From positions 1-64,000 of the IMG/VR virus record IMGVR_UViG_3300009703_000007: a stretch of 64,000 nucleotides of DNA. One strand, written 5' to 3'. Source of the DNA: a virus. The notes beneath the pieces are model-generated. The model worked only from the letters and a program-made list of their open reading frames with translations, had not been told where the DNA came from and did not search any database. A program made the translations under genes and the position numbers. Positions 1 through 64,000 of the stretch are shown in pieces. Position 1 is the first letter of the stretch; each line of letters begins with the position of its first letter.

Positions 1-212
1 ACAGTAGCAAGACGCTCCTGCCACTCTTGATGACATAGCTCCCTTCGCCAGTTCTCCTCAACACCGCCTTTAGTTATCCCCAGCAGTCCGAATGTCGCGC
101 TAAAGTGCATACCACAGAAATGGCATACTGTTCCGTACCAAGGATCCTTGTCTAAAGGCCTTACTCCGCTAGCACCACACTCACCGCACACTTGTTTAAT
201 GCTAGAGCTCAT
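1..212 (-). CDS. Zinc-ribbon paralogue 1 (partial, runs off left edge)
   Basis: Open from an ATG at 212 to the window edge, about 70 residues visible. It begins MSSSIKQVCGECG, has a second Cys pair (VCHFCG) and the family core G-x-L-x-I-T-K-x-GVEENW. Its ATG overlaps the stop of the upstream gene as ATGA, so translation is probably coupled. The two CxxC knuckles imply one bound zinc. Function is unknown. The C-terminus lies outside the window. Confidence 0.8.
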   Translation of the reverse strand, partial: MSSSIKQVCGECGASGVRPLDKDPWYGTVCHFCGMHFSATFGLLGITKGGVEENWRRELCHQEWQERLAT

Positions 213-478
213 CTGTACAAACTGTTCCTCAGCGCAGTTAGCGCCTCAGTCAGTGACGTGTAGTACCTGTGCCCATGCTTATATCTCAGCTCATCTTCCT
301 TATTGAAGTCGGAAGCTACGTCCCACACTTCACACACTCCCGTAGCACGTATCGTTAGTTGGCCGTAAGGAGAAGCGAAAATCTCGTCACAGTCAACGCA
401 ATAAGAAAAGTAGTCGTTGTCTACGCCGCGCATAACGTTGCCGCCGCAGTGCGCACATACTTGTTCAATGCTCTTCAT
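209..478 (-). CDS. Zinc-ribbon paralogue 2
   Basis: 89 residues. Cys pairs are VCAHCG (about residues 7-12) and YCVDC (about 26-30), followed by the family core YGQLTIRATGVCEVW, a basic/aromatic C-terminal half and an end in LYR like several paralogues. It overlaps the next gene upstream by 14 nt and the one downstream by 4 nt. No enzymatic motif is seen. A protein- or nucleic-acid-binding role is inferred only from the zinc ribbon. Confidence 0.8.
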   Translation of the reverse strand: MKSIEQVCAHCGGNVMRGVDNDYFSYCVDCDEIFASPYGQLTIRATGVCEVWDVASDFNKEDELRYKHGHRYYTSLTEALTALRNSLYR

Positions 479-803
479 TGTCCTTCAACATTCGATACAA
501 CGCATCGCGCTTAGCGCGCAGCTCCTGTACTTTGATGTAGTCTCCTGCCCGCAACGGGCTACCACTCATTAAGCTACCTAGGTACGACCCTCTGTAGTGC
601 TCCAGTTCTTTGTAATTATTTCTACTATTCCAGCGCTCTTCAACGCCTTCCTTGGTTATCACCAGCGTGCCGTAGGTGGTGTGGTAGGCACCACAGCATT
701 GACTACAGGACGCGCCGTAGCGCTTACCCGACGTACTAAAAACTATGGCGTCACTACTACAGTAGCCGCACACCTGCTTGATCATAGTACCGAACGACTT
801 CAA
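465..803 (-). CDS. Zinc-ribbon paralogue 3
   Basis: 112 residues. IKQVCGYCSS opens the fold and SCSQC closes the knuckle; the core TLVITKEGVEERW is nearly identical to that of paralogue 5, also at DNA level (shared stretches near 640 and 1265). The ATG may be at 803 (MKSFGTM) or at the internal Met 7 just before IKQVC, which matches the N-termini of the other copies better. Function is unknown. Confidence 0.8.
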   Translation of the reverse strand: MKSFGTMIKQVCGYCSSDAIVFSTSGKRYGASCSQCCGAYHTTYGTLVITKEGVEERWNSRNNYKELEHYRGSYLGSLMSGSPLRAGDYIKVQELRAKRDALYRMLKDNEEH

Positions 804-1117
804 TTGTCCTCGTTGAATAGGTGTTTGCGTATTTGTGGTATGTGCTCACACGCTGCGTAGTCTGTGAATAGGGCCCGCCATCCCGTTCGGCGTAGCTCGT
901 CTAGAAGAAGCTGGTTGAAGTCTAGTGTTTCTCCTGCCGGTGTACAGTCCCAACGCTCAACAACGCCTCCCTTTGCCATTTCCAAGCACCCTACGGGACG
1001 GTAGTAAACGAGGTGGCAGTTGCTGCAAACGAAAGAGCTGAGCAGTTCTTTATGACTTATCAGCTTGATCGTTCCCACCGTATTGCAGGTGCCGCATTTC
1101 TTAGGCAGTTTAGCCAC
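800..1117 (-). CDS. Zinc-ribbon paralogue 4
   Basis: 105 residues from a GTG start at 1117 (GTG GCT AAA CTG). Cys pairs KCGTC and VCSNC are followed by YYRPVGCLEMAKGGVVERW. The C-terminal part is richer in Leu/Arg than in the other copies and ends in an acidic tail. It overlaps its neighbours by 4 and 8 nt. Confidence 0.78.
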   Translation of the reverse strand: MAKLPKKCGTCNTVGTIKLISHKELLSSFVCSNCHLVYYRPVGCLEMAKGGVVERWDCTPAGETLDFNQLLLDELRRTGWRALFTDYAACEHIPQIRKHLFNEDN

Positions 1118-1424
1118 GCCAGAGCTCTTTGTATTGGGTTTCTATTTTGTTAGCTGTGACCGCATACGCGTTCATAACGTTCCTTCCGTTACGGGATGCC
1201 ACAGGCCCTACGTCTTCATGGTTCTCCTCGAACCACTTCTCAGACTCCTGATACACCCAACGCTCTTCAACGCCTTCTTTGGTTATCCCTAGTGTTCCTT
1301 TGGGAGCCCAGAATGGCGCCAGACAGTCTCGACACTGCGGCACCAGGTAAGTAGGCGTGCTATGGGGTTTAGGCTTTAAACTTACACTACCCGCACAGTA
1401 GTCACATGTTTGTGTGAGTAAGAT
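1110..1424 (-). CDS. Zinc-ribbon paralogue 5, probable AUC start
   Basis: The conserved part can begin at a GTG at 1343, but the frame stays open upstream and contains the missing first knuckle (QTCDYCAG) that every other copy has. No ATG, GTG or TTG precedes that knuckle at the right distance. An ATC at 1424-1422 lies a few nt after a strong purine-rich ribosome-binding site (GGAGAGGAGAAGG) and gives MLLTQTCDYC, the family N-terminus. I infer a non-canonical AUC start; a sequence error is the alternative. The second knuckle is QCRDC and the core is GTLGITKEGVEERW. It ends LWRG. Confidence 0.65.
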   Translation of the reverse strand: MLLTQTCDYCAGSVSLKPKPHSTPTYLVPQCRDCLAPFWAPKGTLGITKEGVEERWVYQESEKWFEENHEDVGPVASRNGRNVMNAYAVTANKIETQYKELWRG

Positions 1425-1725
1425 AGCCTTCTCCTCTCCACAGGAGCTTGGCCTGCTTTATTAGGTATCTTACAACGTTGCCTGTCGTTGGCGAGCTTAC
1501 GCCGGCCCTTCGTATTCCGTTAACTGCTTCGGTCCAGTCATTATTGGGCTTGTCTACCCAAACCTCACTAATACCTTGGGCGCTCCACGTCAAGTACCCT
1601 GCACGCTTCCAGAATCTGGCATCACAAGCTAGACAAAACACGACAGAAAGTTTGTTCTCAACAGCGTCTGCTATGCGGACCTGGTTAGCTGTTCCGCAGT
1701 GTTTACATACCTGAACAATCTTCAC
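1402..1725 (-). CDS. Zinc-ribbon paralogue 6
   Basis: 107 residues from a GTG at 1725, with AAGGAGA upstream. VCKHCG and FCLAC knuckles, then ARFWKRAGYLTWSAQGISEVW. The LLWRG motif that ends other copies sits 10 residues from the C-terminus, so this copy has a short extension (EGYLTHTNM) overlapping the start region of the next gene. Confidence 0.8.
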   Translation of the reverse strand: MKIVQVCKHCGTANQVRIADAVENKLSVVFCLACDARFWKRAGYLTWSAQGISEVWVDKPNNDWTEAVNGIRRAGVSSPTTGNVVRYLIKQAKLLWRGEGYLTHTNM

Positions 1726-1738
1726 AGCAGTCTCCTTG

Positions 1739-2038
1739 TTAGTTGTTTAAACGTTGCCTCACTTCCTTTTGCCTGTTGACAAGCCGATTTTCGAAGTTTT
1801 CTATACCACCAAACCTTGAAGGATGCGTAGGGTAGTTTTTGGCGTAGTAAGCATCGCTGTCTCCGCAAGCCCAACGCTCAACCATGCCGTTCTCAGTCAT
1901 TATCAAACGTCCTGCAGGTTGCCAGAACATTATGTAGCATTCAGGACAATGCATAAGGCCGAAATAAGTGGCGATGCTGCCAGGAAGTACCGGGCCCGCA
2001 CAGAACCCGCATTGTTGAGGTATAGTGGTCATCGCCAT
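1739..2038 (-). CDS. Zinc-ribbon paralogue 7
   Basis: 99 residues from ATG at 2038. QCGFCAG and HCPEC knuckles, then IMFWQPAGRLIMTENGMVERW. It overlaps the upstream gene by 10 nt. The C-terminus (VRQRLNN) lacks the usual WR ending. Confidence 0.8.
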   Translation of the reverse strand: MAMTTIPQQCGFCAGPVLPGSIATYFGLMHCPECYIMFWQPAGRLIMTENGMVERWACGDSDAYYAKNYPTHPSRFGGIENFENRLVNRQKEVRQRLNN

Positions 2039-2322
2039 ACCTTTCTTTGTGCTTGGATTGCCTCAGCTATGCTCACAGCTCTTCTAGGATCCCTAGAAGG
2101 GGCTGCGTAGGTAATGGAATCCTTTACATACCACACTTCGTACACTCCATCATTACGTAGTTCCAAACGGCCTCCAGGTTGGTAATAACGTATTTTACAC
2201 GTCGTACACTCCGGAGGAGTAAGGCCAGCCTTCTGGCTGGGGTGGGGATGTTTGACACGCGACTCTACGTCAACGAAGCCTTTGCACGCGTTGCAAACCT
2301 GCTTTATGCAAATCATCGCCAC
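2029..2322 (-). CDS. Zinc-ribbon paralogue 8
   Basis: 97 residues. IKQVCNACKG and ECTTCK knuckles are separated by a His/Pro-rich loop, then YYQPGGRLELRNDGVYEVW and a C-terminal QRKVWR. The first four residues MAMI resemble those of paralogue 7 (MAMT), which suggests a recent relationship of the leaders. It overlaps its neighbours by 10 nt on each side. Confidence 0.8.
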   Translation of the reverse strand: MAMICIKQVCNACKGFVDVESRVKHPHPSQKAGLTPPECTTCKIRYYQPGGRLELRNDGVYEVWYVKDSITYAAPSRDPRRAVSIAEAIQAQRKVWR

Positions 2323-2660
2323 ACCTTTGCTTGCTTTGTTGAAAGATCAGAACGCACCTTTTTACTCCGAGCGAATCTTAGCTTAGATCGGCCTGTGTTG
2401 GTATAGTGGCGAAAACTGGACACGGATCCTACCTGCTCTGCGTCGAATTTCCTGTTGGCCTTAGGACACCAATGCTCTTCCAAGCCAGCAACGCCCATGA
2501 CGAGCTTTCCTCTGTCCATCCAGAATGTGACACAGCAGTAGTTGCAGCCTAGTACGCGCCAGGCCCCGTTCTTGCCAGGCCCTGCAAGCCTGGCTGTTTT
2601 CTTTACGGCTTCTTTGCCGCATCCTCCACAGACTTGCTTGATGTTGAGCATCCGGTCCAC
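2313..2660 (-). CDS. Zinc-ribbon paralogue 9
   Basis: 115 residues. The first knuckle is VCGGCG and the second GCNYCC, then FWMDRGKLVMGVAGLEEHW and a basic C-terminal third ending QAKVWR. Met 4 (MLNIKQVC) is an alternative start close to the family pattern. It overlaps the upstream gene by 58 nt, an unusually long overlap for this array. Confidence 0.75.
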   Translation of the reverse strand: MDRMLNIKQVCGGCGKEAVKKTARLAGPGKNGAWRVLGCNYCCVTFWMDRGKLVMGVAGLEEHWCPKANRKFDAEQVGSVSSFRHYTNTGRSKLRFARSKKVRSDLSTKQAKVWR

Positions 2661-2959
2661 CTTTTGTTTTGTGCAAATGCTACGTCTTGACTTAGCTCGT
2701 TGAGATCTACGCTGTTACTCAACGTCCGTTGGTAACGTCCCAGCTGTATAACGCCTTGTTCATAGTCCCAATGCTCTTCCACGCCTCCACTTACTAGTAC
2801 CAGAAAACCAGCGCTTTGCCAGAAGAATACGTCGCAGGTCCAGCAGCACCGCTGGCCGGGCCGTATTACGTGCACAGCGGCTTTCAGCGTATCCGGAACA
2901 TCCTCGGATAAGGTAGGCTCCCCACCGCACCCTGTACAAACTTGTTTGATACCGCTCAT
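2603..2959 (-). CDS. Zinc-ribbon paralogue 10
   Basis: 118 residues. IKQVCTGCGG, a CCWTC knuckle, then FFWQSAGFLVLVSGGVEEHW. The typical WT/WR ending appears around residue 101 and is followed by a Ser/Lys tail that lies entirely in the 58-nt overlap with the next gene. The tail may therefore be a recent stop-codon read-through extension. Confidence 0.75.
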   Translation of the reverse strand: MSGIKQVCTGCGGEPTLSEDVPDTLKAAVHVIRPGQRCCWTCDVFFWQSAGFLVLVSGGVEEHWDYEQGVIQLGRYQRTLSNSVDLNELSQDVAFAQNKRWTGCSTSSKSVEDAAKKP

Positions 2960-3243
2960 CGATACATCCCCTGCTGTAAGTTACGTAGTCTGTCTTTTAC
3001 GCTGTTTCCTACGGAACGGCCTAGTCCGTAAGATCTGTCTAACGAAACGTGGTGCGCTCCATGGTCTTCCCTGGTCCAACGCTCCTCAACGCCGTCCTGG
3101 GTTAGGCGAAGCGTCCCTGCCTTCTTGTAAATCACTGTTCCGTAGCAATGACCACACCAAAGAAAGCCTCGTTGGGGGCATATCGTGATAGGACCTCCGC
3201 ACTCAGTACATACTTGCTTAATCTTGGTGTATGTCAACGCCAT
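2956..3243 (-). CDS. Zinc-ribbon paralogue 11
   Basis: 95 residues. KIKQVCTECGG and WCGHC knuckles, then YKKAGTLRLTQDGVEERW and a C-terminal QQGMYR. Its ATG overlaps the end of the next upstream gene by 10 nt and its stop overlaps the downstream gene as ATGA. A good example of the family consensus. Confidence 0.8.
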   Translation of the reverse strand: MALTYTKIKQVCTECGGPITICPQRGFLWCGHCYGTVIYKKAGTLRLTQDGVEERWTREDHGAHHVSLDRSYGLGRSVGNSVKDRLRNLQQGMYR

Positions 3244-3632
3244 ACCTCGCCTTGGGCTTTGATTTTCCTTTGGAATATGCTTTGCTTAGCGTCGAACCAG
3301 GCCATTCTGATCGGATCACCGTGTATATCTACTTTGCGTTCTTGTCTAGCGTGCTCAGCGATTAGTTCTAGAGTTAGATCAAGCTCGTTAGGCGCAGAGA
3401 AGTGCTCTGTCAATCCGTCGGGTCCAAGCTTCAACTCCCCTACCGGCTCCTGTATTCCCTGACCGCACGTGACACATATGAGCACAGATACACAAGTGTC
3501 CTTGCAGACAACGAAACCCAGGCTCAGACTATGTCCGAACTCACAGTAGCCTGGGATTTTAAACGTCGGGTGTCGGATTCCTATATAGAGGGGCTTGGCG
3601 TGGTTTCTGCGCCTCGCCTCTTCTTTAACCAT
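3234..3632 (-). CDS. Diverged zinc-ribbon paralogue 12
   Basis: 132 residues, the longest copy. The first Cys pair is replaced by a CEFGH-type knuckle and the second is ICVTCG. The core survives as GELKLGPDGLTEHF, and the protein ends QGEVWR like copies 8 and 9. An N-terminal basic extension of about 25 residues is absent elsewhere. It overlaps the upstream gene by 52 nt. Assignment to the family rests on the core and the C-terminal WR. Confidence 0.7.
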   Translation of the reverse strand: MVKEEARRRNHAKPLYIGIRHPTFKIPGYCEFGHSLSLGFVVCKDTCVSVLICVTCGQGIQEPVGELKLGPDGLTEHFSAPNELDLTLELIAEHARQERKVDIHGDPIRMAWFDAKQSIFQRKIKAQGEVWR

Positions 3633-3868
3633 TCTGCTTCCCTCTTAGCAGAGTGTATAAACAGGTCTACAAACTCGTCTCCGCTAAAGTTCGTGCCTGG
3701 ATTGCCAAAGTTCTCAACAACTCCAGTCCTGCTTAGGCTTAGTCCCTTATTTGCGTGGTAAAACTTATGGCATGTCTGACAAAAAGCTCCGTCTGGGATG
3801 TTGTCGGTCACAATTCTTGTTGCATCGTGTCCGCAGGGCAGTCGTATAGGTATAGCGTCGCCTGTCAT
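3581..3868 (-). CDS. Diverged zinc-ribbon paralogue 13
   Basis: 95 residues. The knuckles are PCGHD and FCQTC, followed by FYHANKGLSLSRTGVVENF. The C-terminal part is a charged helix (AKREAEWLKKRR) and the WR ending is missing. It starts at an ATGA overlap with the 229-residue gene upstream, which probably heads the transcription unit that feeds the array. Confidence 0.7.
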   Translation of the reverse strand: MTGDAIPIRLPCGHDATRIVTDNIPDGAFCQTCHKFYHANKGLSLSRTGVVENFGNPGTNFSGDEFVDLFIHSAKREAEWLKKRRGAETTPSPSI

Positions 3869-4554
3869 AGAATGGGTCGGTTCTCCCCTATGGGTTCCTT
3901 GTCCACATTCTTAGTGGTGTGCTCCATAAGCTTCGCTACGTCAATGACGTCAGAGCCCTCAGGGAGCTCGGGGAGCGCATCGTCGTGCTTGTACAGTCCG
4001 TACACGTCGTTCAACACATCCGCCGTAGTATCCAAGTCCCACCACGTAGTGATCACTGTAGACTCGTGGTCGTTCAAGTAGATAGCAGTGTAAGGAATGG
4101 TGGACCCTGCCTCCTCCATAGTACGAAGGTAGGCAACGAGGCTCTTGTTGATCAGGACTATCCCTGCTGTGCGTGTGCGTATCTTGGCGAAGGGCTCAAC
4201 ACCCGGCAGCAGCGGTTTGTTGGAAGTAGAGTCGTAGCTGAACGCTGGAACAGGGTTTGGAGGGGCCCATCGCTGAGACGGAGAAGGGTGCCAGGGTATG
4301 GGTGTAGGGTTTACGTGCATGGTCTTGACTCCGGTGTTTAATATATCCTGGTAAACTCCATTCCCGGTAGTAGTGACGGTGCGCGTGTAGGCTTTGCTCA
4401 GTGTATTCTTGATATCGTCTATAGACTTGTTGAGGCTGTCCAAGCGGGCTTGGCTGTTGTCGTTGTCGTACATGGGTTTTGATCTTCCTGATAAAGTTTT
4501 GGGTGTAGCCCTACTCCAACTGTCGTACATTTCGGGCAACGCTGATCTAGCCAT
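3865..4554 (-). CDS. Hypothetical protein, first gene of the zinc-ribbon operon
   Basis: 229 residues, not recognised. A short charged helix (about residues 30-60, DSLNKSIDDIKNTLS) is followed by a Pro/Trp-rich linker (about 85-105) and an alpha/beta C-terminal half with an acidic tail. The ATG at 4554 is preceded by TGAGGA. A GGTATAAG box at 4660 and an 11-bp hairpin lie in its leader. Its stop overlaps the start of zinc-ribbon copy 13 by 4 nt, so it is likely co-transcribed with the array. Confidence 0.7.
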   Translation of the reverse strand: MARSALPEMYDSWSRATPKTLSGRSKPMYDNDNSQARLDSLNKSIDDIKNTLSKAYTRTVTTTGNGVYQDILNTGVKTMHVNPTPIPWHPSPSQRWAPPNPVPAFSYDSTSNKPLLPGVEPFAKIRTRTAGIVLINKSLVAYLRTMEEAGSTIPYTAIYLNDHESTVITTWWDLDTTADVLNDVYGLYKHDDALPELPEGSDVIDVAKLMEHTTKNVDKEPIGENRPIL

Positions 4555-4580
4555 AGTGTAGTTTTCCTCAAGCTAAAAGA

Positions 4581-4620
4581 GAGGAGAAAAGAGGGCGTCG
4601 TTGCTCCAACTTTTCTCCTC
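4581..4620 (-). terminator. 11-bp inverted repeat
   Basis: GAGGAGAAAAG (4581-4591) pairs perfectly with CTTTTCTCCTC (4610-4620), with an 18-nt loop. It lies between the 4660 promoter box and the 4554 start codon, so it may be an attenuator or leader structure rather than the terminator of the 4670 gene. The right arm contains an anti-Shine-Dalgarno-like CTCCTC. Confidence 0.5.
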
Positions 4621-4659
4621 CACCTTTCTTCAGGTGCTGAACCCTGATATTAGCAAGGA

Positions 4660-4667
4660 CTTATACC
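4660..4667 (-). promoter_or_regulatory. Minus-type promoter box GGTATAAG
   Basis: GGTATAAG on the minus strand, just downstream of the stop of the 4670-5443 gene and 105 nt before the ATG at 4554. It is the only copy with a long leader. It probably drives the 229-residue gene and the zinc-ribbon array. Confidence 0.55.
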
Positions 4668-4669
4668 AG

Positions 4670-5443
4670 TCAACCGATAGGGTTTAGAGGAAGGCGCTCA
4701 TGGAGATGCGTGAGCACCGCCAGCACTGCCTTGCTAGGATTATCCGTAGCAACCCCTGGTATCTTGATAGCAGATCCGTTGTTCATCTTGCCATCATCCA
4801 GGATGGCTCTGTTACGCGTTTCGTACTCAGGTGCGTCCAAGCCAGTAGGCTGGCACCCCACCTCGATGTCCTGGCGTATGCGGTAGATGCTGACCCAGTA
4901 TTTCTTGGCGTAGTACAGGCCCAGGACTTTGTACATACCCACGCCCGTACCTTTGAAGTATCCTCTGTAATCTCCACGCACTGCGTCTGTTTCAGTGTAG
5001 CTTGGTAGGTCAGCAGCCATCACTGCCCACTGGATAGTATCCAGAGCAGATTCAACGTCAGCATGGTTGGACATGTACTCCATCAGCACACTGAGCTGCG
5101 TTGGTGCGCTGCTATGCGTTGCAAGCATGTCCTCCCAAGCAGCCAACCCGTAAACAATGTCCTGAGGGTTGTTGAGGTATAGGCGCAGCTCTCTAGCGCT
5201 ACCTGTCCACACCTTGTTACCGAACTGCACACGCCGATGAAACTGAGCTTCTCCCTGCACGTCCCACCCTCCCAGTACCTTCCCTGGCCCCAATGACTTA
5301 TGTATCACAGGAGCGCCTTCGAGGATGCCGATGCCAGGAGGACCTTGAAGTATCTCACCAAAGGCTACCGGGCATTCGTCGTACAGTATCGGCATGTGAG
5401 AGACACTCCTGTATTCTCTTTGATGCGCGTCGTCTGTGTTCAT
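4670..5443 (-). CDS. Hypothetical protein, 257 aa
   Basis: Not recognised. Soluble, with a Gly-rich stretch near residues 30-60, aromatic-rich middle (YRGYFKGTGVGMYKVLGLYYAKKYW region) and an Asn/Pro C-terminus. The ATG at 5443 follows CGGAGAATCC. The start region carries TTATTACGG rather than GGTATAAG. An internal Met 17 is possible. No neighbour suggests a role. Confidence 0.65.
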   Translation of the reverse strand: MNTDDAHQREYRSVSHMPILYDECPVAFGEILQGPPGIGILEGAPVIHKSLGPGKVLGGWDVQGEAQFHRRVQFGNKVWTGSARELRLYLNNPQDIVYGLAAWEDMLATHSSAPTQLSVLMEYMSNHADVESALDTIQWAVMAADLPSYTETDAVRGDYRGYFKGTGVGMYKVLGLYYAKKYWVSIYRIRQDIEVGCQPTGLDAPEYETRNRAILDDGKMNNGSAIKIPGVATDNPSKAVLAVLTHLHERLPLNPIG

Positions 5444-5502
5444 GGATTCTCCGTAATAACCTAAAAGGACTTACGGGATAACCCAGCCTTGTTCGTGGCA
5501 GC

Positions 5503-5886
5503 CTACGCTACCACTTTATTTTCGTTAGGGTCGTCTGGGCCACGCTCGGCCCAGTAGTCCCAGGTGAGGACGTCCTTGGTCCAGGGCACGATGCGCTTCT
5601 CATACAGGGGCCGGACCGGGTCGCCTCTATCGAAGAGCAGCCAGTCCTGTCCCAACCGAGAATCCATGTTCACTTCCTGGCCCTCTATGAGCTCCAAGGA
5701 AGCAGGGATGAGGCGATGGGTGTAGTGGGCCTGCTCGTAAAGGTCTGCGCTGACGCCAACGTCCCCGAGACGAGATACAGCGGTAACTACGACGGTCTGG
5801 CCTTCAATCAGGCCACACTCTCGCGTGAGGATCCGGAACTGTAGTCCTTTCATCCAACCCCAAGGTACTTCGAAAGAGAACGCCAT
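5503..5886 (-). CDS. Hypothetical protein, 127 aa
   Basis: Not recognised. The first half is beta-rich and resembles a small SH3-like barrel in its Val/Gly pattern (GQTVVVTAVSRLGDVGVSAD); the second half is acidic and Trp-rich. The ATG at 5886 lies 3 nt after the stop of the 5890-6309 gene, which points to one transcription unit. The barrel suggestion is inference only. Confidence 0.65.
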   Translation of the reverse strand: MAFSFEVPWGWMKGLQFRILTRECGLIEGQTVVVTAVSRLGDVGVSADLYEQAHYTHRLIPASLELIEGQEVNMDSRLGQDWLLFDRGDPVRPLYEKRIVPWTKDVLTWDYWAERGPDDPNENKVVA

Positions 5887-5889
5887 GAC

Positions 5890-6309
5890 TTAGCCTTTCA
5901 GTGGAGGAGGAGTGAGCGTAGCGCCCGGGATGCCGAACATGTACTGGGAGAAGGTTTCGTCGCCTTCCTGGCCCATGTTGTGAAGGATGTAGTTGTCCTT
6001 GCTGTCGTTGACTTTCTCCACCAGGTAGTGGACCAAGGGGTTCTTGATACGGCCCAACGCAGTCCTGAGATCGCCGGGGTCGACTTCCGTCTTCCCAGAC
6101 AGCAACGCATCCTTGGCTTCGAGCCACACGTAGCGAAGCCCAGAAGAGCTGCCTTCGTCAGGCCACGCCGACTTTGGGTCCAACGCCTCGCAGAGACGCA
6201 TCAGCCTAGCAGCGCTGCAGCGAGGGTTCTTGGCTACCCAGGTGGGGCTGAAAGGAGGCTCCGCTCCCTTATCTACTACTGGAGTCACCTTGTGTGTAAG
6301 CTTAGCCAT
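5890..6309 (-). CDS. Hypothetical protein, 139 aa
   Basis: The frame is open to 6381, but the ATG at 6309 (MAKLTHKVTP) has a good AGGAGAAACAAGG ribosome-binding site and overlaps the preceding stop by only 8 nt, so I chose it. Helix-rich with a Cys at about residue 30. No known domain was recognised. Confidence 0.65.
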   Translation of the reverse strand: MAKLTHKVTPVVDKGAEPPFSPTWVAKNPRCSAARLMRLCEALDPKSAWPDEGSSSGLRYVWLEAKDALLSGKTEVDPGDLRTALGRIKNPLVHYLVEKVNDSKDNYILHNMGQEGDETFSQYMFGIPGATLTPPPLKG

Positions 6310-6580
6310 ACCTTGTTTCTCCTCCATTTTCCCAAGCTCGTGACACGGCACCCAGGAAGTTTTCGTTGCGTACCTCCGCAACTATTGGTTGATCACCGTT
6401 AGGTAGTACGGCCCAGCATTTCGCTGCGCACCAGTACCCACCGGACATTTTCTTGTAGTACTCCATTTCAGCGAAGTACGCCACAGAACGAACGGCGGCA
6501 ATGCCGGCGTCGCGCTCTGCGTTGTTCTGGGCTATGAAGCCTGGTTTTGTTGTCATTGGCTTATACCATTTAATTGTCAT
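6302..6580 (-). CDS. Hypothetical protein, 84-92 aa
   Basis: ATG at 6580 has no ribosome-binding site; ATG at 6556 (MTTKPGF) lies only 3 nt after a GGTATAAG box (6560-6567). If that box is the promoter, the mRNA would be leaderless or nearly so, unlike the other cassettes with leaders near 22 nt. Contains GYWCAAKCWAVL and a C-terminal NENFLGAVSRAW segment. Function unknown. Confidence 0.6.
   Translation of the reverse strand: MTIKWYKPMTTKPGFIAQNNAERDAGIAAVRSVAYFAEMEYYKKMSGGYWCAAKCWAVLPNGDQPIVAEVRNENFLGAVSRAWENGGETRYG
6560..6567 (-). promoter_or_regulatory. GGTATAAG box at the start of the 6302 gene
   Basis: Exact GGTATAAG on the minus strand, inside the first codons if the ATG at 6580 is used, or 3 nt before the ATG at 6556. 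It supports the shorter protein but leaves almost no leader. Confidence 0.4.
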
Positions 6581-6584
6581 CTAA

Positions 6585-6625
6585 AACAAGGGCTTACCAC
6601 CACGTGAAAACGTGGCTGCCTTGTT
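6585..6625 (-). terminator. Nested inverted repeat after the 6632 gene
   Basis: AACAAGG (6585-6591) pairs with CCTTGTT (6619-6625), enclosing CCACG (6600-6604)/CGTGG (6611-6615). On the minus strand it starts a few nt after the stop of the 6632-6922 gene and ends in TTGTTTTAG. Fits an intrinsic terminator. Confidence 0.6.
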
Positions 6626-6631
6626 GAGCCG

Positions 6632-6922
6632 CTACCGAGCGTCGAGCGTGGAGTAGCTTCGATCCTGCAGGAGACGTCCGTCGTAGTACAGCTTGGCCTG
6701 GCGGGGGCTGTCTTCGAACTTGATGCCCATGGCCGGGAAGGCCGGGGTCATCTTGCTGGCCCACTCCTTGATGCCGATCGCTCCGTAGAGCTTCAGCAGA
6801 GCGATGGCTCGCTTGTGCTTGGTGGGATCCGTAGGGATCCGTATACAACGCAGGCCACCCGAAGGGGCCATGAACGTCGTGTATACGTGTTCCTTACGAT
6901 CGAGGTTGTACTGAGGCTGCAT
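6632..6922 (-). CDS. Hypothetical protein, 96 aa
   Basis: ATG at 6922 with GAAGGAGGAG upstream and GGTATAAG 22 nt before it. Lys/Arg-rich small protein with an amphipathic helix (HKRAIALLKLYGAIGIKEWASKM). Not recognised. A single-gene cassette with its own promoter and terminator. Confidence 0.7.
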   Translation of the reverse strand: MQPQYNLDRKEHVYTTFMAPSGGLRCIRIPTDPTKHKRAIALLKLYGAIGIKEWASKMTPAFPAMGIKFEDSPRQAKLYYDGRLLQDRSYSTLDAR

Positions 6923-6944
6923 CTCTATTCTCCTCCTTCACAAC

Positions 6945-6952
6945 CTTATACC
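6945..6952 (-). promoter_or_regulatory. Minus-type promoter box GGTATAAG
   Basis: Exact GGTATAAG, 22 nt upstream of the ATG at 6922; the leader carries GAAGGAGGAG. It abuts the terminator stem of the preceding gene. Confidence 0.65.
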
Positions 6953-6997
6953 CTAAAAACAAGGGCTTACGCGCTAGAGCCCAGCCTTGTTTTTAGG
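6952..6997 (-). terminator. 13-bp perfect hairpin between two cassettes
   Basis: CCTAAAAACAAGG (6952-6964) pairs with CCTTGTTTTTAGG (6985-6997). It begins directly after the TAA of the 6998 gene, and its far arm overlaps the next promoter box. The clearest example of the recurrent CCTAAAAn-AAGG / CCTTn-TTTTAGG terminator type. Confidence 0.75.
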
Positions 6998-7207
6998 TTA
7001 CCTGTGGTTACCGTGCTTCAGCACCTTCTTGGCCTCTTCCCACGTCAGGCCGATGACGACGCTGCTGCCGGGATCGCCACGAACGTTCACTTCGATGCCC
7101 TGCATGCTCTCCGTCAGGTAGACCATGTGGGAGGGGGCGAAGAGACGAGCGGGGCCAGGGACCCGATCACCGCTCTTACGAGTGAATTCAACGTACCGAG
7201 TTTCCAT
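6998..7207 (-). CDS. Hypothetical protein, 69 aa
   Basis: ATG at 7207 (METRYVEFTRKSGD) chosen because GAAGGAGGTACCCAGC precedes it; six more codons are open upstream. Predicted small beta-rich protein ending in a helix (TWEEAKKVLKHGNHR). Not recognised. Confidence 0.7.
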   Translation of the reverse strand: METRYVEFTRKSGDRVPGPARLFAPSHMVYLTESMQGIEVNVRGDPGSSVVIGLTWEEAKKVLKHGNHR

Positions 7208-7228
7208 GCTGGGTACCTCCTTCACTAT

Positions 7229-7236
7229 CTTATACC
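7229..7236 (-). promoter_or_regulatory. Minus-type promoter box GGTATAAG
   Basis: Exact GGTATAAG 21 nt before the ATG at 7207, followed by the GAAGGAGGT leader. Confidence 0.65.
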
Positions 7237-7253
7237 TTGATTAGGGCCGAGTT

Positions 7254-7511
7254 TTAGCTCCCCAGACCTACGTCAGGGTTAGGATGGTGCGATGATACAT
7301 TTCCATACGGGTTCAGGTCCCGGATGTCCCTCATGATACTTTCTATCGTGTGTACCTTTGGGTCTAGGAAAATCCTGTCTGTACTAAACCCTTCTCCTGT
7401 GTGCGTTATCACCTGCACATAAATGCTTTCCCTACCCTCACGGATGTTCTGTATGCCATGGGGTTGTATGGCTAAACGGCCACCGGCCTTTAAGGATAAA
7501 ACAATAAACAT
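7254..7511 (-). CDS. Hypothetical protein, 85 aa
   Basis: ATG at 7511 preceded by AAGGAGAG. Starts with a short hydrophobic strand (MFIVLSLKAGGRLAI). Its overall pattern resembles that of the 6998 and 7577 products (small beta-sheet then helix then Gly/Pro tail), but I cannot show homology. The upstream region has no GGTATAAG, only TTATACCCATAAG. Confidence 0.65.
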   Translation of the reverse strand: MFIVLSLKAGGRLAIQPHGIQNIREGRESIYVQVITHTGEGFSTDRIFLDPKVHTIESIMRDIRDLNPYGNVSSHHPNPDVGLGS

Positions 7512-7576
7512 AACTTTACTCTCCTTGGTTATTACTAGCTAAAAGGACTTATGGGTATAACCCTGCCTTCACCGCC

Positions 7577-7822
7577 CTACGGCAGCTTACGGCCGATCCG
7601 ATCGGACCGGGCTTTCTTGATGAGCGAAGCGATCTGGGAGGGATCTCCCTTCACCTTGAGCTCCGTGTGGAATTCCTCGCCTACCTTGGACACGTCCAGA
7701 CGGATGTAACACAAGGTATCGTCCTTCCGCATGACGCGGGTGATGAGGTCTATGTTCAGGTACTCATCCTCGAAGACGACCGGGAGGGCTGCTCCACTAA
7801 CCGCTCGTTGTATACAAATCAC
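7577..7822 (-). CDS. Hypothetical protein, 81 aa
   Basis: GTG start at 7822, overlapping the TAG of the upstream gene (TAGTG), so translation is probably coupled. Beta-rich with a C-terminal helix (DPSQIASLIKKARSDRIGRKL) like the 6998 product (DPGSSVVIGLTWEEAKKVLK). The two may be distant paralogues. Function unknown. Confidence 0.65.
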   Translation of the reverse strand: MICIQRAVSGAALPVVFEDEYLNIDLITRVMRKDDTLCYIRLDVSKVGEEFHTELKVKGDPSQIASLIKKARSDRIGRKLP

Positions 7823-8097
7823 TAAAGGTCTCCGTAGAAGACGCGGAAGTGCGCGTCGGGTTGCGTGGGAATCTCCAGCGAATCCGAGTGGATGAGCGCC
7901 GAGGACTCGGGGTAGGGGCCACCGTAGAACCAGTTGTTGATGCGACCTTCGTGGTCGGACGCGCAGTTCGTGGCGATGGCCTTGGCTCGGGTGGGGTTGG
8001 TAGCTCTGGAGTCGTCGGTGTGGAAGACCTCTCGCCCCTTGTCATCCACTTCCTCAATGTTCTTGTAGAGCATGACACGGTAGACCTTGCCACTCAT
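7822..8097 (-). CDS. Hypothetical protein, 91 aa
   Basis: The frame stays open much further upstream, but the ATG at 8097 (MSGKVYRVMLYKN) forms an ATGA overlap with the upstream gene and starts the protein-like part. Contains DHEGRINNWFYGGPYP and an aromatic C-terminus. Not recognised. Confidence 0.7.
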   Translation of the reverse strand: MSGKVYRVMLYKNIEEVDDKGREVFHTDDSRATNPTRAKAIATNCASDHEGRINNWFYGGPYPESSALIHSDSLEIPTQPDAHFRVFYGDL

Positions 8098-8351
8098 TCG
8101 AGCACCGCTCCTTCCTTGAGGATCCAGTTGCACTTGGTGTTGAAGAGCTCGTTGCCTTCGTCGTTGTAGCCCTTCCACTTCGTGACCGTGCCGTCGATGT
8201 AGACCTCCAGCCGATCGATGTCGTTGCGCTTCACTCCTGCTCCGCTGGGCAGGGGCAACGAAGCCACGGCGATGGCCTTGGCACCGGTGTAGACCTCGTC
8301 CGGCTTGGGGTCGAACGACGCCAACATGTCTTCGATTCTGCTTTCTTCCAT
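8094..8351 (-). CDS. Hypothetical protein, 85 aa
   Basis: ATG at 8351 (MEESRIEDMLASFD) chosen because the leader GGAGGTGCTAAGCATC directly precedes it. A charged N-terminal helix and a beta-rich C-terminal half (YIDGTVTKWKGYNDEGNEL). Coupled to the 7822 gene by a 4-nt overlap. Function unknown. Confidence 0.7.
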   Translation of the reverse strand: MEESRIEDMLASFDPKPDEVYTGAKAIAVASLPLPSGAGVKRNDIDRLEVYIDGTVTKWKGYNDEGNELFNTKCNWILKEGAVLE

Positions 8352-8376
8352 GATGCTTAGCACCTCCATTCAAGTA

Positions 8377-8384
8377 CTTATACC
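8377..8384 (-). promoter_or_regulatory. Minus-type promoter box GGTATAAG overlapping a stop codon
   Basis: GGTATAAG 25 nt before the ATG at 8351. The TAA inside the box is the stop codon of the 8378-8626 gene. In read-through mRNA the CCTCC just before it could pair with the GGAGG of the downstream ribosome-binding site (5-6 bp, weak). Confidence 0.6.
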
Positions 8385-8626
8385 TGGGGAGGCTCTGGTC
8401 TTTCGTAAGGAATCAGCTTGTCCTTTCCTGGATGCAAAGCCAAGGAAATGAGGAAGCTGAATAGAAATGCAGTCACCCAGATCTCTACCCAAGCGTGCTT
8501 GAACTGAAGGGACGCGTCGCTATCGAACATACACCGGTATATCCAAGCAACAACGCCTATATGCGATCCCAGCGTCGCCAGCATCAGCGCGCATAGGAAT
8601 GGGGTGTTGAGGGGATTTTTAATCAA
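8378..8626 (-). CDS. Small membrane protein, 82 aa
   Basis: Two hydrophobic segments (about residues 9-29 and 48-65) separated by a charged loop, with a short cytoplasmic-looking Pro-rich tail. No signal peptide cleavage site is apparent. Could be a holin-like or superinfection-exclusion protein, but nothing in the neighbourhood (no endolysin) supports either. Its stop codon is embedded in the next promoter. Confidence 0.65.
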   Translation of the reverse strand: MIKNPLNTPFLCALMLATLGSHIGVVAWIYRCMFDSDASLQFKHAWVEIWVTAFLFSFLISLALHPGKDKLIPYERPEPPQV

Positions 8627-8689
8627 TGACTTTCCTTGGTTTGAGTTAAAAGGAAGGAACAGCTGATGCCACCCCTCCCTTCTCAGCTA

Positions 8690-9523
8690 TCAACTGATCT
8701 TGATGTTCATCTCGTTGAGGTCGACCTTGTTCGAACGCTCTACCTTGACCTCGAGAGTCTCGGCGTCGACGTAGGCTCCGTCGGCCCCCATTTGACGCAG
8801 GGCCGCGGCGGAGACCACCATGCCCTGAGACAAGGTCCGCTCCGGGTCCTCCAGGTCCACGTCGTCCAGGTTGATGATGACCTCTACAGTCTGGTACAGG
8901 TTGGGACGATCGCGGTCGTTGACGGCCTCCGTCGTGCCCTGCAGCCCCGTGTCCTTGACCATCTGTGCCATGTTGGACTCGAGCGTTCGGATCACGTCAT
9001 CGAGCAGCACGACCTGCGTCCCGGACTGAGTGGCGACCCAGTACATGATGAGCTCGATGAGCCGCTCGCCGTTCAGGGACGGGATACCTGTGCCCTTCAA
9101 GAACAGCATCTGCTGACTCAGGTCCATCTCCTTGAACAGCGCTTCTGTCGTCTGTGTGCGTAGCCCGGCGTAGTGCACTACGCGGCCGTGGTTGTCCACG
9201 AACACCAGCCCACTGCTCTGCAGCCACTCCGCGTACGTCGCGTCCCCGTAGTCCTTCTTGAGCAGCGTCAGCTCACTGGTGGTGGGGTACCAGCTCTGAG
9301 TAGAGTCGCTGTCCCGCTCCACCTTGGACATGTTGAAGTAGCGGCTGAGCCCGTGGACCTCACCCTGGTGGAGGGACGCTCCGAACTGCTTGGTGAGTAT
9401 GTCTGTGGCCCCCACCAAAGTGAGGTCGGGGTTGTGGGTGAAGGCCGAGAGCAACACCCCGCGCTTGATCGCGTGCGACTGACGCTTGTGCCCCGCTTTC
9501 GAGAAAAGGATCCCATCTGTCAT
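8690..9523 (-). CDS. Hypothetical protein, 277 aa
   Basis: ATG at 9523 (MTDGILFSKAGHKRQ) follows GGAGGTGCTTAGTACT; six further codons are open upstream. The largest soluble protein of this cassette region. Alpha/beta, with an acidic stretch near residues 215-230 (NLDDVDLEDPERTL). Not recognised. Confidence 0.7.
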   Translation of the reverse strand: MTDGILFSKAGHKRQSHAIKRGVLLSAFTHNPDLTLVGATDILTKQFGASLHQGEVHGLSRYFNMSKVERDSDSTQSWYPTTSELTLLKKDYGDATYAEWLQSSGLVFVDNHGRVVHYAGLRTQTTEALFKEMDLSQQMLFLKGTGIPSLNGERLIELIMYWVATQSGTQVVLLDDVIRTLESNMAQMVKDTGLQGTTEAVNDRDRPNLYQTVEVIINLDDVDLEDPERTLSQGMVVSAAALRQMGADGAYVDAETLEVKVERSNKVDLNEMNIKIS

Positions 9524-9548
9524 AGTACTAAGCACCTCCATTCTCTAG

Positions 9549-9556
9549 CTTATACC
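9549..9556 (-). promoter_or_regulatory. Minus-type promoter box GGTATAAG
   Basis: Exact GGTATAAG 25 nt before the ATG at 9523, with leader GAATGGAGGTGCTTAGTACT, almost the same as the leader of the 8351 gene. Confidence 0.65.
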
Positions 9557-9605
9557 TCAAAAAGGGCTAAAAGAGCGAGGGGTATTACGTCGCCCGACTC
9601 TTCTT

Positions 9606-9830
9606 TTAATCAAGTATCACCCTCGGCCTCGGGGGAAGCTGGTAGCACGACGCGGTTGGAGGGTAGCGACGCACGTCAATGACATGCAACGCCTTGCTTT
9701 GCTTGGACCCACAGCTCTGACACGAGCTGAACTGGCCCAGACGGGGAGTACCGCAGTGAAGGCATTCCACTGAGGTTTCACGTTGGTTAGGACGAGGGAA
9801 TGGCTCAAGGGGTTCCACTGATCGAGTCAT
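9606..9830 (-). CDS. Small zinc-ribbon protein, 74 aa
   Basis: Two CxxC pairs (ECLHCG near residue 23 and SCQSCG near residue 37) form a short zinc ribbon, then a basic/Pro-rich tail. The knuckle spacing is shorter than in the 1-3868 array and the G-V-x-E-W core is absent, so it is a different family. It overlaps the next upstream gene by 4 nt. Confidence 0.65.
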   Translation of the reverse strand: MTRSVEPLEPFPRPNQRETSVECLHCGTPRLGQFSSCQSCGSKQSKALHVIDVRRYPPTASCYQLPPRPRVILD

Positions 9831-10087
9831 CCCACCCTACTTCCACTAACGTAGACGACGATCTTAGGCCAGACCTCGGCCAGGGACTCAATCTCCGGGT
9901 TCTGGAACAAGCACCGAAGGTACACATCCTTCTGCGCGTGACAGAAGCGACGGGCTTCACCGCTGGTAGCGAACCGCTGCAGCTCCACCCTCCCGTCCCT
10001 CCGGATCAAGATGAACTTCGTGTCCATCACCAGCGCATGTGGCTCGGTAGCCACGTATGGCTTGGGGTCTCTACCCATCTCCCTCAT
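9827..10087 (-). CDS. Hypothetical protein, 86 aa
   Basis: The frame is open to 10150, but the upstream part is Arg/Thr/Pro-rich shadow sequence over the neighbouring gene. ATG at 10087 (MREMGRDPKPYV) or 10078 is more likely and keeps the overlap with the upstream stop small. Contains LIRRDGRVELQRFATSGEAR, a beta hairpin followed by a helix. Function unknown. Confidence 0.6.
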   Translation of the reverse strand: MREMGRDPKPYVATEPHALVMDTKFILIRRDGRVELQRFATSGEARRFCHAQKDVYLRCLFQNPEIESLAEVWPKIVVYVSGSRVG

Positions 10088-10502
10088 ACCGGATCCAGTC
10101 CTTGCTGGCCGCGTGCGACTCGGCCCCCGTCCAACACAGGTCGTAGCCATCCTGGTCCTTGGGCCAGGGCTGCTTCAGGACGGTCTCGAAGAACCGACGG
10201 CAGGCGCTGTCGTACACCCGCTCATCCTCGTCGCAGAAGAAGATGTGGTCGTCGTCGACGAGGGCACGCCACCACATGTCCCACTCGTTGGTGCACTGGG
10301 ACTCCTTGCGCGTGGTGACCACGTAGACGTTGAGGCCCTTCTCGATCGCCGACTCGATCACTCCCAGCGAGAAGATCCGCCAGCCCTGCTGGGTCGTACC
10401 ACGCAGGACGAGGTCCTCCGCAACGTATGCGTTGACTCCGTAGGGCTTCTGGATGTCCGACGTCGACATGACGCAAGGGACACCGATGTTCTGTGTGCTC
10501 AT
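10071..10502 (-). CDS. Hypothetical protein, 143 aa
   Basis: ATG at 10502 follows GAAGGAGGTGCCTAACT. Alpha/beta protein with a Rossmann-like pattern in the middle (LGVIESAIEKGLNVYVVTTR), many Trp and Asp, and a Cys at the C-terminal end. Not recognised. First gene of a three-gene run (10502 to 9606). Confidence 0.7.
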   Translation of the reverse strand: MSTQNIGVPCVMSTSDIQKPYGVNAYVAEDLVLRGTTQQGWRIFSLGVIESAIEKGLNVYVVTTRKESQCTNEWDMWWRALVDDDHIFFCDEDERVYDSACRRFFETVLKQPWPKDQDGYDLCWTGAESHAASKDWIRYEGDG

Positions 10503-10524
10503 AGTTAGGCACCTCCTTCAAACA

Positions 10525-10532
10525 CTTATACC
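10525..10532 (-). promoter_or_regulatory. Minus-type promoter box GGTATAAG
   Basis: Exact GGTATAAG 22 nt before the ATG at 10502. Confidence 0.65.
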
Positions 10533-10573
10533 CTAAAAGAAGCGTGGCTTCAGCCATCCCCTTCTTCTTTAGG
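10532..10573 (-). terminator. Terminator-like hairpin after the 10574 gene
   Basis: CCTAAAAGAAG (10532-10542) and CTTCTTCTTTAGG (10561-10573) pair with one bulge. The stem begins at the stop codon of the 10574 gene and overlaps the next promoter box, as in the 6952 example. Confidence 0.6.
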
Positions 10574-10819
10574 CTACCGACCGTATCCCCGTCCTTGGGA
10601 TATAACGATGGAGCCTACGACGATTCTGCCTTCGGCTGTGATGTCCTCGTCTTTGTTGAGCGAGCCCAGAGGGCTGAGGTCGGCATGGACGAGGATCGTG
10701 ACCGGCCCTGTCTTGGGGAGCCCCTTCCGCAACGCTGCTTCTACTTGGTTGATCAGCGATCCTCGAAGGTTTGCTACGTCCCCAGGCACGGTGAGGTCAC
10801 TGTGATGGTGTTCGGTCAT
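10574..10819 (-). CDS. Hypothetical protein, 81 aa
   Basis: ATG at 10819 overlaps the stop of the upstream gene by 4 nt. A helix (NLRGSLINQVEAALRKGLPKTG) is followed by strands TILVHADLS and RIVVGSIVIS. Not recognised. Confidence 0.65.
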   Translation of the reverse strand: MTEHHHSDLTVPGDVANLRGSLINQVEAALRKGLPKTGPVTILVHADLSPLGSLNKDEDITAEGRIVVGSIVISQGRGYGR

Positions 10820-11172
10820 CGTGGTCCGTCCTCCAGCACAGACTCGAAGCCGCGGTCGCTGCGTCGCACGGGCAACGACTTCCGTCGCTTGTGCGACTCG
10901 CTGACGTTGACCTGGATGACGCTGTACACGCCGTCCTGGGAGCGGTCCACCACGAGCCCGATCGTGTTGTTGTTTCGGTTGAGTACTACCAGACCGAACC
11001 CGGGCTGGAGCTCACCTTCGACCACGCCGGGACCCAGGCCTCCCGCTTCCTTCGTGTCCAGTACCTCCTGGACCATGGCCTGGCCGAGAGGAGAGGTGAT
11101 CTCTCCCAGGCAGGCTTCGAACTCGGGTCGATCACGAGGATGACGCACAGTCATTCCGGTGTTGAGTTGCAT
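10816..11172 (-). CDS. Hypothetical protein, 118 aa
   Basis: ATG at 11172 follows GAAGGAGGCACTAAGTACT. The middle is beta-rich (GFGLVVLNRNNNTIGLVVDR) and the end basic. Coupled to the 10574 gene by a 4-nt overlap. Function unknown. Confidence 0.7.
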   Translation of the reverse strand: MQLNTGMTVRHPRDRPEFEACLGEITSPLGQAMVQEVLDTKEAGGLGPGVVEGELQPGFGLVVLNRNNNTIGLVVDRSQDGVYSVIQVNVSESHKRRKSLPVRRSDRGFESVLEDGPR

Positions 11173-11196
11173 AGTACTTAGTGCCTCCTTCGTATA

Positions 11197-11204
11197 CTTA
11201 TACC
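11197..11204 (-). promoter_or_regulatory. Minus-type promoter box GGTATAAG
   Basis: Exact GGTATAAG 24 nt before the ATG at 11172. Confidence 0.65.
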
Positions 11205-11275
11205 CTAAAAGCTAAAAGGATGCGGGCGGTAGCCAGCTTTTAGTGCGTGCGGCTATGGGGCCACGCGCGCATCCT
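11205..11275. other. Interlocking inverted repeats (terminator or pseudoknot-like RNA)
   Basis: CTAAAAGCT (11205-11213) pairs perfectly with AGCTTTTAG (11235-11243). AGGATGCG (11217-11224), inside that loop, pairs perfectly with CGCATCCT (11268-11275). The two stems interleave, so the RNA could form an H-type pseudoknot or switch between two folds. It lies in a gene-poor stretch (11173-11573). Confidence 0.5.
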
Positions 11276-11323
11276 CTAGACAGGTAACCCCACAGTGCTT
11301 ATCCCCATTCTGCGACTTTTGTA

Positions 11324-11416
11324 CTAGCGTCGCTCTAGTGTTCGTGTTGTGCTCGTTAGAAGGTGAGGAGTGCGTGCATGACGACCACGGGGCCCTTCAC
11401 CCAATGCATTTGTCAA
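11324..11416 (-). CDS. Possible 30-residue basic peptide
   Basis: TTG start at 11416, exactly 22 nt after a GGTATAAG box, the same spacing as in the real cassettes; GGAAAGGA precedes it. The product is Arg/Thr-rich with no recognisable motif. The promoter and the strong hairpin on its upstream side are the only reasons to think a gene is present. Confidence 0.3.
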   Translation of the reverse strand: MTNALGEGPRGRHARTPHLLTSTTRTLERR

Positions 11417-11438
11417 GCGCAGTCCTTTCCTTCAATTC

Positions 11439-11446
11439 CTTATACC
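11439..11446 (-). promoter_or_regulatory. Minus-type promoter box GGTATAAG without an obvious large gene
   Basis: Exact GGTATAAG on the minus strand just downstream of the 11459-11554 hairpin. It faces a 160-nt stretch with only a 30-codon reading frame, so it may drive a small peptide or a non-coding RNA containing the 11205-11275 structure. Confidence 0.5.
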
Positions 11447-11458
11447 TCCAAAGAAGCC

Positions 11459-11554
11459 AAAGTACGGATCGTGAGAAAAGCAGTAGGCGGCGTGTCCTTT
11501 CTGGCCCAGCTAGCCTTGTCCACCACCCGCTGCCTTTCTTACGATCCGTGCTTT
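11459..11554 (-). terminator. Long hairpin after the hexapeptide-repeat gene
   Basis: A 20-nt arm at 11459-11478 (with ACGGATCGT core) pairs with 11535-11554 (ACGATCCGT core) at all positions counting two G-T wobbles. It extends outward through GAAGC (11453-11457)/GCTTC (11559-11563). It starts about 10 nt after the stop of the 11574 gene. Much longer than a typical terminator, so it could also be an RNA end-protection or processing element. Confidence 0.6.
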
Positions 11555-11573
11555 ACCTGCTTCTTCTGGCCCT

Positions 11574-12419
11574 CTACGACTTTCTCAACAACAGAACCGC
11601 TAGGTCTGCGATCCCTTGCGTTGCTTGGGCGTACACCTCAGCGGCGTTGGGCATGTGCTTCTCCGCAAGGCCTACATGGTCCCAGGCCTTTATCGGGTGT
11701 CCTTCACACCCGTAGAGCAGAAAAACCTCTCCGTTATCTAGGTAGTACGCACTCCAGAAGAAGCCTCCCCAAACCCCTGAGGCCAGCTCTGTGAGGGAGG
11801 ACACCCCGGCGTCGCCGGACACCTCGGCGTTGCCGGACACCTCGGCGTTGCCGAATACCTTGGAGTTGCCGGATACCCTGGAGTTGCCGGACACCTCGGC
11901 GTTGCCGGATACCCTGGAGTTGCCGGACACCTCGGCGTTGCCGAACACCCCGGCGTCGCCGAATACCTTGGCGTTGCCGAATACCCTGGAGTTGCCGGAC
12001 ACCCCGGCGTAGCCGGATACCCTGGAGTTGCCGGACACCTCGGCGTTGCCGAATACCTTGGAGTTGCCGGATACCCTGGAGTTGCCGGACACCCCGGCGT
12101 CGCCGGATACCTTGGCGTAGCCGAATACCCAGGAGTTGCCGGACACCTCGGCGTTGCCGAATACCTTGGCGTTACCGGATACCCTGGAGTTGCCGGACAC
12201 CCCGGCGTAGCCGGATACCCTGGAGTTGCCGGACACCCAGGCGTCGCCGAATACCTTGGAGTTGCTGCCCACGAATGCTGACCATTGTACGTCAGCAGTA
12301 CCCGCCACCCACCCACCTCCGTTGGCGTGCCTGTGTGCCGGGACCTCACCCCTACCATCACCGAAGTTGTGCATGGTGACCTCTGCGTCTTCTGTATCTA
12401 CTTGTGGGACGTTGTTCAC
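11574..12419 (-). CDS. Hexapeptide-repeat (left-handed beta-helix-like) protein
   Basis: 281 residues from a GTG at 12419 with GGAGGAGATGA upstream. Residues about 55-205 are near-perfect hexapeptides of the type V-[SF]-G-[ND]-[AS]-x, the pattern of left-handed beta-helices. Flanks are non-repetitive: an acidic/His N-terminus and a C-terminal alpha/beta cap with a YGCEGHPIKAWDHVG segment. Such helices occur in acyltransferases and phage surface proteins, but no catalytic His context is clear, so function is open. The 18-bp DNA repeat invites copy-number change. Confidence 0.75.
   Translation of the reverse strand: MNNVPQVDTEDAEVTMHNFGDGRGEVPAHRHANGGGWVAGTADVQWSAFVGSNSKVFGDAWVSGNSRVSGYAGVSGNSRVSGNAKVFGNAEVSGNSWVFGYAKVSGDAGVSGNSRVSGNSKVFGNAEVSGNSRVSGYAGVSGNSRVFGNAKVFGDAGVFGNAEVSGNSRVSGNAEVSGNSRVSGNSKVFGNAEVSGNAEVSGDAGVSSLTELASGVWGGFFWSAYYLDNGEVFLLYGCEGHPIKAWDHVGLAEKHMPNAAEVYAQATQGIADLAVLLLRKS
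11800..12275. repeat. 18-bp tandem repeat array inside the hexapeptide gene
   Basis: About 26 units related to GTTGCCGGACACCTCGGC, one unit per hexapeptide, with small variants (CGAATACCTTGGAG, CGGATACCCTGGAG). Units are more similar in DNA than protein function would require, which suggests recent expansion. Confidence 0.85.
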
Positions 12420-12454
12420 TCATCTCCTCCATTTGGTTGGTTGTTTCTCAGTAA

Positions 12455-12462
12455 CTTATACC
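12455..12462 (-). promoter_or_regulatory. Minus-type promoter box in a divergent intergenic region
   Basis: GGTATAAG 35 nt before the GTG at 12419. The opposite strand carries CTAATATTGG just before the 12486 start, so two promoters of different type lie back to back within 70 bp. Confidence 0.55.
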
Positions 12463-12485
12463 TCTAGTCTACCCTAATATTGGAT

Positions 12486-15152
12486 ATGCAGTTTTCAGAC
12501 TTGCTGATATCCCCTCACGAACGTCTCCTCAGAGATATGGATCAGGAGCACGGCCTCGGGTACGTAGAAGCAAAGAACAAGCTAACAGGAGCAGTAACTG
12601 GGTCAGCAATGGATGCGGCGAGAGGCACAGCAATAGCCGCAGAGCGCGCAGCGACAGGCGTGGTGGACAAAGCAAAGGCATGGCAGATGCAACGAGAGCT
12701 ACGCAAGGCCCAGGAAGCAGCAGAGGTTGCCAGGAAGCAACAGGAGATAGCTCAGCCTCAGTACGCCGCTCCTCCTAAGTTTGCAGCGTTTTGGAAAAAG
12801 GACGAGGACGACGAGGGGTTGGGTTTAGCCGGTGTAGTGTCCTCGGCAGGAGTTCTGGGTGGTTCCGCTGCCGACGCGGCCTCTGACGCCGTGCAGAGAG
12901 AGGAGCTTGAAAGCCTTCGTAGAAGAGGTAACGTCAGCCTTGCACCCTTGTTGACACAGCGCGCGTGGGAAAAAGATGGTAGAGGCCTTGAAGTAGTAGT
13001 GGACGGGGTTAAAAATCGTAACGTGGCTATGACTGGAGACACTCCAGAAGTACTTAGGGACTTTATAACCTCCCGGGGACTTCACCGATCCGGACTGAGC
13101 CCTGTAGCAGGCACAGACAGTGCTGCTCTCCGGGGCCAGGAGGCGTTTGAGCAGAGTAGAAGAATGGCCATACTGCCTGCAGTGGGAGATAGTCGCGTTG
13201 TGTCGGACACTATGGCGGACGTATCCCCTGCGGTTATTCACGCGCGTAGACATAAGCGCCCAGGGTATAGTCTGATCTCCCCCGCTCTCACTGGAGGTCT
13301 GATGGCAGGAGCGTACCTGGCACCAGAGGATCAGCACGGCCTTAAAGCTACTATGTACGGAGGGGCTGCAGCAGCGAGCGCTGCTCCAGCTATACTAGAC
13401 GCCCGAGCTGCGCTCGAGCAGTGGTACGCAAGTGACCAACACCGTAAGTGGCTCAACTCTGTGGTAAACTTAGATCTTCCTGGAGGAGTCCGGTCCCAGA
13501 CAGTGCGAAGAATAGCCGACGTAGGCAAAGTACCTCTAGGCCTGGCCGCTGCTGCGTTGCCCGCCTATATGGCGTATAAGGAATGGCAGAAGCGTGGGTC
13601 TGACGAAAAGTTCCTCTTAGCTCGGGGCCTACGTGCTATGGGTGCGGAGAACATCGCGGACTCGTATAAGACCTTCATGAAGAGCAAGGGTAGGCAGCTG
13701 TCTGAGTCAGGGTTGTTCGACCCGGTTCCCAACAAGGGTATATGGAAAGTGCTCCCCGATAAGGTGCGTGAAAGTAACTTACTACCCAAGGGCGACGTCA
13801 TGAGTGCCAAGCTCAAGGGCCTGGCCCAGGAAGACCCTGAGTCCGCTGCGATGTTCGCGGCCAGCAGCTTTTTACCAGGTCCTCAGTGGCCTGTCTACTT
13901 AGGTGCGAGAAGAGCTACCAACGTAGTGTCGGACCCTGTGGGTGACTTGGACCTGAGCTTAGCTCCCGGAGATGTCCCTGGCCTTGGAAGCAAGGTAGGC
14001 GTGGTCACGCAGTTGGATAACCCTCCATTCATATCCACAGCAGATGCGGAGCAGTCGGCGCCAGCGGCCGACCTTCTCAAGACCGAGCAAGGCCACAAGG
14101 ACCCTGCAATGGGAAATAGCTTGCCTGGGAATGGGAAACTAGCTATCGCGTGCGCGGGCGTGCGCGGGTCACTCCTAAAGGAAGCCAGAAAGTGGACCCC
14201 CGCCCAGCGCCGCCACTACTTCAAGATGCTCAAGGCTGAGGGTAAGTACAAGTCCAAGGCTCAGTATGACGAAGACAAGGCCAAGAACTACAAGGTCAAA
14301 GAAGTCCAACGCCCTCACACGTCTGAGAAGAAAGCTGAGGACGAACAGGAGTCTCCCATAGCTAGCAGGGGCAAGGACCTGGCTAAAGGCACTGCTGCTA
14401 TGTACGGATCCACTAGGCTGGTCCGACCTACGTACGAGCGAGTGTTAGGTACCAAGGGTCTGGTGCACGGCACCTCTATGGATAACGCACAAAGCATATT
14501 AAGGGAGGGCATGCGCCCAGGAGCCGGGTCTGGAAACGTCGCAGGAGAGTTGGCTGCTGGCTTTGAGGACGGATTGGACACCGATGACATATCTCGACAC
14601 AACTTTTTCGGAGGCCAGTCTGAAGGGGGCCTGTCCACTGCAGCTGGGCATGGTAACGCCTCAGAAGCTTATAGCTTACGTAATAAAGGAGTTAAGTATA
14701 CCCCAAAGCGCCCGAAGGACGTAAAGAAGCTTGAGTCCCTTACCAATAGCGCTCAAAAGTTTAGAGAAAGTCCACTGATATCTCCTGAGGTTAACCGGAT
14801 GCTGGATAAGGCTATTGACTCGTCGGGGCTGCAGGGAGAAGGTGTGCTGCTGTCCACGGTCAGGCCGTGGGAGGAGTTCTCTGCTGACTTCGAAGTCGAC
14901 CCCGAGATGCCCTCTATGTTACACGACGCACATAGAACTAAACGTACGATTCCTGCAGAGGACTTAAAGTGGGGGACGCCTACACTAAGACACCACCTGG
15001 ATGCTACAGGAGGCCCAGATCAGTGGGCACGATACGCTAAAAAATACCCGGGAAGGTTGGGTGCTGGGTTAGCGCTAGGCGCTATGGGAGCAGGGGGAGC
15101 TGCGTGGGGAGCCAGCAAGTTTAGAGACGCTGTAAGAGGCAGAGACAACTAG
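12486..15152 (+). CDS. Large virion/ejected protein with ADP-ribosyltransferase-like segment
   Basis: 888 residues from ATG at 12486 (a TTG two codons earlier is also open; neither has a clear ribosome-binding site). Residues 1-100 are helical and Ala/Gln-rich. Two Ala/Gly-rich hydrophobic segments lie near 265-310 and 345-365. Residues about 655-830 contain LVHGTSMDNAQSILREGMRP, GGLSTAAGHGNASEAYS and IPAEDLKW, the order of H-G-T, (S/T)-x-x-Y and late-acidic motifs seen in PARP/Arr-type ADP-ribosyltransferases. The C-terminus is a glycine-zipper membrane segment (855-875). A phage protein injected to modify host targets, like T4 Alt, is my inference; the fold assignment is tentative. Confidence 0.6.
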   Translation: MQFSDLLISPHERLLRDMDQEHGLGYVEAKNKLTGAVTGSAMDAARGTAIAAERAATGVVDKAKAWQMQRELRKAQEAAEVARKQQEIAQPQYAAPPKFAAFWKKDEDDEGLGLAGVVSSAGVLGGSAADAASDAVQREELESLRRRGNVSLAPLLTQRAWEKDGRGLEVVVDGVKNRNVAMTGDTPEVLRDFITSRGLHRSGLSPVAGTDSAALRGQEAFEQSRRMAILPAVGDSRVVSDTMADVSPAVIHARRHKRPGYSLISPALTGGLMAGAYLAPEDQHGLKATMYGGAAAASAAPAILDARAALEQWYASDQHRKWLNSVVNLDLPGGVRSQTVRRIADVGKVPLGLAAAALPAYMAYKEWQKRGSDEKFLLARGLRAMGAENIADSYKTFMKSKGRQLSESGLFDPVPNKGIWKVLPDKVRESNLLPKGDVMSAKLKGLAQEDPESAAMFAASSFLPGPQWPVYLGARRATNVVSDPVGDLDLSLAPGDVPGLGSKVGVVTQLDNPPFISTADAEQSAPAADLLKTEQGHKDPAMGNSLPGNGKLAIACAGVRGSLLKEARKWTPAQRRHYFKMLKAEGKYKSKAQYDEDKAKNYKVKEVQRPHTSEKKAEDEQESPIASRGKDLAKGTAAMYGSTRLVRPTYERVLGTKGLVHGTSMDNAQSILREGMRPGAGSGNVAGELAAGFEDGLDTDDISRHNFFGGQSEGGLSTAAGHGNASEAYSLRNKGVKYTPKRPKDVKKLESLTNSAQKFRESPLISPEVNRMLDKAIDSSGLQGEGVLLSTVRPWEEFSADFEVDPEMPSMLHDAHRTKRTIPAEDLKWGTPTLRHHLDATGGPDQWARYAKKYPGRLGAGLALGAMGAGGAAWGASKFRDAVRGRDN

Positions 15153-15185
15153 CCTATACTTTCTTAGAATTACTGGAGTTAACTA

Positions 15186-15551
15186 ATGGCCCTCTCAACT
15201 ACACCACAGCCAGCACCGCTAGCAGCGATTCTGGTGGACCAGACGTCCGCCACAGCGACAGCTGACGACAACGCCACAGGCAGTTCAGGCTCGTGGTACC
15301 TAGTAGACATAGACAACACTGCCAATGGCGCTGCTACCTACGTCAAGATTTATGACGATGCTGCCCCTTCCGTGGGCACCACCGAGCCTAACTGGGTATT
15401 CATGGCACCCGCCAGCACGCGTGTTGTTTACTCTGTGTCTACGGCAGTAGCGTTTGCTACCGCGCTGAGCTTCTGCGCAGTAACTACCCCTGGGCGTGGT
15501 GGCACTACCAGCCCCACAAGCGCAGTCCCAGTTCGGATCATGGCTACTTAA
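15186..15551 (+). CDS. Small virion surface-type protein, 121 aa
   Basis: Thr/Ala/Ser-rich, beta-rich (SWYLVDIDNTANGAATYVKIYDDA). This composition is typical of decoration or fibre-tip domains. Similar in style to the 30192 and 31466 products. Preceded by CCTATACTTTCTTAG and GGAG. Its TAA overlaps the next ATG. Confidence 0.6.
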   Translation: MALSTTPQPAPLAAILVDQTSATATADDNATGSSGSWYLVDIDNTANGAATYVKIYDDAAPSVGTTEPNWVFMAPASTRVVYSVSTAVAFATALSFCAVTTPGRGGTTSPTSAVPVRIMAT

Positions 15552-16222
15552 TGAGCGTTATCAACCACGAGAAGTTGGCAGGACGTTACGACTTCCTGCG
15601 TAAGATGCCGGCTGCTCCCGTAGAAGGATTGGCCGGCGCTGCTTTGGGCGGGCTGGCCGGAGCTGGTGTAGGCCAGGCGTCAGGTGACGTAGACCCAGGC
15701 ACAGGAGCTTTGGTGGGAGCAGTACTAGGTACAGGCGCAGGCCTAGGGCTGGGCAGGCACCTGAGGTCGAGCGGACTACAGGCCGCACACCGTGCAGCAC
15801 AGGATGCAACGATAGGCGAAGCAATTCCGTACATGACCAGAGCTGGTAGACAGGCTAAGGACGAAGCAGGGACGTATGCGCAGCTTGCACAACGTAAGGC
15901 CAAAGGGTTCAGTGGGAACGAGCCATCAGGTGTGATTAACGCTCTGGGCGATCTACAGATGGATTCGGCTTCTAGGCTGCGAGGTGCAGAGAGTGCCCAC
16001 CGAGGCTACAACAGAGCCAACCAAGCAATGCGAGCCACGCCCACCGAGGATGTCCTAGACGGATGGACCGGGCCATTCGGCATGAACCGAGCAGACAACA
16101 CTGAAGCCTTAGGCGACCGCGTACGTAGACAGTTCTACAGCGACGCTGCGTCCGAAGGACTCAACGAATACAACCAGCACCCTTTCGCCGGCCTTGAGCA
16201 GTGGCGCAACGCACGAGGATAG
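15551..16222 (+). CDS. Glycine-zipper virion protein, 223 aa
   Basis: Residues about 25-65 are Gly/Ala-rich with repeated GxxxG (ALGGLAGAGVGQASG ... GAVLGTGAGLGLG), which fits a membrane-inserting hairpin. The rest is charged helix. It starts in a TAATG overlap with the 15186 gene. Part of a set of glycine-zipper proteins on this strand that are probably inside the virion or ejected. Confidence 0.65.
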   Translation: MSVINHEKLAGRYDFLRKMPAAPVEGLAGAALGGLAGAGVGQASGDVDPGTGALVGAVLGTGAGLGLGRHLRSSGLQAAHRAAQDATIGEAIPYMTRAGRQAKDEAGTYAQLAQRKAKGFSGNEPSGVINALGDLQMDSASRLRGAESAHRGYNRANQAMRATPTEDVLDGWTGPFGMNRADNTEALGDRVRRQFYSDAASEGLNEYNQHPFAGLEQWRNARG

Positions 16223-16226
16223 TAAT

Positions 16227-17699
16227 ATGACCATGTTAGAGATCGCATACAGCAGAGGCGTAGAGTACGCGGTAGCCGAAGCCACGGGACAGCTCGAGAA
16301 GCTGGCAGAGGTTTGGGCTAAGGAGGCAGCGCTTTCTATCCCCGGCGTTACTGAAGAGAAGAGACGCGCTCAGTCCAAAGCCCTCGCAGGCACTGCGGCA
16401 GCAGTTGGAGCAGGTGCCTTAGCGCACAAGTACAAGGATACTGTCGCCGACGTAGGCCGGAAGGGCTTGGAACACGGAACTGCGCTAGCTGAGAGAGGAG
16501 CAGCCGCAGCAGGTAGAGCTGCCGGCCATGCAACATCCTTAGCAGACAAAGCGCGTAAGGCTTTCAAGGGAATAAGTAAGGCTGCAGAGTACGATCCTGC
16601 GGAGGTAGACAAAGCGCACGAGATGCTTATGAATCGCCCAGGCGCTACAGCTGCACTCATGGCCGGGCGGCAAGGGATTAACACAGGGCTCATAGGCGCA
16701 GGTCTAGGCGCAGGTCTAGGCGCCTTAGCCGCACCAAGAGGCTTCTTAAACAGGGCACCCAGCGTGGAAGACCGCGTGCGTCACGGGCTAGGTGGAGCGG
16801 CTGTTGGTGGGTTGGCTGGAGCAGGTTTAGGTGCAGCTGGTGGCGCTGTTAGGGGTCTGTCTGCCCACCGTTTCGCCCGGATGAATCCAGATGCAATGGA
16901 TCAAGCTCGCGTGGAGCAACACCTGGGTGGCATGGGACCAGAGGATTGGGGTAAGTTCTACGAGGATCCAGAAGTTAAGGCGTTGCTAGAGCCTGATGGT
17001 TACGCAGGAGACGCTGCCAACGATCTTGTTATGCAGAAGGCACGAGCACAGTTTGCTAAGTCTGCAGCAAACCCGGAGGACAGCCGTCTAATAGATTACG
17101 CAGGCGCTGCTATTCCGTTGGGAGCAGGTAGTGCGGCAGTAGGCGCAGTAAGAGGAGCAAAGCAGGACGATGCTTTTGGCGGAGCAGCCAGAGGGTTCGC
17201 AGGTAATATGCTCGGTAGAATCCCCGGAGCAGCTCTAGGAGCCGCGGCGGTGCCCGCAGCAGGAGCTCTCACAGGCTTAGGCCAGGCGGCACTGCACAAC
17301 TACCAAAGATCCCAGCAGGGGCCCATAGGTCGCTTCTTTAACCCAGAGGCGGGGTACGGCGAGGCCGCTATGCTAGGCGCAGAGAACTTCATGGATCCCA
17401 CTATGGACGGTAGCATGCTGGGTGTTGCAGGCGGAGCTGGCCTTGGTCAGTGGGCAGGAGGAGCCGAAGGAGGCCGAGCAGCTACTAAGAAGTATCGTGG
17501 CTCTGCTAAGGAGGCGCGTTACCCCGGCTATTTAGTCGATACCATCAAAAGGCAGGCTAGACCTACTGCTCTACTAGGCGCAGGAGCAGGCGCTGCCGCT
17601 GGCGGTGCGGCAGGTGGACTAGGCGCGGGCTACGTTCATGACAAGCTCAGCTCTGATAGGGCAACGCTGATCAACTTCACCAAGCTCCTCCAAACCTAA
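16227..17699 (+). CDS. Glycine-zipper virion protein with N-terminal tag, 490 aa
   Basis: ATG at 16227 chosen (GAGG 9 nt upstream, 4 nt after the previous stop). The N-terminus LEIAYSRGVEYAVAEATGQL-EKLA matches a motif shared with the 23869, 32841 and 34060 products. At least four Gly/Ala-rich hydrophobic hairpins follow (about residues 50-75, 155-175, 190-215, 295-355, 435-470). Looks like a multi-hairpin membrane-interacting internal protein. Confidence 0.65.
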   Translation: MTMLEIAYSRGVEYAVAEATGQLEKLAEVWAKEAALSIPGVTEEKRRAQSKALAGTAAAVGAGALAHKYKDTVADVGRKGLEHGTALAERGAAAAGRAAGHATSLADKARKAFKGISKAAEYDPAEVDKAHEMLMNRPGATAALMAGRQGINTGLIGAGLGAGLGALAAPRGFLNRAPSVEDRVRHGLGGAAVGGLAGAGLGAAGGAVRGLSAHRFARMNPDAMDQARVEQHLGGMGPEDWGKFYEDPEVKALLEPDGYAGDAANDLVMQKARAQFAKSAANPEDSRLIDYAGAAIPLGAGSAAVGAVRGAKQDDAFGGAARGFAGNMLGRIPGAALGAAAVPAAGALTGLGQAALHNYQRSQQGPIGRFFNPEAGYGEAAMLGAENFMDPTMDGSMLGVAGGAGLGQWAGGAEGGRAATKKYRGSAKEARYPGYLVDTIKRQARPTALLGAGAGAAAGGAAGGLGAGYVHDKLSSDRATLINFTKLLQT

Positions 17700-17727
17700 A
17701 CAAAGAATTAGCCTGGCTTGACGACTA

Positions 17728-17755
17728 AGCACCTCTATACTTTAACAGAGGTGCT
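17728..17755 (+). promoter_or_regulatory. Promoter inside an RBS-sequestering inverted repeat
   Basis: AGCACCTC (17728-17735) and GAGGTGCT (17748-17755) are perfect 8-bp complements. The 12-nt loop TATACTTTAACA holds the plus-strand -10-like box, and the right arm is the Shine-Dalgarno sequence of the gene starting at 17757. Read-through mRNA would hide the ribosome-binding site; mRNA started at the internal box would not. Confidence 0.7.
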
Positions 17756-17756
17756 A

Positions 17757-18668
17757 ATGAAATCTTCAGCTAGACTGATGTGTTTGTTTTTAGTTGCTGT
17801 ACTTGGTATAGCAGGTTGTTCCGATGTCTCTGTACAGAGTACGCATCTCCCTGAAGCTGCTGTAGACTCTTTCCAGCAGCTGCCTGAGATTGACGGTGTA
17901 GATATACTGTGGGTCGTAGACCAGTCATGCTCTATGCTGTCAGAGGCTAACGAAGCCCGGACGGTGGAGGGCATTACTGCGATGATGGAAGCCCTACCCC
18001 TCGATGTTCAGTGGAGATTGGGAATTACCTCAGCGGATCCCTTTGCCACTTTGCAGGACGACTTCTTTCCACTGCTACCGGGCGACGATGCTCAGGACGC
18101 TCTGCAGAGACTGTGGGATATAACGTACGGGCCCGGAGAAGCGGGGTTAGCTGCTACACACGCGCATATTAGAGAGTTCGCTGGACGGTATGGAGTAGAC
18201 GATTGGATGCGTAGGGACGCGGTGTTGCTGGTCGTGGCTGTGTCCGACGAGGAGGATCAGTCTTACGGGTACGACGTACAAGACTTCGTAGACTGGTTCA
18301 GATCGGAGCGCGTTGTGTCACGGTTTATACCGGTGGTAGCTACTGGTGAGAACGAATGCGAAGACCAATACACGACTACCGGCCTGCGGTACATGGCAGC
18401 TGCTACAGCTCTCAACTCGCCCTACGTAGACTTTTGTCAGGAGGATTGGGCACAGGCTGTGGCCGACATAGGCAGTGAGACTGTTGAACCTATTGAGACA
18501 TTCGAGCTAAACGAAGAGCCCTACGAGGATTCCATCGTGGTGGAAGTAAACCACCTGCCTTGGAGTGGAACCTGGGAGTACTTGCCTGACGAGAACGCGG
18601 TGTTCTTCGTAGACGTTCCTCCTCCGGGTTCGTTTGTGACGGTGGGGTACCTCATAGCTGGGACCTAG
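17757..18668 (+). CDS. Lipoprotein with von Willebrand factor A domain
   Basis: 303 residues from ATG at 17757 (a TTG 39 nt upstream would bypass the signal start). Residues 1-20 are a signal peptide with lipobox IAG-C21. VDILWVVDQSCSM gives the metal-binding D55-x-S57-x-S59 of a vWA fold, with a second MIDAS-type Asp in VVAVSDEEDQS. Expected to be lipid-anchored in the host envelope. Known vWA domains bind proteins through a metal ion. Superinfection exclusion or envelope remodelling is possible but unproven. Confidence 0.75.
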   Translation: MKSSARLMCLFLVAVLGIAGCSDVSVQSTHLPEAAVDSFQQLPEIDGVDILWVVDQSCSMLSEANEARTVEGITAMMEALPLDVQWRLGITSADPFATLQDDFFPLLPGDDAQDALQRLWDITYGPGEAGLAATHAHIREFAGRYGVDDWMRRDAVLLVVAVSDEEDQSYGYDVQDFVDWFRSERVVSRFIPVVATGENECEDQYTTTGLRYMAAATALNSPYVDFCQEDWAQAVADIGSETVEPIETFELNEEPYEDSIVVEVNHLPWSGTWEYLPDENAVFFVDVPPPGSFVTVGYLIAGT

Positions 18669-18957
18669 GCAGCAACGCCTGGACCACCAGGAGTGGCCAC
18701 GCCATGACGGACTTGCAGAACTCTACAGCACGCCATCCGCGAAACGACATTCTCGACTCTATGGGAGTGTGCGTGTAGTAGTCAACGTACTGCTTTGAGT
18801 GGAGCAGGTAAACGTCGTCGTCCTGCCAGACGTTGAGGGACAGCACCACGCCTACGCTGACATAAGTGGGAACAGCGCCCCACGGAGTGTACTCAAACGT
18901 GAGTACGGCGCAAAGCGCTACCGCCAAGTAGGACAGCAGCTCGGCGATCTTGGACAT
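18652..18957 (-). CDS. Small membrane protein, 101 aa
   Basis: Three hydrophobic stretches (about residues 5-22, 28-43 and 83-97) with charged loops. ATG at 18957 follows AAAGGAGAATAAGAC and a GGTATAAG box. It sits tail-to-tail with the lipoprotein gene, overlapping it by 17 nt. Function unknown. Confidence 0.65.
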   Translation of the reverse strand: MSKIAELLSYLAVALCAVLTFEYTPWGAVPTYVSVGVVLSLNVWQDDDVYLLHSKQYVDYYTHTPIESRMSFRGWRAVEFCKSVMAWPLLVVQALLPRSQL

Positions 18958-18978
18958 GTCTTATTCTCCTTTCAACAT

Positions 18979-18986
18979 CTTATACC
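18979..18986 (-). promoter_or_regulatory. Minus-type promoter box GGTATAAG
   Basis: GGTATAAG 21 nt before the ATG at 18957. It is framed by CATCT...AGATG, a short inverted repeat over the box. Confidence 0.6.
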
Positions 18987-19033
18987 AGATGCACACCCAC
19001 ATACTATACTTCCTTTGAAGAGGTCTAAATCGC

Positions 19034-20173
19034 ATGCCGTTTAAGTCACTCGCCCAGAAAGAGAAGTTCAAGAGCCTCGTGGCCAAGGGCGACATAAGCA
19101 AAGAAACCAACGCCCGCTGGGAAGCGGAGACTGGCGATGCTAACCTGCCGTGGAGAGTGGCAGAGAAGGCCGCCTCCTTAGTGGCTGAATTCCACAACGG
19201 AGTGACGCCAGAGGACGTACACAAAGCAGCAGACAGAGCAGGGGTGCCCTGGGACAACGACAAGAAATTCATGGATCTATCTGAGAATGTGACGGGAGTG
19301 CGCCACCTAGATGACATGCGGCCCGACCAGCTGCAGAGCGTTATCTCCGCAGTGCGGTTGAAGAAAGCAGGAGCACGGATACCTCGGGTAGGCTCCAAGC
19401 ATACACATCTTCTGGATCACAATCACGCCATACCAACGCTTGGTGACGCCATCAAGCGCATAAGGCACGCGCTATCCGACAAGGACCTGTACCCCTCTAA
19501 AACCATAGACGCCATGCCGACTCCAGACACGATTGCAGAGTTGAGCGAAGAAGCGGCGGACACACTGCCCAGTGACGCTATGTCGTTGCTGGTGTCCGAC
19601 ACACTACCTGTTCCTGAGCGTATGCTAGGAGTTCCCACCCCCGTGCCCGCTATTACACGCAGAGCGGTTCCTCCCGTCAAGGTAGCTAAGGTTAAGGTAG
19701 GCCCTCCTCCCTCGCGGAATAGGAAAGAATATCCCTACCAAGGTATCATCAATTTCCAAGGGCTCCCCGAGATTCTGGTGGAGAACACCAAAGGGTCAGT
19801 CCGCTCTGGGACCGGTCCTAAAGGAAAAAAGTGGGAATCTGTGATGCCCATGCATTATGGGGAATTCCGCGGATCCAAGGGCACTGACGGCGATCCAGTC
19901 GATGTGTTCGTTGGGCCGGACGAGAAATCTCAGGTGGCGTACATAGTGCACACCAAAAAGCCCCCTACATTTAAACAGTACGATGAAGATAAAGTAGTGC
20001 TAGGGTTCAGCAGCTTAGCTGACGCTAAAGCTACTTTTGCCAAAGCGTACGACAACAAAAAGTTCTGGGGATCTGCTTCCGCCTGCAGCGTAGAAGACCT
20101 CGGGAAGATGTTGAGGAAGCGCTCAGTTCGCGGTGCTAAGCTGGACCAGAGCGTGATAAACAAGCGAGCCTAG
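19034..20173 (+). CDS. Virion-module protein with inorganic-pyrophosphatase-like (InPase) domain
   Basis: 379 residues. The N-terminal about 45 residues (SLAQKEKFKSLVAKGDISKE) resemble a segment that recurs in phage proteins. The C-terminal about 140 residues read GSVRSG, KKWESVMPMHYGEF, GTDGDPVDVFVGP and FDE-like KQYDEDKVVLGF, the order typical of the InPase domain of phage polyvalent and head-morphogenesis proteins. The middle is Pro/Val-rich linker. Preceded by CTATACTTCC and AAGAGG. Whether it has pyrophosphatase activity is not known. Confidence 0.65.
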   Translation: MPFKSLAQKEKFKSLVAKGDISKETNARWEAETGDANLPWRVAEKAASLVAEFHNGVTPEDVHKAADRAGVPWDNDKKFMDLSENVTGVRHLDDMRPDQLQSVISAVRLKKAGARIPRVGSKHTHLLDHNHAIPTLGDAIKRIRHALSDKDLYPSKTIDAMPTPDTIAELSEEAADTLPSDAMSLLVSDTLPVPERMLGVPTPVPAITRRAVPPVKVAKVKVGPPPSRNRKEYPYQGIINFQGLPEILVENTKGSVRSGTGPKGKKWESVMPMHYGEFRGSKGTDGDPVDVFVGPDEKSQVAYIVHTKKPPTFKQYDEDKVVLGFSSLADAKATFAKAYDNKKFWGSASACSVEDLGKMLRKRSVRGAKLDQSVINKRA

Positions 20174-20187
20174 AAGGAGGTGCACGC

Positions 20188-20565
20188 ATGGAACCGGTGA
20201 CTTGGGGCGCAGTAGGTGCCGTTTTGGCGTTCGTACTTTCGGTGGCAGGGTTTATTTTTAAGCTAACCAAAGATCATGACCAGAAGATTGTAGGAATGAT
20301 CAATACCGCATTGACGGAACACGGCGCGTCCATGACTCAGGAAGTTCAGGATAAGGTGCACGCCTTGGAGTTATCTTTGGTGGAGAAGGACAAAGACGTG
20401 GCGGAGCTTAAGGCGGAGCTGGGTGTGCATAAATCTGAGATCAGGCATATAAAGGATACCGCTCTTAAGCAGGAAGACATAACTGAGCTGAAATCTGACG
20501 TCAAGACACTAGTAGCACGCCTAGAGGACATGCGAACCCTAATACTTGGACTCAAAGACAAGTAG
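20188..20565 (+). CDS. Membrane-anchored coiled-coil protein, 125 aa
   Basis: One N-terminal transmembrane helix (about residues 6-26) followed by a long charged helix with heptad spacing (DKVHALELSLVEKDKDVAELKAEL). This shape is shared by some spanins and by small phage membrane proteins. No endolysin or holin is next to it, so a lysis role is only a possibility. AAGGAGGTG precedes the ATG. Confidence 0.65.
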   Translation: MEPVTWGAVGAVLAFVLSVAGFIFKLTKDHDQKIVGMINTALTEHGASMTQEVQDKVHALELSLVEKDKDVAELKAELGVHKSEIRHIKDTALKQEDITELKSDVKTLVARLEDMRTLILGLKDK

Positions 20566-20567
20566 CC

Positions 20568-20876
20568 ATGCACGTGGTCGACACCGAAAAGCTGGCGTCG
20601 CTCCTAGAGTTCGACGAAGACGACGTAGGCCTTGTAGACTTCGCTAAGCTGGCGGAGTACGACAGGCAGTACTACCTCCGCAACAAAGCCAAGATACGTG
20701 CACGCAACCGACAGTGGCGAGCTAAAAACAAGTACAAAGTCAAACGGAGAAGTCGGATCTACAAGCGACAGCTAAAAATGGGTAGGAAGCCCCGGAAACG
20801 CATAGGCGCACCCGGAGCAGGGTACACCTATGTGAGTCGTGGTGGTGCTAACTTCCAGCGAGGCAGAACCTTCTAG
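20568..20876 (+). CDS. Strongly basic small protein, 102 aa
   Basis: Acidic first 20 residues containing EKLASLLEF and FAKLAEY, then a run of Arg/Lys (about residues 40-80) typical of DNA- or RNA-binding. The acidic-then-basic layout resembles virion DNA-condensing proteins with a removable N-terminus. Its end overlaps the minus-strand 20873 gene by 4 nt. Confidence 0.6.
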   Translation: MHVVDTEKLASLLEFDEDDVGLVDFAKLAEYDRQYYLRNKAKIRARNRQWRAKNKYKVKRRSRIYKRQLKMGRKPRKRIGAPGAGYTYVSRGGANFQRGRTF

Positions 20877-21235
20877 TCCGCGGTGCAGACGAGGTTGTGC
20901 AGCTGTATGTAGTACAATCCGTCAGAGTCCAACGACGAATCCGAGTGACAGAGCACGCGATGCCGCACAGCAACGAATCCAGGCTTCTCCGGAATAGGCC
21001 ACTGCACTAGCTGAAAGAACGTACCAGTCCCGGACTCCAGCACGCAAGCAGAGCTGTTCACAATCCAGTTCTCACTATCGACCACAACGTATTGCGGGTC
21101 TTCTCCAGCAATGGGAATAGTTCGCAACTGGAATGACTCCTCAGGATTCTCGTCTGGACCCCACAACTCGTCCAGGATCAGATAGGGGCCTGCCTTAAGT
21201 TGGTAGTATACTACCGGATTGACTTTCTCTGACAT
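20873..21235 (-). CDS. Hypothetical protein, 120 aa
   Basis: Beta-rich (YYQLKAGPYLILDELWGP ... YVVVDSENWIVNSSACVLESG). ATG at 21235 preceded by GGTATAGGAATCTAG, a variant of the minus-type box only 8 nt away and without a good ribosome-binding site. Not recognised. Confidence 0.6.
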   Translation of the reverse strand: MSEKVNPVVYYQLKAGPYLILDELWGPDENPEESFQLRTIPIAGEDPQYVVVDSENWIVNSSACVLESGTGTFFQLVQWPIPEKPGFVAVRHRVLCHSDSSLDSDGLYYIQLHNLVCTAD

Positions 21236-21352
21236 CTAGATTCCTATACCTAAAATTATGGTGCTTAGTTGTTACTGTGTTGGATGTTCTCGCTTCACTT
21301 ACTTATACCCGAAAGGGTCTAGTGCCTTATAATAAGGAAGAGGAACAGAACC

Positions 21353-21652
21353 TTGTTAGGTCAGCAGGCACTTTCATCCATAGCCAACAACGAAGTCAGC
21401 CCCTTACTGCGCGGCACCCCTTACGGTACTGCTATGCAAGGAGCGTTGGACTTTCGTCAGCCCATCATGGACGCTATTATGGGCGTCGACGATGAGAAGG
21501 CTATAGTGGATATGCTCAGCATGTGGCTGAAGGCCCGTCTGGAAAGACCTGTGTCGCGCCCCAGGCGCCAGCTCCCTCCGATGCCAAGGAACTCAGGCAC
21601 CAACGTACCTACTGAGGTGTCTAGGTATCAGCAGCTCTATCAGGCTCTTTAA
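21353..21652 (+). CDS. Hypothetical protein, 99 aa
   Basis: TTG start at 21353 with AAGGAAGAGGAA upstream and CTTATAATAAGG before it. Amphipathic helices in the first two thirds, Pro/Arg-rich end. Flanked by minus-strand genes. Not recognised. Confidence 0.5.
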   Translation: MLGQQALSSIANNEVSPLLRGTPYGTAMQGALDFRQPIMDAIMGVDDEKAIVDMLSMWLKARLERPVSRPRRQLPPMPRNSGTNVPTEVSRYQQLYQAL

Positions 21653-21725
21653 GCTAACGGAAGGAGCGTGGCGAACGCTACCCTCCCACGCACCCACCGG
21701 CTCGAGCCAGCAGATACGCATAAGT

Positions 21726-22025
21726 CTACACGATCCGGAATCCGCAGATGTCCTTTCGAGGGATCCATCGCTTGACCGGAGCGTTTCGGTTATCGGTCAC
21801 GACGACCAGGCCCGCCGCGGACTGTCGGATGTTCGACCCGGTGATCACCTCAAAGTTACGGTCCACCGGGCGTTTGACCAGTAGCTCGTACCGACGCCAG
21901 CGGCTACGCGGAGACATCCACTCTCGAGTGATCGTGACCGGCAACGGCTTGAAGCCCGTCTTGGGACGAGCCCAGTGCCGGAAGTTCCGTATGGGGTGCG
22001 GGATCAGCTTCTGCAAAAACAGCAT
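21726..22025 (-). CDS. Basic hypothetical protein, 99 aa
   Basis: Arg/Lys/Trp-rich, predicted mostly beta (RRYELLVKRPVDRNFEVITG). ATG at 22025 follows AAGGAGGTACGTAG, which is one arm of the 22027-22066 inverted repeat. Could bind nucleic acid by composition; no domain was recognised. Confidence 0.65.
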   Translation of the reverse strand: MLFLQKLIPHPIRNFRHWARPKTGFKPLPVTITREWMSPRSRWRRYELLVKRPVDRNFEVITGSNIRQSAAGLVVVTDNRNAPVKRWIPRKDICGFRIV

Positions 22026-22026
22026 T

Positions 22027-22066
22027 CTACGTACCTCCTTCGTATACTTATACCATAGGTACGTAG
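22027..22066 (-). promoter_or_regulatory. GGTATAAG promoter inside a 9-bp RBS-sequestering inverted repeat
   Basis: CTACGTACC (22027-22035) and GGTACGTAG (22058-22066) are perfect complements. The loop holds GGTATAAG (22047-22054, minus strand) and the Shine-Dalgarno GGAGG abuts the inner edge of the start-proximal arm. Same layout as at 17728 and 23840, but on the minus strand and with the minus-type box. Confidence 0.7.
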
Positions 22067-22076
22067 TGCTATTTGT

Positions 22077-22478
22077 CTAGTCTAGAGGCAGGGTCTGTTG
22101 TACAGGAGGTATAACGTCAGCTATGCCTTTGATAGACATGACCCTTTCCCAGAGCTGCAACGCTGACGCGTAGATCTCAGCCATCTGGCCGGGGGTCTCT
22201 ACGAGCACAGAGCATACCTCACCGTCCAGCGCCTCAAGAGCCATATTCGCCAAGTCTATCTGGACTGCGACGATGTCCATCTTGTTAGGGGTAGTGATTA
22301 TGTCCGCGAACACCAGGAGGTCGTCACTGACGTCGTCAGCCTGAGCACACGAGGTATCCACAGGGTCGTCAAACACTGCGTGGTGCGCAGGGGTACCGGA
22401 GAATGCGACCCCCTTTAAAGCAACGTCCAACGGATCACGCACGGACAGAGCCTCGTCAATTAGTTTGTCCTTATTCAT
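22077..22478 (-). CDS. Hypothetical protein, 133 aa
   Basis: ATG at 22478 (MNKDKLIDEALSVRD) chosen; the frame is open 13 codons further, into the upstream gene. GGTATAGG directly precedes the ATG. Acidic, helical, with DDLLVFADIIT near the middle. Not recognised. Confidence 0.6.
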   Translation of the reverse strand: MNKDKLIDEALSVRDPLDVALKGVAFSGTPAHHAVFDDPVDTSCAQADDVSDDLLVFADIITTPNKMDIVAVQIDLANMALEALDGEVCSVLVETPGQMAEIYASALQLWERVMSIKGIADVIPPVQQTLPLD

Positions 22479-22479
22479 C

Positions 22480-23100
22480 CTATACCGTGGTGATGAGATC
22501 AATGGTCTTGGACACAAAGTCTCTAACGATGATGGACTTAGAAAGCTCTGCGATACGCCCGAACTGGATCATGTCGAAGTCCGGGAACGGTACGGTTGCT
22601 GCCGCGGTGAGGAACTCTTCGTTAGTGAGTTCTTGTTTGTCCATGAGCTCCGAGATGGGGCCCATTGATACCTTGAACGTATCGAATGCGATTCGATCCA
22701 CGAGGGACCAGAAAGCGTAGCTTTGGCTGTAGACAGCTACGTCCTCTTCGTTGAGTCCGTAGTTTGCTCCTATGCAGAATACGCCTTCTGCCAGCTCCAA
22801 GAACACAGCAAAGCCTTCCTCTAGGACTGACCTATCGGGAAGCGTCTCCTCTGGGAAGAGAAGGCTGAGAGCGTCGATAGAAGATCCGCCGAAAGGGTTC
22901 CCTGCCATAGATGCTGCCAGCTCGGCAATGTTCTCTACGGAAGGAACTTCGGTGAGGCCCACGGTTTCAGTAAGAGTTGCGGAAGCTGAAGGCGTCTTCA
23001 TGAGGGCCGCTGCTTCAGCGAGAAGAGTTGCGGAAGCTGAAGGCGTCTTCATGAGGGCCGCTGCTTCAGCGAGAAGAGTTGACTTGAGTGAGTCGTCCAT
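22480..23100 (-). CDS. Acidic protein with duplicated N-terminal 17-residue unit
   Basis: 206 residues. The unit LLAEAAALMKTPSASAT occurs twice in tandem (residues about 7-23 and 24-40), then a degenerate third copy (LTETVGLTEVPS). The rest is helical and acidic. The duplication is perfect at DNA level over 51 bp. Function unknown. Confidence 0.65.
   Translation of the reverse strand: MDDSLKSTLLAEAAALMKTPSASATLLAEAAALMKTPSASATLTETVGLTEVPSVENIAELAASMAGNPFGGSSIDALSLLFPEETLPDRSVLEEGFAVFLELAEGVFCIGANYGLNEEDVAVYSQSYAFWSLVDRIAFDTFKVSMGPISELMDKQELTNEEFLTAAATVPFPDFDMIQFGRIAELSKSIIVRDFVSKTIDLITTV
22970..23082. repeat. Two tandem 51-bp direct repeats
   Basis: The unit beginning GAGTTGCGGAAGCTGAAGGC repeats perfectly with a 51-bp period within the 22480 gene, so copy number can change without a frameshift. 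Confidence 0.8.
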
Positions 23101-23153
23101 TTGTATTTCCTATTGTTGGCGGAGGTTTGTCCGCTGATGATCTCGAGGTAAGA

Positions 23154-23639
23154 TTAGTCTTTTAGGTGCCTCGGAATTACTTCATTTAGCATGTCCAACA
23201 TACTCTCTGTGAGAGTACGTGACTTAAGTGCATGCTGCGAGTATTTTCCTCCCACCACCATCCACCCGTGGTAGTCTCCGTTGAACTGGTCAGGTAGTAG
23301 ATATAGGCGAGAGTCGTTTGTAAGGGCCCCCAGAGCTTCCGTAACGCGCTGGGAGGTGCCCAGGTGGTTCAGGGCTAGCACAAGGTCGCAAGCGGGCGCA
23401 AAAGACGTTCTAGAGCCTTGTACGAAGCTCACGTATAGAGACCTACCGGAGCCCCTGCGAGACACGCCCGTGATGTGCACAGGCTCCCACCGCTGCGTGT
23501 ACTCTTGCATGTAGGCTTTGGCACCTATAATCGCGGTACAAGCCGGTTGTAGTTTGTTGTCTTCAGCACGCAGGGCCCTCCAGAATAGAGAGGAGCCGGG
23601 CTTCAGCTTAGCGGCGTCGAAGCTTTCGGAGCTTAGCAT
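23154..23639 (-). CDS. Hypothetical protein, 161 aa
   Basis: Mixed alpha/beta with GSLFWRALRAEDN near the start and LYVSFVQGSRTSFAPACDLVLALN in the middle. ATG at 23639 overlaps the 23608 gene by 32 nt. Not recognised. Confidence 0.6.
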   Translation of the reverse strand: MLSSESFDAAKLKPGSSLFWRALRAEDNKLQPACTAIIGAKAYMQEYTQRWEPVHITGVSRRGSGRSLYVSFVQGSRTSFAPACDLVLALNHLGTSQRVTEALGALTNDSRLYLLPDQFNGDYHGWMVVGGKYSQHALKSRTLTESMLDMLNEVIPRHLKD

Positions 23640-23808
23640 ATAACTTGTTCCAGAAGATGAAGGGCCAGAGAGTAGCTCTTGTTATAGTGCGGAGCATCGC
23701 AATGAGTACGCCTACGAAGTCCTTAGATGGAGCATCCCAGGCGTCGTAGTGGGCTAAGGTCCCTGCTATTAACAGAGATATTGATGTGTAGGCTAAAGTG
23801 AGCTCCAT
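23608..23808 (-). CDS. Small membrane protein, 66 aa
   Basis: Two hydrophobic stretches (about residues 4-19 and 31-51) and a strongly basic C-terminus (KLYAKLRKLRRR), a shape found in small phage holin-like or inner-membrane proteins. No endolysin is adjacent. Its basic tail is encoded in the overlap with the 23154 gene. Confidence 0.55.
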   Translation of the reverse strand: MELTLAYTSISLLIAGTLAHYDAWDAPSKDFVGVLIAMLRTITRATLWPFIFWNKLYAKLRKLRRR

Positions 23809-23839
23809 GCGGTAGTCCGTCGGTGGTTAAGTAGGGTGG

Positions 23840-23866
23840 CATCTCCTACTATGTAGACAGGAGATG
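23840..23866 (+). promoter_or_regulatory. Promoter inside an RBS-sequestering inverted repeat
   Basis: CATCTCCT (23840-23847) and AGGAGATG (23859-23866) are perfect 8-bp complements with loop ACTATGTAGAC, which holds a TACTATGT -10-like box. The right arm contains AGGAG, the ribosome-binding site of the ATG at 23869. Confidence 0.7.
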
Positions 23867-23868
23867 TG

Positions 23869-24228
23869 ATGAATATTGAACAGGCTTACGCCGCAGGCTT
23901 TCAGGCGGCTATTGATGATTTCCTTAAGGTAGCGACACTCTCACCCGCAGCCATGCGCACTGTTGCCATGGGAGGGCTGGGCGCAGTAAGCGGAGCTGCA
24001 GGTGGAGCACTTAGCACGGATAAAGCCATGCACGAGAACCTGCCTGGATTGGACGGCGCCTACAAAGAAAGGCGACGAAAAAGAGGTTTGATAGGTGCTG
24101 GTCTGGGTGCCATAGCAGGCGCTGCTGGAGGCCACGGACTCAACGTCGCGCAGGACATGGCACAAGCTGCAAAGCCTAAACCACTCCTCCAGCTCCCCGC
24201 TCCTACGGTGGTGCCTCCTGTTCCGTAA
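23869..24228 (+). CDS. Glycine-zipper protein with N-terminal tag, 119 aa
   Basis: ATG at 23869 (a GTG one codon earlier is also open). The N-terminus EQAYAAGFQAAIDDFLKVA is the shared tag motif. Two Gly/Ala-rich segments (about residues 28-45, 68-90) are separated by a charged loop with RRKRG. Pro-rich C-terminus. Isolated between minus-strand genes and under its own sequestered promoter. Confidence 0.65.
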   Translation: MNIEQAYAAGFQAAIDDFLKVATLSPAAMRTVAMGGLGAVSGAAGGALSTDKAMHENLPGLDGAYKERRRKRGLIGAGLGAIAGAAGGHGLNVAQDMAQAAKPKPLLQLPAPTVVPPVP

Positions 24229-24242
24229 GGGGGGGTATGTTG

Positions 24243-24674
24243 TTAGCTAACGTACCCAGTTTCATCGACACTGTACACACCGTCAACGGGCTCTTCGGTG
24301 CGAGCCCTTCCGTCGCGCAGCACAGCAAGATGGTGCTCTCCCGTTACGGCAGCGTAATCGGGTGCTTCCCGGATCACCCTGCCTGGTATTTCTTCCCAGT
24401 TGTAAGGGCGGGAATAGATGGATACCTCGATATGATTGCCCGCATGACTTCTGCCGCAGTAGGCGCCCACCCAGGAGTATCCGGACTCCGCAGTAGTCTT
24501 CCGTACAAGTAGTTCTCTATCAGCCGCGGAAGGCATCACAGCTACCAGCTTACTACTGTGTGTGGGATGCAGAGTGACTGTACGTACTGCAGGTTCGTAG
24601 ATCACAAGCAGCATACCGAAACCACTTTCGTGTGCAGAGTCTTGGAGTTCCAGAGAAAATTCTTCCACGATCAC
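24243..24674 (-). CDS. Hypothetical protein, 143 aa
   Basis: Beta-rich (LLVIYEPAVRTVTLHPTHSSKLVAV). ATG at 24674 overlaps the stop of the nucleotidase-like gene as ATGA, so the two are likely coupled. Not recognised. Confidence 0.65.
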   Translation of the reverse strand: MIVEEFSLELQDSAHESGFGMLLVIYEPAVRTVTLHPTHSSKLVAVMPSAADRELLVRKTTAESGYSWVGAYCGRSHAGNHIEVSIYSRPYNWEEIPGRVIREAPDYAAVTGEHHLAVLRDGRARTEEPVDGVYSVDETGYVS

Positions 24675-25270
24675 GCTGTATTCTCCTGCTCGTGCAATAT
24701 TCGACGTATTGATGACAAGGCCTGATCCCAGTTGTACACCAAGTCAACGTTGTCGGGGATGTGTACGCCCTGATTACCAGGGGCATTGAATAGTATCGCC
24801 TGTCTCCCCCAGGCGTCAGCCCAAGCAATAGCATTTTCGTGGTGGTCTTCTACGAGCACACGGCCGTTCACCAAAGACTTATCCTTAGCGAAGATGACGT
24901 CTTTCTCCACCAAGCAAGTGTGGGTAGCGATCCAGCGCCTACGTTCGTAGTCCCATGTCGGAGCTGTCCAAACAGGGCTGGTGAGAATCTTGACTGAGAG
25001 ACCATACGAGTTCACCAGGATATCAACTGCGTTTACTGCTCCGGGCAAAGCCCCCATACTACTGGCGAACCCGGGAGCGTCCATCGCCCTGTAGATGTCT
25101 TTGGTGGCTTCTCCGAACTGCTTGTACAGGTCAGCGTACGCCATGTCCTGGGTGTAGGGCAGTCCCATTAGGTCAGCGGTGTCGCCAAGCTGTCCTAAGA
25201 AATCACTTAGTACTCCGTCACAGTCAAGAAGAATGGGCAGCTCTGTTATGTGTTTGTTACTCATGTCCAC
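24671..25270 (-). CDS. HAD-superfamily 5'-nucleotidase-like protein (NT5C type)
   Basis: 199 residues from a GTG at 25270, or 197 from the ATG at 25264. LLDCDGVLSDF gives the HAD nucleophile/acid pair D14 and D16 (ATG numbering); ILTSPVW is motif II; KDKSLVNGRVLVEDHHENA carries the motif III Lys and motif IV acids. Family members remove phosphate from deoxynucleotides, so a nucleotide-pool role is likely. It overlaps the nucleotidyltransferase gene upstream. Confidence 0.75.
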   Translation of the reverse strand: MDMSNKHITELPILLDCDGVLSDFLGQLGDTADLMGLPYTQDMAYADLYKQFGEATKDIYRAMDAPGFASSMGALPGAVNAVDILVNSYGLSVKILTSPVWTAPTWDYERRRWIATHTCLVEKDVIFAKDKSLVNGRVLVEDHHENAIAWADAWGRQAILFNAPGNQGVHIPDNVDLVYNWDQALSSIRRILHEQENTA

Positions 25271-26276
25271 TCTCGGCGTTTGTCGCTGCGTATGCCGCTG
25301 CGTACCTATCGATTATGATTCTCATGACTTCGTCACGGTTAGGCTGGTCAGGAAGCTCAGACGCCGCAGAAGCCTCTTCTACTCTCACTACCCACTCGTC
25401 CAACTCCTCAGCAAGTTCCTCGTAAGGTACTTGACCTTTTCGTATGGAAAGGAGCCTCGACGCGTCAGGTCTAGGAAAAGTGATGTGGCCTGTTTGTAGA
25501 AGTTCAACAGTCTCAGACGACACACGTATGGCGTGCATTACCGCCTTCCAGTCGACACCGTCAGCAGAGGCCGCGGCTTGTGCACGTCTTCCGTAGCGGT
25601 CGACCAGAGGCTGCAGCGTACTGTCTATGGAGTACTGCACACCGTTGTAGAAAGGGATCTTCCTGCCACACACTGATAGCGCTGGTGCTGTGGAATACTT
25701 GTCACCATTGGTGACCACCACTGACACTAGTTCCATGTGGTCTCCGTTGGCTAACGTGTCCATTGTTCGCGGCCAGTCACCAACTTTTGACCCAGGCTTA
25801 CTCTGCTCCAGCGTCTCGAAGGCAATCAACGCCTCTTTGGCTTCGCACAGTCGTTGGGTCTTAACACTGTAACTAGGCGCTTGGGCCCGGCAGTACCCGA
25901 CCATCTTCTCCACGTTCTTGGAAATGATCAGCGGCTTCAAAACGTCGCGCAGAGGCCCCCAGGTTTCCCGGGTGCCTAAAGGTTGATCACTAAACAGGAG
26001 TTCTATCGCTACAGTTTGGCCACACAATGCAAGCTGGGCCCACTGAGCTAAAGTAAAGATCTCCAAATCAAGGATGCCTGCTGACGTGTCTATGTCAGAG
26101 AAGTTGATGGTAGGTTTTATCCGCCTGTGTACCACGTCGCCAAAGCTCTCTACATAGATCGACTTGAAGTCTAGATCGGATCCCTCTACAGCGGTTCCGT
26201 ACAAATGACTTCCGTAGGGAGACACGAGTATTGGGGCGGATCCAGCGGGTAGAAGGCGTAAAACTGAGGATAGCAT
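25257..26276 (-). CDS. Nucleotidyltransferase (Pol beta superfamily, YcgL/RlaP-like)
   Basis: 339 residues. YGSHLYGTAVEGSDLDFKSIYV (residues 21-42) contains the GS-x(8-12)-SD-x-D signature, with likely metal ligands D34 and D36; a third acid may be in ILDLEIFTLAQW. The C-terminal 200 residues are helical. The family includes predicted RNA-repair nucleotidyltransferases. Divergent with the 26303 gene across a 26-bp AT-rich gap, and upstream of the nucleotidase-like gene in one operon. Confidence 0.75.
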   Translation of the reverse strand: MLSSVLRLLPAGSAPILVSPYGSHLYGTAVEGSDLDFKSIYVESFGDVVHRRIKPTINFSDIDTSAGILDLEIFTLAQWAQLALCGQTVAIELLFSDQPLGTRETWGPLRDVLKPLIISKNVEKMVGYCRAQAPSYSVKTQRLCEAKEALIAFETLEQSKPGSKVGDWPRTMDTLANGDHMELVSVVVTNGDKYSTAPALSVCGRKIPFYNGVQYSIDSTLQPLVDRYGRRAQAAASADGVDWKAVMHAIRVSSETVELLQTGHITFPRPDASRLLSIRKGQVPYEELAEELDEWVVRVEEASAASELPDQPNRDEVMRIIIDRYAAAYAATNAESGHE

Positions 26277-26302
26277 ATGGTATTGCCCCCTATAATAAAG
26301 TT

Positions 26303-26821
26303 ATGGTACTCACACACGTACAACTCATACGTTTGATTACACTGCCTTATACCAAAGAAGCTGCCAATTTAAGGTTAGGTACGCTCAAGGCCGTGGGAGC
26401 CGGTGCAGGCCTAGGTGCAGGCCTAGGTGCTGCTCACGCAGCTTGGAAAGGGGAGGAGCTGGGTGAAGGCGCAGCTAGAGGAGGACTACTGGGTGCGGTT
26501 GGCATGGGTGTAGGTAGGCACAACGTCAACAAAGTAATGCAGTCAGGGCTGGACAGGCGTGTACGAGACGCTGCTATTGATGTAGCTGGCGCCGGTGGGC
26601 GAAGTTTGGACAACGTTTTGTCGGCGTCTCCTCAGTACGCTACGAAAGTCACTCAGAAAGCTGTAGATAATTCCCTGGGTGGACTCATGGATCCTGCGCT
26701 GTTGGCTGCTCGTGAGGGTGCTGAGATGGGTCGTATAGGTGCAAGGAGTCGTTCCGGCGAACGTGCGTTGGCCGACTTCTTGGCCAAGAACCCGGGGGGT
26801 GTAGCCAGTCCAGCACCCTGA
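26303..26821 (+). CDS. Glycine-zipper protein, 172 aa
   Basis: ATG at 26303 follows CCCCTATAATAAAGTT with no ribosome-binding site, so initiation may be leaderless or at a later TTG. Residues about 28-75 are Gly/Ala-rich with the repeat GAGLGAGLGAA. The remainder is a charged helical domain. Same class as the 15551 and 23869 products. Confidence 0.6.
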   Translation: MVLTHVQLIRLITLPYTKEAANLRLGTLKAVGAGAGLGAGLGAAHAAWKGEELGEGAARGGLLGAVGMGVGRHNVNKVMQSGLDRRVRDAAIDVAGAGGRSLDNVLSASPQYATKVTQKAVDNSLGGLMDPALLAAREGAEMGRIGARSRSGERALADFLAKNPGGVASPAP

Positions 26822-26952
26822 CCAACAGTAGAAAAGGTAAGGCCAACATCACTACTCCGAGGAATAAGGACATGGTCAGCACAAACTTGAGGACGTAGCG
26901 CGCCTTGAACACTCTATGAAAACACCACCTGACTAAAGGTAGGAGATAGCCT

Positions 26953-27681
26953 ATGCGCACGGGCAAAATAAGAACACTGCTGTTTATACTTCTTACGGCT
27001 GTAACACTTGCTGTTATAAGCGTACCGGCCATCCCCGGCTATGTGAATATGCAGGTGGACGCAGCTACAGACTACGCCGGCCTGGTCATCAACAAGTTCA
27101 GCAGGTTGGCTAGAAGTACGGTGATGTTGCGGACAGTAGTGGCATCCCCTACCCAAGAGATGGACGACTACATAACGACGTATAGTGGTGTTATAGTCAA
27201 GAGAGAAGGCCCCGTTGCTGTGATAGCTACTGTACGACATGGCTGCACCCCAGGAGGTATGACACCCTCCTTGATTGAAATCGTTGGAGGAGGTGAGGAT
27301 CTTAAACCTACCAAAGCACTTCGAATGCGGATCGATACTAGGCCAACTCACGCTGCCGATTTTTGTCTAGTGTGGGCAGAGATCCCCGGCCCCGCCATGC
27401 CTGTTGCAAAAAATTATTCTCCGGGATTCGGAGACAGGCTGCACTCCGTAGGATCCCCTGGGGGTATTGACCGTCTGCCTGTCGAGGGGCTGATGGCGGG
27501 ATACGATCCTTTTACTGATACCTATGTCGTGTCCATACCTGTGTCTCCGGGCGCGTCAGGAGGCCCAGTTGTGCACGAAGGAAAGGTTATAGGCCTGGTC
27601 TCTAAATATTTCGTGGACGTCAATCACGGAACTCGTGTTGTTACTGCAGAGAACCTACTAGAATTCATGGAACATGACTGA
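26953..27681 (+). CDS. Membrane-anchored trypsin-like serine protease
   Basis: 242 residues. Residues 7-28 form a signal anchor. The catalytic triad is visible: H96 in ATVRHGC, D136 in AADFCLVW, S202 in SPGASGGPVV. This is the S1/DegP order with the GxSGG motif; no PDZ domain follows. It should act outside the cytoplasmic membrane. The stop overlaps the next gene by 8 nt, so it is in one operon with the RNA polymerase fragment. AGGTAGGAGA precedes the ATG. Confidence 0.75.
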   Translation: MRTGKIRTLLFILLTAVTLAVISVPAIPGYVNMQVDAATDYAGLVINKFSRLARSTVMLRTVVASPTQEMDDYITTYSGVIVKREGPVAVIATVRHGCTPGGMTPSLIEIVGGGEDLKPTKALRMRIDTRPTHAADFCLVWAEIPGPAMPVAKNYSPGFGDRLHSVGSPGGIDRLPVEGLMAGYDPFTDTYVVSIPVSPGASGGPVVHEGKVIGLVSKYFVDVNHGTRVVTAENLLEFMEHD

Positions 27682-28351
27682 TACCTACGAACCTGTTTTA
27701 CCGAAGCTGCGAGAGCTACTGGCAAAGCTACGTTTACGCGTTGACTATGACCCGGACTTTACTACGCTCACGGTGTACCCTCGCGACGAGGGATCCGAGT
27801 GGGGGGTCATGGATTTTGACGGTATCCCAGCGTCGCCGTATGAAAGGGATATGTTTTTACTAGAGTCTATAGAAGACCATCCTCACTTCGAAAAGCTACT
27901 CCACAAGGAGGTGGCTCCAACTGAGAAGTTGGGCATGGTATTGATGGACCTTGACGGAGACAAGTGGTACGCGGCGTCGTACCGCAAAGTCAAGACACTA
28001 CGCCCAGCTCTGTTCGGTAAGGACGGCAAGATATGGCTGAGCTCCTTCAGCGAGCTGGCGATGATTAGAGTGATGTCTGAGGTAGGGCGACGCAGGGTGG
28101 GGTTCAACAGGTCTGGAGATCAGATAAGAGGTACACTTCAGGTGGAGCATCCCGGAAAGATTCCATGGTCTCGCCAGGTTTACTTGTACGAGTTCGATCC
28201 CAAGAAGCTCGACCTCTCTAGAGTGTTCAGGCGAGGGCAATTCCAATTCGAGATAGCGCAGCACGAGCTGAAGCCGGACAGGGTATTCACCTCAACGCTA
28301 GCTACTGTCAGAAGGCTGTTCAACATCGAGCCATTGTACCAAGATAAGTAA
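27674..28351 (+). CDS. Hypothetical protein between protease and RNA polymerase genes
   Basis: 225 residues. Mixed alpha/beta with basic C-terminal half. VLMDLDGDKWYAA (DLDGD at residues 92-96) matches the D-x-D-G-D catalytic triad pattern of RNA polymerase beta-prime, and the downstream gene encodes exactly the part of beta-prime that follows this loop. However, the surrounding RAPTLHR-type sequence is missing, so the match may be chance. Otherwise not recognised. Confidence 0.6.
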   Translation: MTDTYEPVLPKLRELLAKLRLRVDYDPDFTTLTVYPRDEGSEWGVMDFDGIPASPYERDMFLLESIEDHPHFEKLLHKEVAPTEKLGMVLMDLDGDKWYAASYRKVKTLRPALFGKDGKIWLSSFSELAMIRVMSEVGRRRVGFNRSGDQIRGTLQVEHPGKIPWSRQVYLYEFDPKKLDLSRVFRRGQFQFEIAQHELKPDRVFTSTLATVRRLFNIEPLYQDK

Positions 28352-28355
28352 AGCC

Positions 28356-30158
28356 ATGAGCGACTATCAGACATTCGGCATGTACTTAGTCAACGACATT
28401 CTTCCAGATGGTTACAAGCTGGAAGGTGAGGTGACCAAAAAGGTGCTCTTGCGAAAGATGGCCAAGCTGGCCAAAGATCGTCCCGAGGAGTACGGCTACG
28501 TTATCCAGGATATGAAGGCCCTGGGCGACAAGATTGCTACGTACGACGGAATTTCTGTTGGCCTGGAGGATATTGAGCCGGACTACGCTGCCCGTGACAA
28601 GATACTGGCTAAAGCCGACAAGGCTATAGACAAAGCTAAGTCCACGGACGAGAAGCTTGAGATCATGGTCAATGCCCAGCAGGAAGTAGGCGAGTTGGCC
28701 ATGCGCCACCCAGGTAGTATGGCTATGATGGCACGTGCTGGGGGGCGCGGAAACAAGGGACAGCTGATGAAGTCGGTGGCATCCCCCGTAATCGTGGCTG
28801 ATCAGAAGGGTAGAGGTGTACCCTACCTCATACGCAACTCCTACGCCGAAGGGTTGACGCCAGGAGAGTATTGGATTGCAGCTAACGAAGCGAGACAGAA
28901 CGTTATTACAGGACAGCTGGCCACCGCAGAGCCAGGTGCTCAGGGGAAGATCCTTACTAACCTCACGTCTGACTTAGTAATCACGGCCGATGACTGTGGT
29001 ACCACCAACGGAGTGTCCCTACCGGTCAAGTCTCCAGAGCTTGTAGACAGGTACACTGCAAATAACCGCGGCGTGAAGATAGAGTATAACACGTTGGTAA
29101 CGTCTTCGGTCCAGCAACGTCTGCTGGAGGACGGGGTTAGGCGTCTGATAGTCAGGTCCCCTATGACCTGTACTCTGCGTGAGGGTGTGTGTAAGCACTG
29201 CCAGGGTTTGGATGAGAAGGGCAACTTACATGAAGAGGGTACCAACGTAGGTATCCGAGCAGCGCACGCGCTTAGTGAGCCACTCACTCAGCTAGCCCTT
29301 AGTGCTAAGCACGGCCTACGCTTGGCTAAGAAGGACGCTGGTCCCACAGGCCTCAAAGCATTCGTGCAGTACATGGAAGCTCCTAAGACATTCCCACACA
29401 AGGCTGCTATAGCCCGGGAAGACGGTGTTGTGGGAGAGATCACCAAAGCCCCGCAGGGCGGCTACTACGTACACGTAGGTAAGTACAAAGAGTACGTACC
29501 CGTAGGACTCGACCTCCTAGTTAAGTCCGGCGACAGAGTTGAAGCGGGCGATGCACTTTCAGAGGGCATACTCTACCCGCCGGATGTTGTGGAGCATAAG
29601 GGCATAGGTGCGGGGCGTGAGTACCTGGTAAACTCTCTTCACCAGAACGTGTTCTCAGGGAACATGGACAGGCGCCACCTTGAGCTTCTAGCTAAGAAGC
29701 ACCTCAACTACGTCAAGATAGACGAGGATGCAGACGATGATGCTCACTATCTACCTGGGGAGGTGGTAGACTACAATAAGTTCAAGGAAACCATAAAGGC
29801 GAAGACGACCAAGAAGGTTGGAGCGGACATACTAGGAGACTATCTGGCTAGTGACGTACTGCACTTTACAGTGGGTACTAGAGTGACGTCTAGAGTGATC
29901 GCGGCGCTGGAGCGTAACAACGTGGATGAGGTGGATGTGGCAGACCGACCGCCCAAGTTCACAGCGGTGGTAGCGCCGATGTCCAGGGTACCACTACATA
30001 ATCCCGACTGGATGCAGAGACTAAATCACAGACTACTCAAGGATTCTTTGTTGAGAGCCGCTCACTTTGGACAGGAGTCCAGTCTGCACAGCCTCAACCC
30101 CATGCCAGCATACGCGTACGGGGCAGAGTTTGGTGTTGGCAGAGGACCAGGGTATTAA
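28356..30158 (+). CDS. RNA polymerase beta-prime C-terminal half (phage-encoded)
   Basis: 600 residues aligned by eye to E. coli beta-prime from about residue 620 to near the C-terminus. All four ligands of the second zinc site are kept: C214 (DDCGT), C272, C279 and C282 (CTLREGVCKHC), matching C814, C888, C895, C898. The bridge-helix region is ANEARQNVITGQLATAEPG. The trigger loop SEPLTQLALSAKHG keeps the catalytic His (H319 = H936) but has Leu and Ser for M932 and R933. LVNSLHQNVF and DRRHLELLAKKHL match the C-terminal clamp region. The DFDGD catalytic loop is not in this protein and must be supplied by another subunit. Confidence 0.85.
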   Translation: MSDYQTFGMYLVNDILPDGYKLEGEVTKKVLLRKMAKLAKDRPEEYGYVIQDMKALGDKIATYDGISVGLEDIEPDYAARDKILAKADKAIDKAKSTDEKLEIMVNAQQEVGELAMRHPGSMAMMARAGGRGNKGQLMKSVASPVIVADQKGRGVPYLIRNSYAEGLTPGEYWIAANEARQNVITGQLATAEPGAQGKILTNLTSDLVITADDCGTTNGVSLPVKSPELVDRYTANNRGVKIEYNTLVTSSVQQRLLEDGVRRLIVRSPMTCTLREGVCKHCQGLDEKGNLHEEGTNVGIRAAHALSEPLTQLALSAKHGLRLAKKDAGPTGLKAFVQYMEAPKTFPHKAAIAREDGVVGEITKAPQGGYYVHVGKYKEYVPVGLDLLVKSGDRVEAGDALSEGILYPPDVVEHKGIGAGREYLVNSLHQNVFSGNMDRRHLELLAKKHLNYVKIDEDADDDAHYLPGEVVDYNKFKETIKAKTTKKVGADILGDYLASDVLHFTVGTRVTSRVIAALERNNVDEVDVADRPPKFTAVVAPMSRVPLHNPDWMQRLNHRLLKDSLLRAAHFGQESSLHSLNPMPAYAYGAEFGVGRGPGY

Positions 30159-30191
30159 GGGTATTTACCCTATTCTACTATAGAGGAAGAC

Positions 30192-30608
30192 ATGGCTACA
30201 GGAATTGTACATTGGTATACCGCGTCGATGACAGGCGTCACCGCGGCCGGAGAGAGTACCCCAGTGGTGTTTAGCCCAGCAGCCGCTGGTGCCAACACAC
30301 TTATTGCGTTCAATGGTATGTTGGGAGACCGCATAACCGGACTTCGAATCAAGCGGGTCACAGATGTCACTGCCACCAACTACGATGTGCACGTGTATAA
30401 AGACGTGGGAGGGACACTACACGCGTATTCAGTGTACGCTATCGCGTTCGACGCTGACCTCAAGTGGGATTTTGCTATCGATGATCTGAACACAGACGCC
30501 AAGGCTGCAGTAGATCGGTTGTACGTAACCGCGCAGGTCAACTCTGGAGCGGACCCGATCGACATAGACGTAGAGCTTACGGTAGCTCCGGCGATTGGTG
30601 GCAACTAG
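30192..30608 (+). CDS. Virion structural protein, 138 aa
   Basis: Ala/Thr/Val-rich beta protein (ATNYDVHVYKDVGGTLHAYSVYAIAF). In style it resembles small capsid-surface or tail-associated proteins. Preceded by CTACTATAGAGGAAGAC, which combines a -10-like box with the ribosome-binding site. First gene of the contiguous virion module. Confidence 0.55.
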   Translation: MATGIVHWYTASMTGVTAAGESTPVVFSPAAAGANTLIAFNGMLGDRITGLRIKRVTDVTATNYDVHVYKDVGGTLHAYSVYAIAFDADLKWDFAIDDLNTDAKAAVDRLYVTAQVNSGADPIDIDVELTVAPAIGGN

Positions 30609-30622
30609 CCCTACGTGACATC

Positions 30623-31462
30623 ATGGCCTACCCACAGCCCAGCCCTCAAGGAGGAACAGCTACAGCTTCTTATGAGGATGTGCCTTTAGGCGAGCGCGGT
30701 GGGCGTGTGCCCATAACAGTTTTAGGGCCCCTGGATCCCCTACCCAGCGTAAGATCGGACGTCTCTACCCTTGACAGTCATGTCATACCTACTCCTCGTA
30801 GGCCTTTAGCCATGGAGGTCGCGTCGACTTCAGACGACGATCGTGTCGATGGGGAGGGCGTCCATTGCGTAGAAATACACGGTTTGGTTGTTGACTCGAA
30901 GGGCAATTGGCGTGAGGCGCAGGAGGAAGTTGTGCTCTCAGGTACTGAACCGAAGAGACTTGAACACCGTTATATACGTATCAACAGCTTCCACACACAC
31001 AAAACCAAGTATCCAGGGAATGCACCTCATGGTGACGTGGAAATCCGAGGTCGTCGCAACCAAAACGTGTACGCACGCATGGTACGAGGCGCCAACGAAG
31101 CGGGACAAGCAATGTACACGGTTCCAGATGGCTTCAACGGCTATCTATTCGAGTGGTCTGCCGGGTCGACACAAGCAGCGGTGGTAGTGTTGCTCCTGTC
31201 CACGTGTGACTGGAAAGACCGCCTTCTCAGGGAGGGTGTGTTCATGCTGGACGATTGTGTGATTGCTACTGCGCACGTAGTAAGGAGCTTTGGGTCCCCT
31301 CTACGCATGCCCCCCAGGACCGACATAAAATTAGCTACGGAGCTTGGAAAGTCGGGAAGGCCTGTGGTGCCCAAGCGTGGCGACAGAGAAAGATCGACTA
31401 AACTTAAGAGTACCCCTGGAAAGACCGTGGGTAGCTTTTCCTTATACTTGGAGCCTATATAA
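30623..31462 (+). CDS. Virion-module protein, 279 aa
   Basis: Pro-rich N-terminus (1-70), then a beta-rich domain with RYIRINSFHTHKTKYPGN and EIRGRRNQNVYARM, and a basic C-terminus. Position between two small structural genes suggests a virion component; no family was recognised. Confidence 0.55.
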   Translation: MAYPQPSPQGGTATASYEDVPLGERGGRVPITVLGPLDPLPSVRSDVSTLDSHVIPTPRRPLAMEVASTSDDDRVDGEGVHCVEIHGLVVDSKGNWREAQEEVVLSGTEPKRLEHRYIRINSFHTHKTKYPGNAPHGDVEIRGRRNQNVYARMVRGANEAGQAMYTVPDGFNGYLFEWSAGSTQAAVVVLLLSTCDWKDRLLREGVFMLDDCVIATAHVVRSFGSPLRMPPRTDIKLATELGKSGRPVVPKRGDRERSTKLKSTPGKTVGSFSLYLEPI

Positions 31463-31465
31463 CTC

Positions 31466-31909
31466 ATGGCTTTTACCCAGCCTATAACCGGCGAGACCTC
31501 CGCAGCGAAAGTTGCAGCCGAAGACGCGGCTGCAGCTACGTCAGCTTCTGTAGCTGTTACGTTGGGACTGTCTATAGACCGTACCTTCCCCGCAGCTGCT
31601 ACGGACACCATCAAGGAGAGGATTTCCTTCCCTTATGGCCTTTCACAAGTATCAGGTATAGCTGTGTGCTCTATCGGGGTGAGAGGTACAGGCACAATAA
31701 AAGTGAGTAACGGAATAGCGGGAAGTGGTAACTCCATGTTGAACAGCGACTTCGACGTCAGCACGCTAGCGGCAGACGATGCAATTGAAGGCCTTACGCT
31801 GACATCTACAGAAGCTGATCTACAGGGGACATCTCTACAAGGCCTGACACTAGAGTTTGTCAATTGCACTGTGCCTCATCTGATCAAGATCAAGTTCCAG
31901 GAGCAGTAG
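31466..31909 (+). CDS. Virion structural protein, 147 aa
   Basis: Ala/Thr/Ser-rich, beta (SGIAVCSIGVRGTGTIKVSNGIAGSGN). Four nt after the 30623 stop. Probably a surface or fibre-associated protein by composition; inference only. Confidence 0.55.
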   Translation: MAFTQPITGETSAAKVAAEDAAAATSASVAVTLGLSIDRTFPAAATDTIKERISFPYGLSQVSGIAVCSIGVRGTGTIKVSNGIAGSGNSMLNSDFDVSTLAADDAIEGLTLTSTEADLQGTSLQGLTLEFVNCTVPHLIKIKFQEQ

Positions 31910-31912
31910 AAC

Positions 31913-32710
31913 GTGGCCACCTACGAAACCATAGCTGAGTGGCAGGCTGCACAAGGGGGAGGAGGATCTCCTTGGAAGAACATCTGGGAGATAGATTTCT
32001 CGACACTAGGGTCGGATACCTGGGCAGATGGTACGCAAGCCATCACTGCCACCGCGGGGGATAACCTTGTCTCGGTTAACTGGACAGTAGGGAATCAAGG
32101 CAATTCCACCACGTTCGGTCCTGACGGTGCCAACGGTGTTGTGATAGACCCGACTAGTTCACCCTCTACGTTGTGGTGGTCGTCTAGCGACACAGCGCCA
32201 TATATAGAGGCAGACCTAGCTGATCTACTAGGCGAAGCTATGTCCCGCGATGATGTGTACTCATTCCAGATGGAGTGGAGTGGCGATGTTATCGGTGCCA
32301 ACTACGAAGCGGTAGGACTCGGTGTCGTGGACTCAACCACCAAGGGACCGACTAATCGAGTACGTTACGCCAATGGGGAGAAGTGGACCCCGGGAAGATT
32401 CAACTCTTCAACGTCACATTCGTTTACGGACGTAGCCCTTATAGGTGTGACCGGTACCCAGATTGTAATCTTCGGCGGAGGCGTAGGATATCGTTGTGGG
32501 AGGTCTACAACAGGCATCGGCGCGGTAGGTGACATGATGGATCAATCCAACGCCGCCAAGGACTTCGGCACGATGATTTCCAACACGCCGGGCAACACAG
32601 CGCAGCACATGGACGTGGACAGCCTTAAGGTGAAGCTCTTCGTTGAAAAGCAGGGAGGAGCTGCAGCGTATTCACAGACTCTCTCGAAGTTCTCTCTTTG
32701 GAAGAAGTAA
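31913..32710 (+). CDS. Lectin-like or fibre-type virion protein, 265 aa
   Basis: GTG start at 31913. Gly/Ser/Thr/Trp-rich beta-sandwich-like pattern (WEIDFSTLGSDTWADGTQAI, VGLGVVDSTTKG, FGGGVGYRCG), typical of carbohydrate-binding or fibre head domains. Last gene before the structured leader at 32711-32840. Confidence 0.5.
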   Translation: MATYETIAEWQAAQGGGGSPWKNIWEIDFSTLGSDTWADGTQAITATAGDNLVSVNWTVGNQGNSTTFGPDGANGVVIDPTSSPSTLWWSSSDTAPYIEADLADLLGEAMSRDDVYSFQMEWSGDVIGANYEAVGLGVVDSTTKGPTNRVRYANGEKWTPGRFNSSTSHSFTDVALIGVTGTQIVIFGGGVGYRCGRSTTGIGAVGDMMDQSNAAKDFGTMISNTPGNTAQHMDVDSLKVKLFVEKQGGAAAYSQTLSKFSLWKK

Positions 32711-32840
32711 AAGGCACAAGGCCACAGGTACTATATTGACACACTAAAACTTTGCTTAGCACCTACCTGGAACTAAGCTTTATCAGCTGGACACGGTGTG
32801 ACGAATCACACCCGAGTGAGCAGCTTGTACACAAGGCCAC
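32711..32840 (+). ncRNA. Structured leader between 31913 and 32841 genes
   Basis: No gene. Holds TACTATATTGAC (32729-), hairpin GCTTAG/CTAAGC (32754-32759, 32773-32778), and a perfect 7-bp hairpin GGTGTGA-CGAA-TCACACC (32795-32812) enclosed by AGCTG/CAGCT (32785-32789, 32821-32825). The 12-bp sequence CACAAGGCCACA occurs at both ends (32715-32726 and 32830-32841). Looks like a folded 5' leader of the 32841 gene. Confidence 0.55.
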
Positions 32841-33647
32841 ATGGCCTACAATAGAGAAGAAATTAGGAGCTTTTACAATATGTACACTAAGTTAGCATTT
32901 GTACAGGGAGTTCAGCACAGCCTCGTAGAGGCCGGGTTCTTAGCTTACACTGGCGCCGATGAGGCGACTGAACATGCGCAGAAGCTAGCTGGCTGTCTCA
33001 CTGTTGACCCCGCAGAGGTCGAGTTTGGACCATCTGAAGTAGCTGAAATCGCAGACACCCTTATGGGCCTCAAGATGGCCGGGGTAGCGCAGCCCGCTGA
33101 AGACACCGAAGCTCTGACGCGACTGGAAACTGCAGTAACCAATATCAAGCGTGCCATGCAGGAAGGCGGAGACCTCGCCGATCCAGGTGCCGCAGGAGCC
33201 GACGTAGATACCAACGCCAAGGCAGATTATGATGTGTCCGGAAACGGAGACACCTCCACTCCAATCGGAGCGGGATCTACCACGGGTGATGAATCCGACC
33301 GGTCTCCGGCCGACTCTGTGCCCGACAGAAAGGCGCCCGAGGGTGCTGACGGTGCGGGAGCCGATACCAACGCCAAGGCCAAGTACCAGGTCCCCGGAAA
33401 CGGCGACTCTGCTATTGCTGAGCGACAGACCACCGGCGATGAGCTGAAGGTAGCTGCTCAGTGGGGAGCGCAGCTGGTCGAAGGTGTGGAAAACGCCGTC
33501 AAGGTAGCAACAGTCCGTGAGCTTGTCAAGCTTCAGACGGACACGGAGCGACAGGGGCTGGTTGATTATGTCAACCATAACTTCTCTGCTAAGTCCGCAG
33601 CCACTGATGACGATATTCTCGCGGCTATAGCATCAGCGGCTAACTAG
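32841..33647 (+). CDS. Acidic virion-internal or scaffold-like protein with N-terminal tag
   Basis: 268 residues. The N-terminus contains LAFVQGVQHSLVEAGFLAY, the shared tag. The middle has two copies of a DTNAKAxYxVxGNGD unit (about residues 122-136 and 175-188), Gly/Asp/Pro-rich and probably disordered; the C-terminal 60 residues are helical. Followed by a strong terminator. Head scaffold or internal protein is inferred from composition and position. Confidence 0.55.
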   Translation: MAYNREEIRSFYNMYTKLAFVQGVQHSLVEAGFLAYTGADEATEHAQKLAGCLTVDPAEVEFGPSEVAEIADTLMGLKMAGVAQPAEDTEALTRLETAVTNIKRAMQEGGDLADPGAAGADVDTNAKADYDVSGNGDTSTPIGAGSTTGDESDRSPADSVPDRKAPEGADGAGADTNAKAKYQVPGNGDSAIAERQTTGDELKVAAQWGAQLVEGVENAVKVATVRELVKLQTDTERQGLVDYVNHNFSAKSAATDDDILAAIASAAN

Positions 33648-33670
33648 CCACCCTGGGTATACACTGACTG

Positions 33671-33702
33671 GGCTGCGCTCGCTTAGCGAGTCGTAGCCTT
33701 TT
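33671..33702 (+). terminator. Intrinsic terminator
   Basis: GGCT...AGCC and CTCGC (33678-33682)/GCGAG (33686-33690) form a GC-rich stem with TTAG-containing loop, followed by TTTT. Lies 23 nt after the stop at 33647. Confidence 0.75.
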
Positions 33703-33715
33703 CGTTTATAGGCTT

Positions 33716-34024
33716 ATGACGTTAACAGACTACGTAAAATTAGCGGGGGGTGCTATATTCGCGCCGCCACAAGCTATGGTGCCTAGGTCTCCATCGCCCG
33801 CTACGGGTGTAACAGCACCCACCCCTCCGGGGTTAGGTGCGTCTCCAGGGGTAAAGCTGCCTGCCGCGTCCGCAGCTCCGTCGCCCGCAGTGGCTAAAGT
33901 GCCTAAGCCCCCTAAGCCACCCAAGCCAAAGGCGCCGCTTAAGTTACCAAAGCTGAAGCCCAAGCTGGGAACAGACTTTGCGTCTCACGTTAGGCATACG
34001 TCGTTAGTGACCTTTCCGGCCTGA
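33716..34024 (+). CDS. Pro/Lys-rich protein, 102 aa
   Basis: N-terminus TLTDYVKLAGGAIFA, then a long Pro/Ala/Ser stretch and KVPKPPKPPKPKAPLKLPKL, strongly basic and unfolded. The layout of short tag plus basic tail suggests a DNA-interacting internal protein. It begins at a weak ribosome-binding site (TAGGCTT). Confidence 0.5.
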   Translation: MTLTDYVKLAGGAIFAPPQAMVPRSPSPATGVTAPTPPGLGASPGVKLPAASAAPSPAVAKVPKPPKPPKPKAPLKLPKLKPKLGTDFASHVRHTSLVTFPA

Positions 34025-34059
34025 GCTATATACTCTATCCTTAAGCAGTGAGTGAATAG

Positions 34060-34635
34060 ATGCAGATAGCTTTCATTACAGGTGTTCAGAGCGCCCTGTT
34101 AGACGCAGGATTACTGAAGTACGCCAGCTTTGATCTACAGTTAGCCCACGCCCACGCAGCCGCTAAGATCGCGATGGAGGCGGAAGGTCTTGACGCGTAT
34201 TCAGAAGAGGACATACAGGACTTGATCAGTGTGTTGCTCCAACTGGAAGATCAGGCAAGTGGTCCTCCTGAAGGAGAGCTTGGAGTTCCCGAGGGTATCA
34301 CGGCACCTCAAGTCCCTTTGTCGGAGTCTCCTGAGAGCATGTCTTCGGACGAGAATAAGCCGGACCAGGCCATGGAACACGGCGAGGAAGTGCTCCAGTA
34401 CCAGGACAAAGTCGCTATAGTAGGTGGATTGATACGAAAGGGCGTTTCCAACGTGGCTCGAGAGGTGGGCGACAGACTCAAGCCTAAGACCATGCTGGGA
34501 AAAGGGCTTGCAGCAGGCTCTACACTACTTACAGCGGCAGGTACAGGCGCGTACGTAAACAAAAAGCAGCAGCAAGCACAGGCGCCTATCTCAACCGAGA
34601 TAAGTAGAGCCGAGCGCAAGCTGAGAGGTTACTAA
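34060..34635 (+). CDS. Virion protein with N-terminal tag and membrane segment, 191 aa
   Basis: Starts MQIAFITGVQSALLDAGLLKYA, the clearest copy of the shared tag. Then an acidic Ser/Pro/Glu middle and a Gly/Ala hydrophobic segment near residues 148-168 (KGLAAGSTLLTAAGTGAYV). Preceded by CTATATACTCTATCC. Two nt before the 34638 gene. Confidence 0.6.
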   Translation: MQIAFITGVQSALLDAGLLKYASFDLQLAHAHAAAKIAMEAEGLDAYSEEDIQDLISVLLQLEDQASGPPEGELGVPEGITAPQVPLSESPESMSSDENKPDQAMEHGEEVLQYQDKVAIVGGLIRKGVSNVAREVGDRLKPKTMLGKGLAAGSTLLTAAGTGAYVNKKQQQAQAPISTEISRAERKLRGY

Positions 34636-34637
34636 CT

Positions 34638-36719
34638 ATGCCAATGATCCCGTACACGGGTCAGTATGCCCAGACAGATACCGAGCAGGTATTTTCCCAG
34701 GCGTTCTCTGAGCAGGCTTACAGCCTTCTCGGCTCCCGTTTTCCTAACTTGTTAGAACACATCGCTACCTTCAAGGTAGTAGAGGCTGATCTGAATTCGG
34801 GTAAAGCTGTAGGCACCTTCATCCTAATACTGGGGGAAGAGGTTATTTACATCCCTGTAGTTCTGGGGGAGGGGGAAGTTCGCCCCCTCATGATGATGTA
34901 CCACAAGCGTACGGACATGTTCACCCCACTGAACAACTCTTGGATCGAGAGAACATTATCTGATTCGCAGAGGTCTATTGGTGATCCTGCTCTTCAGCCC
35001 GCCACGCTCAACCACGATATAAGTCTCCGTAACCTAGTCCGCCCGCCCAACCTCGTAGGTCGGTTCGCGTACGCGTCAGACCAGTCGTACGCTCTGAAGG
35101 CGCTGGATGAGAGCCCTTCTCAGGTGAAGGAAGCCTTTGCTGAGGTGCTAAAGGGCCATCACGATGTATTAGAGCACGTACTGAATGTGTACGATTTTGA
35201 GCAGGTCAAGGACGCGCTACGAAAGGAAGCTACCAAGGTGGCTGTTTCCCCCCTCCCCGAGGAGGTAGTAGTGTTCGAGGGAGACCCCAAGGAAGTCAAC
35301 GCTACACAGTTCAAAGAGATGTTCGGAAAGCAGTCCCCACGAGCATTCGAGGCGCTGGTTACGCGCGGGGTAGCAGTGTCGGATAGTCGCCCCGAGGGAT
35401 CGCATAACAGCCTTGCTCGCTTAGACGTGAGCGGTAATTTCGAAGAGATCAAAGATCCCGGCGTATATGAGGTTCTCTTTGCTGACGGAGAGTCCAAAGT
35501 CTGCTTCGCTTTCCGGGGCCACGAAGATGTGCGAAGTTCTGACCCACCCGTAGGTGAGCTGGAGTCCCCTGGTGAGCGGGGCGGAAGTTCCCACCGACAC
35601 CCCGGCGTTCTGATAGTTACAGGAGACGCTACGCTTCACCGCGTTCGTAATGCGCTGGGCCGTCCCTTGCAGCCAGAAGCTTTGAAGGGTAGTAAGATCT
35701 ACGACGTTTTGTACGGCGGAAAGAAGTCCAAGCCCAGCCCTACTCATAAGGGGTTCTTTGTACACTGCAAGGATAACGGACGTTGGGCTATAACACCTCA
35801 GGTTACTATCAGGTCAGTACGCAACGAAGGTAAGGTCGTACATTATCGCGGTTACATGCCGGGAGCTCCGCACGCACACCTTGTGGTGGATCCCTCAGTG
35901 CCCGTTCAAGTGCCTAAGTACCTAGCTAGACGGTCCATGACGTATCTTCCTCCCAACGCTCAGTTTCTGCGCGTGGATGAGGTCAAGTACCTGGAAGACG
36001 CAGTCATCGAAGCTCCAGACATGTTGGCTATGATACTGGCGTCTAGAGTAAGAAGTAGAGGTGCGCGAGACCTTAAGATACAGTCAGTCGGTGAGAAGTC
36101 TTACTCCTTGGACGGCCGTCCTACGATGACCAAGGGTGCTGCCGTCAAGATGTTGATGGTTGACTACGGCCTAGGAGAGTCCGCCACATTCTCTGCTCTC
36201 AAGGAAGCGGACGAGCACAAGATTGTTCGGGCATTTGTGATACCTTCTGGTCTTGACACCAAGACTGCAGCGTTCGGGCAGCCAGAGCAAGGTCAAGACC
36301 CTTATGCTCAGCAGATGCAAGGTCAAGACCCTTATGCTCAGCAGATGCAGCAGCAGCCGGAAGTTCCTATGAGCATGGGAGACGATGTCACCATCGACCC
36401 GGAACTGATGCAGCAGGTAGCGCAGGCGCAGATGATGGATCCAGCGGTGCTGGACGCTGCTGTGATCGTGTCTCTGGCAAGAGTACCGGAGCTCCGAGAG
36501 TTGATCCTCGGCTACCTCCCCAACCTAAAGCAGGGTTTGGATAACTTCGGCAGGATACTCTTAGCGGTCTGGATACACCAAGACTCGGTGCGGGAGCAGG
36601 TTGGTGACAGCGCCTTCTCTAGTCTGGAAGATACTCTTATAACTACGTTTAAGTCCGTAGGTGACACAATTCTGCGCCTTAGCGACGGCACAGACATATT
36701 CGACGATACCAAGGAATAG
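34638..36719 (+). CDS. Large virion structural protein, 693 aa
   Basis: Not recognised by family. The N-terminal 150 residues are alpha/beta (GTFILILGEEVIYIPVVLGEG), the middle has KGFFVHCKDNGRWAITPQV, and a Gln-rich linker near 548-575 carries a perfect duplicated decapeptide QGQDPYAQQM. The C-terminal 120 residues are helical. Size and place before the protease would suit a portal-sized or internal core protein, but portal motifs are not evident. Confidence 0.6.
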   Translation: MPMIPYTGQYAQTDTEQVFSQAFSEQAYSLLGSRFPNLLEHIATFKVVEADLNSGKAVGTFILILGEEVIYIPVVLGEGEVRPLMMMYHKRTDMFTPLNNSWIERTLSDSQRSIGDPALQPATLNHDISLRNLVRPPNLVGRFAYASDQSYALKALDESPSQVKEAFAEVLKGHHDVLEHVLNVYDFEQVKDALRKEATKVAVSPLPEEVVVFEGDPKEVNATQFKEMFGKQSPRAFEALVTRGVAVSDSRPEGSHNSLARLDVSGNFEEIKDPGVYEVLFADGESKVCFAFRGHEDVRSSDPPVGELESPGERGGSSHRHPGVLIVTGDATLHRVRNALGRPLQPEALKGSKIYDVLYGGKKSKPSPTHKGFFVHCKDNGRWAITPQVTIRSVRNEGKVVHYRGYMPGAPHAHLVVDPSVPVQVPKYLARRSMTYLPPNAQFLRVDEVKYLEDAVIEAPDMLAMILASRVRSRGARDLKIQSVGEKSYSLDGRPTMTKGAAVKMLMVDYGLGESATFSALKEADEHKIVRAFVIPSGLDTKTAAFGQPEQGQDPYAQQMQGQDPYAQQMQQQPEVPMSMGDDVTIDPELMQQVAQAQMMDPAVLDAAVIVSLARVPELRELILGYLPNLKQGLDNFGRILLAVWIHQDSVREQVGDSAFSSLEDTLITTFKSVGDTILRLSDGTDIFDDTKE
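36291..36350. repeat. Two tandem 30-bp repeats
   Basis: The unit CAAGGTCAAGACCCTTATGC-CTCAGCAGATG-type sequence occurs twice in direct tandem within the 34638 gene, encoding the duplicated Gln-rich decapeptide. Confidence 0.75.
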
Positions 36720-36721
36720 TC

Positions 36722-37405
36722 ATGGGATCCCCTAGCCACGTAGTAGACCGCGCAATGGCGTCGTTAAGAGAGGGTACGCCCTCGGACGATGTAATGGTGC
36801 GTACCCTTGTGCGTGCCCTGGAATCTCTGGATAACACGTCTGATGAGCTCAAAGCGGCTCTGTCTATCTGGCAGGATCTAGCTAAGAAGTGCTACGTAGA
36901 AGCCTACCTACTTGTCACGGACGTAACATCCGTAGCAGTTGCTCTGGATATGCCAACGGGTGTAGTTCAGACCTACCAGGAATTCTTCTTTGACACGGAT
37001 GTCTTTGCGGACAAGCTACAAAAGTACTCTTACGCCCATGGGCTGTCGGATGGTCCCGGCAAGGAGCTAAAACTACTAGCACTCACTATGGGCAGGGAGT
37101 TCATCGACTGGAGACTAGGCAACACGCTGAGTATTCGTCCAGACGAGGTCCTTAGTCGCCTGTTGACCGATAGCTACGCTATGGCTAAAATAGGTATGCA
37201 GTCGGGGATGGTGACCTCTAAGTCTGCTAAGGAAGCATACCGCTGGGCCACTCTAGCCGCCAAGCTGGCGGATACCTTGAGTAGAAGAGAAGCTGCCGAG
37301 GAGACGGATGATATCTTCGAGGGATTACAGGTGGTACCTGTATTCGACGAAGTAGACATAAGCGACGCTTTGGACCTAGATCCCGCGTTGATCATACGAG
37401 GATAA
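36722..37405 (+). CDS. Helical virion-module protein, 227 aa
   Basis: All-alpha pattern with DTSDELKAALSIWQDLAKKC and acid-rich C-terminus. Follows the 34638 gene by 2 nt. Possibly a connector or head-core component; nothing diagnostic is seen. Confidence 0.6.
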   Translation: MGSPSHVVDRAMASLREGTPSDDVMVRTLVRALESLDNTSDELKAALSIWQDLAKKCYVEAYLLVTDVTSVAVALDMPTGVVQTYQEFFFDTDVFADKLQKYSYAHGLSDGPGKELKLLALTMGREFIDWRLGNTLSIRPDEVLSRLLTDSYAMAKIGMQSGMVTSKSAKEAYRWATLAAKLADTLSRREAAEETDDIFEGLQVVPVFDEVDISDALDLDPALIIRG

Positions 37406-37409
37406 TTAC

Positions 37410-38258
37410 ATGAAAGTCACGAGACAGCGCTTTGAGAAGATCGCTGACCGCATAGTTACTTCTGCGTACGGGTCAGAGGACCTTAGCGAAGCAGTAGCCA
37501 AGACAGCGACTGAAATGTCTCTGTCACCGGAGGCTATCAAAACGCTACTCCAGATGGTCAACACTATTGCTTCACTAAAGCATCTAGACGAATCTCCAGA
37601 TCGGTCCGAAGCTTTCCCGCTTGCGGAGCCTTCTAAGGTTCTACGTATAGTGTTCAACTTGGGGGACGAGGAAGCAGGAGATGTGCCGGAGGCGCCTGAG
37701 CTGGAGCCAGAACCTAGCGCTGATTTTAGTCAGCCACCTAGTGAAGACATTAGACCTAGTGCTGACGAAGACCCGGTTCCGGAAGTGGTACCTGAAGAGG
37801 AAGAGGCGGAGGAAACTCCAGAGGGAGAAGTCAAGGAAGCTTCGCTAGCACCTCAGGTGTTCCTAACCAAGAGTGCCTCTTTCAACTCTGCTGCACGTAG
37901 GCGCGGGCAGGTAGCAGTATTCCGAACAAAGCTGGCACTAGTGGAGCAGGAGTACGTAGACCACCTGGACTATCTAGCTTCAGATTTCATAAGGTTGGGC
38001 GGCCCAGAGATTGAGCCTTTTGAGAAGGACGCTCTGTACGTTTACGGCGACGAGGCTAAGGAGCCTCTAGCAGCGGTGCGCAGTGCAATGCACTATCCCG
38101 ACATGGACGAAGACGCCCTAGAAAAGTGCGCAGGCGTAAAAATAGTAGACACGTCAACAGCTTCCATGCGAAAGTTGGCTAGAATGTTAGAGCTGAACAA
38201 GATGCACAAAGCTCTTGGAGAAGCTATAGAGACCCTAGCAGCGGATTTAGTGACTTAA
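37410..38258 (+). CDS. Virion-module protein with acidic linker, 282 aa
   Basis: An N-terminal helical domain (1-85), a Pro/Glu-rich acidic linker (about 88-145, EEEEAEETPEGE), then a helical domain with AASFNSAARRRGQ and YVDHLDYLASDFIRLG. A two-domain scaffold- or adaptor-like layout. Not recognised. Confidence 0.6.
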   Translation: MKVTRQRFEKIADRIVTSAYGSEDLSEAVAKTATEMSLSPEAIKTLLQMVNTIASLKHLDESPDRSEAFPLAEPSKVLRIVFNLGDEEAGDVPEAPELEPEPSADFSQPPSEDIRPSADEDPVPEVVPEEEEAEETPEGEVKEASLAPQVFLTKSASFNSAARRRGQVAVFRTKLALVEQEYVDHLDYLASDFIRLGGPEIEPFEKDALYVYGDEAKEPLAAVRSAMHYPDMDEDALEKCAGVKIVDTSTASMRKLARMLELNKMHKALGEAIETLAADLVT

Positions 38259-38268
38259 AGGTGGTAGT

Positions 38269-39402
38269 GTGGGTGTCATTAAAAACCTAGGCAAAGAGGT
38301 TGTTGATCGTCAGGGGCGAGATATAGCTGCGCGTGGGTTGAAAGGAGCTCCGGTAGGCCGCGACTTGGCAGAGAACTTCTTCGGAAGAACAGTGGGCGTG
38401 CCTCTTATGGGCGCGGCTGAGACAGTTGGAAAGGGTATCGTAGGTGCAGGAAAGCGGTTAGCACGGGGCACCTCGAACTTACTAGGCGGTGTCGCTCGCA
38501 AGACAACACCTCTGAGAGTGCAGGATAGCTTGGGTAGGGCTGGTGTCATAGACCCCATCCAGCTAGATCTCTCCAACGCACGTCACGCGATTCACGCACG
38601 ACGGGCTAGTGGCATGGAGATCCCAGAGGAGCTAGCGCGCAAAGCTAAAAATAAGTGGCTTGGCCCCGCTTGGCTGGGTGCCACCGTAGGCGTACCCTCC
38701 CTAGCTTTGGCAGCCCACGGTAACCGGGGTGTCTACAAGGACCTTAGTAACGCAGCTGAGACAGGAGTAAGAGAAGTGACAGCTAACGATAATTCTACAA
38801 AAGAGTCGCTCAAGGCGTTCCTAAAAGCAGCGCAGGAAAAGTCTGCAGCGCGAGGCGGAGGCGGAGGCGTCTTCGGAGAGGGCACTGGCAGCAATCCATG
38901 GGAGAAGCCGGGTGAGACCGTAGCTAGAGGTGCTATGGACACTGTGACTGAGTTTTTCAAGCCCACAGCGCAGTCAGCAGGTTACGACCTACAGAAGTCA
39001 ATATTCGGCCTAGGTGACCGAGTCAAGGCTCCTGATGCTATTGCAGAATCGGCTGCTAAGGAGTTCGGCAAGCAGACAGGCAGCTACGCCGGTACGCTTC
39101 TCCAAGGTATGGTGGACGGCGGCATTAATATGGGCCGCGAACAGGCTTCATGGGGACCTCAGCGTAAGCGTATCTTTGACCAGCTCATGATGTCCGATCC
39201 TGTTATTAGTCGCGCTGACCCTGAGATGGTGCTGCAGGCCTACCACTCCATGAAGCGATTTGCTCCGTTGTTGTCTACCGACCAGCACGCAGCACAGGCC
39301 TTCCTGCGAGAAGCTGTACTTCACGAAGGAGCGATGAACTACAACACTATGGGTGCGTTGTCCAAGGCTGAGTCTGAAGCCCGCCGTGCACTAGGAATGT
39401 AA
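38269..39402 (+). CDS. Virion-module protein with hydrophobic segments, 377 aa
   Basis: GTG at 38269 preceded by AAAGGTGG. Basic N-terminal 90 residues with Gly/Ala-rich stretch (PLMGAAETVGKGIVGAGKRL), a short hydrophobic segment near 140-155, then a soluble C-terminal domain (RADPEMVLQAYHSMKRFAPLL). That last block resembles a domain seen at C-termini of large phage internal proteins, but I cannot name it. Confidence 0.55.
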   Translation: MGVIKNLGKEVVDRQGRDIAARGLKGAPVGRDLAENFFGRTVGVPLMGAAETVGKGIVGAGKRLARGTSNLLGGVARKTTPLRVQDSLGRAGVIDPIQLDLSNARHAIHARRASGMEIPEELARKAKNKWLGPAWLGATVGVPSLALAAHGNRGVYKDLSNAAETGVREVTANDNSTKESLKAFLKAAQEKSAARGGGGGVFGEGTGSNPWEKPGETVARGAMDTVTEFFKPTAQSAGYDLQKSIFGLGDRVKAPDAIAESAAKEFGKQTGSYAGTLLQGMVDGGINMGREQASWGPQRKRIFDQLMMSDPVISRADPEMVLQAYHSMKRFAPLLSTDQHAAQAFLREAVLHEGAMNYNTMGALSKAESEARRALGM

Positions 39403-39621
39403 ATGGTTTTGCGTCCAGAAAAACTCGCTCTTGTATCTCAGTACGGGCTGGATGAACTCGTTCCTAGAATCGAGAAAGCAGCTGCGGACGAGAACGGACG
39501 CGTTACACTGCACTCCGCAGTTAAATCCCTAACCCTAGACTTGCTTGTAAAGCACGCAGAGCACAACAGCACAATGCTCGGGTTAGCCCTTCTCAAGGAG
39601 CTGGCAACTACCGATGAGTAA
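39403..39621 (+). CDS. Small helical protein, 72 aa
   Basis: ATG directly follows the previous TAA and the stop overlaps the next gene by 8 nt. Helical, contains EKLALVSQYGLDELVPRIEKAA. Not recognised. Confidence 0.6.
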   Translation: MVLRPEKLALVSQYGLDELVPRIEKAAADENGRVTLHSAVKSLTLDLLVKHAEHNSTMLGLALLKELATTDE

Positions 39622-40138
39622 CGACTTTTACAACTTCATGTATGACGTGCACAGCTGTGTTACTGAGGTTCGCACTCTCCGCAAGGTGGCTCAGGCAGAG
39701 GTGCTGGACATAGAGTTGCGTACTAGGGCAGAAAGCAAGTTGGCTGCTGCTGAGAAAGAGATGCTGACACGTCTGGCGCCCTACGCCAAGGCGATGGGTA
39801 TGGGCGCTGCCGCAGCGACCCCTGCTTTGGCAGGAGGTGCGGCGTTAGCTAGCAAAGCTAAGAGAGACGCTGAGGACTTCAGGAATAAGTCCTTAATGGG
39901 TGCTGCTGCTGTAGGCACGGGCTTAGTAGCAATGAATCATGCTAGTAAGAAGTCCCTACGGGAACCGCAGGAAAAGGTAGCAGAGGACCACGCTGAAATA
40001 GCCACCAAGCTAGCAGCGGTTTTCTACCTTGACCACCTTCTTTCTGAACTTCCGGAGTCCTTCTCTGGGTTTGACGTCGAGAGTGTTAGAGCAGAGAATG
40101 CCAAGCACGCCGCGGACCTTATTTTAGCCCTGGTATAG
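39614..40138 (+). CDS. Glycine/alanine-rich virion protein, 174 aa
   Basis: Charged helices at both ends and an Ala/Gly hydrophobic stretch (about residues 58-75, MGMGAAAATPALAGGAAL) plus a second (93-108). Another member of the hydrophobic-hairpin class. Directly precedes the prohead protease. Confidence 0.6.
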   Translation: MSNDFYNFMYDVHSCVTEVRTLRKVAQAEVLDIELRTRAESKLAAAEKEMLTRLAPYAKAMGMGAAAATPALAGGAALASKAKRDAEDFRNKSLMGAAAVGTGLVAMNHASKKSLREPQEKVAEDHAEIATKLAAVFYLDHLLSELPESFSGFDVESVRAENAKHAADLILALV

Positions 40139-40142
40139 TTTC

Positions 40143-41936
40143 TTGTATAAGCACATCCAACTGGACGCGGTCGACCCTGTGACGCTGGAGCCTAGAGCTA
40201 GTGTCATTGACTCGTCGTACCTTGGGTCTGTGAAAACCGCGGCGCCGATACGCGAGTTTATACTCGAGCTGACTCCTCAACCCGGAAAAACTCTTCTACA
40301 CGTAATCGCTCTAGGGTCGTACGAGTACTACGGGCCCAATCGCAATAAAGATGCGTTTGCTGAGCACCACCACGGGCCTGAGGCAGAGCTCAACCTGCCC
40401 GCCTGTGCGGTGGACCCTTCCTACGGGGGCCTGCTAGATCAATTCAAGGGTATGAAGATATACGAAGACCAGAAAGTCTTCGAGACCTTCCGTGACGCTC
40501 ACGCCTTCCAACACCACAAGAACAAGGACCCTAACAAGAGGATTGGAGATGTCCTAGAGGCGTTTTACAACCCAGAGATGCACCGAGTCGAGTTGGTCAT
40601 CAGCCTGGACCACGACAGGTGTCCTCCCAAATATATCAACCGTATCGACGACGGGTCCATGCTGGCGTTCTCTATGGGCTGTCACATAAAGTTCGATGTG
40701 TGTTCGGTTTGTGGGAATAAAGCACCTACCAGAGCTGACTACTGCAACCACGCCAAGAGGATGCACCAGCCTGGACATGAGTTCGATGAGACAGGTCGAC
40801 CTGTCTGCGTGTTCAACCCAAACGCCAGGTTCTTCGATATATCCATAGTGTTCCGCCCTGCCGACCGCATCGGCTACATGCTTAAGAAAATAGCGTCCGA
40901 AGACGTGTCCTCAGCGGAAGCAGGTGAAGACATCCTCAGCTACAACTACAAGCGTGCCCTAGCGGATAAGCTGGGTGACATGGATAAGCGCATTGCAGGA
41001 CACGTAGAAGGTGTTGAAGAGCTGCCTGCCCACATGGAAGTAGCACTAAAAGCTATACCTCCTATGCCTGAGCATGACATTGACTTGGATGCTCTTTCCT
41101 CACACTCCTTTGCTGACGTAGTTAAGACGTCTTCCAACCTCGGAGTTATGTTCAGCTCCTCGGAGATCGCTGTCCTTTTAGCCCACAAGTGGCACGGAGG
41201 CTTCGAATCCGGGGACGTAAAGTTAGCGTCTAAGTACGCCGCTACCGCGCTGGCTGCACTACGTGATAGCCCCGATGCTGTGGACGAGATCATAGACTCT
41301 GGACTATTCGACGGTAGACACCAGCATAAGATAGCCGAGGAACTTTCTGCATTGAAGGAGCTACGAGGGTGTGCTAGAGAGGATTTGCTCAAGCAGGCCT
41401 TCCTAGGTGGCCACAAATCATTACTGGGCACGGAAGATCTTGGCTGGAGAAAGAATGCCCCTGCTAGTACTGACCGCATCGAAGTTCGCGGCCCCAACGG
41501 TGAGATGAAAGTCACAAACCGAAGCGCTATAACCTCCGCCCAAAATGACCAAAGACTCAAGTCAATGGCGAAAGCGTTGGCGGCAGGTTTACTTGTTGGT
41601 GGGTCGTATCGTATGCTAGCGGGTACTGGAGGCTTAGGAGCGGGAGCTCTTGGTGCGGGAGGGTCTGCGGCGTTGGATTGGGCTGGTAGTAATCGAGTAC
41701 TGCCGTTCGGTGACCATGAGAGGTCCAGTGACGGCACTGTCTCCAAAGAGACCTTGTTGTTCAAACAAGGTGAGGAACTTAAAGTGATTAAGACGAGTAT
41801 GCTGGAGCATATGCACGGTGGATCAGTGGAATCTGTGGATCTAGACGTGGCCGACGGCAGCTTTAACAAACTTTCTGAAGTTTTGAGCAGTTACGTGTTG
41901 AGGGACCTCCTTGACGACGTTGACAAGATGCGCTAA
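40143..41936 (+). CDS. Prohead protease with long C-terminal extension
   Basis: 597 residues from a TTG at 40143 (no ATG precedes the conserved part). Residues 30-250 carry the fold of phage prohead proteases: SYEYYGPNRNKDAF, HAFQHHKNKDPNKRIGDV (catalytic His region), VELVISLDHDR and DGSMLAFSMGCHIKFD (catalytic Ser). A CSVCG...YCNHAKRMH knuckle likely binds zinc. The C-terminal 340 residues are extra: a helical segment, then a Gly-rich hydrophobic stretch (about 475-510). Expected to process capsid and core proteins during maturation. Precedes scaffold-like and capsid genes. Confidence 0.75.
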   Translation: MYKHIQLDAVDPVTLEPRASVIDSSYLGSVKTAAPIREFILELTPQPGKTLLHVIALGSYEYYGPNRNKDAFAEHHHGPEAELNLPACAVDPSYGGLLDQFKGMKIYEDQKVFETFRDAHAFQHHKNKDPNKRIGDVLEAFYNPEMHRVELVISLDHDRCPPKYINRIDDGSMLAFSMGCHIKFDVCSVCGNKAPTRADYCNHAKRMHQPGHEFDETGRPVCVFNPNARFFDISIVFRPADRIGYMLKKIASEDVSSAEAGEDILSYNYKRALADKLGDMDKRIAGHVEGVEELPAHMEVALKAIPPMPEHDIDLDALSSHSFADVVKTSSNLGVMFSSSEIAVLLAHKWHGGFESGDVKLASKYAATALAALRDSPDAVDEIIDSGLFDGRHQHKIAEELSALKELRGCAREDLLKQAFLGGHKSLLGTEDLGWRKNAPASTDRIEVRGPNGEMKVTNRSAITSAQNDQRLKSMAKALAAGLLVGGSYRMLAGTGGLGAGALGAGGSAALDWAGSNRVLPFGDHERSSDGTVSKETLLFKQGEELKVIKTSMLEHMHGGSVESVDLDVADGSFNKLSEVLSSYVLRDLLDDVDKMR

Positions 41937-41978
41937 CCTATAAAAGACTGTAGATTCCACGCGAGGATTAAAAGTATT

Positions 41979-42656
41979 ATGAGAGGTCTCAAGTTAGAGG
42001 ATGTACTAACTCAGATCGATGATGCAGTAGGTAGCACTAAGCAGGCCGCTGTTAACGACGATGAGTTAAGCACAGAAAAGTTGGCGGAGAAGGAAGAGGA
42101 GGATGCTCCTTCTGAGGACGTTCCCGCAGCCCTGGCTGATGACAAGGACGACAGCGATGAGGACGAGGATGAGGGCGAGGATGAGGACGACGGCGAAAAG
42201 GCCGCGTCTGACGCCAGTATCCTAGCCGCTATCGAAGCTGCTGTGCAGGAGACGGATAAGACTGCCTCTGTACAGGAAGCCGAGCCAGTTAGCGACTTGA
42301 TGAAGCTTGCTCAAGACCTTAACGAACAGCAGTTCGACGGTCTCTTGAAGAAGGCGGACGTTTTGGCGCAGGCGATTGCCGATGGCGTGGTATCTCGGTT
42401 GCAGGCCTATGAGAAGGCTGCGTCCGATTTGCAGACTGAGAAGATGCACGAAGCTTTCAATGCTGCTCCAAGTAACATCAAGGAAGCGGCAGCGCAGGGT
42501 TACAACGACGCCCACGCGCAGATGACTAAGCTGGCAGAGGATCAGTTCGTTAGTGGTTATACCAAGACGGCCCAGCTGCTCACCCACAAAGCTCTGTTCA
42601 CAAAAGCGGCCAGCATGACTGATGAGCTGGTAGCTGCTATAAAGAACCAGGAGTAA
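41979..42656 (+). CDS. Acidic scaffold/head-core-like protein, 225 aa
   Basis: Very acidic middle (DDKDDSDEDEDEGEDEDDGE near residues 52-72) flanked by helices with several K-x-A sites. Position between protease and capsid gene, with this charge pattern, is typical of internal scaffold proteins that are degraded on maturation. Preceded by CCTATAAAAGAC, a possible late promoter. Confidence 0.6.
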   Translation: MRGLKLEDVLTQIDDAVGSTKQAAVNDDELSTEKLAEKEEEDAPSEDVPAALADDKDDSDEDEDEGEDEDDGEKAASDASILAAIEAAVQETDKTASVQEAEPVSDLMKLAQDLNEQQFDGLLKKADVLAQAIADGVVSRLQAYEKAASDLQTEKMHEAFNAAPSNIKEAAAQGYNDAHAQMTKLAEDQFVSGYTKTAQLLTHKALFTKAASMTDELVAAIKNQE

Positions 42657-42659
42657 ACC

Positions 42660-43190
42660 GTGTCTTCGGCAACCTATCAGCAGCTGCTGGATGAGGTATT
42701 GCCATCCGCAGCGTTGGCAGTCGAGCGTAGCTTTAAGCTAGCGAGCAAAGCCGACGTTGCTAAGGACGTGTTTACTGCTCCGGGAAAGATGACCAGGTTC
42801 TTCGATATGTTTACTGGGAACACGTCGAAGGAACTGGTCGACCAGCTTAACCATATGCACAAAGCAAAAGGCGAAGCTGTTGGAGCTTTAGGTAAAGCGC
42901 AAGACACCATACAAGATCTACGCCGAGGCTCACAGCGCAGAGCTACCACCGACTGGCTGAACACCACAGGAGGCAAAGCTCTTGCGGGCATGGGTGCAAC
43001 GGGTGCCATAGCTGCGCCAGTAGCTTACGGCGTTGGCCACTTACAAGGAGCCAAGAACAAGAAGCGTGACCGTAACATGGCCTTCGGCTCTGGAATGGCT
43101 ACGGGACTTGCTGCTCCAGGGATGGTCAACGCGGGTATGTCCCGACTTCAGCAGGCACACGCCGGCGGGATGCAACCTGCGGGGTACTAG
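42660..43190 (+). CDS. Virion-module protein with Gly/Ala hydrophobic segments, 176 aa
   Basis: GTG at 42660. Helical N-terminal half (FDMFTGNTSKELVDQLNHM), then Gly/Ala-rich stretches near residues 98-122 and 140-160. Not recognised. Same hydrophobic-hairpin class as other proteins here. Confidence 0.6.
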   Translation: MSSATYQQLLDEVLPSAALAVERSFKLASKADVAKDVFTAPGKMTRFFDMFTGNTSKELVDQLNHMHKAKGEAVGALGKAQDTIQDLRRGSQRRATTDWLNTTGGKALAGMGATGAIAAPVAYGVGHLQGAKNKKRDRNMAFGSGMATGLAAPGMVNAGMSRLQQAHAGGMQPAGY

Positions 43191-43192
43191 TA

Positions 43193-43384
43193 ATGAGTCT
43201 TTTTGCTAAGTTAGGCGAAGTTCGCAGAGAGCATCTCCCGGGCACAGTCAAGGAATCGGCCGCGCAAGAGCCCCCTGAGGCAGGCCACACAGTCTCTAGG
43301 GCACTCTTCAAGATGGCCCAGAGTTTGCGAGCTGTACAGCCCTGCCCTAGAATTACCTATGAAGACCTTGAGCTGATAAAGTAA
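43193..43384 (+). CDS. Small protein, 63 aa
   Basis: Charged, with RALFKMAQSLRAV helix near the C-terminus. Stop overlaps the next ATG as TAATG. Not recognised. Confidence 0.55.
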   Translation: MSLFAKLGEVRREHLPGTVKESAAQEPPEAGHTVSRALFKMAQSLRAVQPCPRITYEDLELIK

Positions 43385-43509
43385 TGGGAATTAATGAACA
43401 ATTGGCTAAGTTAGCCGCGGCGCTAAGGCGTCTCGGCGAAGCTAAGCGCAAGAACGGGGCCACTAAGGTTGTTTTTGCCGCTAAAGCGCTATCTCACTTG
43501 AGAAGGTAA
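43384..43509 (+). CDS. Very small basic protein, 41 aa
   Basis: ATG overlaps the preceding stop (TAATG) and the TAA at 43509 lies 5 nt before the next gene. Begins MGINEQLAKLAAALRRLG and is Lys/Arg/Ala-rich, a single amphipathic helix. Tight packing and coding-like composition support it. Confidence 0.6.
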   Translation: MGINEQLAKLAAALRRLGEAKRKNGATKVVFAAKALSHLRR

Positions 43510-43513
43510 GATC

Positions 43514-43909
43514 ATGCAGAAGTTAGCAAACGCAATCGAAGAAATTGGCCGGTACGTGGAAGCCTTAGAGAAGCAGGCGCAAAAAGCGGCTGCACCTCCA
43601 TACAAGCCTTCTGTAGTAGAACCCGCAATCGACAGCAATCCGCAGCGTGACTACGGTGAGCTACTCCCAAAGCTGGCCGCCAGGCTGGACAAAGAGGAAG
43701 ATGCGGTGAAGGCGGAACTGGATAAACTCGACGGTTCTGTTTTAGGTGAGCTTGCAAAGCTTGCCGACGATGATGGAAGTGCTTCTAGTGTTTCACTTGG
43801 CAGTGCTTCCGATTATGTAGACCATTCCACCAAGTCGCGACGTAAGGAAGCCAATACGTCACGAGGAGCGTGGGATAACTTCACCAAGTATCTTTTGGAT
43901 AAACCCTAA
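43514..43909 (+). CDS. Head-module protein, 131 aa
   Basis: Helical and charged with IGRYVEALEKQAQKAA and a Ser-rich acidic stretch, ending in DNFTKYLLDKP. Directly upstream of the decoration and capsid genes. A core or assembly role is plausible; no family was recognised. Confidence 0.55.
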   Translation: MQKLANAIEEIGRYVEALEKQAQKAAAPPYKPSVVEPAIDSNPQRDYGELLPKLAARLDKEEDAVKAELDKLDGSVLGELAKLADDDGSASSVSLGSASDYVDHSTKSRRKEANTSRGAWDNFTKYLLDKP

Positions 43910-43925
43910 GAGGAGTTAACTAACC

Positions 43926-44447
43926 ATGGCATTTAATGTAGACCGCGGTTGGCCTGATAGTCGAGGTTCTGCTATTGACGAGACGTACGTCCCGGCAGCA
44001 GGTCAGAACTTAGAGGAAGGCCACATCGTAACACTGGGCGGAGCAGTTGGAGCACCAACTATTTCTCTGGTGACATTGGTCGACCTGACGCCTGCGTCCA
44101 ACTCTGCTGCAGATATTGCGGATGCGCTTACGCTAGTAGACGCCACCCCGTGTTTTGTAGTTGTTGAAGGTAACGTAGCTGCAACAGGTAACCTTTCAGG
44201 AAGCTGGCTAGGTAAGGCTGTATGTCTTATCGGTGGCGGAATGAAGTTCACCGTGCCCACAGCTAAGTATGACCTAAACGGTGGCGCTGCCGCTACCGTG
44301 TTCGCTCCAGGATCTGCCGTAACGGTAGCTGCTGGACTCATCTCTGCACGGAACGCTGGTACAGCGGACCGGTCCAACTTCCAGCTATTCGGTTGGGTCG
44401 AGGACTACAACGCAGCAACCGGTGCCCTTACGGTCATCCGTAAGTAA
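43926..44447 (+). CDS. Capsid decoration/stabilisation-type protein, 173 aa
   Basis: Gly/Ala/Thr/Val-rich all-beta protein (AADIADALTLVDATPCFVVVEG ... GSAVTVAAGLISARNAG). Its place 10 nt before the capsid gene and AAGAGGAGTTAACTAACC leader fit a highly made head decoration protein. Confidence 0.65.
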   Translation: MAFNVDRGWPDSRGSAIDETYVPAAGQNLEEGHIVTLGGAVGAPTISLVTLVDLTPASNSAADIADALTLVDATPCFVVVEGNVAATGNLSGSWLGKAVCLIGGGMKFTVPTAKYDLNGGAAATVFAPGSAVTVAAGLISARNAGTADRSNFQLFGWVEDYNAATGALTVIRK

Positions 44448-44457
44448 GGAGTAGACA

Positions 44458-45375
44458 ATGAAGACCGAACTTTACAACGTCGACTCACAGGCCATCAACC
44501 GTGCGTTCGTACAGAAGATTGAGTCTGGACGAGTCAAGGAGGCGGCTGATGAGTTCAGCCTCTTCGTCCGCGCGAAGATGCGAGAAGAGGAGATCGTTCA
44601 GTCGATCCTCTCACCGATGCTCGTCACTGAGGATCAGCTCGATCGGGACGTAAACACGGATGAGCCCAAGGTCATCGTCGAGAAGGAAATCGACTCGGTA
44701 GCGACCTACGTACCCTTCAAGGGTTCCGGGCGTAACCGATGGTACACGGGCGACCGCTTCGAAGTGTTCTTCGGAAAGGTCGAGTCGGAGCGATTCAGCA
44801 AGTCTAAGTTCCAGCTTATGACTTACCGCCACGACATCCGTAAGCTCCTGGCTGACAACAGCGTGTTTGATATTGGCGATCAGGTCGACACTAAGTTCTT
44901 CGGACTTTGTGGCGATATCATGACCGCTAACCCGACGCAGGATCTTAGCCCCACCGGTGGATTCACACCTACAAACATCAAGTTGATGATGCAGAACATG
45001 CTCAATCGCAAGATTCCGATGGGATGCTTCGTGATGACCAAGTCACTCTACGCGGAGACGCTAGACTGGCCGGCCACCACGATCTCTGACGAGATTGCGA
45101 AGGAGAAGTTCCGCAACGGTATCGACGACAGCCTTTCGCTGTTCGGCGTACCTGTGAAGACTACGATCAAGAACGATATCGTTCCTACAAACGAAGCCTG
45201 GCTATTCGGCCCAGCGGGACAGGGCGATTCTCGTAACTACCTTGGTCACTACTTCTACCTGCAGGAGCCCACGCTCTTCATCAAGCAGGAAGCGGACATC
45301 ATCACGTTCTGGACGTACAGCGCGCCCGGTATCGGACTTTCGGGTACGAGTGCCGTAACGCGAGCCACGTTCTAA
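44458..45375 (+). CDS. Major capsid protein (HK97 fold)
   Basis: 305 residues. Features of this fold: helical N-terminal arm (1-60), ATYVPFKGSGRNRWYTGDRFEVFFGKVES (E-loop region), a long spine helix (TNIKLMMQNMLNRK), and a P-domain with AWLFGPAGQGDSRNYLGHYFYLQEPT. Codon use is noticeably more biased towards CGA/CTC/TCC endings than in neighbours, as expected for the most abundant product. Followed by a hairpin at 45386. Confidence 0.85.
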   Translation: MKTELYNVDSQAINRAFVQKIESGRVKEAADEFSLFVRAKMREEEIVQSILSPMLVTEDQLDRDVNTDEPKVIVEKEIDSVATYVPFKGSGRNRWYTGDRFEVFFGKVESERFSKSKFQLMTYRHDIRKLLADNSVFDIGDQVDTKFFGLCGDIMTANPTQDLSPTGGFTPTNIKLMMQNMLNRKIPMGCFVMTKSLYAETLDWPATTISDEIAKEKFRNGIDDSLSLFGVPVKTTIKNDIVPTNEAWLFGPAGQGDSRNYLGHYFYLQEPTLFIKQEADIITFWTYSAPGIGLSGTSAVTRATF

Positions 45376-45385
45376 TCAATACTGG

Positions 45386-45418
45386 TTGTGAGGGTTGGGC
45401 GGTACCCATCTCTCACAA
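45386..45418 (+). terminator. Hairpin after the capsid gene
   Basis: TTGTGAG (45386-45392) pairs with CTCACAA (45412-45418), with inner TGGG (45396-45399)/CCCA (45405-45408). There is no T-run, so it may be an mRNA 3'-end protector or partial terminator rather than a full stop. Confidence 0.55.
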
Positions 45419-45427
45419 ATCGTGCGA

Positions 45428-45895
45428 ATGACTAAACGGTATATAGTTACAAAGGCTACAGAGCTCCTCGGCATCCAGCATAACGCGGGTGCTAGCCGAT
45501 CTCTTAGCTCTAAGCAACTTAGCCATCCGCAGGTTTCTGAGGCGCTTCGTAGAGGCATCATAGAGGAAGAGGTTCTAGAAAAGCCTGCTCCTCCAGTTCA
45601 GCCACCTGCAGAAGCTGTCGAGCCCACACCTGCACCGGAACCGGAGCCAGAACCCGAGTCGGAACCTGAGCCAGCACCCGCTGAACCAGAACCCGAGTCG
45701 GAGCCAGAACCCGAACCCGAACCCGAACCCGAACCTGAGTCAGAAGTTGAAGCCCCCGTTGCAGCGGAGGCAGTCCCTACAGAGGACGATCTGATGGCGA
45801 TGGAAATCGCAGACCTAAAAAGTTTAGCTACAGGTCTGGGAATAAAGGGTTCACGCAGATCAACGCTTGTCAAGCGCATCCTAGCGCACGCATAA
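45428..45895 (+). CDS. Pro-Glu-rich protein with C-terminal SAP/HeH-like domain
   Basis: 155 residues from ATG at 45428; an upstream TTG at 45395 lies inside the hairpin and is unlikely. Residues about 60-115 are a long Pro-Glu repeat. The last 35 residues (MEIADLKSLATGLGIKGSRR ... LVKRIL) match the SAP/HeH helix-extension-helix pattern of DNA-binding domains. N-terminal ATELLGI helix. Possibly links DNA and capsid during packaging; that role is inference. Confidence 0.65.
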   Translation: MTKRYIVTKATELLGIQHNAGASRSLSSKQLSHPQVSEALRRGIIEEEVLEKPAPPVQPPAEAVEPTPAPEPEPEPESEPEPAPAEPEPESEPEPEPEPEPEPESEVEAPVAAEAVPTEDDLMAMEIADLKSLATGLGIKGSRRSTLVKRILAHA

Positions 45896-45911
45896 CTAAG
45901 GGAGAAAAGAA

Positions 45912-46403
45912 ATGCCAAATCTACCCCACGAGTTGCCTGAGGGAATCCAGTTTGGTTACCAGGGCGCTACAGCTGGGTTAAACCACGACGCTACCCGCGG
46001 AGTGTACGCTTTTGATGTGCCTAACGGCACGGTGTACCTGGGTGAAGCAGTCTCGGCTAGTCGCAGTGTAGCGCTAGTTGCGGGTGCTGAAGCCGCTAAC
46101 GTCATTCCAGTAGTTGCGACAGTCCAGGCCCCTGGGTCCACTGTTACCGTAGCTGCCGTACAGAGATTGCTGTGCGAACTGGTGGATGATAGTGGTGCAA
46201 CAGCAGCAGTAGCTGTGTTCAACGCGTCTGCAGGAGGAACTGATGTTTCTACGGTAGGCGGAGCACGGCTGATCGTCGATACCGCAGCAGCGGGTACTAT
46301 CACACTCAACGTCCTAGACGTTGGTGTCGAAACAGTGCACTTGCTGGTTAGACCGCTCAACGCTGCGGGAGAACAGGCCCACGCTGCATTAGCCTTCGCG
46401 TAA
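45912..46403 (+). CDS. Second decoration-type protein, 163 aa
   Basis: Ala/Val/Thr-rich beta protein (GSTVTVAAVQRLLCELVDDSG ...). Starts 15 nt after an AGGGAGAAAAG ribosome-binding site. Followed by a terminator. Composition and place match head decoration or head-surface proteins. Confidence 0.6.
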   Translation: MPNLPHELPEGIQFGYQGATAGLNHDATRGVYAFDVPNGTVYLGEAVSASRSVALVAGAEAANVIPVVATVQAPGSTVTVAAVQRLLCELVDDSGATAAVAVFNASAGGTDVSTVGGARLIVDTAAAGTITLNVLDVGVETVHLLVRPLNAAGEQAHAALAFA

Positions 46404-46431
46404 GCCTAACTAGAAACAGGTTATCAAGTCA

Positions 46432-46472
46432 ACAGAGGATGGCAGCTTCAGGGTTGCTGTCCTTCTGTACTT
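46432..46472 (+). terminator. Intrinsic terminator after the head module
   Basis: ACAGAGGATGGCAGC (46432-46446) pairs with GCTGTCCTTCTGT-containing arm (46456-46468), followed by ACTTTTG. Separates head from neck/tail genes; a new box TAATATTGTC follows. Confidence 0.7.
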
Positions 46473-46499
46473 TTGACTTAATATTGTCTAGGAGATGTT

Positions 46500-46982
46500 A
46501 TGGCTACTGCGATTACTGAAGCTGAAGTAAGACTGTTTCTGAGAGACTACGCCAACGCAGCAGCCTCCGGCCTGACCTACGTATTCAACGAACTTCTTGA
46601 CCATGTAGCGTTTACTACGGCTGAGATAACCCTGGCCATGGACCTTGCTGTTGCTAGGTTCAACGCAACAGGACACTCCACGGCCTATACGTCTTCAACT
46701 TTCCCCAACCGGTTCGTCCTGATGATAGGGACTTGCTCCAACCTGATGTTCAGTGACGCTGTTCTTCAGGCGCGTAACCAACTGGACTACAACGATGGTG
46801 GGGAACACCACGGTTACTCTGACAAGTATCAGGCCTATTTGCACATAAAGGATGCCCTTAACGCACAGTGGACTGAGATAGTACCTATGTACAAGGCATC
46901 GTTGAACCTGGAAAGTGGCTACGGTTCCCTGCCGAGTGCCTACGCTGGATTCGGATACCCATCACTGGTGGCTAACCTGTAA
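46500..46982 (+). CDS. Head-tail connector (neck) type protein, 160 aa
   Basis: Helical, about 160 residues, begins TEAEVRLFLRDY as many adaptor proteins do, with AYTSSTFPNRFVLMIGTCSN in the middle. Position between capsid and sheath supports a neck/adaptor role; the exact family is not certain. Confidence 0.55.
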   Translation: MATAITEAEVRLFLRDYANAAASGLTYVFNELLDHVAFTTAEITLAMDLAVARFNATGHSTAYTSSTFPNRFVLMIGTCSNLMFSDAVLQARNQLDYNDGGEHHGYSDKYQAYLHIKDALNAQWTEIVPMYKASLNLESGYGSLPSAYAGFGYPSLVANL

Positions 46983-47762
46983 ATGGCCTTTGCTATAAGC
47001 ATAATAAAGGTAGCTCCTATTTACGCTTCTGGCGTCGTGGTGCAGTGGTCTGTAGTAGACCCCCCTGACGCAGGGTCCTACACGTATGACCTAGAGCGCT
47101 CAGGGTCCCCTCAGGGACCTTGGACTGCTGTAATCACCCTGACAGACGCGTACATCCACACGGACACAGGAGCGAGCCTCCACGGGCTTACTAGAGACGT
47201 ATACTACAGGGTTACTGTTAACCCCCCTGTAGCTGCCTCCTTGACCTCGGCCGTACACAACATACAAGGGGAGCTTCCGTTGGCTACGGTGGGCAGACAC
47301 TTCCTGCGTGCCCGTAAGATGCGGTCCGACCTGCTCCGCACATTCCAGAAGTTTTCTGGTAAAGAATACTACATTCTAAAGCGCAAGCACTGGGGTGCTA
47401 GGTGCACCACATGCTGGGACACGCTTACCAAGACGGTTGTAGACGAAGCGTGCACTGTCTGTTTTGGAGTAGGCTTTCTGAACGGGTATTACGATCCGTA
47501 TCGAATATGGGGTAGAATAGGCAACACTACGATATCCGCCCCCTTGATGATTGAGGGCAAAGCCGACCAACGCATGCTGAAATTTACATGCTTGGACGTT
47601 CCCTTCTTGATGCCCGACGACGTGATTGTAGGCGTGCTTGACGATCGTAGGTACATAGTGCACACACAAGTGCCCACAGAGATGCGCCAAGTAACGGTTC
47701 ACCAGGACGTGTCCATAGCAGAGCTGCCTCGAGATAACCCTGTGTACGCGGTGTCAGTCTAA
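46983..47762 (+). CDS. Neck-type protein with fibronectin-like and zinc-knuckle segments
   Basis: 259 residues. The first 90 residues read like a fibronectin type III domain (VQWSVVDPPDAGSYTYDLER). GARCTTCWDTLTKTVVDEAC-TVC gives two CxxC pairs (about residues 141-144 and 157-160), a zinc knuckle found in myovirus neck proteins. The C-terminal part is beta-rich. ATG directly follows the 46500 stop. Confidence 0.6.
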   Translation: MAFAISIIKVAPIYASGVVVQWSVVDPPDAGSYTYDLERSGSPQGPWTAVITLTDAYIHTDTGASLHGLTRDVYYRVTVNPPVAASLTSAVHNIQGELPLATVGRHFLRARKMRSDLLRTFQKFSGKEYYILKRKHWGARCTTCWDTLTKTVVDEACTVCFGVGFLNGYYDPYRIWGRIGNTTISAPLMIEGKADQRMLKFTCLDVPFLMPDDVIVGVLDDRRYIVHTQVPTEMRQVTVHQDVSIAELPRDNPVYAVSV

Positions 47763-48442
47763 TGCCTCTTATAACCAAGAAGACGTTTAACGAAGAACCC
47801 AACAACACCCCCACACAGCTTCCTCGAATAGCCGTACGAAGCAACCTTTCCCTTTTGGGAGCGTTCCTTCACATTGTTCGAGAGCGGTTTTCTACAGACG
47901 CAGACGCCAACTTTCCATGGTCCTGGGTGGAGGAGCCTGCTAAGTCTGGGGTGACTATTGAGCTGGCCTACAGTGAGGACTCGGAACAGCGCTCCATACT
48001 GCCGGGCATCTTGATAGGAAAAGCGCCTACGCACTGGTCTCCTGTCACAATTGGTGATCGAGCAGGTGCCAACATGCCCCGAGCGGAAGAGACCAAAATC
48101 ATGCATGGCGCTACGACCATAGTCGCCAACGTAATTTCGAGGAACGCTGGAGAGTGTTTTGTCCTCGGTGACATCGTTTCCCACGCCTTCCTCAACGCGT
48201 CGGACTATCTAAGATCCGGACATAACTTAAGAGACGTATTCAACGTTGTTGAAGGCACCATAACACCGTACCCTAAAGAGAAGACCTGGTGGCAACTCCC
48301 TGTGAGTGTCACCATTGAATTTACAGAGCGGTGGACCCAACAGGAAAACCCGACACTACTAACTGGAATCAATGTCCTTTTACCCACGGGTGTTGCAGAT
48401 CCGGAGTACTATACGCAATTAGCACTCAGGTCGTTGACCTAG
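47762..48442 (+). CDS. Neck/tail-completion type protein, 226 aa
   Basis: ATG overlaps the previous stop (TAATG). Alpha/beta with LSLLGAFLHIVRERF and VTIEFTERWTQQENP near the end. Its place just before the sheath gene is that of tail-terminator proteins in contractile phages. Family match not proven. Confidence 0.55.
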   Translation: MPLITKKTFNEEPNNTPTQLPRIAVRSNLSLLGAFLHIVRERFSTDADANFPWSWVEEPAKSGVTIELAYSEDSEQRSILPGILIGKAPTHWSPVTIGDRAGANMPRAEETKIMHGATTIVANVISRNAGECFVLGDIVSHAFLNASDYLRSGHNLRDVFNVVEGTITPYPKEKTWWQLPVSVTIEFTERWTQQENPTLLTGINVLLPTGVADPEYYTQLALRSLT

Positions 48443-48468
48443 GTTAATTGTTGAATTTATCGTTGGAT

Positions 48469-48514
48469 ACTACTATTTAGGTAGTGTCTTACGTAACACG
48501 GTAGGAGAATAGTA
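48469..48514 (+). promoter_or_regulatory. Probable sheath-gene promoter within inverted repeats
   Basis: TACTATT (48471-48477) is complementary to AATAGTA (48508-48514), which contains the first base of the ATG; ACTAC/GTAGT (48469-48473, 48481-48485) is an alternative smaller stem around TATTTAG. GGTAGGAG is the ribosome-binding site. It resembles the promoter-in-hairpin layout but with weaker stems. Confidence 0.45.
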
Positions 48515-50457
48515 TGCCTCGCCCTATGGTTCAGGTGATTCAGCAGCTCTCAACGGCGACAGTTACACCTGCGTCGCCAGAGCTGAACACAGTCTTGGTA
48601 GGCCCGTGCTACAACGTGCTAACCTACGCTGATGACAAAACGACAATAGCCCACACGGCAGCCTATGGAGAGGACGACGTCACTGCGATGACGGCCCCTT
48701 ATAGCGCTCCTGGAACCGTGGCTATACTGGACGCGGCCCGTCCAGGGCACATCACAGGTGCTATACTCGACGACGTGTCCACCAACATTTACTTCGATGA
48801 TTGCTACGTCGAGATGGATAATGACTCCACGTCCGGCACAGGAACAATAGCAGCAGGAACTCCTGAGAAAATAACTGTTACAGGCCTCGCCACGGATGCG
48901 GCTGGTGATTACTTGATCGCAGTGGGTGACAGAGTGGTTGTCACCGACTCTACGGGTGCCCCTGACGACAACGTTCGAACTGTCCACAAAATCCTCAGCG
49001 CCACTGAGTTCTCAGTGACCGTTCCCTTCGACGCTGTAATGCATACGACTGGACTCAACTGGTATGTGGAGCACAAACTCTCCGACGTACTCGCTACGTT
49101 CAACCCTGCTGTGGACATCAGTGGCATAGACACGATCACGATACCCAACGCACAGGCGGTAACGTACCGCGGCGGGTCTCGCACCGTAACTACGGCGTCT
49201 ATCTACAGTGAGTACCGGGAACTCCGCCAGGACCTTGGTGCCGACGTAACCGAATACACAAGTTCAACGCTTGCTACCGCAGGCCTAGGCAAGTCGGTTC
49301 TTGAAAACCCCTTAGGGCTCGCTGCCTCACTCTACTTCGCCAATACCACGGCACCTCTCAGGGTACTAGCGGTAGACTCCGACGACACCACAGGCCATAA
49401 CGCCGCTATCAACGTCCTGGCCGCTAGGTCGGACATCTACTACATAGGCGTATTGTCCAGTACAGCTGCTATCTTAGCGTCGTATTCAACACATGCTACG
49501 CAGATGTCTCAGCCCTCCGTTGGGAAATTCCGTATAGCTGCGGGAGGTGGTACGTTAGTCACAGTCAAGGCTGTAGGAAATGGCGTACCTACTACGGTAA
49601 CTGCGGATCTGATGGATGAGGCTACAGCCACGTTCATTACGGACGGTGTTGCGGTAGGCGACGATGTGGTAGTAGCGGGCTCAACGGGTAACGACGGTGC
49701 GTACACAGTAGAGAGCATCGATAGTGAGACCCGGCTTAAGCTGGATCCCAACTGGCCGTCCCCGGGTTCCGCTGACGGTACGTACACCATCACTAGAACA
49801 CTGACGCTGCAGGCACAGAACGACGAGTTGGAGCTCATACCTCCAAGCTACGACAACAAGCGTATGCTGCTCATATGGCCTGACTCCATTACAGTTGGCG
49901 GAGTTGCGGTTGACGGGTTCTACCTGGCTGCTGTGCTTGGGGCACAGGTTACCGGATTGCCGAGTCACCAGGGCTTCACCAACATCGGTGTGGCAGGGAT
50001 CGACTCTCTGTCCAACTCTAACTTCTACTTCACCGCTTCGCAGATCGACGATCTTTCGGATGCAGGCTGGTACGTGTTCATACAAGAGTCTCTCAACGGA
50101 CTTCCGTTCTCAGTACACCAGGTAACGTCTGCCCAGAGCGGACTTGTGGACGAAGTAGAGCTGAATGTTGTTAAGAACTTCGACTATATCTCAATACAAC
50201 TTCAGACCACTCTAGACGGGTTCATCGGCAACTGGAACATCAACCAGACCACGATGGCAGTCATCCGGTCCTCGATAGAAGGTACCTTGGCCAACTTGAA
50301 GGCAGTTACTTTCCCGCGTATTGGCGCCAGACTGGTCGATGGTAACGTGGACTCTATCAGCATCAACGCTAACGACAGTACCATGTTGGACTGTTACGTC
50401 AACTTGACGCTACCGAAGCCGCTTAACACACTAGTGCTGCACCTGGTCAGCCAGTAA
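48514..50457 (+). CDS. Tail sheath protein
   Basis: 647 residues. The N-terminal part (PELNTVLVGPCYNVLTY) and the C-terminal domain (QTTLDGFIGNWNINQTTMAVIRSS ... LVDGNVDSISINANDSTMLDCYVNLTLPKPL) are characteristic of contractile tail sheaths. Extra beta-domains in between (about residues 110-190 and 330-430, each with a VGDDVVV-type strand pattern) explain the larger size. Followed 10 nt later by the tube gene. Confidence 0.8.
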   Translation: MPRPMVQVIQQLSTATVTPASPELNTVLVGPCYNVLTYADDKTTIAHTAAYGEDDVTAMTAPYSAPGTVAILDAARPGHITGAILDDVSTNIYFDDCYVEMDNDSTSGTGTIAAGTPEKITVTGLATDAAGDYLIAVGDRVVVTDSTGAPDDNVRTVHKILSATEFSVTVPFDAVMHTTGLNWYVEHKLSDVLATFNPAVDISGIDTITIPNAQAVTYRGGSRTVTTASIYSEYRELRQDLGADVTEYTSSTLATAGLGKSVLENPLGLAASLYFANTTAPLRVLAVDSDDTTGHNAAINVLAARSDIYYIGVLSSTAAILASYSTHATQMSQPSVGKFRIAAGGGTLVTVKAVGNGVPTTVTADLMDEATATFITDGVAVGDDVVVAGSTGNDGAYTVESIDSETRLKLDPNWPSPGSADGTYTITRTLTLQAQNDELELIPPSYDNKRMLLIWPDSITVGGVAVDGFYLAAVLGAQVTGLPSHQGFTNIGVAGIDSLSNSNFYFTASQIDDLSDAGWYVFIQESLNGLPFSVHQVTSAQSGLVDEVELNVVKNFDYISIQLQTTLDGFIGNWNINQTTMAVIRSSIEGTLANLKAVTFPRIGARLVDGNVDSISINANDSTMLDCYVNLTLPKPLNTLVLHLVSQ

Positions 50458-50467
50458 AGGATCTTAA

Positions 50468-51196
50468 ATGGCACATCCCGTAACTAATTCCATCACTGAC
50501 TGGAAGCCCCAGAACCAGCACGTAGAAAGGTTCCTGGATAACGCGGCGTACACTGCTGCTCACCCAGACGATACTCTCTTACTTGCCGGTCCTGCTCGCT
50601 TAGCAGATGTGGATTGGTCGGCTGGCACAGACCAGTTTGGCTCGCTATTGCCATTAGGCATGACTCAGCAGTTCCAGATCTCTCAGAACGTTCCGGTGGC
50701 GCCCATGCCGTCCATCGGGACCGGCCGCGTGTTTTTCACACGCTCCAAGAGCCAGATCGGCTGGAACATGGGTCGACTGTGGTGTAACGGACGTAACCTC
50801 CTACGCGCGCTGTACCACAACGCTCGGACAGGTTTGCCTAATGACACAGACCTGCTCAACCTTCCTGAGCCTGTTATGTCTGGAGCCAACTCCAACGTGT
50901 TCTTCAACCTCGAGTCAGAGCTATTCGCTGCGCCCATGGGCATGGCGGTCCTCTTTAGAGACAAGTCCCGGTCCCCTATCGGCGCTTTCTACATTGAGTG
51001 TATGATGATCAGTTCTTGGAGCCTGGGCGTCGCCGCGGGGTCCAACATGATCATGTCCAATGTGTCTGGGCTAGCGGATCGTATTCTTCCGCTAGATCAC
51101 GCCGCGCACCTGGTGCCTCTGCGAGATACTCTGGACAACGTCAACGCCTTCATTGATGAGTCTAGTGCTGGAGACGCAGCAGTAGTAACTTCATAA
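50468..51196 (+). CDS. Tail tube protein
   Basis: 242 residues, immediately after the sheath and before a terminator, the usual place of the tube. Contains MAVLFRDKSRSPIGAFYIEC and NMIMSNVSGLADRI, beta-rich with one helix. The assignment rests on order and size more than on motif. Confidence 0.65.
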   Translation: MAHPVTNSITDWKPQNQHVERFLDNAAYTAAHPDDTLLLAGPARLADVDWSAGTDQFGSLLPLGMTQQFQISQNVPVAPMPSIGTGRVFFTRSKSQIGWNMGRLWCNGRNLLRALYHNARTGLPNDTDLLNLPEPVMSGANSNVFFNLESELFAAPMGMAVLFRDKSRSPIGAFYIECMMISSWSLGVAAGSNMIMSNVSGLADRILPLDHAAHLVPLRDTLDNVNAFIDESSAGDAAVVTS

Positions 51197-51222
51197 AAAT
51201 TATCAAGCCACACTAGTGACTA

Positions 51223-51250
51223 GGCTCAGGATTAACTTCCTGGGCCTTTT
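51223..51250 (+). terminator. Intrinsic terminator after the tube gene
   Basis: GGCTCAGGA (51223-51231) pairs with TCCTGGGCC (51238-51246) (one G-T), followed by TTTT. A GCTATAATGG box for the next gene lies 10-20 nt further on. Confidence 0.75.
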
Positions 51251-51275
51251 CTAGTTTTGCTATAATGGTTTTAGC

Positions 51276-52772
51276 ATGCTAGGAATCAGACGACCTTTAA
51301 CAGCAAAACACGGAGTAGTCCGCAGCCCGTCCAAGACAGGGCAGGGCGGCTTCGTTGGCGAGCAGAGAAATACCCCAGGGTCTATCGAGCACGCTCAGAT
51401 CCTCGAAGTGTTCCCCGACACTCTCACAGCTCTGGTATCGTATCAAGGGGGGATAGCCCCAGCTACTTTACCCCTCGGTGCAGCATCAAGTCCAGAGTCT
51501 CCATCGGGCGGTGTTGCCCTGCCTTACCGCGGTAGTGAAGTCCTGGTCACTAAGGTTAATGGACAGTTTCACATTGTTCGGTACGTAGCCCCTAAGGACC
51601 AGCTGGTGCTCTCCACGGACGATGACGCTCGCAGATTCGAGTTCGCGTATGACCCCGCAGGTAGCGAAGAAGGTCACTACAAGAACAAAGGATACACAAG
51701 ACAGTCAGGCCTCAACCTCAAAAGCCTCCTCCCGGGCGATTCTGTGCAGATGGGTAGGCTTGGCAACTTCTTAGCGGTTCTAGATGGGGGGATCAACATA
51801 TTGCGCTCCCACGACTCCGCGCAGATACTGACGTTCATGCGTGAACAGATGGTCAAGATTGTAGCGAGCCAGTACAAGCTGTTCACAGACTTCGGTAAGG
51901 TAGAGCACATTACAGATGATCTAGGTGCTACGTTGAGCGTACGTGGGGCTGGGGGAGCTGCTGCAGAGGCTAGTAACGAAGCCTGGACTATACGTGGAGA
52001 CCTCGGGGCTAGAGGGGACCTGGTCAACTTACGTGTAACGGATTACACTGGTTTCGACCTCGCCAGAGTTTGGGTCAATAGGATGGGTAATGTGTACAGC
52101 CTGACCCAGGACCACGTCTCGGACGTCATGGGGTCTGCTAGGGCCAACATACGTGGAGCGTTGTCCAACGTATACCATAAATCCGCAGTACACCGCTACA
52201 AAGACTACGTACAGGTGATAGGCGAAAAGTTGTTTGAGGAATCCTTCGATAGTTTCAAAAAAACTGTCGCCAACAACTCTATGGTTGCTGTGATGGGAGA
52301 GTCTACAAACATCGTTGGAGGCAAGAGGACTGACATAGCCGTTGAAGGCTGGGATATAGACGTTACAAAGGAAGGCGTCGTTCTCAACGTTGGCCATGAT
52401 GCTGACGCTGGATCCGACACAGACGTAAGTATATCCATCAAGAAGGGTGACTTCAACGTAGAGACCGACCAGACTGGCGACATGACGTTGAGTACAGGAC
52501 AGGGCACTATTACGATCAAGACCAACGCAGGCCAGGTTGTACTAGACACAGGAGGACAGGCAGGGTCTGTTCTGCTGGGCTCCTCCACGGCAGCGTCCTC
52601 AGTAGTTCTTTATGACCAGTTCAAGTCGGTGTTGGGCGCTATGGCTGCAGCTATAGATTCCCACGTCCACACAGGGTCTACCGGGCCGACTGCTACGCCA
52701 GGACAGCTGGCTGCCCTAGTCAACTCGCTGGGACCACAAGCCAAGTCTTCGGTGGTAAAGGCAGCGTCATAA
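51276..52772 (+). CDS. Baseplate spike/hub protein (gpV/gp5-like)
   Basis: 498 residues. Residues about 30-110 match the OB-fold of spike proteins (EVFPDTLTALVSYQGGIAP ... GGVALPYRGSEVLVTKVNG). Residues about 375-430 are strand repeats (GDMTLSTGQGTITIKTNAGQ) of a trimeric beta-helix, and DSHVHTGSTGPT near the end is a typical spike-tip sequence with metal-binding HxH. No lysozyme domain is seen. Own promoter box TATAAT. Confidence 0.7.
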   Translation: MLGIRRPLTAKHGVVRSPSKTGQGGFVGEQRNTPGSIEHAQILEVFPDTLTALVSYQGGIAPATLPLGAASSPESPSGGVALPYRGSEVLVTKVNGQFHIVRYVAPKDQLVLSTDDDARRFEFAYDPAGSEEGHYKNKGYTRQSGLNLKSLLPGDSVQMGRLGNFLAVLDGGINILRSHDSAQILTFMREQMVKIVASQYKLFTDFGKVEHITDDLGATLSVRGAGGAAAEASNEAWTIRGDLGARGDLVNLRVTDYTGFDLARVWVNRMGNVYSLTQDHVSDVMGSARANIRGALSNVYHKSAVHRYKDYVQVIGEKLFEESFDSFKKTVANNSMVAVMGESTNIVGGKRTDIAVEGWDIDVTKEGVVLNVGHDADAGSDTDVSISIKKGDFNVETDQTGDMTLSTGQGTITIKTNAGQVVLDTGGQAGSVLLGSSTAASSVVLYDQFKSVLGAMAAAIDSHVHTGSTGPTATPGQLAALVNSLGPQAKSSVVKAAS

Positions 52773-52942
52773 TGGCTGAAGACCTAGTACCTAAGAAAAC
52801 TTTACTAACACAACTAAATACTATTTGTGTGCTGTCCCTGCGTATGCTGGCTTTAACCCAGAAGTACAATGAGCTGCGACGCAAACAAAGGTTGGAGAGC
52901 ATAAGAAATGCCAGCGACAGGTTGGGCAAAGCTAGAAAGTAA
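52772..52942 (+). CDS. Small charged helical protein, 56 aa
   Basis: ATG overlaps the spike-gene stop (TAATG) and the frame ends 35 nt inside the next gene. Helical, basic C-terminal half (YNELRRKQRLESIRNASDRL). The coupling and coding-like sequence support it. Function unknown. Confidence 0.6.
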   Translation: MAEDLVPKKTLLTQLNTICVLSLRMLALTQKYNELRRKQRLESIRNASDRLGKARK

Positions 52943-54446
52943 CGTATTTGACGCTACTATCCTAACGTCAGCGATCGAGGGCATCAGCACAACGATCGGC
53001 TTGGCTAAGGATGTTCTAGAGGTAGCCAAGGTCACCACGCAGACTGGTGTGGGTTCCCTGGTAGTGAACCCTATAGACACCGCGATCAATGTGGTTGGAG
53101 AAGCCTTGGAGACAGCCACCCAGGCATTCAACTTGGAGGGTGGGGTCCACGTATTGTTCGTGCCAGCTGCAGACGTGTCTACAGGGGACTTGCTGGAGTC
53201 CATATCCAAGACCCTCAATAACGTATCGGACCTAAACCGGCCCGATTTCGCTGCGGGAGAGTACGCTGCCGGCGGTATGTTTTTAGGAACTGCCAATGAG
53301 TACGCTGCTATAGTACAGTCTGCTGAGCGTTTGGCCAAGATGTCCAGGAACCCTAACCGCGCAGTCACTCCCATACGCATGGCACTGGACGGGGCTCCAG
53401 AGTACTGTCTCAGGTCTCCGCAGAACGTTACCGCTGCACCCTTCGTAAAGTCCAAGTCCCCTGCTGTTAGGGTACTGTGGGATCCAGAACGTAATCTGGG
53501 AACTACAGCTCGTCAGGTAGATGCTCCTAAGGAAAAGTTCAAGATCAGTAAGTCTTACATAGTCAGGACTACTGCACCTCTTATCAACTCAGCTTACGAT
53601 CCTGGAACGTTCCCTGAGGGATATGTTATAACAGAGCAGGCATTCCCGGGCTACGAAAAACCCAACACGTTCGTAGACACTGATGTGGAGTCGGGCACCG
53701 ATTACTACTACGGCGTAGCCTATTCATATTCCGATGAGAACGACGTTGAAGTAGGGCCGTATAGTGTCAGTAATCTAGCTTGGGTTCAGCCCTCACAAAC
53801 GCCTAAGCACCCACTAACGTTTCAGGCACCGTACTGGATTTCAGTAGACGGGGGACTTAACGCGCTGTACCCTGACCTGACGGATGTGACGGAGTACATA
53901 AACCGATTTATACAAGGATATTTAGACGTAGCCTCCAGCAGAGTATCGGGTGCTGATGACGCTGTAGGAGACTTCATCGACAGTGAGATAACAAGACTGT
54001 CCGGCTATGAAGGAGAGCTCAATGCTATGTCTTCCAAGCTAGAAGCGGTAGCGGCCCCGTGGCCTGCCGGAAGCCTAGGTGCCTTTGCCTTTCACACCGG
54101 GGGGTCTCACCAAGAGATCCTGGCAGAGATATCGGGTAAGCTGTATGATACAGCAGACCCTAACACACCTGACGTGACAAGAGGGTACTCAATGGCCCTC
54201 ATACTCCTAGCCAGCAGTGCTACGGCTGCTGCTGCAGAAACTGCATACGGGCTTATCAGCCTTTTGATGGCTGGAAACGTTCCCGAGCCGGATCCAGGGC
54301 TGGACGCGTCCATAGCCAGTATAGGCACCGGCATAGAGTCTCTAGTGGAACAGATAATGACTCAGTTCGGCCCAGACATGGCCGACACTGGCGCTACGAT
54401 TGAGGAAGCAGCCGCCAGTCCACCTAACCTCCTCGAATTACCCTAG
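52908..54446 (+). CDS. Tail/baseplate protein, 512 aa
   Basis: Helical Ala-rich N-terminal 150 residues, a fibronectin-like beta domain (TDVESGTDYYYGVAYSYSDEND, about residues 260-300), then a helical C-terminal 200 residues. Lies after the spike gene in the tail operon. No family recognised. Confidence 0.6.
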   Translation: MPATGWAKLESNVFDATILTSAIEGISTTIGLAKDVLEVAKVTTQTGVGSLVVNPIDTAINVVGEALETATQAFNLEGGVHVLFVPAADVSTGDLLESISKTLNNVSDLNRPDFAAGEYAAGGMFLGTANEYAAIVQSAERLAKMSRNPNRAVTPIRMALDGAPEYCLRSPQNVTAAPFVKSKSPAVRVLWDPERNLGTTARQVDAPKEKFKISKSYIVRTTAPLINSAYDPGTFPEGYVITEQAFPGYEKPNTFVDTDVESGTDYYYGVAYSYSDENDVEVGPYSVSNLAWVQPSQTPKHPLTFQAPYWISVDGGLNALYPDLTDVTEYINRFIQGYLDVASSRVSGADDAVGDFIDSEITRLSGYEGELNAMSSKLEAVAAPWPAGSLGAFAFHTGGSHQEILAEISGKLYDTADPNTPDVTRGYSMALILLASSATAAAAETAYGLISLLMAGNVPEPDPGLDASIASIGTGIESLVEQIMTQFGPDMADTGATIEEAAASPPNLLELP

Positions 54447-54454
54447 GTAGATAA

Positions 54455-54655
54455 ATGGAAAAACACGGCGTAGTATCAGGCGATGAAGAAGCCTCCGATG
54501 AGCTTCTAGAGAAGATTGCCTCTATCACTAACCCGCTGGATAGAATGCCTCGTAAGGCGACGCATCCTTGTGCAGACACGTTACAGAACCTTCGGGATGA
54601 ACACCGATCTCGTAAACCTTCCACCCCTCAGGGAACCGATCAGTCGCCTGTCTGA
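54455..54655 (+). CDS. Possible small protein, 66 aa
   Basis: ATG 9 nt after the previous stop, but its second half lies opposite the 54528-54830 minus-strand gene. The first 25 residues are acidic helix (DEEASDELLEKIAS); the rest is Arg/Pro/Ser-rich like shadow sequence. It may be a truncated gene cut by the insertion. Confidence 0.35.
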   Translation: MEKHGVVSGDEEASDELLEKIASITNPLDRMPRKATHPCADTLQNLRDEHRSRKPSTPQGTDQSPV

Positions 54656-54830
54656 CAGCTTCCTCACTCGCATCCAGCAGTGGCCCTATAACTCTTATGT
54701 TATCTAGGAAAGCGTCGTTGGAGTCTGTATATGGGGGGTCTGGGCCTATCACTACATTCAGTACGTAGTCGTTACTAGGAGAGCCGACTAGCTTGCGGGT
54801 CCTGGCGAGCACTTTGTTCTTCTCTAGCAT
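54528..54830 (-). CDS. Lone minus-strand gene inside the tail operon
   Basis: 100 residues from ATG at 54830 (MLEKNKVLARTRK), with GCGAGGTCCTA upstream. Alpha/beta with NVVIGPDPPYTDSNDAFLDN and EEAVRQATDRFPEGWKVYEIG. It fills a 220-nt stretch that has no plus-strand gene. Not recognised. Orientation and position are those of an inserted accessory (moron-like) gene. Confidence 0.6.
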   Translation of the reverse strand: MLEKNKVLARTRKLVGSPSNDYVLNVVIGPDPPYTDSNDAFLDNIRVIGPLLDASEEAVRQATDRFPEGWKVYEIGVHPEGSVTCLHKDASPYEAFYPAG

Positions 54831-54890
54831 TAGGACCTCGCAGTAAACAAAGCTAGTATTAGACAACCACAACAGGTGTGTAAAAATAAT

Positions 54891-55442
54891 ATGTCATTAG
54901 CAATAGACAAGGCCAAGGTCAGCACTGCTGCTTTGGAAATCACTCAAGATACCTCAGAAGCTGATCCAATCGGGCCTGACGCTACTGAAGATGCGGAAGT
55001 TGCGCTTACAGAAGAAGATATAGTCAACAGGTCTCTAGAAGAGCTCAACATGACCAAGGAGGACGCTTTTGCTATTGTAGAGGCTGTCTTTACTGAGGGC
55101 GTGTACCAGGAAACTGTCCAGATACGTAAGGGCTTGAGTGTAACGTTCCGTACTCGGTCTGCATCGGAGGAGATGCGGCTGAAAGAGGAGCTCATTATGG
55201 CAGGGGACATGGCCGTATGGGAGCGTAATTATCTGGTGCAGGTTCACAACTTAGCTACGTCCCTGGTTTCCATCGGAGATCGGGAGCTGGAAGCAGGTGT
55301 TGGTGAGGACGAATACAGGTCAAGGAAAGAAATGGTAATGTCACTTCCCAACGTGTTGGTGGACGTGTTGGTTAGGAAATTATCCAAATTCGATATGAAG
55401 GTCATGGTGGCCTGTCAGGATCCGCTCCTACGGGATTTTTAA
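54891..55442 (+). CDS. Tail assembly chaperone, short form
   Basis: 183 residues from ATG at 54891 (a GTG at 54876 is open too). Acidic N-terminus, then GVYQETVQIRKGLSVTFRTRSASEEMRL and NYLVQVHNLATSLVSIGDREL, the size and style of tail assembly chaperones encoded just before the tape measure. The stop at 55440-55442 lies in GATTTTTAAA and the next frame continues at -1, see the frameshift entry. Confidence 0.65.
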   Translation: MSLAIDKAKVSTAALEITQDTSEADPIGPDATEDAEVALTEEDIVNRSLEELNMTKEDAFAIVEAVFTEGVYQETVQIRKGLSVTFRTRSASEEMRLKEELIMAGDMAVWERNYLVQVHNLATSLVSIGDRELEAGVGEDEYRSRKEMVMSLPNVLVDVLVRKLSKFDMKVMVACQDPLLRDF

Positions 55443-55456
55443 ATTCCCCTTTGGGG
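55436..55456 (+). promoter_or_regulatory. Candidate -1 ribosomal frameshift site
   Basis: TTTTT (55436-55440) runs into the TAA stop; slipping back one base at TTT gives TTA and joins the 55451 frame without an intervening stop. CCCC-TTT-GGGG (55446-55456) can form a small hairpin directly downstream. Confidence 0.5.
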
Positions 55457-55774
55457 TACGCTAGGACGCAGCTGACAATACGGAACGTCCCAGTGGCTCC
55501 GAAGGGGTCTGTCAGAGATAAGCTTATGTTAGCAGCGTTACTACGGGAGCAACAGACCAAGGCCGAGACCACCAAGGCTCTGCTGTTGGGCTTATCAGCG
55601 GCTATCACCTTTCAAGATAGAGAGAAACTGTTGACTACTCTGGATAGTCTGGCTGAGGGCATAGACGCCATGTACGTTCCGCTGGGAGAGCAAGCCAAGG
55701 CGGATAAGAGCCAAGCGCGACAGAGACAGGAGCAGATGGACATCGAGCTTCTTGAACGTGTCAGCGCATTTTAG
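55451..55774 (+). CDS. Tail assembly chaperone, C-terminal extension
   Basis: 107 codons from a TTG at 55451, in the -1 frame relative to the 54891 gene. The frame is already open before the TTG, from the slip site onwards. Helical and charged (LLREQQTKAETTKALLLGLS, AKADKSQARQRQEQMDIELLERV). Most likely made as a fusion with the 54891 product, as in lambda gpG-T; separate initiation at TTG is the alternative. Confidence 0.6.
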   Translation: MGYARTQLTIRNVPVAPKGSVRDKLMLAALLREQQTKAETTKALLLGLSAAITFQDREKLLTTLDSLAEGIDAMYVPLGEQAKADKSQARQRQEQMDIELLERVSAF

Positions 55775-55783
55775 GAAAAACTG

Positions 55784-58700
55784 ATGGCAGCGGAGCTTAG
55801 TAACTTTATATCTGATGTCAGCGCAGGGTTCCAAGGAACCAGCGCAGCATTTAGTCAGACAGGTCAACAACAGCACCTGACTCCAGGCGTGCTGCCCTTG
55901 GTTCATACGCCTATGGGGACTGCTGCCAGTGTTACTCTCCCTACAGGTAACCCTGTGCTGGGGGTAAGCCCTGCTGTGGCACACCAACAGCAGTTTGCTA
56001 TGGCTACTCCAGCGCCCATGTCACCGATGCTAGGAGCGCATCCAGGAGCGTCTCAGTTCCAACCACATATGGCCAACTTCATGGCAGGTGGTGACGCTAT
56101 GGGCTTGCCTAGCGCTAGTTACATGACCGCTCCTTCTATGGGTGTTTACAGACATACACCCACCCCGGGACACCACGGAGGAGGTATCTCACCTACTGCA
56201 CGGACAGGCATGTTCGGTGATATAATGAGTATGGGAGGACCTTATATGGGTCTAGGGTCGGGTATGCGTACACGGCCACTAGGGTACGACCCGATCTCCA
56301 CACAAGCTGCGCACGCCACTAGCGTCACTAACCGTGCTATGGCTGCTACCGCTACTGCAGCGTCGTTTGGCATGTCCTTCGGTGGGGCTATGGCAGGAGA
56401 CCTCGTTGGCACCGGCGTAGGCACAACAATAGGCGCAGCTATGGGTATGCCTCTTGGCGGCGCAGGGATGGCCGCAGGTGGATTCCTGGGTGGCATGGTC
56501 GGAGGGGTGCTGGGAGAAAATCTCGGTATGCTGGGAGGTTACGCTATGAACCCGATGGCACCTATGATCAACCGTAGACGAGATATGCTACGGATGCAGG
56601 GTTCGACTAGAGGGATCGTGACCACAGGGGGCTCTCTGGACGTCTCAGGGTCTGGCCTGGGTTACGGTGCGTCCACTTCAATGGCGCAGGGCATGTACGA
56701 CATGGCTGCGGACAGTTCTCTCTTCAATAGAGAAGACTACATGAAGATATCTAGCCTAGCAATGCAGAACGGCATGGTTAATATGGCTAATTCCCCTGAG
56801 CAGATCCTTAAGACAGTCAAGGATGTGTCTAAGACCCTCAGTGTGTTCATGAGTGTTGCTGGGGACCCCGACGTCCAGAGTGCTATGGCGCGCATGGGGG
56901 ATCTGTATCAAATGGGTGTGGCCATACCTAAGCTGACAGAGGCCCAGTCCAACATACGTCAGTTTGCTCGCATGGCAGGCGTATCCGTGGACGAGGCCAT
57001 GTCTACATACGGCGCCCAAGGTGGGTTCATGTACAAGCAGGCAGGGCTTACTCAAGGCGGCGGTGTTCAGATGGGTATTGCGGGTGCGGGTATATCCAAC
57101 GCGCTGATACAGAGCGGGGCGCTATCTCAGGCAGATGTTAATCGTCTTGGCGGAGTGTCTGGCATGGGCCAGAGCTTAGCTGGATCTGCTGCTGGATTCT
57201 TGGGTGGAGGAAGTGCTATGATGCTACACGGCCTTCTGAGCAGTGGACCCGGGGGCAACCCAGGCATAGACCAGGCTAAGGTGCAGGCTTACCTATCTGG
57301 TAAGACATCCATGAATGACCTAATAGGTGACACCAGCATCTACGGTGGACGCAACGGTATCAGTAACGTTCAGTACGTTATGAACAACCAGGAGCGCCTC
57401 CAGACGCAGTTATCGGATACTCTTGGGCCGCAGGGCACGATGGCGTTTATGCTCCGTGCTATGCAGGACCTACAGAGCACTATGCCCGGCGCAGATACGC
57501 AGACGGTTGCCAACATGATAACAGGTAACAAAGATACTGCGCTAATACTATCCGAGCTGGCTGGTAACCCTACGGCTATGCGGTCTATGATTCAGGAGGG
57601 TCAAAGAGAGCAAAGACGCGCGGGGATGGCCGGGCACTCACGGTGGTTGGAAGAGAACTCCGCCTGGCAGAGTAACATCGCCAGGCCGCTGCGCCAGTTC
57701 GGAGCAGGACTTGGCGAGCGGTACTTTGGTGGCTTGTCACGAGGATTAGCTTCGTGGGAAGAGTCCAGCCGAGCAGAAGCTGCAGGACTTCACTTACGCT
57801 CAAATGCAGGTGCTGGGTTTGGGCTGTCTTCCACGTCGGGCCTACCGAACTTGGGCGGAGGAGCTCCCTTCAATGAGAAGGCTCACTGGTACTCTCTCAA
57901 CCGACCTGCCAACAGCATACTGTACCGAGCGATGGGCAATGAAGGTATAACTGGAGCGCTACGCAGTGTGGGAGACATGTTCGGCTGGGGGGGTATGTCG
58001 GATGAAAATATCGCAGCGGCTAGCAGGTCACTTATAGGTGCAGGGGACCTCTTAGCGGAGGAACTTACGTCAAGTCAGTTGTCGTCTATGACAGGAGGGT
58101 TGAACCAGTCTCAAGGTGCTGATGTCACAGAAAAGCTCCTGGCCACATTCCGAACTGAGGCTAGTAAACGAGGAAAGGATAACGCAGCCTTCACACCCGA
58201 GATGCTACAGATGGCGTATAAGAAACGTGACGGAAAGGCGCTTCCTTTATCTGAGGTAAGACGCGCTTGGCAGATAGGTGCAGCGGTGTACGGAAGTGAC
58301 AGACATATCAAAACGTCTTTGGACAACGTACGACAGACCAGCTCTCAGCTTAGAGGCTTAGGGTCGGAAGGCATGACTGACCGCCAGGTAAGAGGGATAT
58401 TACAGTCAGGAGTTGAAGACGCTACTGGTATAAAACTTAGTGGACGTAGAACGTTGGATGCTTTAGGGGAAGTGAACAAGTTTGCTTTTGGTCAGGGACT
58501 GTTCGGAGAGAAGGGAGGCATGGATCTTATATCCCTTCTGGGAGAAGCTTCTATGGTTGGGGCAGCAGGCGCTGATGAAGCCCAAATCAAGCTGCTCGGA
58601 ACAGAGCGAGGCTCAGAGCTACTTAAGATGATGCGCAGTGACGAGGGCCTAAACAAGAGTATACAGGAGTTGTATACTGGCTCTATACTGCACCGAGGGG

Positions 58701-59116
58701 ACAAAGGTATTGGTGCGCTGGTGGGTGGCTCTAGAGGTGCCAGCTCTGCACTGGCTATGCGTACGTTGGCTGATACGCTTCAGAATCAAGGAGTCAACGT
58801 AGATGAGTTCCGAAAGGACTACAGTCTCAAGTCTCTTCGTGGCTTGGAAGGTCTGCAGGGTAGACTAACAGGTAAGTCCGATGACTACGTGCGCAACTGG
58901 ATAGGGGGTGTCATAGGAGGAGCAAGTGCCACAGAGCACGTCGGAGGAGCTATGGGCCCCGACGGTATGCGTGTCAGCACAGATCTCGCTTTGTCGTCTT
59001 TCGCAGCGTCTGCTGACACGTCGTCTAAGAGTATGGGAGAGCATGTGAAAACTTTGGGCCAGCACGTAGAAGAATTCGGTGTTGCTGTGCAAGAGATGCG
59101 GAGTAAGGGAGAATGA
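55784..59116 (+). CDS. Tail tape measure protein
   Basis: 1110 residues, the longest product in the tail module and directly after the chaperones. Met/Gly/Ala-rich with a long hydrophobic Gly-rich zone (about residues 190-265, VGTTIGAAMGMPLGGAGMA), then long helical stretches. At roughly 0.15 nm per residue this would set a tail of about 165 nm. The hydrophobic zone may enter the host membrane on ejection. No peptidase or lysozyme motif is obvious. Confidence 0.8.
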   Translation: MAAELSNFISDVSAGFQGTSAAFSQTGQQQHLTPGVLPLVHTPMGTAASVTLPTGNPVLGVSPAVAHQQQFAMATPAPMSPMLGAHPGASQFQPHMANFMAGGDAMGLPSASYMTAPSMGVYRHTPTPGHHGGGISPTARTGMFGDIMSMGGPYMGLGSGMRTRPLGYDPISTQAAHATSVTNRAMAATATAASFGMSFGGAMAGDLVGTGVGTTIGAAMGMPLGGAGMAAGGFLGGMVGGVLGENLGMLGGYAMNPMAPMINRRRDMLRMQGSTRGIVTTGGSLDVSGSGLGYGASTSMAQGMYDMAADSSLFNREDYMKISSLAMQNGMVNMANSPEQILKTVKDVSKTLSVFMSVAGDPDVQSAMARMGDLYQMGVAIPKLTEAQSNIRQFARMAGVSVDEAMSTYGAQGGFMYKQAGLTQGGGVQMGIAGAGISNALIQSGALSQADVNRLGGVSGMGQSLAGSAAGFLGGGSAMMLHGLLSSGPGGNPGIDQAKVQAYLSGKTSMNDLIGDTSIYGGRNGISNVQYVMNNQERLQTQLSDTLGPQGTMAFMLRAMQDLQSTMPGADTQTVANMITGNKDTALILSELAGNPTAMRSMIQEGQREQRRAGMAGHSRWLEENSAWQSNIARPLRQFGAGLGERYFGGLSRGLASWEESSRAEAAGLHLRSNAGAGFGLSSTSGLPNLGGGAPFNEKAHWYSLNRPANSILYRAMGNEGITGALRSVGDMFGWGGMSDENIAAASRSLIGAGDLLAEELTSSQLSSMTGGLNQSQGADVTEKLLATFRTEASKRGKDNAAFTPEMLQMAYKKRDGKALPLSEVRRAWQIGAAVYGSDRHIKTSLDNVRQTSSQLRGLGSEGMTDRQVRGILQSGVEDATGIKLSGRRTLDALGEVNKFAFGQGLFGEKGGMDLISLLGEASMVGAAGADEAQIKLLGTERGSELLKMMRSDEGLNKSIQELYTGSILHRGDKGIGALVGGSRGASSALAMRTLADTLQNQGVNVDEFRKDYSLKSLRGLEGLQGRLTGKSDDYVRNWIGGVIGGASATEHVGGAMGPDGMRVSTDLALSSFAASADTSSKSMGEHVKTLGQHVEEFGVAVQEMRSKGE

Positions 59117-59355
59117 CTAGAATAGTCTACAAAAGGCCGGAGTATATCGTTCGTGAGCAGCTGCGTAACGTTATCTTAAACTTTGGAAAAGGTCGAGACT
59201 CTGGAGATATCACCAGTATAAACTTGGCAATGGTTGAGAGCGTAAACTTCGTTTCCCGGACCAATCAAAGGCCACTTTTCGCCACGCTGGATATGCCGTC
59301 ACGAGATGACCCTAATCACATGCCAGCACTAGTAACAGACACCACGAGCGCGTAA
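59113..59355 (+). CDS. Small tail/baseplate protein, 80 aa
   Basis: ATG overlaps the tape measure stop by 4 nt. Beta/alpha with VYKRPEYIVREQLRNVILNFG. Probably a tail-completion or baseplate initiator; not recognised. Confidence 0.55.
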   Translation: MTRIVYKRPEYIVREQLRNVILNFGKGRDSGDITSINLAMVESVNFVSRTNQRPLFATLDMPSRDDPNHMPALVTDTTSA

Positions 59356-59359
59356 CGAC

Positions 59360-60154
59360 ATGGCTACTACCAATCCACTGATACTAAAGAACGGTGAAAC
59401 CGGGTCGGTATTTACAAACGCCCCCGTTATGACGCCGAAGTACCAGTTGCCTGGCACAGGAGGCAAGCGTTATGAGACAATGGCACGTTTGGGTGTCACG
59501 TCTATCCCTACCTTTGGAGCATTCAAAGGAGACTTCGATAGGTACCGTGCAGCCCTAGAGGGAAATGGATACATAGACTTCATCCTGCAGTCTGCCGTTG
59601 AGAACTTCAACGAGCTTATACAGGTAGACGAGCTGTTAGGTGACACGTACGTTCCATGGTTCTACGGACAGTCAGCTCCTACGTTTGCCTACTCCGGTAT
59701 GCTACTGAACACACGACAAGATCAGTGGCGCACGGCTATGCACTACTTATACAATGACGTGTTTCGGGGTTCACAGCTAGGCAAAAGAGGTATGTTGGTT
59801 CGTCTCCAGTATGACTCCGTACTGGTGGAGGGCGCTATGACCTCCTTCGTACAGAGTATGAACGCCAACGATGAAACCGCGGTGCACTTCAACTTTCAGG
59901 TGCTGGTGAAGAGATTTATCGACCTAGACCCCCCAGCTGTAGACAATCTTCCTGTATCCGTGTCTAGGCCTTTCGAGGCCATCTTGTTCGAGCCTGCTCA
60001 AGAGTCAGCTAGACAGGAAGCTATGGTTAGCACGTCCATGTCCTCTGCTTCGGGAATAGTCAGTGCAGAAGACGTCGCTCCTGCCAACAGCACTCCCCCC
60101 ACATCGTTGGGTGTACTCAACGGTGGGTTTATCTCCGAGGATGTGTTCAACTAA
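59360..60154 (+). CDS. Tail/baseplate protein, 264 aa
   Basis: Contains PVMTPKYQLPGTGGKRYETM and a conserved-looking middle (RRYRAALEGNGYIDFIL-like, QDQWRTAMHYLYNDVF). Ser/Ala-rich tail. Tail module position, ATG-stop overlap with the next gene. Family not recognised. Confidence 0.55.
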   Translation: MATTNPLILKNGETGSVFTNAPVMTPKYQLPGTGGKRYETMARLGVTSIPTFGAFKGDFDRYRAALEGNGYIDFILQSAVENFNELIQVDELLGDTYVPWFYGQSAPTFAYSGMLLNTRQDQWRTAMHYLYNDVFRGSQLGKRGMLVRLQYDSVLVEGAMTSFVQSMNANDETAVHFNFQVLVKRFIDLDPPAVDNLPVSVSRPFEAILFEPAQESARQEAMVSTSMSSASGIVSAEDVAPANSTPPTSLGVLNGGFISEDVFN

Positions 60155-60990
60155 TGCCAACGCTTAATACGTCTCTTCTAGCAGGGGCCTATTCCAGGTC
60201 TGCTACTACAGCTGTGGTTAGTCGCATGGTACCCCTTAACGACACCAAAGGTGTGGCGTTACCTGTAGAGATGGAGGTAGACGTAATAGGTATACCAGAT
60301 ACTGCGGACACCGAAATCCTTTTCTACGATGACGACCTTGGTACTCTAGTGGCGTACACAGGCGGAGCATTTACAGGTAGTGTAACTGGCGGATCCGTGG
60401 TACTAGCCGGTGGCGTCTACACGTTTAAGTTTACTCCAGCTGCGCAGCTACCATACCGTTCCACGGCTTTACTGGGCTGTTACGATATAGGTGCTGAGAT
60501 AGGATTTTCTGAGTTCTTCACGCAAGTAGACCCGGAGGTCACTGCAGGGTGGGCGGACACGCAGCCCATTGAAGCACACTTAGGTACCGCTCTGACGTTG
60601 TATCCTAACATGGAGAACTTCAGAGTAGCTGTGGTAGCTGCTTGTACTACAGACCCTACGAGGACAGATATAGCCAACAAAAGAATGGCTACGCTGCTAC
60701 ACCTAACAGAGCTCGGGGATTTCTTGGCTTCTCGTAATACCCAAGTCATACCCCAGATGACTAAAGATTTCACAGCTACCTCTGCTTCCGTTAGTCAGAT
60801 ACTAGCTGTGGCAGCTAGTAACGAAAGGTACTTCTGGAACGGTCTAGTTGAGTTGGAGCAAGCCGGGCTGAGCGTCAAATGGACTCAGCTCATAAAGGAC
60901 CACTACAACGGGCCGTCAATACCCCATAAAGCCAGCGCTGTGTCCTTAGCGGTACACTTAGCAGTTATCTTGGAAAACAGCTTACTGTAA
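60154..60990 (+). CDS. Baseplate-module protein, 278 aa
   Basis: A beta-rich N-terminal 120 residues (VEMEVDVIGIPDTADTEILFYDDD) and a helical C-terminal half. Both ends overlap neighbours by one base, so it is tightly coupled. Not recognised. Confidence 0.55.
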   Translation: MPTLNTSLLAGAYSRSATTAVVSRMVPLNDTKGVALPVEMEVDVIGIPDTADTEILFYDDDLGTLVAYTGGAFTGSVTGGSVVLAGGVYTFKFTPAAQLPYRSTALLGCYDIGAEIGFSEFFTQVDPEVTAGWADTQPIEAHLGTALTLYPNMENFRVAVVAACTTDPTRTDIANKRMATLLHLTELGDFLASRNTQVIPQMTKDFTATSASVSQILAVAASNERYFWNGLVELEQAGLSVKWTQLIKDHYNGPSIPHKASAVSLAVHLAVILENSLL

Positions 60991-63470
60991 TGCCTACACT
61001 TTTCGATAATCCAGACAGTCCTCAGGAAGCACAATTTGCTGTGTATTTCTCAGGAGTTCACGTACCCGCTACCAGTGTCACGATATCCAACGCGGCGTGG
61101 GAAATGCCACAAGCGTCTATACAGGTCCCGTCATCCTTCTTATTGCACAGGTTTGGCCACGACGACAGAGTGCAGGTTGCGATCTTCTACAAGGATAATT
61201 TCTATACAGCAACTTCTGATAAAGACCCGACGTTTCGGCTGATATTCGATGGAGAGATAACTTCCTACAGCAGGTCATGGTCTGCGCAGGGTGCCAACGT
61301 ACAGTTCTCTGCTGTTTCTCATGTCCAGATCTTTTCAGAGATGTTCATCAACTTTATCACGAACGTGAACGAATTAGCGGGATCTCACTTGGATACGGGC
61401 AGTGGCAGTGGCGTGCTTATGCACGGATCGCAGTTCCCTACCTTATTCTTCAAGAAAGGCCTGGACACACGATCCCCACTGATTCAGCGACCGTACGATT
61501 TCATACGTAACATGTTGAGCGTGTTCACTAACAATGGCGCGGAGGGATCTGATGGGTCCCCAGCATTTGTGCGCTCAGTGCCTGTGCAGAAGTTCTTCGA
61601 TAAACACCGAAAACTAGTAAAGATGGCCAAACGTTTTGTGGCATGCCCTGTAGTTGAAGACCGGTTGAGTGAGACCGGAACCTCTTTTATGTTTCCTATC
61701 ATAGAAGCCGTGGGCAGTGATTCCATCCTACGTGCGCTTATGAATCGAACCATGATGTTCTCTAACAGATCATCATTATGGCAATCGCTGTACATGACGT
61801 TCCAGATCATGTTCTACGACATACTGTTCTTGAATGCCCCGCCCTTTGTCCTTAGTGACCACACAGGAACGATCCTTGGTAAGGGTGATGTTTCAATGGA
61901 TCGTGTCTCAGACGACCATTTGCTTAGGCACGCTGCTGCAGGAGAGACCGGTCAGACCGTTAAGATAGGCGGAAACGAAGTAACGCTGTATATGGATCAG
62001 GCCTATGTAGATAAGGCAACGTCCAGTTCGTCTACCAGCAGCGCAGTTCCTACCTGGGACGGATCAAACCATGCGCTTTCATTTCCTCAGCTAGGTCAGT
62101 ACATCACCAAGCCACAGAACCAGTTCGGCATTCCTCCTAAGTGCAACACCATATTTCCCTCCATGGTTAAGAGCATGGTGTACAACGAAAACTTCGCTAC
62201 GCAGCCTACCCGTTTGCACGTGGGAGACATAGAGTGGATACCTATGGCGGGAGTAGGTGCTACGACGCAGATGGACGTTGCGGGTAATGCTTTGAGGACA
62301 GGCTACCCAGAAGAAATCAACCTACGCATGCAGGCGCTAAAGACAGGTCACCACAAGCAAAGTGTGTACGATGTGTTGTTGTGGCCTGACGAGTACTTCC
62401 ACGGCGTAATCATGAGTGAGGAGCAGGGCCCGAGCTGGTTACGTTTTCTAGCTAACGACTTGAACGTTGTCAACGAATCAATAAATCCCGAGGACTCGGA
62501 CAGGGACGACACACCCAGCGCTCCCGATCAGCCTGATGATGGTAAGTTCAATTCGGACGGGAGCTATAACGACAGGGTCACCAGGCTGTACTCTGCCTAC
62601 GCTAAGTACAGATTTTATCAGGAGAAGTATTCCCGACGACAAGGTAGCATCAACATGTCCTTCAACCCTTATGTTGTACCAGGACTACCGATGCTGTACG
62701 TGGATACGTCGCATACTCAAGAGCATTTGCTGGCGTACGTAACCAACGTGTCGTGGAACATGAGTGTCGGCAATATGTCCACGTCGGTGTCTTATTCGTT
62801 TGGGAGAAGCGTCTACGAAAATGAAGTTCTTCTACGTGATAAATTTCTGTTCATAGACGAATCCTTAGGCAGTGGTTACGCTAGTCTGACGCAGCCTGAT
62901 GATCCTGTCCATACTCTTGTACCAGCGCTAAATCAGTACGCTGGAGCCAATGAAATGTACCGTCGAATGTTCTACCAAGGAGGTCAAGGTGACGACGACA
63001 CGGATAACTACACGGGAGCTTACCAGTCTTTTATGGAACGAGACGTCATTGGAGGAGACAACGTCCCCCTGACCACTGACGGTACAACGGTACCCACATC
63101 TAAATTCCAGCTGAGTTTGCGGCCGGAGTATCAACTATACTCCGATAGCTATGAAGATGCTATGCGGTTCGTAGCTAGGCCCATCTGCACTATTGATGAG
63201 TACATTCACTTTATCAACGGAGTGTCGGAGGAGGAAAAGGTGGAGCTGGGAGAGGTGGGAGAAGGTAGATACATGTACTTACGTCACTACATCCCCTTGG
63301 ACCCAAACGCTATACTAGACGGTGCCGAAGAAGCCATGCATACAACGGGTAAGGTGAAGATAGATATCTGCACTGATGTGGGCGAGTTGGCAGAAGTAAG
63401 AGCGGATTATGAGGAAATACTGGATAAGCTCCATGATCAAATCTATGAACAACAGCATCCAAACGCGTAA
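60990..63470 (+). CDS. Large baseplate hub-type protein, 826 aa
   Basis: The first 110 residues (AQFAVYFSGVHVPATSVTIS ... FRLIFDGEITSYSRSWSAQG) resemble the beta-barrel start of tail hub proteins (gpD/gp27 type). A second beta-barrel-like part lies near 540-640 (MSFNPYVVPGLPMLYVDTS ... LLAYVTNVSWNMSVGNMSTS), the order seen in hub proteins. The C-terminal 200 residues are acidic. Confidence 0.65.
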   Translation: MPTLFDNPDSPQEAQFAVYFSGVHVPATSVTISNAAWEMPQASIQVPSSFLLHRFGHDDRVQVAIFYKDNFYTATSDKDPTFRLIFDGEITSYSRSWSAQGANVQFSAVSHVQIFSEMFINFITNVNELAGSHLDTGSGSGVLMHGSQFPTLFFKKGLDTRSPLIQRPYDFIRNMLSVFTNNGAEGSDGSPAFVRSVPVQKFFDKHRKLVKMAKRFVACPVVEDRLSETGTSFMFPIIEAVGSDSILRALMNRTMMFSNRSSLWQSLYMTFQIMFYDILFLNAPPFVLSDHTGTILGKGDVSMDRVSDDHLLRHAAAGETGQTVKIGGNEVTLYMDQAYVDKATSSSSTSSAVPTWDGSNHALSFPQLGQYITKPQNQFGIPPKCNTIFPSMVKSMVYNENFATQPTRLHVGDIEWIPMAGVGATTQMDVAGNALRTGYPEEINLRMQALKTGHHKQSVYDVLLWPDEYFHGVIMSEEQGPSWLRFLANDLNVVNESINPEDSDRDDTPSAPDQPDDGKFNSDGSYNDRVTRLYSAYAKYRFYQEKYSRRQGSINMSFNPYVVPGLPMLYVDTSHTQEHLLAYVTNVSWNMSVGNMSTSVSYSFGRSVYENEVLLRDKFLFIDESLGSGYASLTQPDDPVHTLVPALNQYAGANEMYRRMFYQGGQGDDDTDNYTGAYQSFMERDVIGGDNVPLTTDGTTVPTSKFQLSLRPEYQLYSDSYEDAMRFVARPICTIDEYIHFINGVSEEEKVELGEVGEGRYMYLRHYIPLDPNAILDGAEEAMHTTGKVKIDICTDVGELAEVRADYEEILDKLHDQIYEQQHPNA

Positions 63471-63472
63471 TA

Positions 63473-64000
63473 ATGTTAGACCTTAAGTTTCTTGGCTTGG
63501 GTGGAGATTCTGCTCAACACAACGACTTCCCGGCTCAGTTCTTAGTCGGAGACACAGAGGAGGACTCCCCCGGGGTACTGGTGGGCTACAGCGCACATAC
63601 TGAGTCCGCTCTCAGGATATTCGAAATTGACCCCAACTCTATCCGCAGGATCTTTGTATTGAATCTCCTGGACACTCAGGTAGGTGGACTCGAGAACCTC
63701 GCGCTCAGTACCTTTTACGGTACCGTTCCAAAGAAAACTTTGTATGTACCTGAGGCTCTGGTGGAGGACCTGTGGGAAAAGCTTCGTAGGCCGCTTGAGG
63801 CAGTGGCTGGCGCACGTCATAAACGTGTCACCATGGATGTGTATTTCAACGTTGTAAGTCTCAGTGAAGAGAACTCCGTTATGTACGAGGGAGATCTTGA
63901 AATCAGGCCCTTCCGACTTCCTTGTGTTCCTGGGATACATTGCTTTGGTCTGTTCGTCACCAACACTGTCGGTCCCAACCTAGCTATAATGCCTTACGGT
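63473..64000 (+). CDS. Metallo-beta-lactamase-fold-like protein without metal ligands (partial)
   Basis: 176 residues visible from ATG at 63473, running off the right edge. KFLGLGGDSAQ, IRRIFVLNLLDTQVGGLENLAL and LYVPEALVEDLW follow the order of the metallo-beta-lactamase fold, where I-x-THxHxDHxGGLexLa and a downstream helix are expected. Here the HxHxDH residues are replaced by NLLDTQ. PGIHCFGLFVT-NTVGPNLAI matches the later strand. Probably a dead enzyme used as a structural or binding domain; fold assignment by eye. Confidence 0.55.
   Translation, partial: MLDLKFLGLGGDSAQHNDFPAQFLVGDTEEDSPGVLVGYSAHTESALRIFEIDPNSIRRIFVLNLLDTQVGGLENLALSTFYGTVPKKTLYVPEALVEDLWEKLRRPLEAVAGARHKRVTMDVYFNVVSLSEENSVMYEGDLEIRPFRLPCVPGIHCFGLFVTNTVGPNLAIMPYG

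Follow-up and report, generated by a model that had tools for sequence, protein, structure and literature searches.

The open reading frame at 28356-30158 of a 64,000-nucleotide stretch of viral DNA (the window, positions 1-64000 in a virus record of 158,120 bases) raises the question of whether a phage that encodes part of the beta-prime subunit next to its structural genes possesses an RNA polymerase of its own, and whether this enzyme travels in the virion. A sequence-only reading of the locus had inferred the first and asked about the second, recalling that phiKZ- and AR9-type phages use split multisubunit polymerases.

28356..30158, plus strand: beta-prime C-terminal subunit, 600 aa, identified by profiles, PDB matches, residue alignment and an AlphaFold model

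The frame is intact from ATG to stop, and its product matches Pfam RNA_pol_Rpb1_5 (E 4e-15), NCBIfam rpoC (E 4.5e-57) and RpoC chains in the PDB (E about 1e-40). In an alignment to Salmonella RpoC, in which E. coli numbering holds at the compared sites, the zinc-binding cysteines C214, C272, C279 and C282 correspond to C814, C888, C895 and C898, and in the trigger loop H319 corresponds to H936, with L315 and S316 at the positions of M932 and R933; every one of these equivalences had been given exactly by the sequence-only reading. Residue 1 falls at RpoC 568 and residue 600 at 1365, so that the protein extends from the post-barrel region to the conserved C-terminus and the break lies, as had been claimed, within beta-prime and C-terminal to the DFDGD loop (458-464). 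Beta-prime is split after the DPBB domain, the catalytic loop residing on the other piece. The SI3 insertion is missing, and the bridge helix, trigger loop, four zinc cysteines and C-terminal anchor are present. In the AlphaFold model (pLDDT 86.5), which matches bacterial beta-prime at E about 1e-29 over more than 600 aligned columns, the bridge helix spans 169-204 (36 residues) and two trigger helices flank a disordered tip at 321-327. The gene product is the C-terminal half of beta-prime, part of a cell-type RNA polymerase encoded by the phage itself.

Homology to bacterial beta-prime is also compatible with a recently captured, functionless fragment of host rpoC, a reading left with practically no probability. 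Recent capture is refuted by the AU test, which rejects the grouping of the window gene with bacteria (p-AU 7e-5); the closest related sequences, at 42-46% identity, come from phages; no substitution occurs at the four cysteines or the trigger-loop histidine in the 36 relatives aligned; and a full-length partner with intact catalytic residues is encoded in the same record. This partner emerged when the remainder of the record was examined piece by piece beyond the window, bearing out the earlier proposal of a phage-owned split polymerase; the other subunit pieces, whose absence would have spoken against that proposal, exist.

Record 120670-122406 (outside the window), plus strand: portal
Record 125659-131058 (outside the window), plus strand: fusion of beta and beta-prime-N with a putative intein, 1799 aa, collinear with Arash gp206

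The 1799-residue frame consists of the whole of beta, as one unsplit stretch, joined to the N-terminal part of beta-prime, and is 33-38% identical to gp206 of the cultured phage Arash. Its catalytic positions are filled (beta K787 and K1136; Asp triad D1710/D1712/D1714), the catalytic loop reading NLDYDGD in place of the usual NADFDGD, with NADYDGD present in some relatives. Together with the trigger-loop histidine and zinc cysteines of the window protein, all residues that define an active multisubunit-type RNA polymerase are accounted for. A model of the second half of the fusion (pLDDT 83.9) corresponds to beta-prime-N and matches RpoC and RpoC1 structures in the PDB at E about 1e-30. Missing from the fusion is the zinc-binding domain of beta-prime (C70-C88), and searches of the record revealed neither a paralogue of this region nor an alpha subunit (PF01000). 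In the Arash group, a second short virion protein (L127 7425-8105, equivalent to Arash gp7; G007:36695-36898; others) matches the beta-prime zinc-binding stretch only (DCHT...CACTSKGGVCRKC); it gives the impression that a structural protein has acquired a copy of this domain of the polymerase. The window phage lacks this second protein.

The fusion is further marked by an in-frame insert of about 344 residues between GDKC and SNRYGGKG. Its ends are intein-like (Cys first; Asn then Ser last), and the site is empty in most relatives, where the sequence is GDKLSNRYGGKG or GDKVCNRYGGKG, and filled in two, L048 and L050. As Pfam and NCBIfam intein models yielded no convincing match to the insert, its assignment as a putative intein rests on the empty sites and the termini. 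LAGLIDADG-like stretches occur within it (L006 8023-9057, record 128023-129057); the inserts of L048 and L050 are homologous and lie at the same point, other relatives show other insert positions, and the Vibrio phages D148 and D181 carry a homing endonuclease gene inside the same gene region.

The same record also contains two sigma-family genes.

Record 64403-65230 (outside the window), plus strand: divergent sigma, orthologue of Arash gp10 at 33-34% identity
Record 113180-114040 (outside the window), plus strand: second, canonical sigma with regions 2 and 4, corresponding to Arash gp196

In the divergent factor, Sigma70_r3 alone passes the Pfam cut-off (E 2.6e-6), preceded by region-2-like similarity, and region 4 was not detected by profiles. 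A profile built from this protein and Arash gp10 recognises a partner in all four large single-chain relatives described below and, among 29 large polymerase-carrying relatives, in 27; both records without a match are shorter, at 131-134 kb. The same profile matched none of seven phages with other multisubunit-type polymerases, AR9, phiR1-37, YerA41 and Carin-5 among them; six of the seven also lack Pfam sigma region 2, and in Carin-5 a gene annotated as sigma adjoins the polymerase. The association of a polymerase with a dedicated sigma seems to be new within the literature searched.

The history of this core was approached through its relatives. Used alone as query against viral contigs, the window protein returned no relative, and alignments were required; alignment-based scans of IMG/VR gave 38 beta-prime-C loci and, from 132 candidates, 79 retained fusion loci. 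Hits in a scan of genome contigs were for the most part polymerases of bacteria and archaea; one contig (L146) is probably from a phage, and no clue to the host emerged. In dozens of IMG/VR loci this fusion precedes a separately encoded beta-prime-C of about 600 aa, and at nearly all loci showing both genes the fusion (about 1450-1550 aa minus inserts) is separate from it; in a subgroup one more cut yields three pieces, of about 1130, 390 and 610 aa. Moreover, a second scan, seeded with the odd member L045, recovered about 20 phage loci in which a single open reading frame, 2060-2340 aa when complete, carries all of beta and beta-prime. Among these single-chain polymerases, the beta-prime zinc cysteines are gone from L246/L247 and L248; in L247 the motif NADFDGD is replaced by NADNDGD, and L248 looks like a frameshifted single chain.

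In a core tree rooted on bacteria, a quick tree with long branches, the phage enzymes form one clade (SH-aLRT 100) in which single-chain lineages branch first; the post-barrel cut falls on a single later branch (97), inside which a third piece arises once (97). Because the single-chain lineages branch first and the cut comes later, the simplest history is a fusion of beta and beta-prime followed by re-splitting, which the tree suggests as support rather than as proof. No prior report of a fusion of beta with beta-prime-N was found in the literature searched, subscription papers being outside its scope, and the fusion as likely ancestral form, with single-chain kin, seems to be new there. Single-chain, two-piece and three-piece versions within one lineage constitute a natural series for the breaks that a polymerase tolerates, and bear on the question of whether shared break sites mean shared descent.

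The relation to phiKZ- and AR9-type phages, which the sequence-only reading had named as users of split polymerases, can be judged against this background. Their polymerases are likewise phage-encoded, split and of multisubunit type, have no alpha, and have beta-prime broken after the catalytic barrel (PMC7598289); in addition, the window protein shows weak similarity to AR9 gp154 (30% over 222 aa). However, those phages have two enzymes each, whose core pieces number at least five (virion) or four (non-virion), and their beta is split and unfused to beta-prime, whereas the core here consists of two pieces with beta unsplit and fused to beta-prime-N. Sigma-70-family factors are absent from phiKZ/AR9 phages (PMC7824862), in contrast to the two sigma-family genes found here. 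AR9 and phiR1-37 occupy a separate long branch of unsure position, and the single-chain relatives suggest that the break arose inside the lineage of the window phage. A reduced jumbo-phage polymerase of this kind is very improbable, and on sequence comparison the window enzyme is not of phiKZ/AR9 type. As a fused ancestor appears to have given rise to the post-barrel cut here, the data suggest convergence with both the phiKZ/AR9 phages and the cyanobacterial split. The shared cut site has been used to propose a cyanobacterial ancestry of the phiKZ/AR9 enzymes (PMC7598289), and convergence, if true, would undercut that argument from the site.

Phages with multisubunit-type polymerases are already known from phiKZ, AR9 and mReC (PMC7598289, PMC7481178). 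The mReC phages are metagenomic tailed phages whose beta and beta-prime branch outside the cellular enzymes; compared by description, they carry NADxDGD, a PF07068 capsid and a PF03237 terminase, in contrast to NLDYDGD, no PF07068 match for the major capsid protein and a PF05876 terminase here. The window enzyme lies outside bacteria in trees built without the published mReC sequences. In the crAss-like polymerase a single chain contains the catalytic portions of both beta and beta-prime, as in the single-chain sister phages, yet this polymerase and YonO are so divergent that ordinary profiles miss them (cited in PMC7481178), whereas the enzymes described here, compared with these two by description, align full length to bacterial beta and beta-prime.

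The closest known counterpart is Arash, whose gp206, gp216 and sigma gp10 reproduce the two-piece core, the break point and the sigma orthologue, together with the GGTATAAG box discussed below and the same gene blocks (portal-fusion and beta-prime-C - gp218 - gp219 - capsid), at 31-38% protein identity. Arash differs in that the intein is absent, a helicase gene adjoins gp216 and the core genes are 4.8 kb apart, against record positions of 28-30 kb and 126-131 kb here. With beta fused to beta-prime-N, a separate post-barrel beta-prime-C and a gp10 orthologue in the genome, the window system is of the same kind as the Arash virion polymerase: fused, apparently re-split, and equipped with a sigma of its own and a recognisable box. 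In the Arash paper gp206 bears the plain name 'beta', and neither a fusion nor a promoter nor single-chain kin is reported (PMC10585845). The plus-strand neighbours of beta-prime-C in the window, which the sequence-only reading had taken for virion genes, are indeed orthologues of Arash proteins, of which gp218, gp222 and the major capsid protein are virion proteins.

34638..36719, plus strand: Arash gp218 orthologue; virion protein, 1149 spectra in Arash (PMC10585845)
36722..37405, plus strand: Arash gp219 orthologue, next in the conserved block beta-prime-C - gp218 - gp219 - capsid
40143..41936, plus strand: Arash gp222 orthologue, resembling head maturation protease families
44458..45375, plus strand: major capsid protein, 39% identical to Arash gp226

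Whether the polymerase is packaged can be addressed indirectly through Arash, for which the virion location of polymerase and sigma is already known (PMC10585845), as it is for the virion polymerase of phiKZ/AR9 type (PMC7598289). In LC-MS of Arash particles, gp206 tops all proteins with 3516 spectra and 128 unique peptides; gp216 has 1210 spectra and sigma gp10 has 467, against 1333 and 877 for capsid protein and portal, respectively, and gp196 is not listed in the virion table (PMC10585845). By our own calculation, this corresponds to 2.3, 2.0 and 2.0 spectra per residue for gp206, gp216 and gp10, and to 4.3 and 1.5 for capsid and portal, the near-equal values implying similar amounts of the three proteins. 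The same preparation yielded peptides of ribonucleotide reductase and DNA primase, which are likely cytosolic enzymes, and of RNA ligase, and the authors offer carry-over as an alternative (PMC10585845), so that the virion data support packaging without proving it. The polymerase could then be a late-made, non-virion enzyme, an abundant complex of the cytosol present in Arash particles by carry-over, with host polymerase reading the early genes; a separate non-virion enzyme does exist in phiKZ/AR9 phages (PMC7598289). We consider this rather unlikely, as gp206 is the most detected particle protein, the three proteins reach the portal and capsid range per residue, and in both phages the fusion gene comes after the portal gene and the beta-prime-C gene stands ahead of the gp218-gp219-capsid block. 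Against a late non-virion enzyme, moreover, stands the single beta-prime-C found in the record, which may be incomplete and in whose 158 kb no terminal repeats were found. Packaging of the polymerase pieces in the virion of the window phage is thereby supported indirectly. As polymerase and sigma occur in the particle of a cultured relative, this virus of bacteria can probably begin reading its genes without the host enzyme.

A candidate promoter for such an enzyme came from an unbiased k-mer scan of intergenic DNA in the record, which led to CTTATACC/GGTATAAG. All 24 copies of GGTATAAG in the record lie on the minus strand; the structural genes are on the other strand, where the box is absent, and about 2.4 copies would be expected (Poisson 2e-16). 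It is the top strand-biased octamer of the record and, independently, of Arash (30/1). Copies in the window are:

4660..4667, minus strand: putative promoter box GGTATAAG
6560..6567, minus strand: putative promoter box GGTATAAG
6945..6952, minus strand: putative promoter box GGTATAAG, start codon 22 nt downstream
7229..7236, minus strand: putative promoter box GGTATAAG
8377..8384, minus strand: putative promoter box GGTATAAG, start codon 25 nt downstream
9549..9556, minus strand: putative promoter box GGTATAAG, start codon 25 nt downstream
10525..10532, minus strand: putative promoter box GGTATAAG, start codon 22 nt downstream
11197..11204, minus strand: putative promoter box GGTATAAG, start codon 24 nt downstream
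11439..11446, minus strand: putative promoter box GGTATAAG
12455..12462, minus strand: putative promoter box GGTATAAG
18979..18986, minus strand: putative promoter box GGTATAAG, start codon 21 nt downstream
21302..21309, minus strand: putative promoter box GGTATAAG
22047..22054, minus strand: putative promoter box GGTATAAG, start codon 21 nt downstream
26346..26353, minus strand: putative promoter box GGTATAAG

A purine stands 6-7 nt downstream of the box, at one fixed spacing in each phage and mostly after T, in 24/24 cases here and in 30/30 in Arash, where the spacing is one base longer. A start codon follows seven of the boxes at a distance of 21-25 nt, and 8 of the 24 have no obvious gene start close downstream, by a loose criterion met by 42% of random minus-strand positions. 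Upstream of the box, the search for a -35 element found no conserved column. In ten Arash-group relatives the box is present in 22-34 copies, and in each of them it occupies the strand that does not carry the polymerase genes; variant boxes take its place in Vibrio phage D69 (TGTTATAAG, 13 to 0) and in G020 (TGGTATAGG, 8 to 1). Searches in the relatives G021 and G002 gave no clear motif and several other relatives hold just 2-9 biased copies, so the box is not universal among polymerase carriers. The exact GGTATAAGNNNNTGA pattern proved too strict for the relatives, and the octamer alone was used. We found no report of GGTATAAG as a phage promoter in the literature searched, which excluded subscription papers, and the conserved box seems to be new.

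The boxes of the record, Arash, D69 and G020 are extended -10 elements (TGnTATAAG type), and the phage encodes a second, canonical sigma. GGTATAAG might consequently be a promoter of the host RNA polymerase, used with a host sigma or with this second factor, the phage polymerase serving other, perhaps late, genes through another signal. This reading has a real claim to consideration, and yet we find it doubtful. Host sigma-70 requires T at the last -10 position, and because the last base of the box is G, the dedicated sigma is the likelier reader. Furthermore, single-mismatch variants, GGTATAAT included, are near background, unlike host promoters; the identical octamer is kept among phages with about 33% protein identity; and six phages with other polymerases show no strand-biased enrichment of it. 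Co-occurrence, architecture and conservation together lead us to infer that the phage polymerase and the divergent sigma read GGTATAAG.

The explanation that we consider likely is a two-polypeptide phage core with its own sigma, packed in the virion and reading the opposite strand from boxes without a -35 element. The core, lacking alpha and the beta-prime zinc-binding domain, would have arisen, by the tree, through cutting of an already fused beta-beta-prime chain. The intein would have to splice out of the fusion to restore the beta active-site motif GDK..RYGGKG, after which the fusion and beta-prime-C would assemble on each other and the assembled core would bind the divergent sigma. The holoenzyme, packed in the virion by analogy with the relative Arash, in which alone the virion location is shown, would be carried into the cell alongside the DNA, where it would transcribe the opposite-strand gene set from the GGTATAAG extended -10 boxes, presumably early in infection. 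Speaking against this explanation are the second, more canonical sigma, the NLDYDGD form of the catalytic loop and the L/S pair in place of trigger-loop M932/R933.

Reviews describe two strategies among large phages, a polymerase without sigma or a sigma without polymerase (PMC7598289, PMC7824862), and the Arash-type group combines both, one cultured member having both in its virions. The broader proposition, that a large tailed-phage group packs a complete host-independent holoenzyme, composed of a fused-then-recut core and a dedicated sigma-70-family factor, for early transcription from a strict -35-less GGTATAAG box kept across highly diverged members, seems to us evenly balanced. With the box, the sigma and a cultured model (Arash on Salmonella) at hand, promoter recognition and virion packaging are directly testable.

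Several further features accompany these genes. The word TTTTTAG(C) is biased towards the strand that carries the box in Arash (CTTTTTAG, 17 to 0), G020 (TTTTTTAG, 30 to 5) and D69, and more weakly in the window phage (TTTTAGCT); it is possibly a terminator. Arash intergenic DNA (L127-L130) contains a repeat around GGTTACAACGTTTG in 5-8 copies on both strands, a possible operator or other signal. In the window, the 890-aa frame at 12480-15152 (+) has no match in Pfam or PHROG, and 25257-26276 (-) encodes an RlaP-type nucleotidyltransferase (Pfam PF10127, 2.6e-7; PHROG nucleotidyltransferase, 4e-60). Two genes upstream of beta-prime-C, 26953-27681 (+) carries a trypsin-like serine protease domain (PF13365, 6e-8). 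The C-terminal stretch of about 120 residues of 19034-20173 (+) matches PHROG 37402, 4660 and 10089 and is common to DarB-like, endolysin and other large virion proteins, as a recurrent mobile domain.
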